This document shows positions 1 through 41,482 of a stretch of 41,482 nt of DNA, piece by piece. Under the pieces are notes generated by a model that saw nothing but the letters and a program-made list of their open reading frames with translations, made no database searches and was not told the DNA's origin. This DNA comes from Candidatus Kerfeldbacteria bacterium (GTDB lineage Bacteria > Patescibacteriota > Patescibacteriia > SBBC01): contig JACQPY010000001.1 of assembly GCA_016207275.1 (NCBI GenBank), positions 1-41,482 of the forward strand, written 5' to 3'. The first letter of the stretch is position 1, and each line of letters starts with the position of its first letter. The position numbers were made by a program, and so were the translations under genes.

Positions 1-714
1 CGTATCATCATTCTCTGCCATTTTCTTCGGACGTCCTACATTGTCGTGCCCCGTGGGGTACGCCTGCGGACTCAGCCGCGCCGTGAGCCATTGGCAACAT
101 CGGCAAGGCCGTACTTTCCGGAGAATGTGGTCGGGAGTGCTGGAGAGCCTCGAAGAGGAAACCCTAACGGTTTCCTCTTTCGATACATCTCTTTCCGTAT
201 ATTGTATCGCGCCTCCTCACTCGCCTAGGGGCCTGTCCGTTGGACACCCTGATTCTCGTTCGTTCGGACGCGATGGTCCATTTCAAATCGGCCTCGCTAA
301 CGCTCGGCCGACGTTTGTTTTTCTGTTTGTTTTTTGGTATGGTTGGTGGCGCGAATCTCATGCGCGGCAGAGTCGGGGTGTAGTATAGTGGTAGTACCCC
401 GCACCATCCCGCCTGTGGTGGGACGTACGGGGCAGGCGCGCCCAGGAGTATGAGGTTATTTGCATATATGCAGCGGCCAGTCGGGGTATGGCGCAATTCC
501 CCGTCATGCGACGGGGTAAAGTCCGCGCGCGGGCATGGGGGTCGAGGCCGCGACGCGAAGCGTCAGGAACAGAACTGCTTCTGTTCCGGCGACCGAGACG
601 GGCTAAGACCTGTTCCGAAGGAACGGCGAAGCCCCGGAGCAGGAGGTCACGTTAATAATTTGGCGACGGCTGGTCGGGGTATAGCGCAAGGAAAATGCGC
701 GTCCCGCTCAGCGT

Positions 715-787
715 CGGGGATTAGCGCAGTTGGTAGCGCGCATGCATGGGGTGCATGAGGCCACCGGTTCGAGTCCGGTATCCCCGA
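715..787 (+). tRNA. tRNA-Pro (anticodon GGG), CCA not encoded
   Basis: Cloverleaf by eye: acceptor CGGGGAT/ATCCCCG, D stem GCGC/GCGC, anticodon stem CATGC/GCATG with loop ATGGGGT, T arm ACCGG-TTCGAGT-CCGGT. Confidence 0.93.
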
Positions 788-1155
788 CGCTGAGCGGGAA
801 GGTCGGGAGTTTCACCCTTCGGGTGACCACCTGTACGGTGGCGATTCTCCCCACCCCGACCGTGCTGCGCAGCGAAAAAATGTTGTCCGGGTTTCCCGCC
901 ACCTTGATTCAAAGTTTCATAGGACGGCGGGATCCCGTCCTCGCGATCCCCGATTCAATCGGGAAAGGGAATGGCGGGACGACCTGCCCCGTATACGGCG
1001 AAGCCGTTGTACGGGGTCCCCGTACCCCGCCAACCAGTTGCGAACATGACGCAAGATTTTGACCGTAAAATTTCGATTGTGCTGCGTCGGGACCCGCCTG
1101 CCCGGCTGTCCCGAGCCGCGCAGCGGCGGTCTCGCACACATCAAGCCGTCCGACC

Positions 1156-2085
1156 CTAAGCGTCCACTGACGGCGGTCCTGCTGGTGTCATGGGCTCAAC
1201 CGGAGTTCGGGCTCGGCTCTTCAGAGTACCGATGTACGCTCCGATAAGAACGACCACGCTCCCGACAATAAAGCTTAGGGTCAGGCGTTCATGCACGAGC
1301 CAGGCCGCCAGGGCGACCGTGACCAACGGCGCCAAGACCAGCGCATAGGTAGCGGCTGAGGCCGTCCAGCGGACGATAATCCAGACGAATAGGATGAAGG
1401 CGACGATGGCGCTGACGATTAACCAGATCAGGGCCAGCCAGGTGGCCGGCAGCGTCGGCAGGATGACGCGCTCCCCTGCCATGGCCGAGACAATCAGCAG
1501 AAGGACGGTGCCGACAGACATGCCGATGGCATTGAGCGTGACCGGGTGCGGCTGCGGCAAGCGTTTGATGAGCACGCTGGCCACGGCCCCGACGGCCATG
1601 GCGCCGAAGATGGCGGCGAGTGGGCCGAGCTGAACGTTGCCCTGCAGCGTTTGGTGAAAAATAAGCGTGATGCCCCCGACCGCCACCACCGCCCCGGAAA
1701 TATTCTGCCAGCCCAGTCGTTCCAAGCCAACCAGGGAAGCAAGCAACAGGGTGGTGAGCGGCAAGGTTGAGAAGATGACCGCAGCCAGGCCGGCCGGGAC
1801 TACCAGGAGCGCCCAGTACAACAAGGCATACGATATACCGAAATTCAGCAGGCCGTAGACCATCGCTCCCCAGGCCGTCTGCCCGCGGGGCCAGGCCATC
1901 CTTCGCCACCACATCACCCCGAACAGAATCAGGGCCGCCACCCCAAAGCGCAATCCCGCTCCCCAAAAAGGCGCCAGCTCTCGGTTGCTGAAACGAACCG
2001 CTACAAAGTTGGCGCCGAGGAGCACCACGATGACAACAAATGCCAGGAGCGTCAGGCGGTCAGGTCGTGGTTGGGGCTCATCCAT
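1156..2085 (-). CDS. EamA/DMT-family transporter
   Basis: About 10 hydrophobic segments with an EamA-like pattern. Start chosen at MDEPQ, 6 nt from a TATACT -10. Confidence 0.85.
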   Translation of the reverse strand: MDEPQPRPDRLTLLAFVVIVVLLGANFVAVRFSNRELAPFWGAGLRFGVAALILFGVMWWRRMAWPRGQTAWGAMVYGLLNFGISYALLYWALLVVPAGLAAVIFSTLPLTTLLLASLVGLERLGWQNISGAVVAVGGITLIFHQTLQGNVQLGPLAAIFGAMAVGAVASVLIKRLPQPHPVTLNAIGMSVGTVLLLIVSAMAGERVILPTLPATWLALIWLIVSAIVAFILFVWIIVRWTASAATYALVLAPLVTVALAAWLVHERLTLSFIVGSVVVLIGAYIGTLKSRARTPVEPMTPAGPPSVDA

Positions 2086-2091
2086 TTCGCA

Positions 2092-2121
2092 AGTATACGT
2101 CAACTCGGACCGGGTGGTAAA
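2092..2121 (-). promoter_or_regulatory. sigma70-like promoter (TTTACC-18-TATACT), near-leaderless for the EamA gene
   Basis: On the minus strand, TATACT ends 6 nt before ATG at 2085. Confidence 0.5.
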
Positions 2122-2641
2122 GTTTTAATTGGTCGAGGTTGGTGCCCGCCCGCCAGGCATCAGACCGCGGGGCGTCTTCACAGGCTCAACAGGTCGTGGC
2201 AGCAGACGACCGAGGTTACAATCCTTAACCCACGCACCAGTCCCTCGACTATGCCCGCTCGGCCTCGAGCTCGCGGCCGAGAGGTCGGGACGGATGCGGC
2301 CCCGAACCACGTCGCCCAAGAACTACGTTGAGTTCTGGACGACTCCAAACCCTAGGCGGTTTGTGGGTCGGGTTCGGGGTTCTTGTCCCGCACCCCACAT
2401 GGTGCGGGAGGTTCCGCTCCACGGAACCACGTATCGAGAGAAACCACGGCCGTGAGGCCGTGGAGCTTCACTTCCGTAGAGGCAAGCCCATCGTTTATTG
2501 ATAGATACTGTGCATATTGACGATTGTGTCATCGAAGAGTACAGTAGCGGCGTTCATTCGCTCGCTGACAAACTTATGGAACGGTAGTCAGCTGAGCGCC
2601 TATGTGTTTCACGGCGTCGTACTCATTCCAGGGGGTGGTCC

Positions 2642-3496
2642 ATGGTCTGCGCGCTTGCAGCGTGCTCGTTGGCGGTGGCGCTGTTGTTGTGCGCCGGTCG
2701 GACGTTCGCCGGAACCGAACAGACCGACATCAACCGGCGCTTCAAGTGGTTGGCGCTCGAATTTCAACCGTTCACTTTCGCCGGAAACGCCTCGTTCTCG
2801 AGCGCAACGATGTCGAACGTTCCCGCGCTCCTGCGGACCGTACCGGTCCATCCTGATGATCCGCAGATCGTGATCGACCCCTTGCCCGACCCTGGACGCG
2901 TCATCTTTCCGGCGTCGATCAGCGAGTGGCGGGTGTTCACCTGGAAGTTCTGGCTGTTTCAGACCGTCGGCGTCGGTGCGGGGTTGCATTTTGAGAGCGA
3001 ACCTCCGTGGGCGACATTTGCCGACGTCGTGTCCGACCGGTACAACTACGCCGCGCTCTATCCGCCGGGATGGGGCGGAGCGTTCACCTACTACGTCGTC
3101 GCATACGAAAGCGGCGTGCGGATGATCCAGCCGGTCATTGAGGTCCGTCCTCCCTTCCCGATCTCCATCCCTACGCCAAAAGGGAAGCTGCCATTCTGGG
3201 TCTTCGCCGGGTACGAGCCGATGGTGTTCGAACAGACGATCACCGGAAGGAATGGCTGGGACCGGTGGAGCGCGCATGAGATCTGGCACCGGTACGAGTT
3301 CGGGAGGGTCACCTACGATCGGGTATACGGCGGCATCGCGTTCCCCGAGATGTACCAGTACCAAGTTTCGGTCCACGTCATGGTCATGCGGAACTTCGCC
3401 GATGTCCGTCTGACCGATCTCGGGGCGGCGAGCGGACTGTACGTGAATGACGGGCCGCTCACCGTTGGGGTCGGCCTACGACTCTGCTTCTTCTGA
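2642..3496 (+). CDS. secreted, possibly beta-barrel-like protein (paralogue A)
   Basis: 284 aa, hydrophobic N-terminus, aromatic-rich strands, C-terminus LTVGVGLRLCFF. Shares VPxHxDD...DPLPD and GWDRW with the protein at 9421-10257. Confidence 0.6.
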   Translation: MVCALAACSLAVALLLCAGRTFAGTEQTDINRRFKWLALEFQPFTFAGNASFSSATMSNVPALLRTVPVHPDDPQIVIDPLPDPGRVIFPASISEWRVFTWKFWLFQTVGVGAGLHFESEPPWATFADVVSDRYNYAALYPPGWGGAFTYYVVAYESGVRMIQPVIEVRPPFPISIPTPKGKLPFWVFAGYEPMVFEQTITGRNGWDRWSAHEIWHRYEFGRVTYDRVYGGIAFPEMYQYQVSVHVMVMRNFADVRLTDLGAASGLYVNDGPLTVGVGLRLCFF

Positions 3497-3544
3497 TGTA
3501 ACGTGCGGCGTCCCCGATCAACGTGAAAGAAAGGGAGGATAGAG

Positions 3545-4501
3545 ATGAGGTCACTCGCGCGCATGATCGTGGCGGCGGTCGTCATCGGGACGCTCTTTGC
3601 CCCGTTGGCCGCGTCTGCCGTAGTCAACAACGCAGACAGTCTGACAGATCGTGGAAGATTCTTGGTACTGCTGTTGAAGTCCAACAACGATTCGTACACT
3701 CGGGGAGCAGCGGCTCACCAATTGATCGAAATTGGGGCGCCCGCAGTGCCGCTCCTCGTGAGCAGCCTGTCTCAAGGCGATTCCGCGACCAAGCACTTGA
3801 CTGCGTCCGTCCTCAGATACATAGGAGAACCTGCCGTCCCTGGGCTGATTGCATCACTCCGCTCTGTCAGTACAAGGCCATTCGCCGGATCAGCACTGAT
3901 TGACATGGGAACTCCGGCCATTCCGTACCTCTTGGGTGCGATGCAGGATCCCGTCACAGACATGAATCTTGAACGCTCGATCGCCTACATCTTTCAGAGA
4001 ATGGGGTCCCGCGCAGTGCCGTACCTGGTGAATGCGATGCGCAGCAAGAAGGCACTTGCCGCCTTCACAGCGCTCGCCAATATCGGAGAGCCCGCGATTC
4101 CGTATTTGATGGATGAGTTGAAGGGGCCTGACGAGAGAATGGTCCCGGCTCGAGTCCAACTCGGCTATATGGGAAGCACGAATACCCGCTTGGCGCAGGT
4201 CATGATCCCTCGTCTTATGGAACTGTTGGAGCATTCAGAGGGTGCTATTACAAGAAATGGTCTTACGGCAAGTACTCTGCTTGGCCGGATAGGAACACCA
4301 GCCATACCTGCGGTTGAGAAGCTCCTTGACAGCAAGGATGCCGACTCGCGGTTCAAGGCTGTGACAACACTCGGTCTCATGCATTCGGCCGCAAGACCCG
4401 TGCTTCCCAAACTACGCACTATGGTGCTGTCCGAGAATGACCCCGGCTTGCGGGAGCATATCAGAATAGCCATACGCCACATAGAGTCTGTAGGCCGTTG
4501 A
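3545..4501 (+). CDS. secreted HEAT-repeat protein
   Basis: Signal peptide followed by repeated motifs such as IGAPAVPLLVSSL, IGEPAVPGLIASL, MGTPAIPYLLGAM, IGEPAIPYLMDEL; SD GGGAGG upstream. Confidence 0.8.
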   Translation: MRSLARMIVAAVVIGTLFAPLAASAVVNNADSLTDRGRFLVLLLKSNNDSYTRGAAAHQLIEIGAPAVPLLVSSLSQGDSATKHLTASVLRYIGEPAVPGLIASLRSVSTRPFAGSALIDMGTPAIPYLLGAMQDPVTDMNLERSIAYIFQRMGSRAVPYLVNAMRSKKALAAFTALANIGEPAIPYLMDELKGPDERMVPARVQLGYMGSTNTRLAQVMIPRLMELLEHSEGAITRNGLTASTLLGRIGTPAIPAVEKLLDSKDADSRFKAVTTLGLMHSAARPVLPKLRTMVLSENDPGLREHIRIAIRHIESVGR

Positions 4502-4627
4502 GGGTCAGCGTGGATCCCTAAAGTCTATAGAGGTTGCCCGTTGAACTGTATCTGGCCTGACTGTCACAGGGTAGTGTCAGCAAGACTGTGTGGTCATCGT
4601 TCAGTAACAATCGCTCGGTCATTTTCG

Positions 4628-4655
4628 CGCCCCCGCGCTTTTTCAGGCGGGGGCG
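4628..4655 (+). terminator. GC-rich stem-loop, likely rho-independent terminator
   Basis: CGCCCCCGC (4628-4636) / GCGGGGGCG (4647-4655), 9-bp perfect stem, then a T-rich tract. Confidence 0.55.
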
Positions 4656-4699
4656 TTGTATATTTTATTTCTAGAGTTGGCAACAAGAGCTTATCATTC

Positions 4700-5029
4700 T
4701 CAAGTACTGCCATGGCCGCTTGGTGTGACATTGGTGAAAAAGAGGGTAGTGTCGGAGAAGGAAATTTTGGAATAACCACGATTTTGAAGTGCATATACCC
4801 CCGGGCTATATGGTATGTTTTTATTAACGTTCCCAAAAACCCGACATCTGGATGATGCCGGATTTTGGGGTTTTCTTCTGGCCGAGTTACGGATTCGGGT
4901 GGTAGCTGGTGGACATGGCTGGCGGCGGGGCGTGAATCGCTCGCGGCAGACCGCACACTTCAGACGGCCATCGTTCAAGCGCCAGTGTATTTTCGCCCCG
5001 CACCAGGGGCAGGGAATAACTGTGTCCAT
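4700..5029 (-). pseudogene. zinc-ribbon fragment, possibly a transposase N-terminus
   Basis: Only the N-terminus (MDTVIPCPWCGAKIHWRLNDGRLKCAVCRERFTPRR) looks real; the downstream reading crosses a terminator-like hairpin. Confidence 0.25.
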
Positions 5030-5575
5030 GGAGAAAATCTATCCCCATAGGTCCGATTTTTCAAACTTTACCCATGTTAAATCCAGCTAGCAGTTCGGAT
5101 GGAGAAAGTTTGCACACGTCGATGCCTCCGCTTCCACGCCGGCAGGCCTCAACCCACAAACGTGACCGTGAACAAATACGAACGACCACCACTTTTGACA
5201 GGGTGAACGAACGGTTTTAAGGTTACTAACGACCTGGCTTGCATTGGGCATGGCCAGGAACTCAGGGGGAGAGTCCATGTCTATCACCTGTAGCGAGGGA
5301 GGGGCTACGTTCGGTCCAACTCAGAGCAGCACGAGCACCCCGAGGTTTATCCAATCAGTCCGGACAGTAAGAACCTCCATGAAACTGCGGATGCTTTACC
5401 TGCAGGAGAGGATCTTGCGTCTCTTCGAGGATCTTCGCTGGAGGTTCACGGGGCGCTGAAATGAAGATACCGAGAGGATTCTCGGTATCCCTCGGCAAGC
5501 GGGTCGGTCTCCCTTCAGGGGATCGGCCCGCGCTTCTTATTCGGCCCACCTACGCTTTGTTCAGCAGCAAAAAGG

Positions 5576-5603
5576 AAAGACTCCCGAGTCCCTTCGGGAG
5601 TCT
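5576..5603 (-). terminator. terminator hairpin (28-nt copy 1)
   Basis: AAAGACTCCCGAGTCCCTTCGGGAGTCT; on the minus strand followed by TTTCCTTTTT, downstream of the CDS ending at 5635. Confidence 0.65.
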
Positions 5604-5634
5604 TGGTCTACGTGGTCTACAAAGATGTTCGCAA

Positions 5635-6714
5635 TTAAGGTTTGGAGAAGAGGACCTGACCTTTTTTGTCCAACACCTCAATCGCCGGGAAGAGCCCCTC
5701 TCCGCTCAGGCGTACTCGCGGTTCTCCATTGGCATGGTCGATGACGAAATTAGGCGCACCGCCGGACAAGGAGAGGGAGGCCAGCGACTTTCCATCGGAA
5801 CCGTACAAGCGAAGACCCGGCCAGCCCCTGGAAATCGTCATGGCAATTGAACCAGCGAGGCTTGGTTCGTAGAGGTGGAGACCCGGGCCGTCTCTATCGC
5901 TCACCAGCGCAGCCCGGACGTGGTCTTGAGCATCACGGAGACTCAGGCGAGCTACGTCAGGAGTCGAGGCGAGGAGGACACGTTGCATTCCTTTCCCGTC
6001 GAAGAGGGAAAGGCCAGAGTTTTCACCTGTCATCCCCAGCGCGGCGCGGTTCTTCCCTTTATCATCTCGGATCGTGATGCCCGGTTCATTCTGGGCGAGC
6101 GCCACGATCACTCGCTCTGCGCCGGTGCTATCCTTGAGGGAGAGAGCGGGTCCGTTAGGAAAGACACCAACGCCGGCCACCATCTGGCCGCGGTGATCTC
6201 CGAAAGTGATGGCCGCACCCAATTCGGAGGTAATGCCGAGCCCTACCCGCTCTATGCCCCGCTCATCACTGAAACCCAGGCCAGCGTTTTGCTGATCGAC
6301 GAGCATGACTGTTCGCATTTGACCTCGCTCGTCGTTCATGAAGAAGCGCGGTCCATTCTCGTCAACACCCAGGACGATCCGTTCCTTGAGGTTCCGATCG
6401 AAGAACATCAGCCCCGATCCCGGCTTGCCGTCATCGAGCGCCACGAGGGCCTTGGTCTGGCCGTTCTCGTCCAGGAGTGAGAACCGCGGTCCAAACACCC
6501 CAACCTTAAGCTCGGCGCGAGTTCTCCCATAGGCATCTTTGAGAATGAACTGCCGAGCCTCCAGTACATTGGTTGTCAGAGATTGTCCCATGAGGAGGAC
6601 GCTGCCAACAACGAGCAGGATGGCGGTAGCAAGAATCTTCATCACCCGATTCTGCCGTTCAAGCTTGGCAATCCGTGCGGACATGCTCTGACTCTCAGCC
6701 GTCTGGGTGATCAT
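5635..6714 (-). CDS. membrane-anchored beta-repeat protein of unknown function
   Basis: SD GAAAGGAG before ATG at 6714, N-terminal TM helix (ILATAILLVVGSVLL), then about ten repeats of ~22-25 aa like (L)xDxxGxxRxxLxxxxxGPxLxLxDxxG. Confidence 0.75.
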   Translation of the reverse strand: MITQTAESQSMSARIAKLERQNRVMKILATAILLVVGSVLLMGQSLTTNVLEARQFILKDAYGRTRAELKVGVFGPRFSLLDENGQTKALVALDDGKPGSGLMFFDRNLKERIVLGVDENGPRFFMNDERGQMRTVMLVDQQNAGLGFSDERGIERVGLGITSELGAAITFGDHRGQMVAGVGVFPNGPALSLKDSTGAERVIVALAQNEPGITIRDDKGKNRAALGMTGENSGLSLFDGKGMQRVLLASTPDVARLSLRDAQDHVRAALVSDRDGPGLHLYEPSLAGSIAMTISRGWPGLRLYGSDGKSLASLSLSGGAPNFVIDHANGEPRVRLSGEGLFPAIEVLDKKGQVLFSKP

Positions 6715-6852
6715 GAGATACTCCTTTCTCCATGTGCGTGAAACAACAACTCCAACCGCTACGCTGACTGCCCAGCACTCCAATTATGTTAACGAGCGAC
6801 CGTGCCCGCACCCTACCATGTTCGTATTCACTGTCAAGCCCGGAAGCAATGA

Positions 6853-6877
6853 AAAGACCTCCATCCCTGGGAGTCTT
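6853..6877 (-). terminator. degenerate third copy of the terminator hairpin
   Basis: AAAGACCTCC-ATCCCT-GGGAGTCTTT; on the minus strand the hairpin is followed by CTTTTC. Confidence 0.4.
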
Positions 6878-7024
6878 TGGTAGAGGACAAAAGTTTACGG
6901 TTGGAAGGTGAAGGTGCGGGAGTGCTACGGGGTGAAGGTGAACGACTTGATGATCACCTTGCGGTATGGACAAGGCGGGCTTTGGATAACGAAGGGTTTG
7001 ATTCTCGATAAGGAAGGGAGTCGA

Positions 7025-7351
7025 CTAGAGCCGCGTGAAATACCTCTTCTTGAGGTTCGTCTCGAGTCTACCGTGATGGGCTATCGCCCTGCACGACTCG
7101 CATTCTTCCATACCTCCGAAATCTCTTTCCTCAAGGTGCTTAAGGAAGTGCCCAACATCTTCATCACGAGAATGTTCTTCCTTAAGATGCCTAAGGAATT
7201 GATCGCGGACAACTCTCATCCCACACAACCTGCATTCAATGGTACTGAGCGTATAGCCAACGGCGAATCCGAGTACAACGATCGCAACTGCCACCGCCAA
7301 GCCCTCAACAACACTGAGTTTCTTATCGCCCTCATCATCATTCTTTGGCAC
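7025..7351 (-). CDS. small single-TM protein with a C2H2-like zinc-finger motif
   Basis: AAAGGAG SD then GTG at 7351; TM segment LAVAVAIVVLGFAVGYTL followed by CRLCGMRVVRDQFLRHLKEEH and CESC. Confidence 0.6.
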   Translation of the reverse strand: MPKNDDEGDKKLSVVEGLAVAVAIVVLGFAVGYTLSTIECRLCGMRVVRDQFLRHLKEEHSRDEDVGHFLKHLEERDFGGMEECESCRAIAHHGRLETNLKKRYFTRL

Positions 7352-7548
7352 TAGACTCACTCCTTTCTTTGAAATGTGCAATGTCTTTTGCCCTTCGCGT
7401 TAGACTACTTATACACTTTACGGGTACGCCCGTCAAGCTCACACTACATCGAACGGGAGGCAGGTGAAATTCACCTGCGCGGCCATGAGATAGTCCGGGG
7501 ATTATTGACCGAGCGTCTTGGTCGTTGTAGTACGGGATCAGTCAAAAC

Positions 7549-7576
7549 AAAGACTCCCGAGTCCCTTCGGGAGTCT
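7549..7576 (-). terminator. terminator hairpin (28-nt copy 2)
   Basis: Same 28 nt as 5576-5603; on the minus strand followed by TTTGTTTTG, just after the CDS ending at 7596. Confidence 0.65.
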
Positions 7577-7595
7577 GTTGGAACAACTTGCCTCC

Positions 7596-9107
7596 TTACG
7601 GCTGGAAAGTGAAGGAGCGGAGAATGAGTTCGGCGCCTTCTCCATTCGCCGGCGCCTGGCCGTTGAACAGCCAAATGTTGGCGTGAAGTCGCTCGCCGCC
7701 GGGCGGCGGGATATCCGGACCAGTGTAAGTCCAGTCGTAGATCACGTCTTCGGGCGCCTGCGGGAATGAACCATGTCCTTTCCAGACGGTGAACTGTACA
7801 TGGTCTGCTCGCCACTCGATGCGGCATGAAGTCTGCGCCTCGGCTGGCATAACGAACCTGACGAGGTTTCCGGCGCGCGTATAGGGCTGGACAACGAACT
7901 GGCCGTTGTTGGCGCCCGGAATGAGGACATCGCCGCCAGCCTCGAAGTCAAGCTCGCGCGTTCCGCTCTCGAAAGTGAAAACCGGAGCCACCACGAGGTA
8001 CTGATCAAGCCCGTCCAGCCGGCTGTCAATCTGGACGGTGTAGACGCCGAAACCGAGCGACTGCGGCAGGAGCACTTCCGAGCAGTACCACTTGCCGTCG
8101 CGGTAAACGATTTTGAGGTGCAGCCGGCCGGTCTGATCAACGAAGACGTTGTCCGGGTGGTCCGAGAAGTAGTTCGGGCCGGGTCCGAACGGCGATTCGG
8201 CGACCTTGATGTCCCAGGTTCGGCTGCTGAACTGCAACGGCAGATCGTTGCGCAGGCTAGGGTACTCGGCCCAGGCCAGGACGCCGGGGTCGTTCTTCGG
8301 ATGGAAGGTTCTGGTCGCGCCCGGAACGTAGGTCTCATCAACCAGCAGCGCCACGATCCGGTTCCAGGGGTGGGTGTAGTTGCTCCACGACCCGTCGCCG
8401 CAAATGGTGGTGTACGGGGAATCAATGTAGGGCTGGACGTACCAATAGTTCGTCAGCGCCCACAGCACCACTCGAATCCGTCGGGCATCGATGTTCCGAG
8501 CATCCCCGCGGATACGAGCTGGTTCGGCCACGGTAATTCGGATCGCCGGCGCTTCGTTGAGGTTGCCGACAATGGCGCCGGGGCAGCGGGGGGTGAGCCT
8601 GACGGTAAGCTCGATCAGCTCGTCTTCAGCCACGGACCGCCGCCACTCACCGTCATAGAAACCATCCTTGCGTACTAAGACGGCGTGGGCGCCCGCTGTG
8701 GTCTCAACAGTGTCTGGCGTCACGAGCTGGGTGTCCTGACCGTCAAGAAAGATCTTGGCGCCGGTCGGATCGGTACTGACGGTGAAACCGGTCATGGTCC
8801 GCGCCAAGCGCGCGTTGACCGAGGTCGTGAGCGAGGTTCTGACCAGGACGGTGTCCCGCCACGATCGGTAGCCGGACAGCGTCAACAGAATGACGTGGGT
8901 GCCGGTCGGAACCTTGAGCAGGGTGTCAGACGTGGTTCTGTTCGTTGATGCTCCGTCGAGCCAGATCGACGCCCCGCTTGGCTCAGAAGCAACGGTGATC
9001 GATCCGTACTCCGTGACAGGTGCAGTCGGTGGTTTCCCCTTCTTCGAACAACCACTACTGCCCGTGAACAAGACTGCGGCCGCCAGGCACATCAACAGCG
9101 TACGCAT
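7596..9107 (-). CDS. lipoprotein with two PEGA domains and a C-terminal concanavalin-like (GH16-type fold) region
   Basis: Lipobox LFTGSSGC; two PEGA motifs (SEPSGASIWLDG, TDPTGAKIFLDG); C-terminal NVFVDQTGRLHLKI...CSEVLLPQSLGFGVYTVQIDSRLD...ELDFE. Confidence 0.7.
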   Translation of the reverse strand: MRTLLMCLAAAVLFTGSSGCSKKGKPPTAPVTEYGSITVASEPSGASIWLDGASTNRTTSDTLLKVPTGTHVILLTLSGYRSWRDTVLVRTSLTTSVNARLARTMTGFTVSTDPTGAKIFLDGQDTQLVTPDTVETTAGAHAVLVRKDGFYDGEWRRSVAEDELIELTVRLTPRCPGAIVGNLNEAPAIRITVAEPARIRGDARNIDARRIRVVLWALTNYWYVQPYIDSPYTTICGDGSWSNYTHPWNRIVALLVDETYVPGATRTFHPKNDPGVLAWAEYPSLRNDLPLQFSSRTWDIKVAESPFGPGPNYFSDHPDNVFVDQTGRLHLKIVYRDGKWYCSEVLLPQSLGFGVYTVQIDSRLDGLDQYLVVAPVFTFESGTRELDFEAGGDVLIPGANNGQFVVQPYTRAGNLVRFVMPAEAQTSCRIEWRADHVQFTVWKGHGSFPQAPEDVIYDWTYTGPDIPPPGGERLHANIWLFNGQAPANGEGAELILRSFTFQP

Positions 9108-9420
9108 ACAGCTCCTCCTCGTGCGGTGCTAGGTACAGCGACAGGTGCTAGGGACTCAGTGAACGAAATGTCAAATAACGTGCCGATATCCTATGCCCCC
9201 AGGCGCTTCTCTGTCAACCCCGTTATCCCGGTCGGCGATCTCGGTGTTACTCAACAACAATCAGGTGATGCCGATTTCTTGCTTTTCTTGATATGTGTGG
9301 TCTTGTCCGACTCTAACGGGGTTGACAAGCGCGGTTGTTTTCCTGTAAGCAAGACGTAGGTTTCGGCAGTTCACCCGCGTTGTTGGCACCTTCACAAGGC
9401 ACGGAAGGAGGAGTACTGAC

Positions 9421-10257
9421 ATGCGTGTCAGAGGATTGTTCGGCTGCATCGCGTCGGGTGTCGTTCTGATTGTTCTCCTGTGCGCGTCCGCTGATCCGGC
9501 GAAGGCCGCACCGGCGCAGTCGAAACGGTACGAGTTTTCCTTGGCCATTCGCCAGAGCGCGGAATTCTTCGTCTCTGACTTCCCGCTGGCCATCCGCAGC
9601 GTGCCCCGGCATCGAGACGACGACTACCTGGCTGGTAACCCGTTCATCGACGACCCACTTCCGGACACGCTGCTCCGTCTCCACCGTCCGTCGGTGCTCG
9701 ACTTCAGCTTGTCTTACCTGGTCAACCCGCACACGGCCGTCGGGATAAGTGCGGCGCTAATCTCGAACCCGAACGCCAAAATCGATTCGGACCAGCGGTA
9801 TCAGCAGAATCAGTGGGGAGACGCCCGGCGCATCGAAGGCGCTTCACTCCGTTTCTACCAACTCACGACGAGCTGGTTCCAGGTTGGCCTGACTGGGTCA
9901 GTACTCTCGCCGCGACAGCACATCGCTGACTCCTGGTATTACCGGGGTCGAATCGGCGGTGTCGTCGACCTGACCGGCGTCCAGTTGGTGGCGGAGGGCG
10001 GCTGGGACCGCTGGGGCAGCGACCAATCGTGGAGGAAGCAAAACCTCGGTCGCTTGCGCGAGCATCGCCTGTTCGCTCGCCTGGAGGCCGGAGTCTTGAC
10101 TGAACCTTCCAAGCCGCAGGCCAGCTCGAGCATCGCCGTCTTTGTCGAGGCCGGCGCGTCTCGATACTCGTTCGCACTTCGTCCGGATAGCCGCGATCTT
10201 CAATATCGCCGCAGCCAGGCACCGGTGCTGTCGGGCGGGGCGACGATATCGTTCTGA
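9421..10257 (+). CDS. secreted, possibly beta-barrel-like protein (paralogue B)
   Basis: AAGGAGGAG SD, signal peptide ending PAKAAPA, alternating strands, C-terminal ...LSGGATISF. Confidence 0.6.
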   Translation: MRVRGLFGCIASGVVLIVLLCASADPAKAAPAQSKRYEFSLAIRQSAEFFVSDFPLAIRSVPRHRDDDYLAGNPFIDDPLPDTLLRLHRPSVLDFSLSYLVNPHTAVGISAALISNPNAKIDSDQRYQQNQWGDARRIEGASLRFYQLTTSWFQVGLTGSVLSPRQHIADSWYYRGRIGGVVDLTGVQLVAEGGWDRWGSDQSWRKQNLGRLREHRLFARLEAGVLTEPSKPQASSSIAVFVEAGASRYSFALRPDSRDLQYRRSQAPVLSGGATISF

Positions 10258-10348
10258 CATCGCGGTGAGCAATCCATGCGGGTCGGTCCAAAACCCTGTA
10301 CCCCACGCGGTACAGGGCAGGATCGGCCCGCACCGTACCGGAGGGAAC

Positions 10349-10504
10349 ATGGAACCGGTTCGCCTGACTCGCCGGATTGGTGATGCGATCATCATCATTG
10401 GTCTGCTGGCTATTGGCGCAAGCCTGATCGCCCAGCAACTGCCGCTAGCTTTTTTGTCGGTTGCTGTCTGCGGCATCGGTGTTCTTGTTTCAGCTGCGCA
10501 TTAA
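10349..10504 (+). CDS. small membrane protein, 51 aa
   Basis: GGAGGGAAC SD before ATG; MEPVRLTRRIGDAIIIIGLLAIGASLIAQQLPLAFLSVAVCGIGVLVSAAH. Confidence 0.5.
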   Translation: MEPVRLTRRIGDAIIIIGLLAIGASLIAQQLPLAFLSVAVCGIGVLVSAAH

Positions 10505-10562
10505 GGGCCGATCCTGAACTTGCCTGCGCTCCAGCGCAGTCGAAGCGTTTCCGGATCGGCCC
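10505..10562 (+). terminator. stem-loop with 10-bp perfect outer stem
   Basis: GGGCCGATCC (10505-10514) / GGATCGGCCC (10553-10562), followed by GTTCTTCTTATT. Confidence 0.4.
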
Positions 10563-10612
10563 GTTCTTCTTATTCAGCCCACTCCTCCGCCTCCTCCTCT
10601 GCGCCGAGCTTA

Positions 10613-10642
10613 TTGACATAACCCTCTTTTTCGGTGTAAGAT
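10613..10642 (+). promoter_or_regulatory. sigma70-like promoter TTGACA-18-TAAGAT
   Basis: Perfect -35 at 10613-10618, -10-like TAAGAT at 10637-10642. Confidence 0.55.
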
Positions 10643-10762
10643 AATTATTACGTTTGGAAAAACGGCCAAAGAGGCATGGGATGGAGCGCGTGAAAAAGGG
10701 TACGCCAAACCGATCCTCACACGAATGCCTGAAGAACTCGTGACCTACGTCGGCGGAACATC

Positions 10763-10888
10763 GTGACGCTGAAATTTTCGTACAAGCACTACGGTGGCGG
10801 TATCTACCGACCGGTTATTCCGGTTGAAGTCGCTCGCCGCTGGCCTGACGTTGGTGGTGCTCGGTCTGTTAGCTTCACTTGGCGGTAA
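10763..10888 (+). pseudogene. truncated N-terminus resembling a retropepsin-like aspartic protease
   Basis: GTG-initiated VTLKFSYKHYGGGIYRPVIPVEVARRW, then out of frame; overlaps the DUF2905 ORF in another frame. Confidence 0.3.
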
Positions 10889-11051
10889 GCTGGGCGGACC
10901 GATTTTACCCGGTGACATTATTATTCAGCGCGGCAACTTCACTTTCTTCTTTCCCATCGTGACGTCAATCGTCTTGAGCTTCGTTGCCGCTATTCATTAC
11001 GAGCGAGAAAAGTTGGCGTGGTCGTGCTATCGTGCAAAGATAGGGAGGTGA
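10794..11051 (+). CDS. DUF2905 family membrane protein
   Basis: LGGPILPGDIIIQRGNFTFFFPIVTSIVLS motif; GTG start uncertain. Confidence 0.75.
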   Translation: MAVSTDRLFRLKSLAAGLTLVVLGLLASLGGKLGGPILPGDIIIQRGNFTFFFPIVTSIVLSFVAAIHYEREKLAWSCYRAKIGR

Positions 11052-11057
11052 GCGTCA

Positions 11058-11354
11058 ATGCCTGAGATTATTACACGGTATCCAGACGTGACCTTGCGCG
11101 TTCTGCAAGATGCAGGCGCGCAATGTGGCGTGGGCACGACGCCCAAGATCCTGCGTCACTGCCCGCCGGCGCGGTTCTGTACCCTGCCAACTGGCGAGGT
11201 TTGCGTGCTGGGTATCAACGAGCTGCACCGCGCGCAGCAGGTGACTGTCTGGCAGCTCTTGCAGCAACCCTTGCTCGGTTTGCCAGCGGTGGCGCTTGTG
11301 GTGCTGATCTTCCTGCTCGGCCTGCGGCTGGCTCGATCTCGGCGACCGTCCTAA
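11058..11354 (+). CDS. small protein with C-terminal TM helix
   Basis: AGGGAGG SD; TM segment LLGLPAVALVVLIFLLGLRL. Confidence 0.45.
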   Translation: MPEIITRYPDVTLRVLQDAGAQCGVGTTPKILRHCPPARFCTLPTGEVCVLGINELHRAQQVTVWQLLQQPLLGLPAVALVVLIFLLGLRLARSRRPS

Positions 11355-11404
11355 AGCGAGTCGTGCTATACTGCTGGGTGAGCTGTCGTTTTTGAGCATC
11401 GTTA

Positions 11405-11917
11405 ATGACGAAAATCATCGTCGCTCTTGGCGATATCACGCATCAGAACACCGAGGCCATCGTTAACTCGGCTAACCCGAGCTTGCTTGGCGGCGGCGGC
11501 GTTGACGGCGCAATTCACGCGGCGGCCGGGCCGGAACTGCTGGAAGAGTGCCGGAAGCTCGGCGGCTGCAAAACCGGTGAAGCAAAAATTACGAACGGTC
11601 ATAAGCTTCCAGCCGACTACATCATCCACACGGTTGGACCGGTGTATGGGATGACCAGCGGTCATGACGGCGAACTTCTGACCGCATGCTACCGAAGCTG
11701 TTTGGACCTGGCCAAAGACCATCTCATTCGGAGCATTGCTTTTCCGTCAATTTCTACCGGCGCGTATGGCTACCCGATTGCCAAAGCGGCGCCGATTGCC
11801 ATTGAGGCCGTGCTCCGTTGGGTGAAAGACCATCCTGACGCGTTCAGCGAGATTCGGTTTTTACTGCACTCGACGAGAGATTATGATGTGTATGCTAAAC
11901 TACTGGGCGAAACATGA
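11405..11917 (+). CDS. macro domain protein (ADP-ribose-binding/hydrolase type)
   Basis: GDITHQNTEAIVNSANPSLLGGGGVDGAIHAAAGPELLEECR, typical MacroD/YmdB motif. Confidence 0.92.
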   Translation: MTKIIVALGDITHQNTEAIVNSANPSLLGGGGVDGAIHAAAGPELLEECRKLGGCKTGEAKITNGHKLPADYIIHTVGPVYGMTSGHDGELLTACYRSCLDLAKDHLIRSIAFPSISTGAYGYPIAKAAPIAIEAVLRWVKDHPDAFSEIRFLLHSTRDYDVYAKLLGET

Positions 11918-12192
11918 GGACGATTCGGAAAAAAATCTGGCCCGAGTACTTCGACTTAGTCACTTCTGGCAAGAAAAAGTTTGAACTGCGGCTGGCCGAT
12001 TTCGACATAGCTGAGGGCGATACCATGGTGCTCGAAGAGTGGGATCCGAAGACTGGACAGTATACCGGTCGGAAGCTGGAAGTGGTGGCGACGCTGGTCA
12101 GGAAGACGAAAGATCAGAAGTTCTGGTCAACTGACGAGGTTGAAAAATACGGTTTTCAAATAATTCAGATTGAACCGAAGAGCAATGATTGA
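11914..12192 (+). CDS. ASCH/DUF3850-like domain protein
   Basis: IRKKIWPEYFDLVTSGKKKFELRLADFDIAEGDTMVLEEWDPKTGQYTGR; ATGA overlap with the macro gene. Confidence 0.8.
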   Translation: MRTIRKKIWPEYFDLVTSGKKKFELRLADFDIAEGDTMVLEEWDPKTGQYTGRKLEVVATLVRKTKDQKFWSTDEVEKYGFQIIQIEPKSND

Positions 12193-12197
12193 GATCA

Positions 12198-13055
12198 ATG
12201 GCAAAAAAGTTTCGCGCTTTTGCTATGGCGGCCAAACGTAAACGGCTTTTAACCGAGGAGGTTACAGCCTTTCGTCGGCTAGTCTATCAGCATCACCAGC
12301 AGCACTGGCGTGATTTCCCCTGGCGCCGGACGCACGATCCGTACAAGATTTTGGTGTCTGAGGTGATGCTGCAGCAAACGCAGGCTGATCGTGTAGTACC
12401 GAAGTACCGAGCGTTCATCCGGTCCTTCCCCACTATTCGGCTGCTGGCCAAGGCGCCGCTGCGAAAGGTGTTGGCCGGGTGGCAAGGCTTAGGCTACAAC
12501 CGTCGCGCCGTAGCCTTGCAACGCGCTGCCCAGGCCATCGCCAACCAGTACGGTGGGCGCGTGCCTCAGCACATCGAAGCGTTAAGACGGCTGCCCGGAG
12601 TCGGTCGCTACACCGCGGCGGCAGTTTTAGTGTTTGCTTTCAATCAGCCGACGGCGATGGTTGAGACTAACATTCGGTCGGTATTCCTCCACCACTTTTT
12701 TCCCCGCCAGCGCTTGGTTCGTGACGATGAACTGCAGCCGTTGATTGCCCAGACCCTTGACCGCCGCCAGCCGCGTCGATGGTACGAGGCCGTGATGGAT
12801 TACGGCGCGTGGTTGAAGAAACAGCTGCCAAATCCAGGTCGGCGTAGCCGGCACTACGTTCGTCAGAGCACCTTTGCCGGCTCGCATCGTCAGCTGCGGG
12901 GTCAGTTGATCCGGGCGGTCTTGGACAGTCCGCGATCACTGGCTAGCTTGGTTCAAGATTTCGAGCGGCCAACCAGCGCGGTCAGGCAAGCGGTGACCGA
13001 ACTGGTTCGCGAAGGATTGATTGCCAGGCGCGGTCAGACCTATATAATTCAGTAA
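12198..13055 (+). CDS. mutY: A/G-specific adenine glycosylase-like HhH-GPD protein lacking the FeS cysteines
   Basis: WRRTHDPYKILVSEVMLQQTQADRV, LPGVGRYTAAAVLVFAF; no C-terminal Cys cluster. Confidence 0.85.
   Translation: MAKKFRAFAMAAKRKRLLTEEVTAFRRLVYQHHQQHWRDFPWRRTHDPYKILVSEVMLQQTQADRVVPKYRAFIRSFPTIRLLAKAPLRKVLAGWQGLGYNRRAVALQRAAQAIANQYGGRVPQHIEALRRLPGVGRYTAAAVLVFAFNQPTAMVETNIRSVFLHHFFPRQRLVRDDELQPLIAQTLDRRQPRRWYEAVMDYGAWLKKQLPNPGRRSRHYVRQSTFAGSHRQLRGQLIRAVLDSPRSLASLVQDFERPTSAVRQAVTELVREGLIARRGQTYIIQ
13021..13048 (+). promoter_or_regulatory. promoter TTGCCA-16-TATAAT, 10 nt before ATG of the FNR-like gene
   Basis: TATAAT at 13043-13048, ATG at 13059. Confidence 0.5.
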
Positions 13056-13058
13056 TCG

Positions 13059-13781
13059 ATGGCTGAGTACCTGTTATCCCTTAAAGACCGTCGCCAAGTC
13101 GCCGAAGGGACGACAGCTTTTTGGTTTGATACAACGGGAACAGATTTTTCGTTTGCCGCCGGCCAGAATGCCGATTACGTTTTAGATAATCCGCCCTATA
13201 CCGACGCGGAAGGCAACAAACGAACGTTTTCGTTTGCTTCATCACCGCAGCACCGCGGCTGGTTCATGATCGCCACGCGGATGCGGCCGACGGCTTTTAA
13301 GAACAGCCTCAAGGAAGTGCCGTTGGGAACCAAAGTCAAAGTGGTCGGACCATTGGGCAACATGGTACTGCATGACGATGCGACCAAGCCGGCGGTGATG
13401 ATCGCCGGCGGCATCGGCATTACGCCCTTTCGCAGCATGATCGAGGACGCCACCATGCGAAAATTGCCGCACCAGGTGCTGTTACTTTACTCAAATCGTA
13501 CGGCCGCCGTAACCGCCTTTCGCGATGACCTGGAACAGTGGGCTAAACAAAATATGAACTTGAAAGCCGTGTTTACCATTACCGACACCGATGATCCGGC
13601 CTGGCCATACGAGCGCGGTATGGTTGACGAAGTCTTCATTAAAAAACAGGTGCCCGACCTGACCAAATCAGTTTTCTACATTGCCGGACCAGACGCCATG
13701 ACGCTGGCCATGCGGAAGATGCTGCTCGAGCTGGGCGTGAGCAAAGATAACATTAAACTCGAAGCCTTTTCCGGATACTAA
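13059..13781 (+). CDS. FAD/NAD-binding oxidoreductase (ferredoxin-NADP reductase fold)
   Basis: RTFSFASSP, GPLGNMVL, MIAGGIGITPFRSMI, FYIAGPDAM motifs. Confidence 0.88.
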   Translation: MAEYLLSLKDRRQVAEGTTAFWFDTTGTDFSFAAGQNADYVLDNPPYTDAEGNKRTFSFASSPQHRGWFMIATRMRPTAFKNSLKEVPLGTKVKVVGPLGNMVLHDDATKPAVMIAGGIGITPFRSMIEDATMRKLPHQVLLLYSNRTAAVTAFRDDLEQWAKQNMNLKAVFTITDTDDPAWPYERGMVDEVFIKKQVPDLTKSVFYIAGPDAMTLAMRKMLLELGVSKDNIKLEAFSGY

Positions 13782-13856
13782 ACTAGCTGCTAGCTTTTAG
13801 TTGATAGCTTATAGTAGTTGCCACTATCAGCTAAAAGCTGTAAGCTAAAAGTTATT
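13782..13856 (+). repeat. intergenic imperfect hairpin with 7-nt periodicity (site A)
   Basis: AGCTTTTAGTTGATAG (13792-13807) / CTATCAGCTAAAAGCT (13824-13839), 15/16 paired plus one G-T. Confidence 0.7.
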
Positions 13857-13860
13857 GTTT

Positions 13861-14229
13861 ATGGAACTTACCAAGCCCGGCGGAGCCGGGTCCGGCCTCG
13901 CCGGAAAAAAATGCGTGCCCTGCGAAGGCGGCGAGCCACCGTTGCGACCGGATCAGATTGATCAGTTCCGACCGCAGGTACCTGATTGGCACGTCGAAAC
14001 AGTCGATGGCCATCCCAGTTTGGTCAAAACGTTCACCTTTAAAGATTTCGTTGGCTCAATTGACTTTGTGAACAAAGTCAGAGACGTGGCTGAAGGCGAA
14101 GGGCATCACCCGGATTTGAAAATACACTGGAACAAAGTTCGGGTGGAAAACTGGACGCACGCCACCGGCGGTTTGCACGAAAACGACTTTATTCTGGCAG
14201 CCAAGATTGATCAATTGGTCAAGTCCTGA
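13861..14229 (+). CDS. 4a-hydroxytetrahydrobiopterin dehydratase (PCD/DCoH)
   Basis: LAGKKCVPCEGGEPPL...DWHVE...TFTFKDFVGSIDFVNKVRDVAEGEGHHPDLKIHWNKVRVENWTHATGGLHENDFILAAKID. Confidence 0.92.
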   Translation: MELTKPGGAGSGLAGKKCVPCEGGEPPLRPDQIDQFRPQVPDWHVETVDGHPSLVKTFTFKDFVGSIDFVNKVRDVAEGEGHHPDLKIHWNKVRVENWTHATGGLHENDFILAAKIDQLVKS

Positions 14230-14423
14230 ATTGAGTTTCCCTCCTGTCAGACCTCTCGGCCCTGCCTCGGCATCGAGGGCTCGGCATCGAGATGAGCTCG
14301 TCGTTCGAGACCCTGAGGGGTCCTCAGATCCTGAACGGGAGGCCGAAGGGGGAGGGAAATGCGGCGGAGCCGAAAGGGAGGCGGGAGCTGGCCGCAAAGA
14401 TAGACCGCGTCGCTGCCTGAGGC

Positions 14424-14451
14424 TTGACAGAATTTTGGGATCCGGTATACT
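14424..14451 (+). promoter_or_regulatory. promoter TTGACA-16-TATACT
   Basis: TTGACA 14424-14429, TATACT 14446-14451, no convincing ORF directly downstream. Confidence 0.6.
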
Positions 14452-14457
14452 TCGAAG

Positions 14458-14685
14458 CCTGAAGTTTTTGACTCGCTCATTGTTGCCCGGGGGTTTCTGG
14501 GACTTCCAGGAAAGGATTCACACGGAGGTGATGCGATTCTCATCGCTCACGGCGCCGTGACCACTTGGATTTCTCCGGTCATCCTCGGGCTAATAGTGCC
14601 CGAGAGCGTTGCAGCAGGATGAGGCGCGTTTTGGGGGAAGGCGCGGCGCATCTTTGCTAGCACTCGCTCTCGGGCCTTTTCCTTT
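14458..14685 (+). ncRNA. candidate structured non-coding RNA, unknown family
   Basis: Promoter at the 5' end, several stem-loops, 3' 11-bp stem GCCCGAGAGCG (14598-14608) / CGCTCTCGGGC (14665-14675) followed by CTTTTCCTTTTT; a separate -10 for the next gene lies downstream. Confidence 0.4.
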
Positions 14686-14713
14686 TTACAGACTAATAAT
14701 ATACTGGCGGTGT

Positions 14714-14968
14714 ATGGTGCAGCGGGACATGCTGAAGCGGATGATTGAGTTGGCCACTAGCGCACTCGGGCTAGTGGCGGCCTTGGCCTGGAACTCGGCG
14801 ATTATCGAACTTTTCAAGCGAATCTTTGGCGATGTATCAGGGATTATTAGTTTGTTCGGCTACGCGGTCGTGGTGACGGTGATTGCGGTGCTGGTGGTGA
14901 ACAAACTGCAACGGATGGAGCGGCGACTGGCGGAAAAAGAAAAACAGACTGGTCCGCCGCAGTCGTAG
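14714..14968 (+). CDS. DUF5654-like small membrane protein
   Basis: MIELATSALGLVAALAWNSAIIELFKRIFGD...; TATACT at 14700-14705, 8 nt before ATG. Confidence 0.65.
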   Translation: MVQRDMLKRMIELATSALGLVAALAWNSAIIELFKRIFGDVSGIISLFGYAVVVTVIAVLVVNKLQRMERRLAEKEKQTGPPQS

Positions 14969-15124
14969 TACCTCCCCCTGCCTATTGGCAGCCCCCGCCT
15001 AGCTTAGGAGGGGGCGCTGCGAAGCGGAGGGGAGTGGATACCCCTCCCTAGCCACCACTCGTCCCCCTCGTCAAGCTCGGAGTCGAGTGGTTGGTCTAAC
15101 CTCCCCTTGGAAGGGGAGGGGCTG

Positions 15125-15784
15125 CTACACCCACCGCGCGATGGTCGGTTTTGCTTTGACGAAAAGTCGGGTGACGAGATAGCCGAAGGCAAAGCCGCCG
15201 ATGTGCGCGAAGTACGCTACTCCACCGCCCTGGCTGGCGAATGACCCCGCGCCAGCAATGAACTGGAACAAGATCCAGTAGAAGAGCATGGCGGAAGCCG
15301 GAACCGTCGACACTCCCAGAAAACCGAAGGTCCATAGCACGTCAATGCGTTCGCGCGGAAACAGGACGAGGTAGCCGCCCATCACGCCGGCAATGGCGCC
15401 GGACGCGCCGAGGTTGGGGATGGTTGAACTCGGATTGATGGCGACTTGCAGCGCTGATCCGGCCAGACCGGCGAGGAGGTAGAAGCCGAAGTAGCGGACG
15501 TGTCCAAAGCGATCCTCCAAGTTATCACCGAAGATGTTGAGGAACAGCATGTTGCCGATGATGTGCGCTAGGCCGCCGTGCAGGAACATGGCGGTAAGCA
15601 TGGTTAAGAGGCTCTGACCGGCGATGATCTTGGCGGGAATCATGGCGTACTGTTCGATGAATTGCCTGAGTCCGGTCTCGCCGAGGAAGAACATGTATAC
15701 GAAAACCGCCACGTTCAGGCCAATCAGGCTGTACGTCACATAGGGTGTTCGGCCGGAAGGATTGTGGTCGCGAATGGGGATCAT
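15125..15784 (-). CDS. rhomboid family intramembrane serine protease
   Basis: LHGGLAHIIGNMLFL, GASGAIAGVMGGYLVLFP, HIGGFAFGYL. Confidence 0.93.
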   Translation of the reverse strand: MIPIRDHNPSGRTPYVTYSLIGLNVAVFVYMFFLGETGLRQFIEQYAMIPAKIIAGQSLLTMLTAMFLHGGLAHIIGNMLFLNIFGDNLEDRFGHVRYFGFYLLAGLAGSALQVAINPSSTIPNLGASGAIAGVMGGYLVLFPRERIDVLWTFGFLGVSTVPASAMLFYWILFQFIAGAGSFASQGGGVAYFAHIGGFAFGYLVTRLFVKAKPTIARWV

Positions 15785-15889
15785 GGTTTGATCCTTTGAT
15801 GTTGCTCAACGGCGGCAGACGCTTGGCCAGCTACGTTGATCAGTTTAGCACAAATCTAGACCAGCGGAGCGTTGGTCGGGGTTACGGGA

Positions 15890-16111
15890 TTAGGCCGCGG
15901 TGGCAGCGGCGGCCGGCTTTGTTGCTTCAGTCAACTCGCGGAGGCGTTTTGTTTCCCGCCGAATGCAGGACGTACAGGCCAGCACCCGCCGGCCATTGAT
16001 GAACAACGTTTGGAGGTTGACGCGGACCCGGCGCGCCGTGGCGATGTTGGAATGACTGCGATGGTTGATGTTGCGCGAGTCGCGGCCGCAGATGGTACAG
16101 GCTTGAGCCAT
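15890..16111 (-). CDS. rpmB: 50S ribosomal protein L28
   Basis: MAQACTICGRDSRNINHRSHSNIATARRVRVNLQTLFINGRRVLACTSC. Confidence 0.88.
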   Translation of the reverse strand: MAQACTICGRDSRNINHRSHSNIATARRVRVNLQTLFINGRRVLACTSCIRRETKRLRELTEATKPAAAATAA

Positions 16112-16299
16112 GTTGAGGGATACAACAAGACGGTTGCTAAGTTTGCCTGCGGAGTGTAGCATACCTCTACCAGTAAGGCAAGGCCCGTTAGAAGTGACGA
16201 ACAAATTCACCCTTCGTACAAACCGCGCTCGGCCTCTCGATTTTAGCAGCTTCCGCCGTCATTTTTCATTCATAGATTTCTAAGGGCCAGTCCTGATCC

Positions 16300-16965
16300 A
16301 TGCTGTTCGGTCTTGAATCGCTCGTCAACCAGCTACCGGTCTTTATCGCCGGCGTGACGGCGTTGATATTTTCCATCGGTTTCCACGAGTTCAGCCACGT
16401 CGCGGTGGCCTATAGCCTGGGTGATACCACGGGGAAGAACGCCGGTCGTTTAACGTTGAATCCGCTCAAGCACCTCGACCCGGTCGGCACCCTGCTGATT
16501 TTGCTCGGCGCCTTCATTGGCTGGGGCCGGCCAGCGCCGTTCAATCCACAAAACCTTCGCTATCAGCGCTACGGTTCGGCCTTTGTGGCCTTAGGCGGGC
16601 CAGCCTCGAACTTGCTGCTGTTTACTATTTTCAGCTTGGTTTTGCGGTTGGTCTACCCACTGTTCGGACCGGAAAATCTGCTGACGGTGTTCTTGCAGAT
16701 CTTTGTAATCATGAACGCCTCGCTGCTGTTGTTCAACCTGGTGCCCTTGCCGCCGCTCGATGGCTCCTGGCTGCTGCTAGCTTTGCTGCCGCGGGCAGCT
16801 GACCCGTTGCGGGAATTGCTCAGTCGCTACGGCTGGGCCCTGCTCCTGGCCGTGATTTTTCTGGACTTCGGCTTGCGGGTGCCCATTATCAGCCCCTTTC
16901 TCTACGGCGGCGTGTTGTTTTTGACCAACCTCGTTGGCATCGTTCCGTACCTGGGTACGATTTGA
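16300..16965 (+). CDS. site-2 protease (M50) family membrane metalloprotease
   Basis: GFHEFSHVAVAY (HExxH) and LPPLDGSWLL motifs, multiple TM segments. Confidence 0.9.
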   Translation: MLFGLESLVNQLPVFIAGVTALIFSIGFHEFSHVAVAYSLGDTTGKNAGRLTLNPLKHLDPVGTLLILLGAFIGWGRPAPFNPQNLRYQRYGSAFVALGGPASNLLLFTIFSLVLRLVYPLFGPENLLTVFLQIFVIMNASLLLFNLVPLPPLDGSWLLLALLPRAADPLRELLSRYGWALLLAVIFLDFGLRVPIISPFLYGGVLFLTNLVGIVPYLGTI

Positions 16966-17000
16966 CCCCGTACCATTTTTTACTGGGACAAGGTACGGGA

Positions 17001-17029
17001 TTGACATCTTTTTCTCATCCTGGTAGACT
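17001..17029 (+). promoter_or_regulatory. promoter TTGACA-17-TAGACT upstream of the str operon
   Basis: Consensus -35, 17-bp spacer, TAGACT -10. Confidence 0.65.
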
Positions 17030-17086
17030 GGCAGTGGTTCTTCGTTTCCCCTACCATGGCGGAATTTTATTTGAACTCACAAATGC

Positions 17087-17512
17087 ATGCCGACTATTAG
17101 TCAGCTCGTCCGTCGCGGCCGGAAAGCCTCGCGGACAAAATCGAAGACGCCAGCCTTGCAGACCGTGCTTAACGCTTTGAAACGCCGGCGGGCCGAGCTA
17201 CCTAAAGGGAGTCCGTTTAAGCGCGGCGTTTGTATCAAGGTGACGACCATGACGCCGAAGAAGCCGAACTCGGCCTTGCGCAAGATCGCCCGGGTCCGTT
17301 TATCAAATGGCCAGGAAGTGACGGCCTACATCCCCGGCATTGGCCATAACCTGCAAGAGCACTCCATCGTTTTGATCCGCGGCGGCCGCGTCAAGGACTT
17401 GCCGGGCGTTCGCTACCACATCGTCCGCGGCGTCTACGATACCCAGGGCGTCAACGATCGTCACCAAGGTCGCAGCTTGTATGGGGCTAAACAGCCGTCG
17501 GAGAAAGGCTAA
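17087..17512 (+). CDS. rpsL: 30S ribosomal protein S12
   Basis: [11 protein letters not shown]...[17 protein letters not shown]. Confidence 0.97.
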
Positions 17513-17515
17513 CCG

Positions 17516-17980
17516 ATGCGCGGCAAACGAGCACCGCAGCGGGAGATCGCGCCTGATCCGCGGTACAATTCGACCCTGATCGCCAAGTTCATCAATCATG
17601 TCATGGAGCGCGGCAAGAAGTCGGTGGCGCAGAAGATCGTCTACGGAGCCTTTGTCTTGGTTAAAGAAAAATCAAAACAGGATCCGTTAGGTGTCTTTGA
17701 CACGGCGATGAAAAATGTGGCGCCGATTCTGGAAGTCAAGTCGAAGCGCGTCGGCGGCGCGAATTACCAAATCCCGATCGAAGTGCGCGGCGATCGACGG
17801 ATTGCCTTGGCCATGCGCTGGATTATTGACGCGGCCAAGAATAAAAAGGGTCGGGCGATGCCCGATAAGCTAGCCCAGGAGTTGCTTGAAGCCAGCCAGA
17901 ACCAAGGCGACGCCGTCAAGAAACGGGCGGACGTGCACCGGATGGCCGAAGCGAATCGGGCCTTTGCCCATTTTGCATAG
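17516..17980 (+). CDS. rpsG: 30S ribosomal protein S7
   Basis: S7 sequence; position after rpsL. Confidence 0.96.
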   Translation: MRGKRAPQREIAPDPRYNSTLIAKFINHVMERGKKSVAQKIVYGAFVLVKEKSKQDPLGVFDTAMKNVAPILEVKSKRVGGANYQIPIEVRGDRRIALAMRWIIDAAKNKKGRAMPDKLAQELLEASQNQGDAVKKRADVHRMAEANRAFAHFA

Positions 17981-17981
17981 C

Positions 17982-18413
17982 ATGGGCGACGTTCCCCGCG
18001 GGCACGAGCGCCTATCCGATCCAGGCGAACTCGACAAACTAGGCCGTTCACCAGAAGTTCAGGCCGCCCACGATATCGTGGCGCGGAAGTTTGATGAACT
18101 CCTGCAGTCCGAAACGTTGTCGCGCGAGTTGATTGAAGAGATTACCGAATTGAAGCGGGAAATGTTTTGGCTTAACAGCCAGATCGACGCCGAGATCGAT
18201 AAACGACCCGATGCTCAACGACTTGCCCTGCGCCAGGAACGAACCGATATTTTTAAACGGTCTGAGCAAGCCCTCGATCATTTTCGGGTTCATCAGGCCG
18301 AAGAAACCGAGGATTACCTGGCGGTGCTTCGAACGTACCGCGATCAGCTTGAGCAGCTGCTGGAACGGCTTCAATCGGAGGGCGAGCAGTCTAAGTCAGG
18401 CGGCTCTTCGTAA
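17982..18413 (+). CDS. uncharacterised coiled-coil protein between rpsG and fusA
   Basis: 143-aa highly charged heptad-rich ORF starting 2 nt after rpsG. Confidence 0.65.
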   Translation: MGDVPRGHERLSDPGELDKLGRSPEVQAAHDIVARKFDELLQSETLSRELIEEITELKREMFWLNSQIDAEIDKRPDAQRLALRQERTDIFKRSEQALDHFRVHQAEETEDYLAVLRTYRDQLEQLLERLQSEGEQSKSGGSS

Positions 18414-18422
18414 ACCGCGACC

Positions 18423-20513
18423 ATGGCCCGAGAGTACAGCCTAGAAAAAACACGGAACATCGGTATTATCGCTCACATTGACGCCGGCAAGACCACGGTG
18501 TCGGAGCGAATTTTGTTTTACACCGGCAAGAAGCACAAGATCGGCGAGGTCCACGAAGGCGAAGCGGAAATGGACTGGATGGAACAGGAAAAAGAGCGCG
18601 GTATCACCATTACGGCCGCGGCCACGACCTGCTTTTGGTAAGCCAGCCGCATCAAACTGATTGATACGCCCGGCCACATTGACTTCACGGTCGAAGTCCA
18701 GCGCAGCTTACGGGTGCTGGACGGCGGAGTGGTGGTCTTCGACGGCGTGGCCGGGGTTGAACCGCAGTCGGAAACCGTCTGGCACCAAGCGGAAAAGTTC
18801 AACGTGCCGCGGATTTGCTTCATCAACAAGATGGATCGGATGGGCGCCGATTTTTACACTGACGTTAAGAGCATTCATGAGCGCTTGACCACTGACGCCT
18901 ACCCGGTGCAATTACCGATCGGCGCGGCCGAGACCTTCAAGGGTATTATCGACTTGTTCGAGCGCCAAGCGGAAATCTACAAAGATGATTTGGGCAAAGA
19001 GTTCGAGGGCGTGGCCGTTCCAGACGAGATGAAGGATAAGGTCGAGGAGTATCGCCACCGTTTGGTCGAAGCGATTTCCGAGACCGATGATGCGCTGCTG
19101 GAAAAGTACTTGGCTGGCACTGAACCGACCGTGGCTGAGCTGAAGGCCGCCTTGCGTCAAGCCGTGATCGCCAACAAGCTCGTGCCCATACTCTGCGGCT
19201 CGGCCTTGAAGAACAAAGGCGTCCAATTTTTGCTCGACGCCGTGGTTGAGTACTTGCCTAGTCCGCTGGACATTCCAGCGGTCAAGGGAACTGACCCAAA
19301 AACCGGCGCCGCCTTAGAACGGTCAGCCGACGACGCCGCACCGTTTACTGCCCTGGCTTTCAAGATTACGGCCGATCCATTCGTCGGCAAGCTAGCGTTT
19401 TTCCGGGTCTATTCCGGAAGCTTGAAGTCCGGATCGTACGTCTTAAACGCTTCCACTGGTCAGCAAGAGCGGATCGGCCGAATTGTCCGCTTGCACGCTA
19501 ACCACCGCGAAGAGGTGCATGAGGTGTATGCGGGTGAAATCGCCGCGGCGGTCGGCTTAAAGAGCACGACTACTGGCAACACGCTGTCCGATCCAAACCA
19601 CCCGATCGTGCTCGAATCGATTACCTTCCCTGATCCCGTCATCCATATCGCCATTGAACCAAAGACCAAGCAGGACCAGGAGAAGATGGGTTTGGCCCTC
19701 GCCCGGTTGGCCGAGGAAGATCCGACGTTCCGGGTGCGGAGCGATGAAGAGACTGCCCAGACCATCATTTCGGGAATGGGCGAGTTGCACCTGGAAATCA
19801 TCGTTGACCGGATGAAGCGGGAGTTCAAAGTGGAGGCTAACGTCGGTAAGCCGCAAGTGGCCTACCGCGAAACGATCACCAAACCAGCTGAAGGTGAAGG
19901 CAAGTACATTCGCCAAACCGGCGGCCGCGGACAGTACGGTCACTGCTGGCTGCGGGTCGAACCGCTGGCGTCAGGCACGGGCAAGGGCTACGAATTCGTC
20001 GACGAAGTTAGGGGCGGCGTCATTCCCAAAGAGTACATTACGCCGATCAACAAAGGCGTTCAGGAAGCCTTAGATCGCGGCATCCTGGCCGGCTATCCGG
20101 TCGTTGACGTTAAGGCGGTAGTCTACGACGGCAGCTACCACGAGGTTGATTCATCCGAGGCAGCCTTCAAGATTGCCGGTTCGATGGCGTTCCAGACAGC
20201 CGCTAAAAGGGCCGGACCGGTCCTGCTCGAGCCGATCATGAAGGTCGAGGTCGTGGTCCCGGAGCAGTTCATGGGTGATGTCTTGGGCGACTTGAACAGC
20301 AAGCGCGCCTCGATTAAGGAAATGCGCGACCGCGCCCAGTCAAAGGTTATCGACGCCGACGTGCCGCTGGCGGAAATGTTCGGCTATGCCACATCGCTCC
20401 GGTCGATGACCCAGGGCCGCGCCTCCTATACCATGGAGTTTTCCCGCTACGAGCAAGTGCCCAAGCACGTGGCTGAGGCCATTATTGTTAAGAGCGGGAA
20501 GGCTCCTTTATAG
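18423..20513 (+). CDS. fusA: elongation factor G, interrupted by in-frame TAA at 18639-18641
   Basis: Two same-frame ORFs (18423-18641 and from 18642) together give a full EF-G: ...[29 protein letters not shown].... Confidence 0.93.
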
Positions 20514-20659
20514 ACTTCGTTCCTCCACTTTTGTGGGGAAAAATACGTGGATAGTTCGTGGATAAGTTTTGCTCGTTCGAGGGTCGAAAGGCGCTTTCGC
20601 TAATCTTAGCAAAAAAATCACCTTAGTTCCGGGAAAATTTGACGATTAAGCCCTTAGGC

Positions 20660-20688
20660 TTGCAAAGATGGGATATGCCTAGTATAAT
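20660..20688 (+). promoter_or_regulatory. promoter TTGCAA-17-TATAAT upstream of tuf
   Basis: -35 at 20660-20665, perfect -10 at 20683-20688. Confidence 0.7.
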
Positions 20689-20783
20689 CGGTGGTGCTGC
20701 AGGCAGTGCGGTGTGTTCAAAACGGTTCAAAATTTATTTACTTTAAGAGTCAAAACATTTAGGTAAGCGAGGAAAGACACTAT

Positions 20784-21968
20784 ATGGCAGCCAAGTTTGA
20801 GCGGACTAAGCCACACGTTAACGTCGGCACGATTGGTCACGTCGACCACGGTAAGACTACGCTGACCGCGGCGATTTTGAAGACGCTCCGAGCCAAGGGC
20901 TTCAAGGCCCAGGACAAAGGGGTCGACGACATCGACAACGCGCCTGAGGAAAAAGCGCGGGGAATTACCATTGCCACCGCCCACTGCGAGTACGAGTCGG
21001 AGAAGCGACACTACGCCCACGTCGATTGTCCTGGCCACGCTGACTACGTCAAGAACATGATTACCGGGGCCGCCCAGATGGACGGGGCCATTCTGGTCGT
21101 CTCCGCGGTCGACGGTCCGATGCCGCAGACCCGCGAACACATCCTGCTGGCCAAGCAGGTTGGGGTGCCGCATATCGTCGTCTTCCTCAACAAGGTTGAC
21201 ATGGTCGACGACCAGGAACTGATTGACCTGGTGGAAGTGGAAATCCGCGACCTGCTCAAGAAGTACGAGTTTCCGGGCGAGACCACGCCGATCATCCGCG
21301 GCTCCGCGCTGAAAGCGCTTGAGGGCGAGGCCTCGTCTCAGGACAAGATCATGGAGCTGATCAAGACGCTCGACGAGTACATTCCGGAACCACAGCGTGA
21401 AACCGACAAGCCTTTCTTGATGCCGATTGAGGACATCTTCTCGATTGAGGGTCGCGGGACTGTCGTCACCGGCCGGATTGAGCGCGGGCTGATCAAACTT
21501 AATAATGAGGTGGAGATTGTCGGTTTGCGCGCTACCTCGAAAACGGTGGTAACCGGCATTGAAATGTTCAATAAGCAGCTCGACGAAGGCCGGGCTGGCG
21601 ACAACGCCGGTCTACTGCTCCGCGGTACCAAGAAGGAAGACGTCGAGCGCGGGCAGGTATTAGCCAAGCCCGGCTCGATTACCCCCCATGCCGAGTTTGA
21701 TGCCGAGGTCTACATCCTGACCAAGGAGGAAGGCGGTCGACACACGCCGTTCTTCAAGGGTTACAAGCCGCAGTTCTACGTTCGGACGACCGACGTCACC
21801 GGTGAGGTCGAGCTGCCCAGCGGCACCGAGATGGTCATGCCGGGCGACACGGTCAACCTCAAGATCAAGCTGATTGCCCCGGTCGCGCTCCAAGAGAAGC
21901 AGCGATTCGCCATTCGCGAGGGCGGGCACACGGTCGGCGCCGGCGTAGTCACCAAAATCATCAAGTAA
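20784..21968 (+). CDS. tuf: elongation factor Tu
   Basis: [19 protein letters not shown]...; full-length EF-Tu. Confidence 0.98.
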
Positions 21969-21998
21969 GGGAGACCAACCAGTCGCATTGCTCTTTCT

Positions 21999-22355
21999 AT
22001 GGCCGAACAGGAACTCAAGACCGACCAGCCGGCGGAGCCAGAAGAAGAAAGCCATCAGCGCGTCCGGATTAAGATTCGGGCCTACGACCACAAGGTGATT
22101 GACCAGTCGACCCGGACGATTATGGAGACGGCCGAGCGCACCGGCGCCACTGTCAAAGGTCCGGTCCCGCTGCCCACCGAGAAGTCGAAGTTTACGGTCA
22201 TCCGCTCGCCGTTCGTCCACAAGAACTCCCGGGAGCAGTACGAAATGCGGATCCACAAGCGGCTGATCGACATTATTGATCCGACCCCGAAGACGGTTGA
22301 GGCCCTGACCAACCTGAGTCTGCCGGCCGGGGTTGACATCGAAATCAAAATGTAG
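21999..22355 (+). CDS. rpsJ: 30S ribosomal protein S10
   Basis: [19 protein letters not shown]; acidic N-terminal extension. Confidence 0.95.
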
Positions 22356-22555
22356 TACGGTTGGTGTTCCCAACCAAACTGAAACAATTCGCGACCGACA
22401 AGTAGGTTCTGGAGCTGATAATCCTGCTATCGCTTCGGCGCTAAGCCCCAGATAACGATTTGTCAGTTTCACGTGAGCGGGGTCTGCCTCTCTACGTAGA
22501 CTGGCAAGCAGGAACCCGCTCTTTTCGGCTGCCGGCCAAATACCTTAACGACGCT

Positions 22556-23161
22556 ATGTCATTTATTATCGCTAAAAAAATCGGAATGACCCGCCGCTTC
22601 CGCGACGACGGCACCGTGGTGCCGGTGACCATCCTCCAGGCCGGTCCGTGTACCGTGACGCACGTTCGGACGCCGGACAAAGACGGTTATACCGCTATCC
22701 AGCTTGGCTTTGGCACCAAACGTCACCCGGCCAAACCGCAGCAACAGGCCTGGACTGACATGGGTTCGTTTGCGGTGGTGCATGAGTTCCGACTGCCGTC
22801 AACCGAGGGATTTGCCCGCGGGAAAAAGCTCGACGTTGGTGTTTTTCAACCTGGCGCGGCAGTCAAGGTGACCGGCGTCTCAAAAGGCCGCGGGTTTCAA
22901 GGCGTGGTCAAACGACATCACTTTGCCGGCGGACCAGCCAGCCACGGTCATAAGGATAACCTTCGGGCTCCCGGTTCGATCGGCGCCACCTTTCCGCAGC
23001 ACGTCATGAAGGGTACCCGGATGGCCGGTCGAATGGGCGCTGAGCGCGTGTCGGTCAACCAGCTTGAAGTGATTGAAGTGGTTCCAGATCAGCACCTCTT
23101 GTTGATTAAGGGTGCTGTTCCGGGACCGCGTAACGGAATCGTTTTTGTCCAGTCAGCTTAA
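22556..23161 (+). CDS. rplC: 50S ribosomal protein L3
   Basis: KKIGMTRRF...GVSKGRGFQGVVKRHHFAGGPASHGH. Confidence 0.96.
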   Translation: MSFIIAKKIGMTRRFRDDGTVVPVTILQAGPCTVTHVRTPDKDGYTAIQLGFGTKRHPAKPQQQAWTDMGSFAVVHEFRLPSTEGFARGKKLDVGVFQPGAAVKVTGVSKGRGFQGVVKRHHFAGGPASHGHKDNLRAPGSIGATFPQHVMKGTRMAGRMGAERVSVNQLEVIEVVPDQHLLLIKGAVPGPRNGIVFVQSA

Positions 23162-23165
23162 GACC

Positions 23166-23810
23166 ATGCCAAAAGTCCCAGTCTTCAACCTGGAAGGCAA
23201 GGAAGTCGGCGTCAAGGAGTTGCCGGACCGAATTTTCGGCCTGTCGGTTTCGCCGGCCCTGGTCGAGCAGGCGGTCGAGGCGCAACGAGCCAACGCCCGC
23301 CAGGCCATCGCCCACACCAAGACGCGGGCGGAAGTTCGTGGCGGCGGTAGGAAGCCGTGGCGACAAAAAGGGACGGGCCGGGCTCGTCACGGTTCAATTC
23401 GCTCGCCGATTTGGAAAGGCGGCGGCGTGGCCCACGGCCCGCGTTCGAACCGAAACTTTTCCATCAAGCTGAATCAGAAAGCGAAGCAGCGGGCGCTGTT
23501 CATGGTCCTGTCGGACAAAGTAGCCAGCCGGCAGCTGGTCGTAGTTGATTCATTTGAGCTGCCAACGGTGAAGACTAAAATTTTTGCTCAACTGCTCAAG
23601 CGGTTGCCGGTGGCGGCCTCGACGTTACTGGTGCTCCCGGCGAAGAATGAGGTGCTGGAGAAATCTTCGCGGAACATTCCTGGCGTGACGCCGATCTTGG
23701 GCAACAGCTTGAACGTCGTTGACGTGTTGCGTCACCGGACGGTGCTGATGCCGGCTGAAGCGGTGGAAGTCATTGAACGGACGTATCGTCACGGCCGTAA
23801 AGCATCGTAA
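23166..23810 (+). CDS. rplD: 50S ribosomal protein L4
   Basis: TRAEVRGGGRKPWRQKGTGRARHGSIRSPIWKGGG. Confidence 0.96.
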   Translation: MPKVPVFNLEGKEVGVKELPDRIFGLSVSPALVEQAVEAQRANARQAIAHTKTRAEVRGGGRKPWRQKGTGRARHGSIRSPIWKGGGVAHGPRSNRNFSIKLNQKAKQRALFMVLSDKVASRQLVVVDSFELPTVKTKIFAQLLKRLPVAASTLLVLPAKNEVLEKSSRNIPGVTPILGNSLNVVDVLRHRTVLMPAEAVEVIERTYRHGRKAS

Positions 23811-23814
23811 GACT

Positions 23815-24315
23815 ATGGGACTATTTGACCGCTTCAAGTCGAAAAAAGAGAAGATCGGCCGGGACAAAAAGCCGAAGCACGTTGTGACGGACAAGGCTAA
23901 GCGTGATCGTGCCGCCGAGCAGCGTCGACAATTTGCCGCGGTGCCCGCGGCCGGCGTTGCGACCAAGGTTGAGACCCAGCGTGAAACCACCCACCAGCCA
24001 TCCCGGAAGTCAGCCCCGCGTCGCGACGACACCGGCCAGGCCTATCGGATTCTCCTCCGGACCGTGGTGACCGAGAAAGCGACACGCGTGCAGGCCGACG
24101 GTCAGTACGTTTTCGCCGTGGCGCCAACCGCCAACAAGCTTGACGTCAGCCGCGCCATCCAGAGCCTCTACGGCGTGCGACCGGTTCGGGTAAACATCAT
24201 GAATATGCGCGGTAAGTTCATTCGCTACGGCCGGACAACCGGTCGGACGAAAGCCTGGAAGAAAGCGGTCATCACCGTGCCGCCCGGTCAGAAGCTTGAC
24301 ATTAGCGGAGCCTGA
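23815..24315 (+). CDS. rplW: 50S ribosomal protein L23 with long N-terminal extension
   Basis: C-terminal half is canonical L23 ([28 protein letters not shown]); N-terminus [13 protein letters not shown] is extra. Confidence 0.93.
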
Positions 24316-24317
24316 CC

Positions 24318-25148
24318 ATGGCCGTCCGCATTTACAAACCGACCAGTCCCGGACGCCGCCAGTCGTCGGTCAGTACGTTTGAGGAAATTACTAAACGCGA
24401 ACCCGAGAAGTCGCTGATTATCGCGCTGACATCGAAAGCCGGCCGCAATGTTCAGGGAAAAATTACCGTGCGGCACCAGGGCCGCGGTCACAAGCGTTAC
24501 TACCGGATCGTCGATTTTAAGCGCCAGCGCTACGACACGCCGGCGACCGTCATGGCCATTGAGTACGACCCCAACCGTTCAGCCTACCTCGCCTTGTTGC
24601 AGTTTCCCGACGGCGAAAGGCGGTACATCTTGGCGCCACAGGACCTGAAAGTTGGAATGCTGGTGGTTTCCTCGCGCCGTAGTGTGCCGGTTCAGGTTGG
24701 TAACCGGGCGCCGTTAGCTGGTCTCCCGGTTGGCCTGCTGGTGCACAACGTGGAGCTGACGCCCGGCAAGGGGGCAGAGATTGTTCGCGCGGCTGGTGCC
24801 GCCGCCACGCTGATGGCCGTCGAGGGCAACTACGCGCACCTCAAGCTGCCGTCAGGCGAAGTTCGCATGGTGCCAAAGGAAGCGACGGCGACGATTGGTC
24901 AGGTTGGCCATGTCGACTACGTCAACGTCCGCTGGGGCAAGGCCGGCCGGATGCGCCACCGCGGCATTCGTCCCTCAGTCCGCGGCAAGGCGATGAATCC
25001 GGTTGACCACCCGCATGGCGGCGGCGAAGGCGTCAACCCGATTGGCTTAAAGTACCCGAAGACGCCGTGGGGCAAGCACGCCCTCGGCGTGAAGACGCGT
25101 CGCAAGCACCGACGTTCTGATCACCTCATTATCCGACGGCGGAAGTAA
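24318..25148 (+). CDS. rplB: 50S ribosomal protein L2
   Basis: [12 protein letters not shown] and full L2 sequence. Confidence 0.97.
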
Positions 25149-25152
25149 ATCT

Positions 25153-25491
25153 ATGTCACGCAGTCTCAAGAAAGGACCGTTTACGGATCCAAAGTTGCTC
25201 AAGAAGTTAGGCCGACTTAAGGCTGGCGATCGGACGGTGATTAAGACCTGGTCACGCGATTCAGTGATCACGCCGGAGATGGTCGGTTTCACCATTGGCG
25301 TCCACAACGGCCGGACGCACTTACCCGTCTATATCGTCGAGAATATGGTTGGCCACCGACTCGGCGAATTTTCTCCGACGCGCAAGTTTGTTCGGCACGG
25401 CGGTCGAATCCAGAAAGAAGCTGAAGCCGCGGCCGCCGCCGCCGCGGCCACGGCGACCAAGGTCGCCAAACCGGCCGAGGAGACGAAGTAA
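25153..25491 (+). CDS. rpsS: 30S ribosomal protein S19
   Basis: [12 protein letters not shown]...; Ala-rich C-terminal tail. Confidence 0.96.
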
Positions 25492-25494
25492 GGT

Positions 25495-26007
25495 ATGGAC
25501 GTGGTGGCTAAACTTCGCTTCCTCCGTCTGGCGCCCCGTAAGGTGCGGTTGGTTTTAGATCTGATTCGCGGTCAGGCCGTTACCGACGCCGAAGTGCAGC
25601 TCCAGCACCTGCCCAAAGCGGCCAGTCGACCGCTGCTGAAGCTGCTGAAGTCGGCGGAAGCCAACGCCGAGCACAATTTCAAGCTCGATCCCAAGACTTT
25701 GTACGTCAAGCAGGCCTTCGCCGACGAAGGACCGAAACTAAAGCGATTCCAGCCGCGGGCGATGGGTCGAGCCACGCCGGTCATGAAACGCCTGTCGCAC
25801 GTAACCGTCGTCCTCGCTCCCCGCATTGGCGCAACGCCAAGCCCGAAGAAGCCGGCCGAATCCGCCCCGGCAAAGTGGTCGCGGAAGAACGTCAAAGGCC
25901 AGCCGGCTGAGCCAAGCGTTTCGGGGAGCAAATCGACCGCCACGCCAACTTCAGTAAAGCGATCATCCGAACGTCTGAGCCATCCCGGCGAAAAGGCTAA
26001 GGTCTAG
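25495..26007 (+). CDS. rplV: 50S ribosomal protein L22
   Basis: LRFLRLAPRKVRLVLDLIRGQ...; long basic C-terminal extension. Confidence 0.95.
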   Translation: MDVVAKLRFLRLAPRKVRLVLDLIRGQAVTDAEVQLQHLPKAASRPLLKLLKSAEANAEHNFKLDPKTLYVKQAFADEGPKLKRFQPRAMGRATPVMKRLSHVTVVLAPRIGATPSPKKPAESAPAKWSRKNVKGQPAEPSVSGSKSTATPTSVKRSSERLSHPGEKAKV

Positions 26008-26009
26008 CC

Positions 26010-26681
26010 ATGGGACAGAAGGTACATCCGAAAGTATTCCGCATCGGTGTCATTGACACCTGGAATTCGAAATGGTTTGCCCGACAGAGTAAGAAGTACA
26101 GCGAATTACTCCGCGAGGATGTGGAAATCCGTTCGTTCCTCAACCGTAAATTAGGCGAGGCCGGATTAGCCAGCGTTGACATTGAGCGTTCGGCTAACGG
26201 CGTGGCCGTGACCATCAACACCTCTCGACCGGGAATGGTCATTGGACGCGGTGGCACCGGCGTCGAACAGTTGAGGAAAGATCTGACTCGTATCATCGGA
26301 CGAGGACGTCGCAAGGTTAACGTGAAAGTCAACGTCCAGGAAGTTGGCAACCCCGAACAGAACGCCCAAGTCGTTGTCCGCAACGTCATTGACCAAATTC
26401 AGAAACGCCTGCCCTTTCGCCGGGTGATGAAGCACACCATCGACCAGATTATGCGCGCCGGCGCGCTGGGCGCAAAAGTCATCCTCGCCGGCCGTCTCAA
26501 CGGCGCGGAAATCGCCCGAACGGAAAAACTCTCCACCGGTAAGATTCCGCTCCAAACGCTGCGGGCCAACGTGGAGTACGCCCGCGGCGCAGCCCGGACC
26601 ACCTACGGGGCGATCGGCGTCAAGGTTTGGATCTACCGCGGCGAGGTCTTTGCCGAGAAGAATCGTCATGAGCCAGCCTGA
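26010..26681 (+). CDS. rpsC: 30S ribosomal protein S3
   Basis: [13 protein letters not shown]..., KH domain [14 protein letters not shown]. Confidence 0.96.
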
Positions 26682-26686
26682 GCACT

Positions 26687-27100
26687 ATGTTACTCCCGAA
26701 GAAGGTTAAACATCGCAAGCACCAACGTGGCGCGATCCGCGGCAAAGCCCGGCGCAAAACCGAGTTGAGTTTCGGGTCTTTTGGCCTACGGGCGCTGGAA
26801 GCATCCTGGCTGACCGCGCGGCAGATCGAAGCGGCCCGGCGGGCGATGACCCGATTTGTTCAACGCGGCGGCAAGATTTGGATTCGCATTTTTCCCGACA
26901 AACCGGTGACGTTCAAGGGATTGGAGGTCGGCATGGGCGGCGGCAAGGGTGCAGTCGACCATTTTGTGGCCGTGGTTAAACCCGGAACGGTACTCTTTGA
27001 AATGGACGGCGTGGCCCCCGACGTTGCCCGCGAAGCCTTGCGCCTGGCCGCCTACAAGCTGCCGGTCAAAACGCGGGTGGTGGACAAGGAAATGATTTAG
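26687..27100 (+). CDS. rplP: 50S ribosomal protein L16
   Basis: [15 protein letters not shown].... Confidence 0.97.
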
Positions 27101-27101
27101 C

Positions 27102-27317
27102 ATGCCGAAACGACGTGACCAGCTCAACGAATTACGCCATCACGGCCGTCCCGAACTGCAGCGACTGCTGGCGGCGAGCCGCGAAGCCTTGCGTGATCTT
27201 CGTTTTCGGGTGGCCGCTAACCAGCATAAAGACGTTCGCGAGATTCGTGAACTTCGAGCGCGGATCGCTCGGATCCAGACTTTTATGAAACACTTACGGT
27301 CATCGTCGGAGACCTAA
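27102..27317 (+). CDS. rpmC: 50S ribosomal protein L29
   Basis: ASREALRDLRFRVAANQHKDVREIRELRARIARIQT; operon position. Confidence 0.9.
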   Translation: MPKRRDQLNELRHHGRPELQRLLAASREALRDLRFRVAANQHKDVREIRELRARIARIQTFMKHLRSSSET

Positions 27318-27320
27318 TCG

Positions 27321-27590
27321 ATGTCGACAAAACATTCCCGTCGCCGACGTTTGATGGGGACCGTGGTCGCTGACCGAATGGCGAAGACGGTGGTGGTTCG
27401 GATCGAACGCGTCAAGACCCACCCCCAATACCGCAAGCAGTTTCGTGTCAGCACCAAACTCAAAGCCCACGACGAGCAACGGCAATTTCATGTTGGCGAC
27501 CGGGTGGTCATTGAGGAAACCCGTCCGTGGTCGAAAGACAAGCGGTGGCGTGTCGTCAGCCGCGTCGGCGGGCGTCAGGAGGGGGCATGA
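27321..27590 (+). CDS. rpsQ: 30S ribosomal protein S17
   Basis: [40 protein letters not shown]. Confidence 0.95.
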
Positions 27591-27958
27591 TTCAGCTGCG
27601 AACGATGCTCCACGTAGCCGATAACTCCGGTGCCCGAAAGGTGATGTGTATTCGAGTTTTGGGCGGTCACCGCAAACGATACGCCCGCCTGGGGGAGATC
27701 ATCACGGTCAGCGTCAAAGAAGCGGTTCCGCGGGCGGCAGTTAAGAAAGGTGAGGTCGCTCACGCCGTGGTCGTCCGCCAACGCAAAGAGTACCAGCGCC
27801 TGGATGGAACGGCCGTTCGGTTTGACGAGAATGCCTGCGTCCTGATTGACCGTACGTCAAAGGAGCCGCGGGCGACTCGCGTCTTCGGGCCGATTGCCCG
27901 CGAGCTCAAGCAGAAAGGTTTTACCAAGATTATTTCCCTGGCGCCCGAGGTGGTATGA
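27587..27958 (+). CDS. rplN: 50S ribosomal protein L14
   Basis: [31 protein letters not shown] overlap with rpsQ. Confidence 0.97.
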
Positions 27959-28269
27959 CCGTGCCGCGCATCAAGAAAGGCGATCTCGTCCAGGTGGTCA
28001 CCGGTAAGGATCGCGGCAAGCGAGGTAAAGTGCTGCAGGTGCTTTCAAAGTACGAGCGCATCGTGGTGGAGAATCTAAATTTAATGACCAAGAATGTTCG
28101 CGCCCGCCGCGAACGCGAAAAGGGACAGCGGATTCAGTTCGCTTCGCCGCTGCACCTCTCCAATGTCCAGTTAATCTGCGGCCAGTGCGGCCGGCTGACT
28201 CGGCCGATGGTCAAGCGGTTGGGCGAAAAAAAAGTTCGCAGCTGTGCAAAATGCCACGAAACCCTATGA
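27955..28269 (+). CDS. rplX: 50S ribosomal protein L24
   Basis: [23 protein letters not shown]. Confidence 0.95.
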
Positions 28270-28823
28270 ACCAGCGGATAGCGACCTTTACCGAACGCTA
28301 CCAGGCGGCGGCCCGGAAACTCAAAGAACAGTTTGGTTACACGAATCAGCACGCCGTGCCGAAAATCACCAAGGTAGTCCTCAACGTCGGTGTCGGTCGC
28401 GCCGTTCGCGACGCGAAAGAACTCGAGACCGTGGTTAAGAGTCTCGAGCGGATCACTGGTCAAAAACCAGTCCGGACCAGCGCCCGAAAGTCGATTGCCT
28501 CATTTAAAATTCGTGCCGGCATGCCCATCGGCGCGATGGTCACCCTCCGCGGTCGACCGATGAGACACTTCTTGGAAAAGTTAATCCATGCCGCCTTGCC
28601 GCGCGTTCGCGATTTTCAGGGCTTGAGCCCAACGTCCTTCGACCGCCACGGTATCTATACGCTGGGTCTCAAAGAACACTTGGTCTTCCCCGAAATTGCC
28701 AGTGACAGCGTCGACCAAATCCACGGCGTCGGTATCACCATCGTGACGACGGCCAAGACGCCGGCCGAGGGGTTGACCCTCCTGCGCGCACTCGGTTTCC
28801 CGCTTCAAGCATCAAGGCGTTAA
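28266..28823 (+). CDS. rplE: 50S ribosomal protein L5
   Basis: [14 protein letters not shown]...; ATGA overlap with rplX. Confidence 0.96.
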
Positions 28824-28831
28824 GGTTTCCC

Positions 28832-29017
28832 ATGGCTACGTCCGCCCAAATCGCTAAGTCGCTCCGCCACCCGAAGTTTTCCACCCGCCTCGTCCGCCGA
28901 TGTTGGCGTTGCGGCCGCACGCGCGGCTACATCCGGAAGTTTCAACTCTGCCGGATTTGCTTCCGGGAACTAGCCAACCGCGGTGATGTTCCGGGGATTC
29001 GTAAGTCGAGCTGGTAA
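28832..29017 (+). CDS. rpsN: 30S ribosomal protein S14 (zinc type)
   Basis: [25 protein letters not shown]...[10 protein letters not shown]-like end. Confidence 0.95.
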
Positions 29018-29032
29018 TCGTTAACTATTTCG

Positions 29033-29431
29033 ATGTTATTCTCAACCGATCCCATCGCCGACATGCTCACCCGCCTCCGCAACGCCGCGGAAGTGCGTAG
29101 CCGCAGTGCGTCGGTACCCTACTCGAAAGCCAAGCTAGCCTTGGCCCAGGTACTGGTTCAGGCCGGCTGGATTGCCAACGTCATCACCCACGGCACCCCG
29201 CCACGGACTATGGTCGTCACCCTGAAGTACGATGATCAGGGTCGCAGCATCATTCGGTCAATCCGACGCGTCAGCCGGCCCGGCCGACGGATCTACGTTG
29301 GTCACCTCAATTTGCCGATTGTCGCCAACAACTTCGGTTTGGCAGTCATTTCCACGCCGCAGGGCATGATGACGAACCGTGAGGCCCGCCGCCGCAAGCT
29401 GGGCGGCGAGGTTATCTGTGAGGTTTTTTAG
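29033..29431 (+). CDS. rpsH: 30S ribosomal protein S8
   Basis: DPIADMLTRLRNA...GLAVISTPQGMMTNREARRRKLGGEVICEVF. Confidence 0.97.
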   Translation: MLFSTDPIADMLTRLRNAAEVRSRSASVPYSKAKLALAQVLVQAGWIANVITHGTPPRTMVVTLKYDDQGRSIIRSIRRVSRPGRRIYVGHLNLPIVANNFGLAVISTPQGMMTNREARRRKLGGEVICEVF

Positions 29432-29432
29432 T

Positions 29433-29984
29433 ATGTCGCGCATTGGCAAACTTCCCGTACGCATTCCCGCGGGCGTGACCGTCGACGTCAACGATCGAAC
29501 CTGCGTGGTCAAAGGTCCAAAAGGCGAGCTTTCCTTAGCGCTGCACGAACGCATCAACCTCCACGTCCAGGACGGTGCCGTTGCCGTCTCGGTCGCCAAC
29601 CCTGATGAGAAACGGGACCGGGCCTTGTGGGGGCTGTTCCGGGTGTTGGTGGCTAACTGCATCGAGGGCGTCGAGAAGGGTTTTCAAAAGCAGCTGGAAA
29701 TCCGCGGCGTCGGCTACCGGGCGACGGTCGAGGGTCAACAGCTACTCCTCAACCTCGGCTATTCCCACCCCGTTTATTTTCCGATTCCCGCCGGGACTTC
29801 GATTACCGTTGAGAAAAACGTGATTACCATCAGCGGCGTTGATAAGCAGCTGGTCGGTGAGCTGGCCGCGAAGATTCGGAAGCTGCGCCCGCCCGAGCCA
29901 TACAAAGGTAAGGGCATTCGGTACGTCGGTGAGCATGTTCGGCAAAAAGCTGGTAAAGTAGTGAAAGCTGCTGGAGTAAAGTAG
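29433..29984 (+). CDS. rplF: 50S ribosomal protein L6
   Basis: [15 protein letters not shown]...[15 protein letters not shown]. Confidence 0.97.
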
Positions 29985-29986
29985 GT

Positions 29987-30340
29987 ATGCCCCCGCAGAT
30001 TGATCGTCAATACATTCGCCGCCGCCGCCATGCCCGTGTCCGAGCCCGCCTTTTCGGCTCGGCAGAACGCCCACGTTTGGCCGTTTTCCGGAGCCTCAAG
30101 CACATTAGCGCTCAGCTCATTGATGATGCGGCTGGCCGAACACTGGCGGCCGCCTCAGACCGCGACGTTAAGGCGGTCAAAACCGTGACCGTCGAGGTGG
30201 CCCGTCAGGTTGGTCAGCTGATTGGTCAGCGAGCCAAAGCTAAGGGCATCACCGCGGTCGTCTTTGACCGCGGCGGACATTCCTACCACGGACAGGTTAA
30301 GGCGCTGGCCGAGGGGGCGCGCGAGTCAGTATTGTTTTAA
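29987..30340 (+). CDS. rplR: 50S ribosomal protein L18
   Basis: [20 protein letters not shown]...[23 protein letters not shown]. Confidence 0.95.
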
Positions 30341-30343
30341 TCT

Positions 30344-30865
30344 ATGGCTAACTTTCCACAACGACGGGCGGGCGGACGGCGTCGCCGCGAGGGCGGGTCC
30401 CGCGAGGAGAAGGAGTTTCAGCAGAAGATCATCGACATTCGCCGGGTGACCCGCGTGGTTGCCGGGGGCAAGCGGATGCGTTTTCGCGCGACCGTGGCAC
30501 TCGGCGACGGCAAGGGCCGGGTCGGCATTGGCATCGGGAAAGGCCTCGACGTGACCACGGCGGTCAGCAAAGGTTCAACCCGGGCGCGGAAAAGCTTGTT
30601 GAACGTACCGATCGTCAACGAGACGATTCCGCACGAAGTGCGCGTTAAGTTCGGCGCCGCCAAGGTCATCCTCAAGCCGGCGCCGAAGGGCAGCGGCGTG
30701 ATTGCTGGTGGTCCAATTCGCTCGATCGTGGAACTAGCGGGGATTCGCAACGTGGTCGCTAAAATGCTCGGCTCGTCGAATAAAGTCAACAACGTGTATG
30801 CTGTCATGGAGGCGCTCCGGCAGCTCCAGACACGCGACGATCTGAAGCGCAAGTTGTCAGCCTAA
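30344..30865 (+). CDS. rpsE: 30S ribosomal protein S5
   Basis: RVTRVVAGGKRMRFRATVALGDGKGRVGIGIGK. Confidence 0.97.
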   Translation: MANFPQRRAGGRRRREGGSREEKEFQQKIIDIRRVTRVVAGGKRMRFRATVALGDGKGRVGIGIGKGLDVTTAVSKGSTRARKSLLNVPIVNETIPHEVRVKFGAAKVILKPAPKGSGVIAGGPIRSIVELAGIRNVVAKMLGSSNKVNNVYAVMEALRQLQTRDDLKRKLSA

Positions 30866-30867
30866 CC

Positions 30868-31371
30868 ATGCCCTTGTCATTGCACCAACTTTCGACTAAC
30901 CCTGGCGCTCGGGTTCGGCGGCGCCGCGTTGGTCGCGGCAATGCTTCGCGCGGTACCTACAGCGGGCGGGGTCTGAAAGGTCAGCGTTCTCGGTCGGGCG
31001 GTCGGCGTGGACTGATCCGACGTAGCCTTCGCGCGTTGCTCGAGCGCGTGCCGAAGCAGCGGGGGTTTACCAGCCGCCACCATAAGCTGGCGGTGGTTAA
31101 TCTGACCGAGCTCGAGCAGGCCTTCGACGTTGGTCAAGTGGTCACGCCCGAACTGCTCGAACAGAAGGGCTTGGTTCGGACGAGCGGCGCCGGCGTCAAG
31201 GTGCTCGGCCGAGGAACGCTATCGAAAAAACTGACCGTCCGGGCCCACGCCTTTTCCGCCTCGGCTCAGCAGGCCATTGCAGCGGCTGGCGGTACGGTCG
31301 TCCGGCTGCATCGTCGGGCGCCAGTAGCAGCTCGAGCGGCAACCACCGCTAACGAACAAGCGAATGCTTGA
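30868..31371 (+). CDS. rplO: 50S ribosomal protein L15
   Basis: RRRVGRGNASRGTYSGRGLKGQRSRSG. Confidence 0.95.
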   Translation: MPLSLHQLSTNPGARVRRRRVGRGNASRGTYSGRGLKGQRSRSGGRRGLIRRSLRALLERVPKQRGFTSRHHKLAVVNLTELEQAFDVGQVVTPELLEQKGLVRTSGAGVKVLGRGTLSKKLTVRAHAFSASAQQAIAAAGGTVVRLHRRAPVAARAATTANEQANA

Positions 31372-32638
31372 GAAGCTTGGCCAAATTTGGCGGGTTCGTG
31401 ATCTGCGAACGAAGATTTTGTTCGTCCTGGCCATGCTGGTCGTTTTTCGAATTATTGCCCACATTCCTATTCCCGGCGTCGATACCGAAGCCCTGCGTCG
31501 ATTCTTTAGCTCGAACCAACTGCTCGGTCTGCTGAACATCTTCTCCGGCGGTGGTTTGGAGAACTTTTCGATCGTCATGCTCGGGGTTGGTCCGTATATT
31601 ACCGCTTCGATCATTTTTCAGTTGTTGACCATGATCATTCCGGCCCTCGAGCGCTTGTCGAAAGAAGGCGAGCAGGGATACCATAAGATCAATCAATGGA
31701 CGCGGATGCTGACCGTGCCGTTGGCCGCGCTGCAAGCGTTCAGCACCATTACCCTGCTGCGTCAGCAGGGGGGCGGAATCATCCCGGCGATGTCGCCATT
31801 TAATTTAATTACCGCCGTGGTCGCGATTACCGGCGGGACGATGTTCTTGATGTGGATCGGCGAGCTCATTAGCGAGAAGAAAATTGGTAATGGCATTTCG
31901 CTCCTGATCTTTGCCGGTATTGTCGCCCAGCTGCCGGTCAGCCTGCAGCGGACCCTGGCCACCTTTGACCCAACTAAAATTTTCACCTACCTACTGATCG
32001 CCGCCGTTGGCCTCATTACCATTGCCGGTATTGTCTTCATTACCGAGGCACAACGCAACATCCCGGTCTCGTACGCGCGCCGCATCCGGGGCAACCGCGT
32101 GTTCGGTGGGGTTGACACCCACCTGCCGTTACGGGTTAACCAAGCCGGCGTCATTCCCATCATTTTTGCCGTGTCGTTGGTCGTGTTTCCTCCGCTGATC
32201 GCCCAGTTTTTCGCCAATTCGAATATCGGCTGGCTGGCCGCGGCCTCGCGGGGAACGACGACGCTGTTTCAAAACCAACTCTTCTATGCCGGCATCTATT
32301 TCGTCCTGGTTTTTGCCTTCACGTACTTCTACACCTCGGTGGTGTTCCACCCGCAACAAATTTCCGAAAATTTACAGAAGCAGGGCGGATTCGTACCCGG
32401 TATCAGACCGGGTCAGCATACGGCGCAGTACCTCAGCTACGTGTCCAACCGCATTATGCTTGCTGGTGCGCTCTTTCTCGGTGCGATCGCCGTGTTGCCG
32501 AATATTCTGCAGTCGACGACGCAGATTACGACCTTAGTAGTCGGGGGGACGAGCTTGCTGATCGTCGTGGCGGTGGTCATTGAAACCGTCAAACAGATCG
32601 ACGCGCAGCTGGTAATGCGGGACTACGAGGGGTTCTAG
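31364..32638 (+). CDS. secY: Sec translocase subunit SecY
   Basis: RIIAHIPIPGVD..., GNGISLLIFAGI, NQAGVIPIIFA. Confidence 0.97.
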   Translation: MLEKLGQIWRVRDLRTKILFVLAMLVVFRIIAHIPIPGVDTEALRRFFSSNQLLGLLNIFSGGGLENFSIVMLGVGPYITASIIFQLLTMIIPALERLSKEGEQGYHKINQWTRMLTVPLAALQAFSTITLLRQQGGGIIPAMSPFNLITAVVAITGGTMFLMWIGELISEKKIGNGISLLIFAGIVAQLPVSLQRTLATFDPTKIFTYLLIAAVGLITIAGIVFITEAQRNIPVSYARRIRGNRVFGGVDTHLPLRVNQAGVIPIIFAVSLVVFPPLIAQFFANSNIGWLAAASRGTTTLFQNQLFYAGIYFVLVFAFTYFYTSVVFHPQQISENLQKQGGFVPGIRPGQHTAQYLSYVSNRIMLAGALFLGAIAVLPNILQSTTQITTLVVGGTSLLIVVAVVIETVKQIDAQLVMRDYEGF

Positions 32639-32645
32639 AAGAATA

Positions 32646-32737
32646 TTTGACATGTGACATTTGACTTATGACTTGTTGATTTGATGTCAGTCCGTCTGGT
32701 CACACGTCACACGTCAAAAATCAATCGTTCAACGTTA
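32646..32737 (+). repeat. intergenic repeat with 7-nt periodicity (site B)
   Basis: GACATGT GACATTT GACTTAT GACTTGT on the left, GTCACAC GTCACAC GTCAAAA on the right. Confidence 0.65.
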
Positions 32738-33394
32738 ATGGCTAAACGTCAACAATCTCCTCACCGGATTGTCATCCTCGGTCCACAAGGGTCTGGCAAA
32801 GGAACGCAGGCGGCGCGGCTGGCTAAACTCCTGAAGCTGCCTCATATTTCGACGGGCGACATTTTTCGTACGCATATCAAGCACCGAACGCCGCTCGGCC
32901 GGAAAGTCTCAGCTCTTCTTGATGCCGGTTCATTAGTATCTAATCGGCTGACCAATCAGATTCTCGCCCACCGTCTGCGGCGGCCTGACTGCCGACGTGG
33001 GTATGTGCTGGATGGGTATCCCCGGACGCTTTCCCAGGCTCGATTTTTAGAACGGGTCGCTCGGCCGACCGTGGTCGCGAACTTTGAGCTGGCTGATCGG
33101 GAAGCGGTCAAACGGCTGCGCGGTCGGCGGATGGCCCCGGACGGGACCATTTACCATCTGCGATTCAACCCGCCGCCCAAACGACTGCGCGGTCGGCTGA
33201 TGGTGCGGGAAGACGATCGGCCGGCCGCGGTCCGCCGCCGTTTGAAGACCTACCGTCGGGCAGTTGCGCCCCTCCTGAAGTTCTATCGGCGGGCCGGACT
33301 TTTGGTTAGCGTTGATGCCCGGCCGATAATTCCACGGGTAGGGCGCGCCATTTTGAACATCGTTCGCCGACGCGCTGGACGACTAGGTCGATGA
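32738..33394 (+). CDS. adk: adenylate kinase
   Basis: ILGPQGSGKGTQAARLAKLLKLPHISTGDIFR; GYVLDGYPRTLSQA. Start at MAKRQQ is uncertain. Confidence 0.92.
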   Translation: MAKRQQSPHRIVILGPQGSGKGTQAARLAKLLKLPHISTGDIFRTHIKHRTPLGRKVSALLDAGSLVSNRLTNQILAHRLRRPDCRRGYVLDGYPRTLSQARFLERVARPTVVANFELADREAVKRLRGRRMAPDGTIYHLRFNPPPKRLRGRLMVREDDRPAAVRRRLKTYRRAVAPLLKFYRRAGLLVSVDARPIIPRVGRAILNIVRRRAGRLGR

Positions 33395-34161
33395 CCAAAC
33401 CGGCGCCGCTGAGCGAACAAGAACTCGCGGCGATTCGTCGAAGCGGGCAGATACTCGCGCAAGCGATGCAGCAGGTTATTGCCGCCATCCGTCGGGGCGT
33501 GGTCGCCACCATTGAGCTTGATACACTCGCTGAATCGGCCATTCGGAAACTGGGGGGAAACCCCGCTTTTAAAGGTTACCGTGGGTATCCACGCACGATC
33601 TGTATCTCCGTTAACGACGAAGTCGTCCATGGAGTTCCCCGTAAGAACAAGATTCTGAAGGAGGGTGCTGTAGTTAGTCTTGACCTCGGCGTGGTGTATC
33701 GCGGTATGTACACTGACATGGCCACGACCGTAGTTGTTTCACGTCAGACTCGCCAGACAGAGATTATTGCAGTAGCGCAAGCGGCTTTACGAGAAGGGTT
33801 GAGGCAGGTTCGCGCCGGCGCCACGACCGGCGACATCGGCGCGGCCGTCCAACAGCTTATCGAAGCACACGACTACAGTGTGGTTCGCGACCTCGTTGGT
33901 CATGGCGTTGGCCGGAGTATTCACGAGGAACCGTCAATTCCTAACTTCGGCCAACCTGGTACGGGCAGTCGGCTGCGGTCAGGCACGGCGATTGCGGTCG
34001 AGCCGATGATTACCGCTGGCCGATACACGGTGACGACTGATGGTGACGGCTGGACAGTGCGCACGGCTGATGGTAGCCTGGCGGCGCATGAGGAGCGAAC
34101 TGTTTTAGTGACCGACCACGGGTATGAACTATTGACGCCGCCACGATGGGACGAATCCTAG
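33391..34161 (+). CDS. map: type I methionine aminopeptidase
   Basis: NDEVVHGVPR, VSLDLGVVYRGMYTDMA, GHGVGRSIHEEPSIPNFG. Confidence 0.96.
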   Translation: MTKPAPLSEQELAAIRRSGQILAQAMQQVIAAIRRGVVATIELDTLAESAIRKLGGNPAFKGYRGYPRTICISVNDEVVHGVPRKNKILKEGAVVSLDLGVVYRGMYTDMATTVVVSRQTRQTEIIAVAQAALREGLRQVRAGATTGDIGAAVQQLIEAHDYSVVRDLVGHGVGRSIHEEPSIPNFGQPGTGSRLRSGTAIAVEPMITAGRYTVTTDGDGWTVRTADGSLAAHEERTVLVTDHGYELLTPPRWDES

Positions 34162-34547
34162 GCCTCGACTACGGTGACAAGCGGGTAGGCGTGGCGATCA
34201 GCGATGAAGCTGGCTACCACGTCTTCACGCGTCCGGCCTTGATCAATCGCGGCAAGCGCGCCCTTTTTAGCGAACTCGACCAATTAATTCAAGCTGAGGG
34301 CGTGGAGCGGATCGTCGTTGGTTTGCCCTTAACCCTGCGCGGCGAACGAGGGCCGCAAGCCACCGCCATTCAGTCAATCATGTGCGAGTTGGAAGAAGCG
34401 CTGAGTTTACCGGTTGATTTTGAAGACGAGCGGATGACCACCGCCTACGCCGCGCGGTTTCGCCAGTCGTCGGCCGACCCCGACAGCATTGCTGCCGCGG
34501 CCATACTTGAATCGTATCTCGAGCGGCGGCGGAAGGAGTCACCATGA
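34146..34547 (+). CDS. ruvX: Holliday junction resolvase-like protein RuvX/YqgF
   Basis: MGRILGLDYGDKRVGVAISDE...ERIVVGLPLTLRGERG. Confidence 0.95.
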   Translation: MGRILGLDYGDKRVGVAISDEAGYHVFTRPALINRGKRALFSELDQLIQAEGVERIVVGLPLTLRGERGPQATAIQSIMCELEEALSLPVDFEDERMTTAYAARFRQSSADPDSIAAAAILESYLERRRKESP

Positions 34548-35647
34548 ACGCCTGGTGGTACTTTGCAATTGCTGCGGCAGCATCGTTGGTGGCGTCAGTA
34601 GTTGTCCGAGCGGCCGCCCGTCGTGGCGGCGTGGTTGACCGCCCTGAAGATGATCCGGCTCGTAAGGTGCACAGCCGGCCAGTGCCGTTGCTTGGCGGTT
34701 TAGCTATCTTCGTCAGTTTTTTTACCCTGGTCGCGGTCTTAAGTCAGCAGCCGGGCACGGTGACCGGAATCTTCGTTCTGCCAAAACACCTGTGGGGAAT
34801 TTTTATCGGCGCCTGTTTGTTGATGCTGGGCGGCTACCTCGATGACCGCTACCGTCTGTCGCCGCGGAAGCAAATTATTTTTCCAGTCCTGGCCACCCTG
34901 GCGGTGATTGCCAGCGGCGTCGGCGTCAAATTCATAACTAACCCCCTCGGTGGGGTGATTAGACTGGATTCGATTAACATCCCGATTGCCAGTTGGGGCG
35001 GGGTGACCTACCACCTGACCTTGTGGGCCGATGTCTTTTCGTTTGTCTGGTTGATGGGGATGGCTTATACGACGAAATTCCTTGACGGCCTCGATGGCCT
35101 GGTATCCGGCATTACCGCCATCGGCAGCGTCATTGTTTTCTTGCTGTCGATGCGGCCGCCGGTGCTCCAACCGGAAACCGCCAACCTGGCGATTATTCTG
35201 GCCGGCGCCTGCACCGGCTTCCTGGCGCTGAATTGGCACCCGGCGCGACTGTTCCTCGGCGAGGGCGGGTCGCTCCTGACCGGCTTCTTGCTCGGCACCT
35301 TGGCCATCATTGCCGGCGGCAAAATCGCCACGGCCTTGCTGATCATGGGCATTCCCATGCTCGACGTGGCCTGGGTCATTGTTCGACGAGCGTTGGTTGA
35401 GCGTCGTTCGCCGTTCTACACGGCCGACAAGAAACACCTTCACTTCCGCCTGCTCGACGTTGGCTTTTCGCACCGCGGGGCGGTCTTATTCCTGTATCTA
35501 TTGACCGCCGTTTTTGGCGCGGCCACCTTACTGTTCAGGGGCGCGGAGAAATTACTGATTTTGTTGGTTCTCGGCTTGGTGATGGTCGGATTGGCCACGG
35601 CCTTGGTTATCGGCGCTAGCCGTCGGCGAGCCGCGGAAAAACCATGA
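34544..35647 (+). CDS. MraY/WecA-type glycosyl-1-phosphate transferase
   Basis: DDPARKVHSRPVPLLGGLAIF, KFLDGLDGLVSGI, FLGEGGSLLTGFLLG. Confidence 0.9.
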   Translation: MNAWWYFAIAAAASLVASVVVRAAARRGGVVDRPEDDPARKVHSRPVPLLGGLAIFVSFFTLVAVLSQQPGTVTGIFVLPKHLWGIFIGACLLMLGGYLDDRYRLSPRKQIIFPVLATLAVIASGVGVKFITNPLGGVIRLDSINIPIASWGGVTYHLTLWADVFSFVWLMGMAYTTKFLDGLDGLVSGITAIGSVIVFLLSMRPPVLQPETANLAIILAGACTGFLALNWHPARLFLGEGGSLLTGFLLGTLAIIAGGKIATALLIMGIPMLDVAWVIVRRALVERRSPFYTADKKHLHFRLLDVGFSHRGAVLFLYLLTAVFGAATLLFRGAEKLLILLVLGLVMVGLATALVIGASRRRAAEKP

Positions 35648-36150
35648 AGCGACAAGTAATTTTTCTGTTAATTGTGGCCTTGGTCATCGGCGCCTCCCTC
35701 TATGGATTCAGTGGCGGAGACGTCGGGAAGTTTTTCAGCCGTCTGTGGCAGGGGACGGTCGAACGGCGACCGCAACTGGCCGCGGTTAGCTTTGCTAGTG
35801 TCAGGGTTCGGGCGGAGGTGGCGGCCACGCTGGCCGCCCGGAGCACGGGGCTAGCTGGGCGCGAATCGCTGCCGGCCGACGCGGGTATGCTGTTCGTCTT
35901 TGAGCAACCCGGACCGCATGCGTTCTGGATGCAGGGAATGCGCTTCCCGCTCGATATCATCTGGATCAACAACGGTCAGGTGGTCGACGTCGCCCTGAAC
36001 GTCCCAGTTCCTGACGGCGTGCCGCCGCTGTATACGCCTGAGCAATTCGCGACGTCCGTGCTCGAGGTTAACGCCGGTTTCGTGGCTGAGCACGGAATTA
36101 CGATCGGTTCGCCCGCGGCCATTGAGTTTGACGGATTTTCCGAACCATGA
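35644..36150 (+). CDS. DUF192 family secreted/membrane protein
   Basis: ARSTGLAGRESLPADAGMLFVFEQPGPHAFWMQGMRFPLDIIWI. Confidence 0.9.
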   Translation: MKRQVIFLLIVALVIGASLYGFSGGDVGKFFSRLWQGTVERRPQLAAVSFASVRVRAEVAATLAARSTGLAGRESLPADAGMLFVFEQPGPHAFWMQGMRFPLDIIWINNGQVVDVALNVPVPDGVPPLYTPEQFATSVLEVNAGFVAEHGITIGSPAAIEFDGFSEP

Positions 36151-36182
36151 TAGGCTAACGGCCTAACGTTGACCCACACGCT

Positions 36183-36500
36183 ATGTTTGCTATCGTCGCG
36201 ATCAGCGGAAAACAGTATCTCGTTTCCCAGGGACAGCGGCTGTCTGTCGATGCGTTGGCGGTTGAAGCCGGAAAAACTGTCCGTTTTGACGCAGTCTTGT
36301 TGGTCGCCGGCGGCGCCCGCATCCAGGTCGGCCAGCCGCAGGTCGCTGGCGTTACCGTCGAAGCCAAGGTCCTCCGACAGTACCGCGGCGACAAGGTGAC
36401 CGTTCTCAAGTATAAGCCCAAGGTCCGATACCGCAAAAAGTTCGGTCATCGGCAAAGCCTGACTGAACTTGAGGTTACCAATATTCATCGTGGCCAGTAA
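36183..36500 (+). CDS. rplU: 50S ribosomal protein L21
   Basis: MFAIVAISGKQYLVSQGQ...KVTVLKYKPKVRYRKKFGHRQ. Confidence 0.95.
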   Translation: MFAIVAISGKQYLVSQGQRLSVDALAVEAGKTVRFDAVLLVAGGARIQVGQPQVAGVTVEAKVLRQYRGDKVTVLKYKPKVRYRKKFGHRQSLTELEVTNIHRGQ

Positions 36501-36508
36501 GACCGGCG

Positions 36509-36539
36509 CGCCGAGGCCGCTCAGCGGGGGCGGCGTTTT
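36509..36539 (+). terminator. GC-rich hairpin followed by TTTT, downstream of rplU
   Basis: CGCCGAGGCCGC / GCGGGGGCGGCG then TTTT. Confidence 0.45.
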
Positions 36540-36542
36540 GGG

Positions 36543-37142
36543 CTAGGCGTTCTGTCGACCGCGCAGGGCGTTGGCCACCGTCACCTCGTCAGCGTACTCG
36601 AGCGTCGCGCCCATGGGCAGGCCCCGACCGAGGCGGGTGACCGTGACCCCGAGGGGACGCAAGATTTTCTTAAGATGTAAGGCGGTGGTTTCACCTTCCA
36701 TGTCGGGGTTAGTGGCAATGATGACCTCGCGGACATGGTCAGTCTTAACGCGTTCGAGCAAGGACGCCAGATTAAGCTGGTCCGGCGTCACGCCCTCGAG
36801 GGGGTTGAGGACGCCGCCGAGGACATGGTACCGACCGTGGTACTCGCCGCTCTGCTCAATCACGCTGACGTCGGGGGTTTCGGCCACCACGCAGACGGTG
36901 GTCTGATCGCGACTCGGATCGCGATCAAAGCGGCAGGGCGAGGCCTCGTCAACCAGGCCGCAGACGCTACACCGGGTAACCCGCGCCGGCAAGGAGGCGA
37001 TGCGCTCACTCAGCGCTTTCAGGTCGGCCGGTGACTGGCGGAGCAGGTGGAAGGTGAAACGCTGGGCGTTTTTGTCGCCAACGCCAGGAAACTTCCGGAA
37101 CGCGTCAACCAGCTCTTGCAGCGGCTTCGGCAGCTGGGCCAT
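36543..37142 (-). CDS. recR: recombination protein RecR
   Basis: FRKFPGVGDKNAQRFTFHLL, C4 zinc finger CSVCGLVDEASPC, Toprim region. Confidence 0.95.
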   Translation of the reverse strand: MAQLPKPLQELVDAFRKFPGVGDKNAQRFTFHLLRQSPADLKALSERIASLPARVTRCSVCGLVDEASPCRFDRDPSRDQTTVCVVAETPDVSVIEQSGEYHGRYHVLGGVLNPLEGVTPDQLNLASLLERVKTDHVREVIIATNPDMEGETTALHLKKILRPLGVTVTRLGRGLPMGATLEYADEVTVANALRGRQNA

Positions 37143-37145
37143 GCG

Positions 37146-37448
37146 TCAGCCAAGCCCGCCCGGCAGCTTGAAGCCCGGCGTTTGTTTTAATACCTTAGCC
37201 GCTTCAACTTGCGATTTACGGATGGCGTTGTTGACGGCTTCGGCCAGGTGCTGCTGCAGTTCTTCGCGTTTTTCCGCTCGCAGGTGATCGGGATCAATCT
37301 CGATTCCCAGCACCTCCTGGTTGCCGTCCATGACCACCTGAATCTTCCCGTGATCGGCGTCGGCGTGAACCACCACCTCTTTCAGGGTATTCTGGATGGT
37401 CTTGGCCTGGTGGCGGAGCTCTTTGTACTGCTTGAGTTTACTGAACAT
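37146..37448 (-). CDS. YbaB/EbfC family nucleoid-associated protein
   Basis: Small charged protein next to recR; start at MFSKLKQYKEL. Confidence 0.85.
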   Translation of the reverse strand: MFSKLKQYKELRHQAKTIQNTLKEVVVHADADHGKIQVVMDGNQEVLGIEIDPDHLRAEKREELQQHLAEAVNNAIRKSQVEAAKVLKQTPGFKLPGGLG

Positions 37449-37511
37449 ACCTACTAAGCATAGCACAGGGTTGCCAACGGTGCAGTAGTAACGACTGATT
37501 GAGCTGCGGAT

Positions 37512-38864
37512 CTAGAACGGCGGCGCTTCCAGGCGTTTCTCGAGCGTGCGGAAGCTGGTTTTGGCTTCGTCAAAGTAAACTTGCAGCTGACCGGTCGGGC
37601 CGTTGCGGTGCTTGGCGATCATCAAATCGGCGATATGCTTGCGGTTCGTGTCGGGCCGGTGCAACTCTTCGCGGTAGATGAACAGCACCACGTCGGCGTC
37701 TTGCTCGATCGAACCGGATTCGCGGAGATCGGACAACTTGGGAATCGGCGGGTTGCGCATTTCAGTGGCCCGCGAGAGCTGCGAAATGGCCAGCACCGGC
37801 ACGTTGATCTCCTTGGCCAGGCCTTTTAGGCCGCGGGTAATTTCGGCGATTTGCAGCACCCGGTTTTCGGCGTCGGCGCGGCCCTCCATCAGCTGGAGGT
37901 AGTCGACGACCAGCAGGCCGAGACCGTGCTCGGATTGAAGTCGTCGGGCTTTGGTCCGCATTTCCAGGACGGTGCTGATCGCCGAGTCGTCAATGAACAG
38001 CGGCGCTTCGGAGAGCACGCCCATGGCGTGGCCGATCCGGCTGAAGTCCTCGTCTTCGGACAGCTTGCCGGTCCGCATCTTCCAGAGGTCGACGCCGGCT
38101 TCCGCCACCAGCAGTCGGTCAACCAGCTGCTCCTTCGACATTTCCAAGGAGAAGACGCCGACCGGAACTTTTTCCCGGACCGCGGCGTGGCGGGCAATGT
38201 CCAAAGCCAGCGAGGTTTTCCCGACCGAGGGCCGGGCGGCCAGGACAATCAGGTCGCCGCGCTGCAAGCCGGCCAGCAAGTTGTCGAGGTCGGATAGCCC
38301 GGTGGCGAGGCCGCGGAGCTTGCCTGACTCGCGGTGCAGCTCGTCAATCCGGTCGAAGGCCTCGGTCAGGACGGCTTTGAGCGGGATAAACTGTTGCCGT
38401 AAGTACTTCTGCGAGACGCTGAAGACCGCCTGCTCCGCCTGGTCGAGCAAGTTGGCGACGTCCTCGGTTTCGCGGTAGCCGAGCTCCATAATCTCGGAAG
38501 CGGCGGTGATCAACCGGCGGAGGGTGGCCTTGTGCTGGACGATTCGGGCGTAGGTGACGATGTTCGATGATGACGGTACGGCCGAGGTCAGCGACGCCAA
38601 GTAGCTCCGGCCGCCGATCTGGTCCAGCCGGTCGCCCGACTGGAGGACGTTGGTTAACGACAGGACGTCAATCGGCTCGCGCTTTTCGTAGAGCTCGAGC
38701 ATCGCCTCGTAGATTGCCCGGTGGGCGTCTTTGTAGAAGTCGGTCGGCCGGATGATGTCGGCTACCCGAATGATCGCTTCTTTATCGATCAGGAGCGAGC
38801 CGAGAACCGACTGCTCGGCCTCGAGGTTTTGCGGCGGCAACTTGGCGATGGTTTCGGTGGCCAT
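37512..38864 (-). CDS. dnaB: replicative DNA helicase DnaB
   Basis: PPQNLEAEQSVLGSLL, ARPSVGKTSLALDIARHAA, SLEMSKEQLVDRLL. Confidence 0.97.
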   Translation of the reverse strand: MATETIAKLPPQNLEAEQSVLGSLLIDKEAIIRVADIIRPTDFYKDAHRAIYEAMLELYEKREPIDVLSLTNVLQSGDRLDQIGGRSYLASLTSAVPSSSNIVTYARIVQHKATLRRLITAASEIMELGYRETEDVANLLDQAEQAVFSVSQKYLRQQFIPLKAVLTEAFDRIDELHRESGKLRGLATGLSDLDNLLAGLQRGDLIVLAARPSVGKTSLALDIARHAAVREKVPVGVFSLEMSKEQLVDRLLVAEAGVDLWKMRTGKLSEDEDFSRIGHAMGVLSEAPLFIDDSAISTVLEMRTKARRLQSEHGLGLLVVDYLQLMEGRADAENRVLQIAEITRGLKGLAKEINVPVLAISQLSRATEMRNPPIPKLSDLRESGSIEQDADVVLFIYREELHRPDTNRKHIADLMIAKHRNGPTGQLQVYFDEAKTSFRTLEKRLEAPPF

Positions 38865-38874
38865 GGCGCACTGT

Positions 38875-38903
38875 ATTGTACGGTGAGCGACAGACTGGAG
38901 CAA
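38875..38903 (-). promoter_or_regulatory. promoter TTGCTC-17-TACAAT, 10 nt before dnaB ATG
   Basis: Minus-strand hexamers with 17-bp spacer. Confidence 0.5.
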
Positions 38904-38945
38904 GTGCCGACACGCACAAGTTTTCCCCCGGAACTGTCCACACCC

Positions 38946-38974
38946 TTGAAAGCGTGGCCGCGGTAGCCTAGACT
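38946..38974 (+). promoter_or_regulatory. promoter TTGAAA-17-TAGACT, 7 nt before ATG
   Basis: The expected transcription start coincides with the ATG at 38982. Confidence 0.55.
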
Positions 38975-38981
38975 ACGAGCC

Positions 38982-39521
38982 ATGCCGAACCTGGTTAGGC
39001 CCAGTGAGTTTGCCGTTATCGACGTGGAAACGACTGGCTTTAAGCCAGAAGACGGCCACGAGATTGTTGAGGTGGCGGCCCAGAAAATCCGCGGCCAGTC
39101 AGTGATCGGGCAGTATCAGGCCTTGGTCCAGGCCAGCCGCCCGCTCGATCCCGGCAGCGTGCTGTTCAACGGCATCGGCCCCGAGCTGTTGGCGGCTGAA
39201 GGCAAAGCGGGGCACGAAGTTTTCCCGGTTCTCCACGCCTTCCTCGGTTCAGCGGTCTTGATCGGCCACAACATTCCGTTCGATCTCGGATTTTTGAACA
39301 AGCATTTTACCCTTCACGCACTGCCGCCGTTGACCAACAGCGTCCTCGACACGCTGCTGCTGTCGCGGAAGTACCTGATTCTCCCCTCGTACTCGTTGGA
39401 ATCAGTTGCCCGCTACTTGCAAGTACCGCAACCCACGGCGCATCGAGCCATGGCCGACGTGGAGACAACCCGGCAAGTGTTTTTGAAACTGGTGGAGCGG
39501 GCGCTGAAAGTGGGTAGATAA
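38982..39521 (+). CDS. DnaQ-like 3'-5' exonuclease (DEDD)
   Basis: FAVIDVETTGFKPEDGHEIVEVAA...LIGHNIPFDLGFLN...HRAMADVETTRQVFLKL. Confidence 0.92.
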   Translation: MPNLVRPSEFAVIDVETTGFKPEDGHEIVEVAAQKIRGQSVIGQYQALVQASRPLDPGSVLFNGIGPELLAAEGKAGHEVFPVLHAFLGSAVLIGHNIPFDLGFLNKHFTLHALPPLTNSVLDTLLLSRKYLILPSYSLESVARYLQVPQPTAHRAMADVETTRQVFLKLVERALKVGR

Positions 39522-39606
39522 CGTTTGACTATTGACATTTGACGTTTGACTGTAGGACACTGTGGTCGTGCACGGTCAATAGTCAAATGTCAAACGTTAA
39601 ATGTTC
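39519..39606 (+). repeat. intergenic inverted repeat of TTTGACN heptads (site C)
   Basis: TAACGTTTGAC (39519-39529) / GTCAAACGTTA (39589-39599), with further TTTGAC/ATTGAC units inside. Confidence 0.75.
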
Positions 39607-39615
39607 TGCACACGC

Positions 39616-39690
39616 GGGCCCGTAGCTCAATGGTAGAGCATCTGCCTTTTAAGCAGAGGGTTGATGGTTCGAATCCATCCGGGCTCACCA
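39616..39690 (+). tRNA. tRNA-Lys (anticodon TTT), CCA encoded
   Basis: GGGCCCG...CGGGCTC acceptor, TCTGC-CTTTTAA-GCAGA anticodon arm, GATGG-TTCGAAT-CCATC T arm, ACCA. Confidence 0.97.
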
Positions 39691-41270
39691 AAACTCACTT
39701 TGGCGGAAATCGTTGCGCCGCGCGCATCGCGCGGCGCGGCGGTTCCGCGTTTCAAAACAAAATCCGCCTTTGTTTTTGCGGTAAAATCCCAGAGGTCGCT
39801 CCATCCAATTGAAAGCGTTTTATCCTTGAGAGAGGGGTTAGAGCCGATTTTGCGGAAAAAATCGCGCCACGCAGCGTGATTTTCTGTTTGTGCGACTTTT
39901 TCCGCTTCTCTCAAGGACAAAACGAAACTCCGCAAGGGTTCGAGCCGATTCTTTCCCAGCTGCCCAAAATCTCCGTTTCGTTCTTCAAGTTTGGCTTTCT
40001 CGCGCATCAATGCGTCTTTGCGTTCGAGGTATATCTCGCGCTCAATGTCGCCATCCAGGTACAGTGAAACAAGGCGATCTATTTTCTCTTTCGTTTCTGC
40101 TAACTTGGTTTTGAGATTATTGGCAACTATTCCTCTCGAAGAAATTGACTCTTGTTCCCATGTTTCAATCTGTTTTTCCATTACCTCAATTTCTTCAAGA
40201 GGAAGCGACACTGTTTGAAGTAGTAATTTTAATTGAGCGGCGAGTGCGGGGGCTTGAATGTACGGCTGACCGCACTTTCCGCTTTTCTTGGAACAACGAT
40301 AGTAGGTGTATTTCGTGCCCCAGCGATTCGTTGCATACTGTGCCGTGATCATGCTCCCGCACTCGCCGCAGCGCGCAAACTGGGTAAAGGGGAAATCGTG
40401 CTTTTCCTTTCGTTTGCGCGGTCGTTGCTTCGATTTGAGGACTTTTTGCACGGCCTCAAACAGTGTCGGGGAAAGAATCGGCTCAAAGTTTCCGTCGTGC
40501 CATTCTCCGTGATGATTGATGAATCCTAAATACGCCCTATTCGTCAACATTTTGACGACGGAAACTTTTGCAAGTGGCGTTCGGTTCATCTGTACAACAC
40601 CGTGGTCCGCTAAAAACTGTGCCAGCGATACGAGCGTGTGCGTTCCCTTGGCGTATTCTTTGAACGCTCGATGAATGACCTTGCTGTATACCGGATGCGG
40701 GTCAATGTTCTTGGTTTTGGGATTGTTCACATAGCCAAGGGGCGCGCGGGTCAGCCATTCGCCACGGCGGAGTTTTTGACGGATGCCGCGTTTGACATTT
40801 TCCACCAAATTGTCGGAAAAGTATTTGGACTGGCCGAACGCCACTTGCAACATGAATTTCCCTTGCGGAGTTGGCTCAAACCAAAATTGCGGGAAGCGCA
40901 AAGAAGCAATCGCGCCGGTGTCTACGAGGTAGATAACTCTACCGCCATCAACGCTATTGCGGGCGAGACGATCCGGGTGCCACGCCAAAATGCCTAGCGG
41001 CTTTCGACTCCTTTCAATCATCGTGAGCATTTTCCCGAATTCGTCTCGCCCGGGCTTCTTTGCGCTCTTTGCTTCGGTAAATTCCTTGACGATTTCAATG
41101 CGTTCTCTCTTTGCAAATTCGCGAAGCTCAAACAATTGAGCTTCGATGCTCATAACCTGCTTATCGTCCTCCTCGGTGCTTTTCCGAGCATAGAGAACGC
41201 AGGGCAATTTTGGTTTGAGCTCTTTCAATGAAAGATCTGGTGCGACCTCTGGGATTTTACCTTTCTTCAT
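39627..41270 (-). CDS. large serine recombinase (resolvase + recombinase + zinc ribbon + coiled coil)
   Basis: VLYARKSTEEDDKQVMSIEAQL, GILAWHPDRLARNSVDGG, CGECGSMITAQY, C-terminal coiled coil; the last residues are antisense to tRNA-Lys. Confidence 0.93.
   Translation of the reverse strand: MKKGKIPEVAPDLSLKELKPKLPCVLYARKSTEEDDKQVMSIEAQLFELREFAKRERIEIVKEFTEAKSAKKPGRDEFGKMLTMIERSRKPLGILAWHPDRLARNSVDGGRVIYLVDTGAIASLRFPQFWFEPTPQGKFMLQVAFGQSKYFSDNLVENVKRGIRQKLRRGEWLTRAPLGYVNNPKTKNIDPHPVYSKVIHRAFKEYAKGTHTLVSLAQFLADHGVVQMNRTPLAKVSVVKMLTNRAYLGFINHHGEWHDGNFEPILSPTLFEAVQKVLKSKQRPRKRKEKHDFPFTQFARCGECGSMITAQYATNRWGTKYTYYRCSKKSGKCGQPYIQAPALAAQLKLLLQTVSLPLEEIEVMEKQIETWEQESISSRGIVANNLKTKLAETKEKIDRLVSLYLDGDIEREIYLERKDALMREKAKLEERNGDFGQLGKNRLEPLRSFVLSLREAEKVAQTENHAAWRDFFRKIGSNPSLKDKTLSIGWSDLWDFTAKTKADFVLKRGTAAPRDARGATISAKVSFGEPGWIRTINPLLKRQMLYH
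39685..39780 (+). repeat. left arm of 96-bp inverted repeat
   Basis: Reverse complement of 41297-41392 with one mismatch; contains hairpin GCGCCGCGCG-CAT-CGCGCGGCGC (39715-39737). Confidence 0.97.
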
Positions 41271-41296
41271 AGCGTTGATGGTTAGAAAAAGCTAAA

Positions 41297-41392
41297 CGCA
41301 AAAACAAGGGCGGATTTTGTTTTGAAACGCGGAACCGCCGCGCCGCGCGATGCGCGCGGCGCAACGATTTCCGCCAAAGTGAGTTTTGGTGA
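41297..41392 (-). repeat. right arm of 96-bp inverted repeat
   Basis: 95/96 identity with the reverse complement of 39685-39780. Confidence 0.97.
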
Positions 41393-41482
41393 AGTAATTA
41401 TACATTTCGCGCGAATCTTTTTTGAGCGTCAATTTTGAGCTTCTGACGGGCGGGCGGAAGGGGGTTCTAGGGGGAATTCCGC

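Follow-up and report, generated by a model that had tools for sequence, protein, structure and literature searches.

What kind of unit is delimited when a large serine recombinase gene lies within a long, almost perfect inverted repeat, one arm of which touches a tRNA gene while the other lies near a contig end? The window, that is, the whole stretch of DNA analysed, is the entire contig C14 (41,482 bp) of a 952-kb genome assembled in 21 contigs. Its two arms, at 39685–39780 on the forward strand and 41297–41392 on the reverse strand, are reverse complements over 96 nt with 95 of the 96 positions in agreement (99%), as the first-pass annotation had described them. Past a 35-nt indel the inverted repeat resumes, with 23 of 24 positions (96%) paired between 39780–39803, which continues the left arm, and 41238–41261 on the reverse strand; with this inner piece included, each arm measures about 120 bp in total. 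The left arm (A) starts with the last six bases of a tRNA-Lys(UUU) gene with an encoded CCA (39616–39690, forward strand; ARAGORN), and 90 bp separate the end of the right, far arm (A′) from the contig end. No second copy of either arm or of the last 90 bp was found in the rest of the 952-kb genome.

Two further observations concern tRNA-Lys genes. Just upstream of the gene lies a palindrome of TTTGACTATTGACATTTGACGTTTGAC units (39520–39605), pieces of which, about 30 nt long, also occur in contigs C2, C6 and C16 of the genome and in the relatives G003 and G004; it is a member of a dispersed intergenic repeat family. In G001, from the window's genus, two inserts seem to interrupt a tRNA-Lys(TTT)-like gene (L121:40–140): one forms a hairpin and lies in the anticodon loop, the other is 40 nt long and lies in the T-loop (GGTTCG...GAATCC). 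They may be introns of a patescibacterial tRNA.

The open reading frame between the arms encodes 547 amino acids on the reverse strand, from 41270 to 39627. It runs antisense into tRNA-Lys(UUU), its C-terminal end overlapping both the arm and the tRNA. Matches above the Pfam cut-offs to the Resolvase, Recombinase and Zn_ribbon_recom domains (PF00239, PF07508 and PF13408), together with the YxRxS motif in 'LYARKS', identify the product as a large serine recombinase, in agreement with the first reading, and the frame ends in or beside the arms. Profiles of CcrA/B/C and XisF gave weak matches far below their cut-offs. A second, distant large serine recombinase (23–26% identity) is encoded near a contig end of the same genome (L130, G000:C20:401–1594), and no tRNA was seen near it in the 5 kb read.

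Each arm also contains the hairpin with a 10-bp stem and a CAT loop that had been noticed before, at 39715–39737 on the forward strand and 41340–41362 on the reverse strand. The near-arm hairpin stands directly behind the tRNA and the far-arm hairpin in the recombinase leader, with the outer flank of the arm on one side and the recombinase start on the other. Among related arms its place, about 30–45 nt inside the arm, is conserved but its sequence is not; 35 of 61 arms have a perfect stem of at least 8 bp in a comparable position, against 0.3% of shuffled sequences. The hairpin lies outside the expected attP half-site, and it is likely a putative regulatory or terminator-like element.

The search for relatives of the recombinase covered bacterial and archaeal genomes and returned 59, nearly all from Patescibacteria; most of them have near-perfect inverted arms of about 60–147 bp around the same gene. 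No relatives were found in viral contigs (IMG/VR), and the best plasmid and phage matches reached only about 23–26% identity, so that close relatives typical of a prophage or plasmid gene were lacking in these collections. In an even sample drawn from the class (381 genomes), 84 genomes (22%) had the recombinase at E <= 1e-75. The flanks of 80 matches held 81 recombinases, 73 of them testable for an inverted repeat, which was found in 67 copies and missing in six. Within one element the arms are identical at a median of 100%, which points to exchange between them; the 74% identity between elements counts aligned columns only, is close to the random floor and is not meaningful. In a tree of 89 recombinases those bearing the repeat fall into one clade of 73 (SH-aLRT 96). 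The sister large serine recombinases without inverted repeats (L083–L099) also lie beside tRNAs (Asn, Trp, His, Leu), and tRNA targeting may thus predate the paired-attP design set out below. One copy at a tRNA-Met (L039) sits on a 252-kb contig labelled Deltaproteobacteria, and represents either spread beyond Patescibacteria or a mis-binned contig.

The first-pass annotation had proposed looking for the arm next to other tRNAs, and this is where the arms of the relatives were found. The outer end of the arm lies −3 to −6 from the annotated tRNA 3′ end in 26 first-scan loci and −2 to −8 in 44 even-sample copies, and a tRNA 3′ end adjoins 71 of the 81. In tRNA numbering, arm A begins at about position 71. 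Altogether 19 isotypes are used, His alone missing. A single genome can hold up to nine recombinase matches at different tRNAs; the nine of G057 involve tRNAs for Leu, Ala, Gly, Arg and Thr. At least 40 isotype switches, some between close relatives, were counted on the recombinase tree. In the relative G002, of the same family, a recombinase remnant is found at the same tRNA-Lys. L109 targets the tmRNA gene, whose Rfam match shares about 6 bp with the end of the arm. The A–A′ segment of L109 (10144–14520) is 4.4 kb long, with extra sequence beside the recombinase, and the sequence outside its far arm contains GTTTTAG, resembling the variant tmRNA T-loop GTTTAAC.

Beyond the far arm the relatives carry a conserved sequence, X, and not host DNA. 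In complete loci X is met again, inverted, past a cargo segment, and only then does host DNA (G) follow. If the tRNA end is called B, a complete locus reads B.A – recombinase – A′.X′ – cargo – X.G. Of the 36 even-sample copies for which 2.5 kb or more could be read, 23 have the inverted third site and 13 lack a recognisable one; it was also found in L100–L119. Copies without the inverted repeat or the third site are perhaps decayed. If attB is B.G and attP is X.A, the outer two junctions are attL (B.A) and attR (X.G), and the middle junction is therefore an intact, inverted attP. It follows that the circle must be [A–integrase–A′][X′–cargo–X], with two attP sites in inverted orientation. This architecture is well supported. 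The window carries attL and attP only: its contig stops 90 bp into X, leaving just the beginning of the X half-site of attP (41393–41482, reverse strand, aligned with X of the relatives), and no cargo or attR belonging to this copy was found in the bin.

That the locus is an unusual transposable unit had been one of the initial suggestions, and as a mobile unit it stands. A 1.7-kb recombinase element with the 96-bp repeats as its terminal inverted repeats is a different matter. Such a transposon would agree with the compact layout, the single recombinase gene, the long inverted repeats and the many copies per genome, yet X rather than host DNA lies outside the far arm, an inverted X follows 1.3–9 kb away with cargo in between, A–A′ has no direct target repeat and insertion falls at tRNA positions 72–73. 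We consider it very unlikely, and take the arms instead as the A half-sites of attL and of the intact attP. A DDE-type transposon or insertion sequence was also considered and ruled out: the enzyme is a serine recombinase, and the outer ends, A and X, are not repeats of each other.

Comparison of the three junctions narrowed down the point of exchange. In 20 loci the stretch common to all three begins at tRNA position 71 in 18 cases and otherwise at 70 or 72, and it extends at least to position 73; the intersection over all of them is positions 72–73, that is, 2 bp. An overlap of this length is expected of serine recombinases and is known from Tn4451 (PMC5704250). In these 20 relatives attL and attR are thus hybrid sites sharing a 2-bp overlap; the window has no attR. 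Integration at tRNA 72–73 is very likely on this sequence comparison. The attR sequence equals attP through position 76 or further in 11 of the 20 loci and exactly to 76 in nine. Where attR retains the tRNA 3′ end it reads CCA nearly always; G is thus the displaced tRNA end, since such an end would be rare in sequence never attached to a tRNA. An independent check comes from the T-loop motif GTTC. Its distance from the junction is about 16 nt in tRNAs and 21–22 nt in X, and each of the 32 measurable loci shows a shift of 4, 5 or 6 bp. In serine integrases the motif of the zinc domain (ZD) is 5 bp closer to the centre in attB than in attP (PMC3783163), and the assignment of X.A to attP and the tRNA to attB passes this test.

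Applied to the window, half-site B of attB is the T-arm/acceptor end of tRNA-Lys(UUU), with T54 at 39668, 16 nt before the arm start as in most loci, and TTCG at 41412–41415 in X lies 22 nt from the arm. The putative crossover of attL, transferred from the 20 three-junction loci, is the CA of tRNA positions 72–73 (39686–39687, forward strand); that of the intact attP, placed by repeat register at the same bases, would be the CA at 41390–41391 on the reverse strand. In each element the overlap dinucleotide is that of its tRNA: CA at most Leu, Ala, Val and Glu tRNAs, CT or similar at Thr and Cys, and CG or AG at Ser and Gln. This match suggests that the dinucleotide probably sets the target range, while the protein probably reads the T-arm common to tRNAs.

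Traces of integration history were sought in several ways. Nucleotide searches for an empty site, with the joined flanks of L012 in 60 relatives and with four G flanks in the 381 genomes, returned tRNA matches only or nothing, the sequences being too diverged, and no circular contig of the element was found. At the protein level, ribosomal protein L28 adjoins tRNA-Lys/Pro in relatives of G064, which supports the view that L030/L106 inserted between L28 and tRNA-Lys. In L116 (5380–5424) and L051 (690–778) another A-like arm follows X.G, and two elements appear to be stacked at one tRNA. A segment resembling X′–cargo–X stands behind a tRNA-Ser at L108:13812–16457, with a stump of arm A, no recombinase and an intact element adjoining; it is either a decayed or a non-autonomous copy.

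The cargo segments span 1.3–9 kb, and the 13 read in detail, of about 2–8.8 kb, hold one or two operons each. Their genes, which include anti-phage defence systems, comprise a complete type I restriction system (L104), Shedu SduA (L114), an SNF2 helicase with a Cas4-like nuclease (L107), a helicase-nuclease (L116), an AAA_13 ATPase (L119), XRE with ImmA/IrrE (L111), NUDIX/Ham1 (L101), a sodium symporter (L110), HAD hydrolases (L106) and, as read from the sequence, ArsR with a permease (L051). Among the ORFs of the 13 segments, a subset of which was compared with Pfam and PADLOC, no replication, relaxase, mobilisation, conjugation or phage genes were recognised; the mobilisation or conjugation genes of its own that would make the element an IME or ICE are accordingly not seen there. 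Nor was an excisionase/RDF gene recognised in the cargo gene lists.

Since X is repeated around the cargo, short-read assemblies break there, and the window is one such case. Of 58 copies, 31 lie within 700 bp of a contig end on the X side, compared with seven on the tRNA side and with an expectation of 2.6. Those contig ends, and the mere 90 bp left past the right arm of the window, are also what an assembly fold-back would produce, a worry raised at first sight of the locus. We give this explanation practically no weight: the same architecture occurs in dozens of independent assemblies, also deep inside long contigs (L100, L177, L232), the arms have private mismatches, X differs from the left flank, and the repetition of X accounts for the contig ends.

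The orientation of the A–A′ segment bears on the other initial suggestion, a DNA inversion switch, in which the recombinase, like Hin, would flip the segment that contains it and so turn itself or a neighbouring gene on and off. Among the exact even-sample cases 43 recombinases point toward the tRNA (convergent) and one away (tandem), orientation being ambiguous in short-read assemblies when the arms exceed a k-mer. Opposite-orientation copies are L219 and L021, and probably L027, L056 and L065. Both orientations thus exist, the inverted arms are practically identical within an element, and X, outside the invertible segment, has in the window an extended −10-like TGTATAAT (41397–41404) that points at the recombinase; a consensus scan of the window X gave no full sigma-70 promoter. 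A ratio of 43:1 is, however, no mixed equilibrium; the junction of every arm with either a tRNA or X is a signature of integration and not of a switch; and the elements also contain cargo and a third site. When no directionality factor is present, serine integrases are limited to recombination between attB and attP (PMC3783163), which also counts against a switch. We regard switching as an unlikely main function, with flipping possible as a by-product. In L014 and L191 a tRNA 3′ end is found at both arms, as if a spare attP had met another tRNA.

Taken together, we consider it highly probable that the window holds the tRNA-proximal half of an integrative element with a serine integrase, an attB at the tRNA 3′ end, a 2-bp overlap and a pair of inverted attP sites. 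What can be read from the sequences themselves is the architecture, the junctions with tRNAs, the core, the shift of the motif and the cargo; catalysis, a circular intermediate and the use of both attP sites we infer. In the proposed mechanism, the large serine integrase would join attP (X.A) of the circle to an attB made of the tRNA 3′ end (B) and the sequence downstream (G), and crossover at the 2-bp overlap at tRNA 72–73 would yield attL (B.A) and attR (X.G). As A starts with a fresh discriminator and CCA end, the tRNA would stay intact. Two identical inverted attP sites would split the circle in two, with the integrase between A and A′ and the cargo between X′ and X, and integration through one attP would leave the other intact inside the element. 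The integrase would recognise features common to tRNAs (the T-loop GTTC at a fixed distance), so that the isotype would be free provided that the overlap matches. Possible roles of two attP sites are integration by either of them, a spare for rearrangement, and flipping or a 2-micron-like amplification of the circle. How the element travels between cells is a guess, namely uptake of free DNA.

Several known systems share parts of this design. The family of the window resembles Tn4451, the Streptococcus rumA IMEs and SCC/Ccr in combining a Resolvase–Recombinase–Zn ribbon recombinase with passenger genes, and Tn4451 in its 2-bp overlap (PMC5704250). Those elements have one attP and integrate into protein genes or loosely (PMC5704250), and they have no such long inverted repeat, whereas the present family inserts at the 3′ ends of tRNA genes of any isotype and of tmRNA genes, and its two attP sites are inverted. 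Insertion at the tRNA 3′ end with restoration of the gene is shared with tRNA/tmRNA islands (Islander/TIGER), many of which use tyrosine integrases. In such islands the tRNA end is typically present as a direct repeat and each integrase keeps to one tRNA; the enzyme here is a serine integrase with a 2-bp overlap, and close relatives use many isotypes. In the yeast 2-micron plasmid a circle is split by two inverted repeats with recombinase sites, the recombinase gene lying in one segment, which in architecture only is the circle plan proposed here. Flp, however, belongs to the tyrosine recombinases and acts on identical sites, and 2-micron is non-integrating; no replication gene was seen in the present family. 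Hin and Gin likewise have a serine recombinase gene inside inverted sites, but they are small invertases with 26-bp sites and, unlike this family, have no tRNA junctions, third site or cargo. To our knowledge, paired inverted attP sites have no counterpart among known serine-integrase elements or in the literature searched. No published description of the family was found in a search that left most subscription papers and preprints outside.

The family is widespread in Patescibacteria, bacteria with tiny genomes, and apparently undescribed. Little is known of the mobile elements of these bacteria, and this family moves defence and adaptive genes. For those working with metagenome-assembled genomes there is a practical warning, as cargo is systematically missing through the X-side contig ends. 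A serine integrase that takes almost any tRNA 3′ end offers a natural test of attB specificity as half-site plus dinucleotide, and such integrases are possible integration tools. A wider reading, which we hold as evenly balanced between right and wrong, is that the integrase reads universal tRNA features (T-loop and acceptor end) and can enter essentially any tRNA or tmRNA with matching positions 72–73, and that the two inverted attP sites keep the attP of every copy live. If this is true, the repeats of X and A would break assemblies and drop defence cargo out of bins, and a live attP could invert segments, encounter a second tRNA and bring about chromosome rearrangements.
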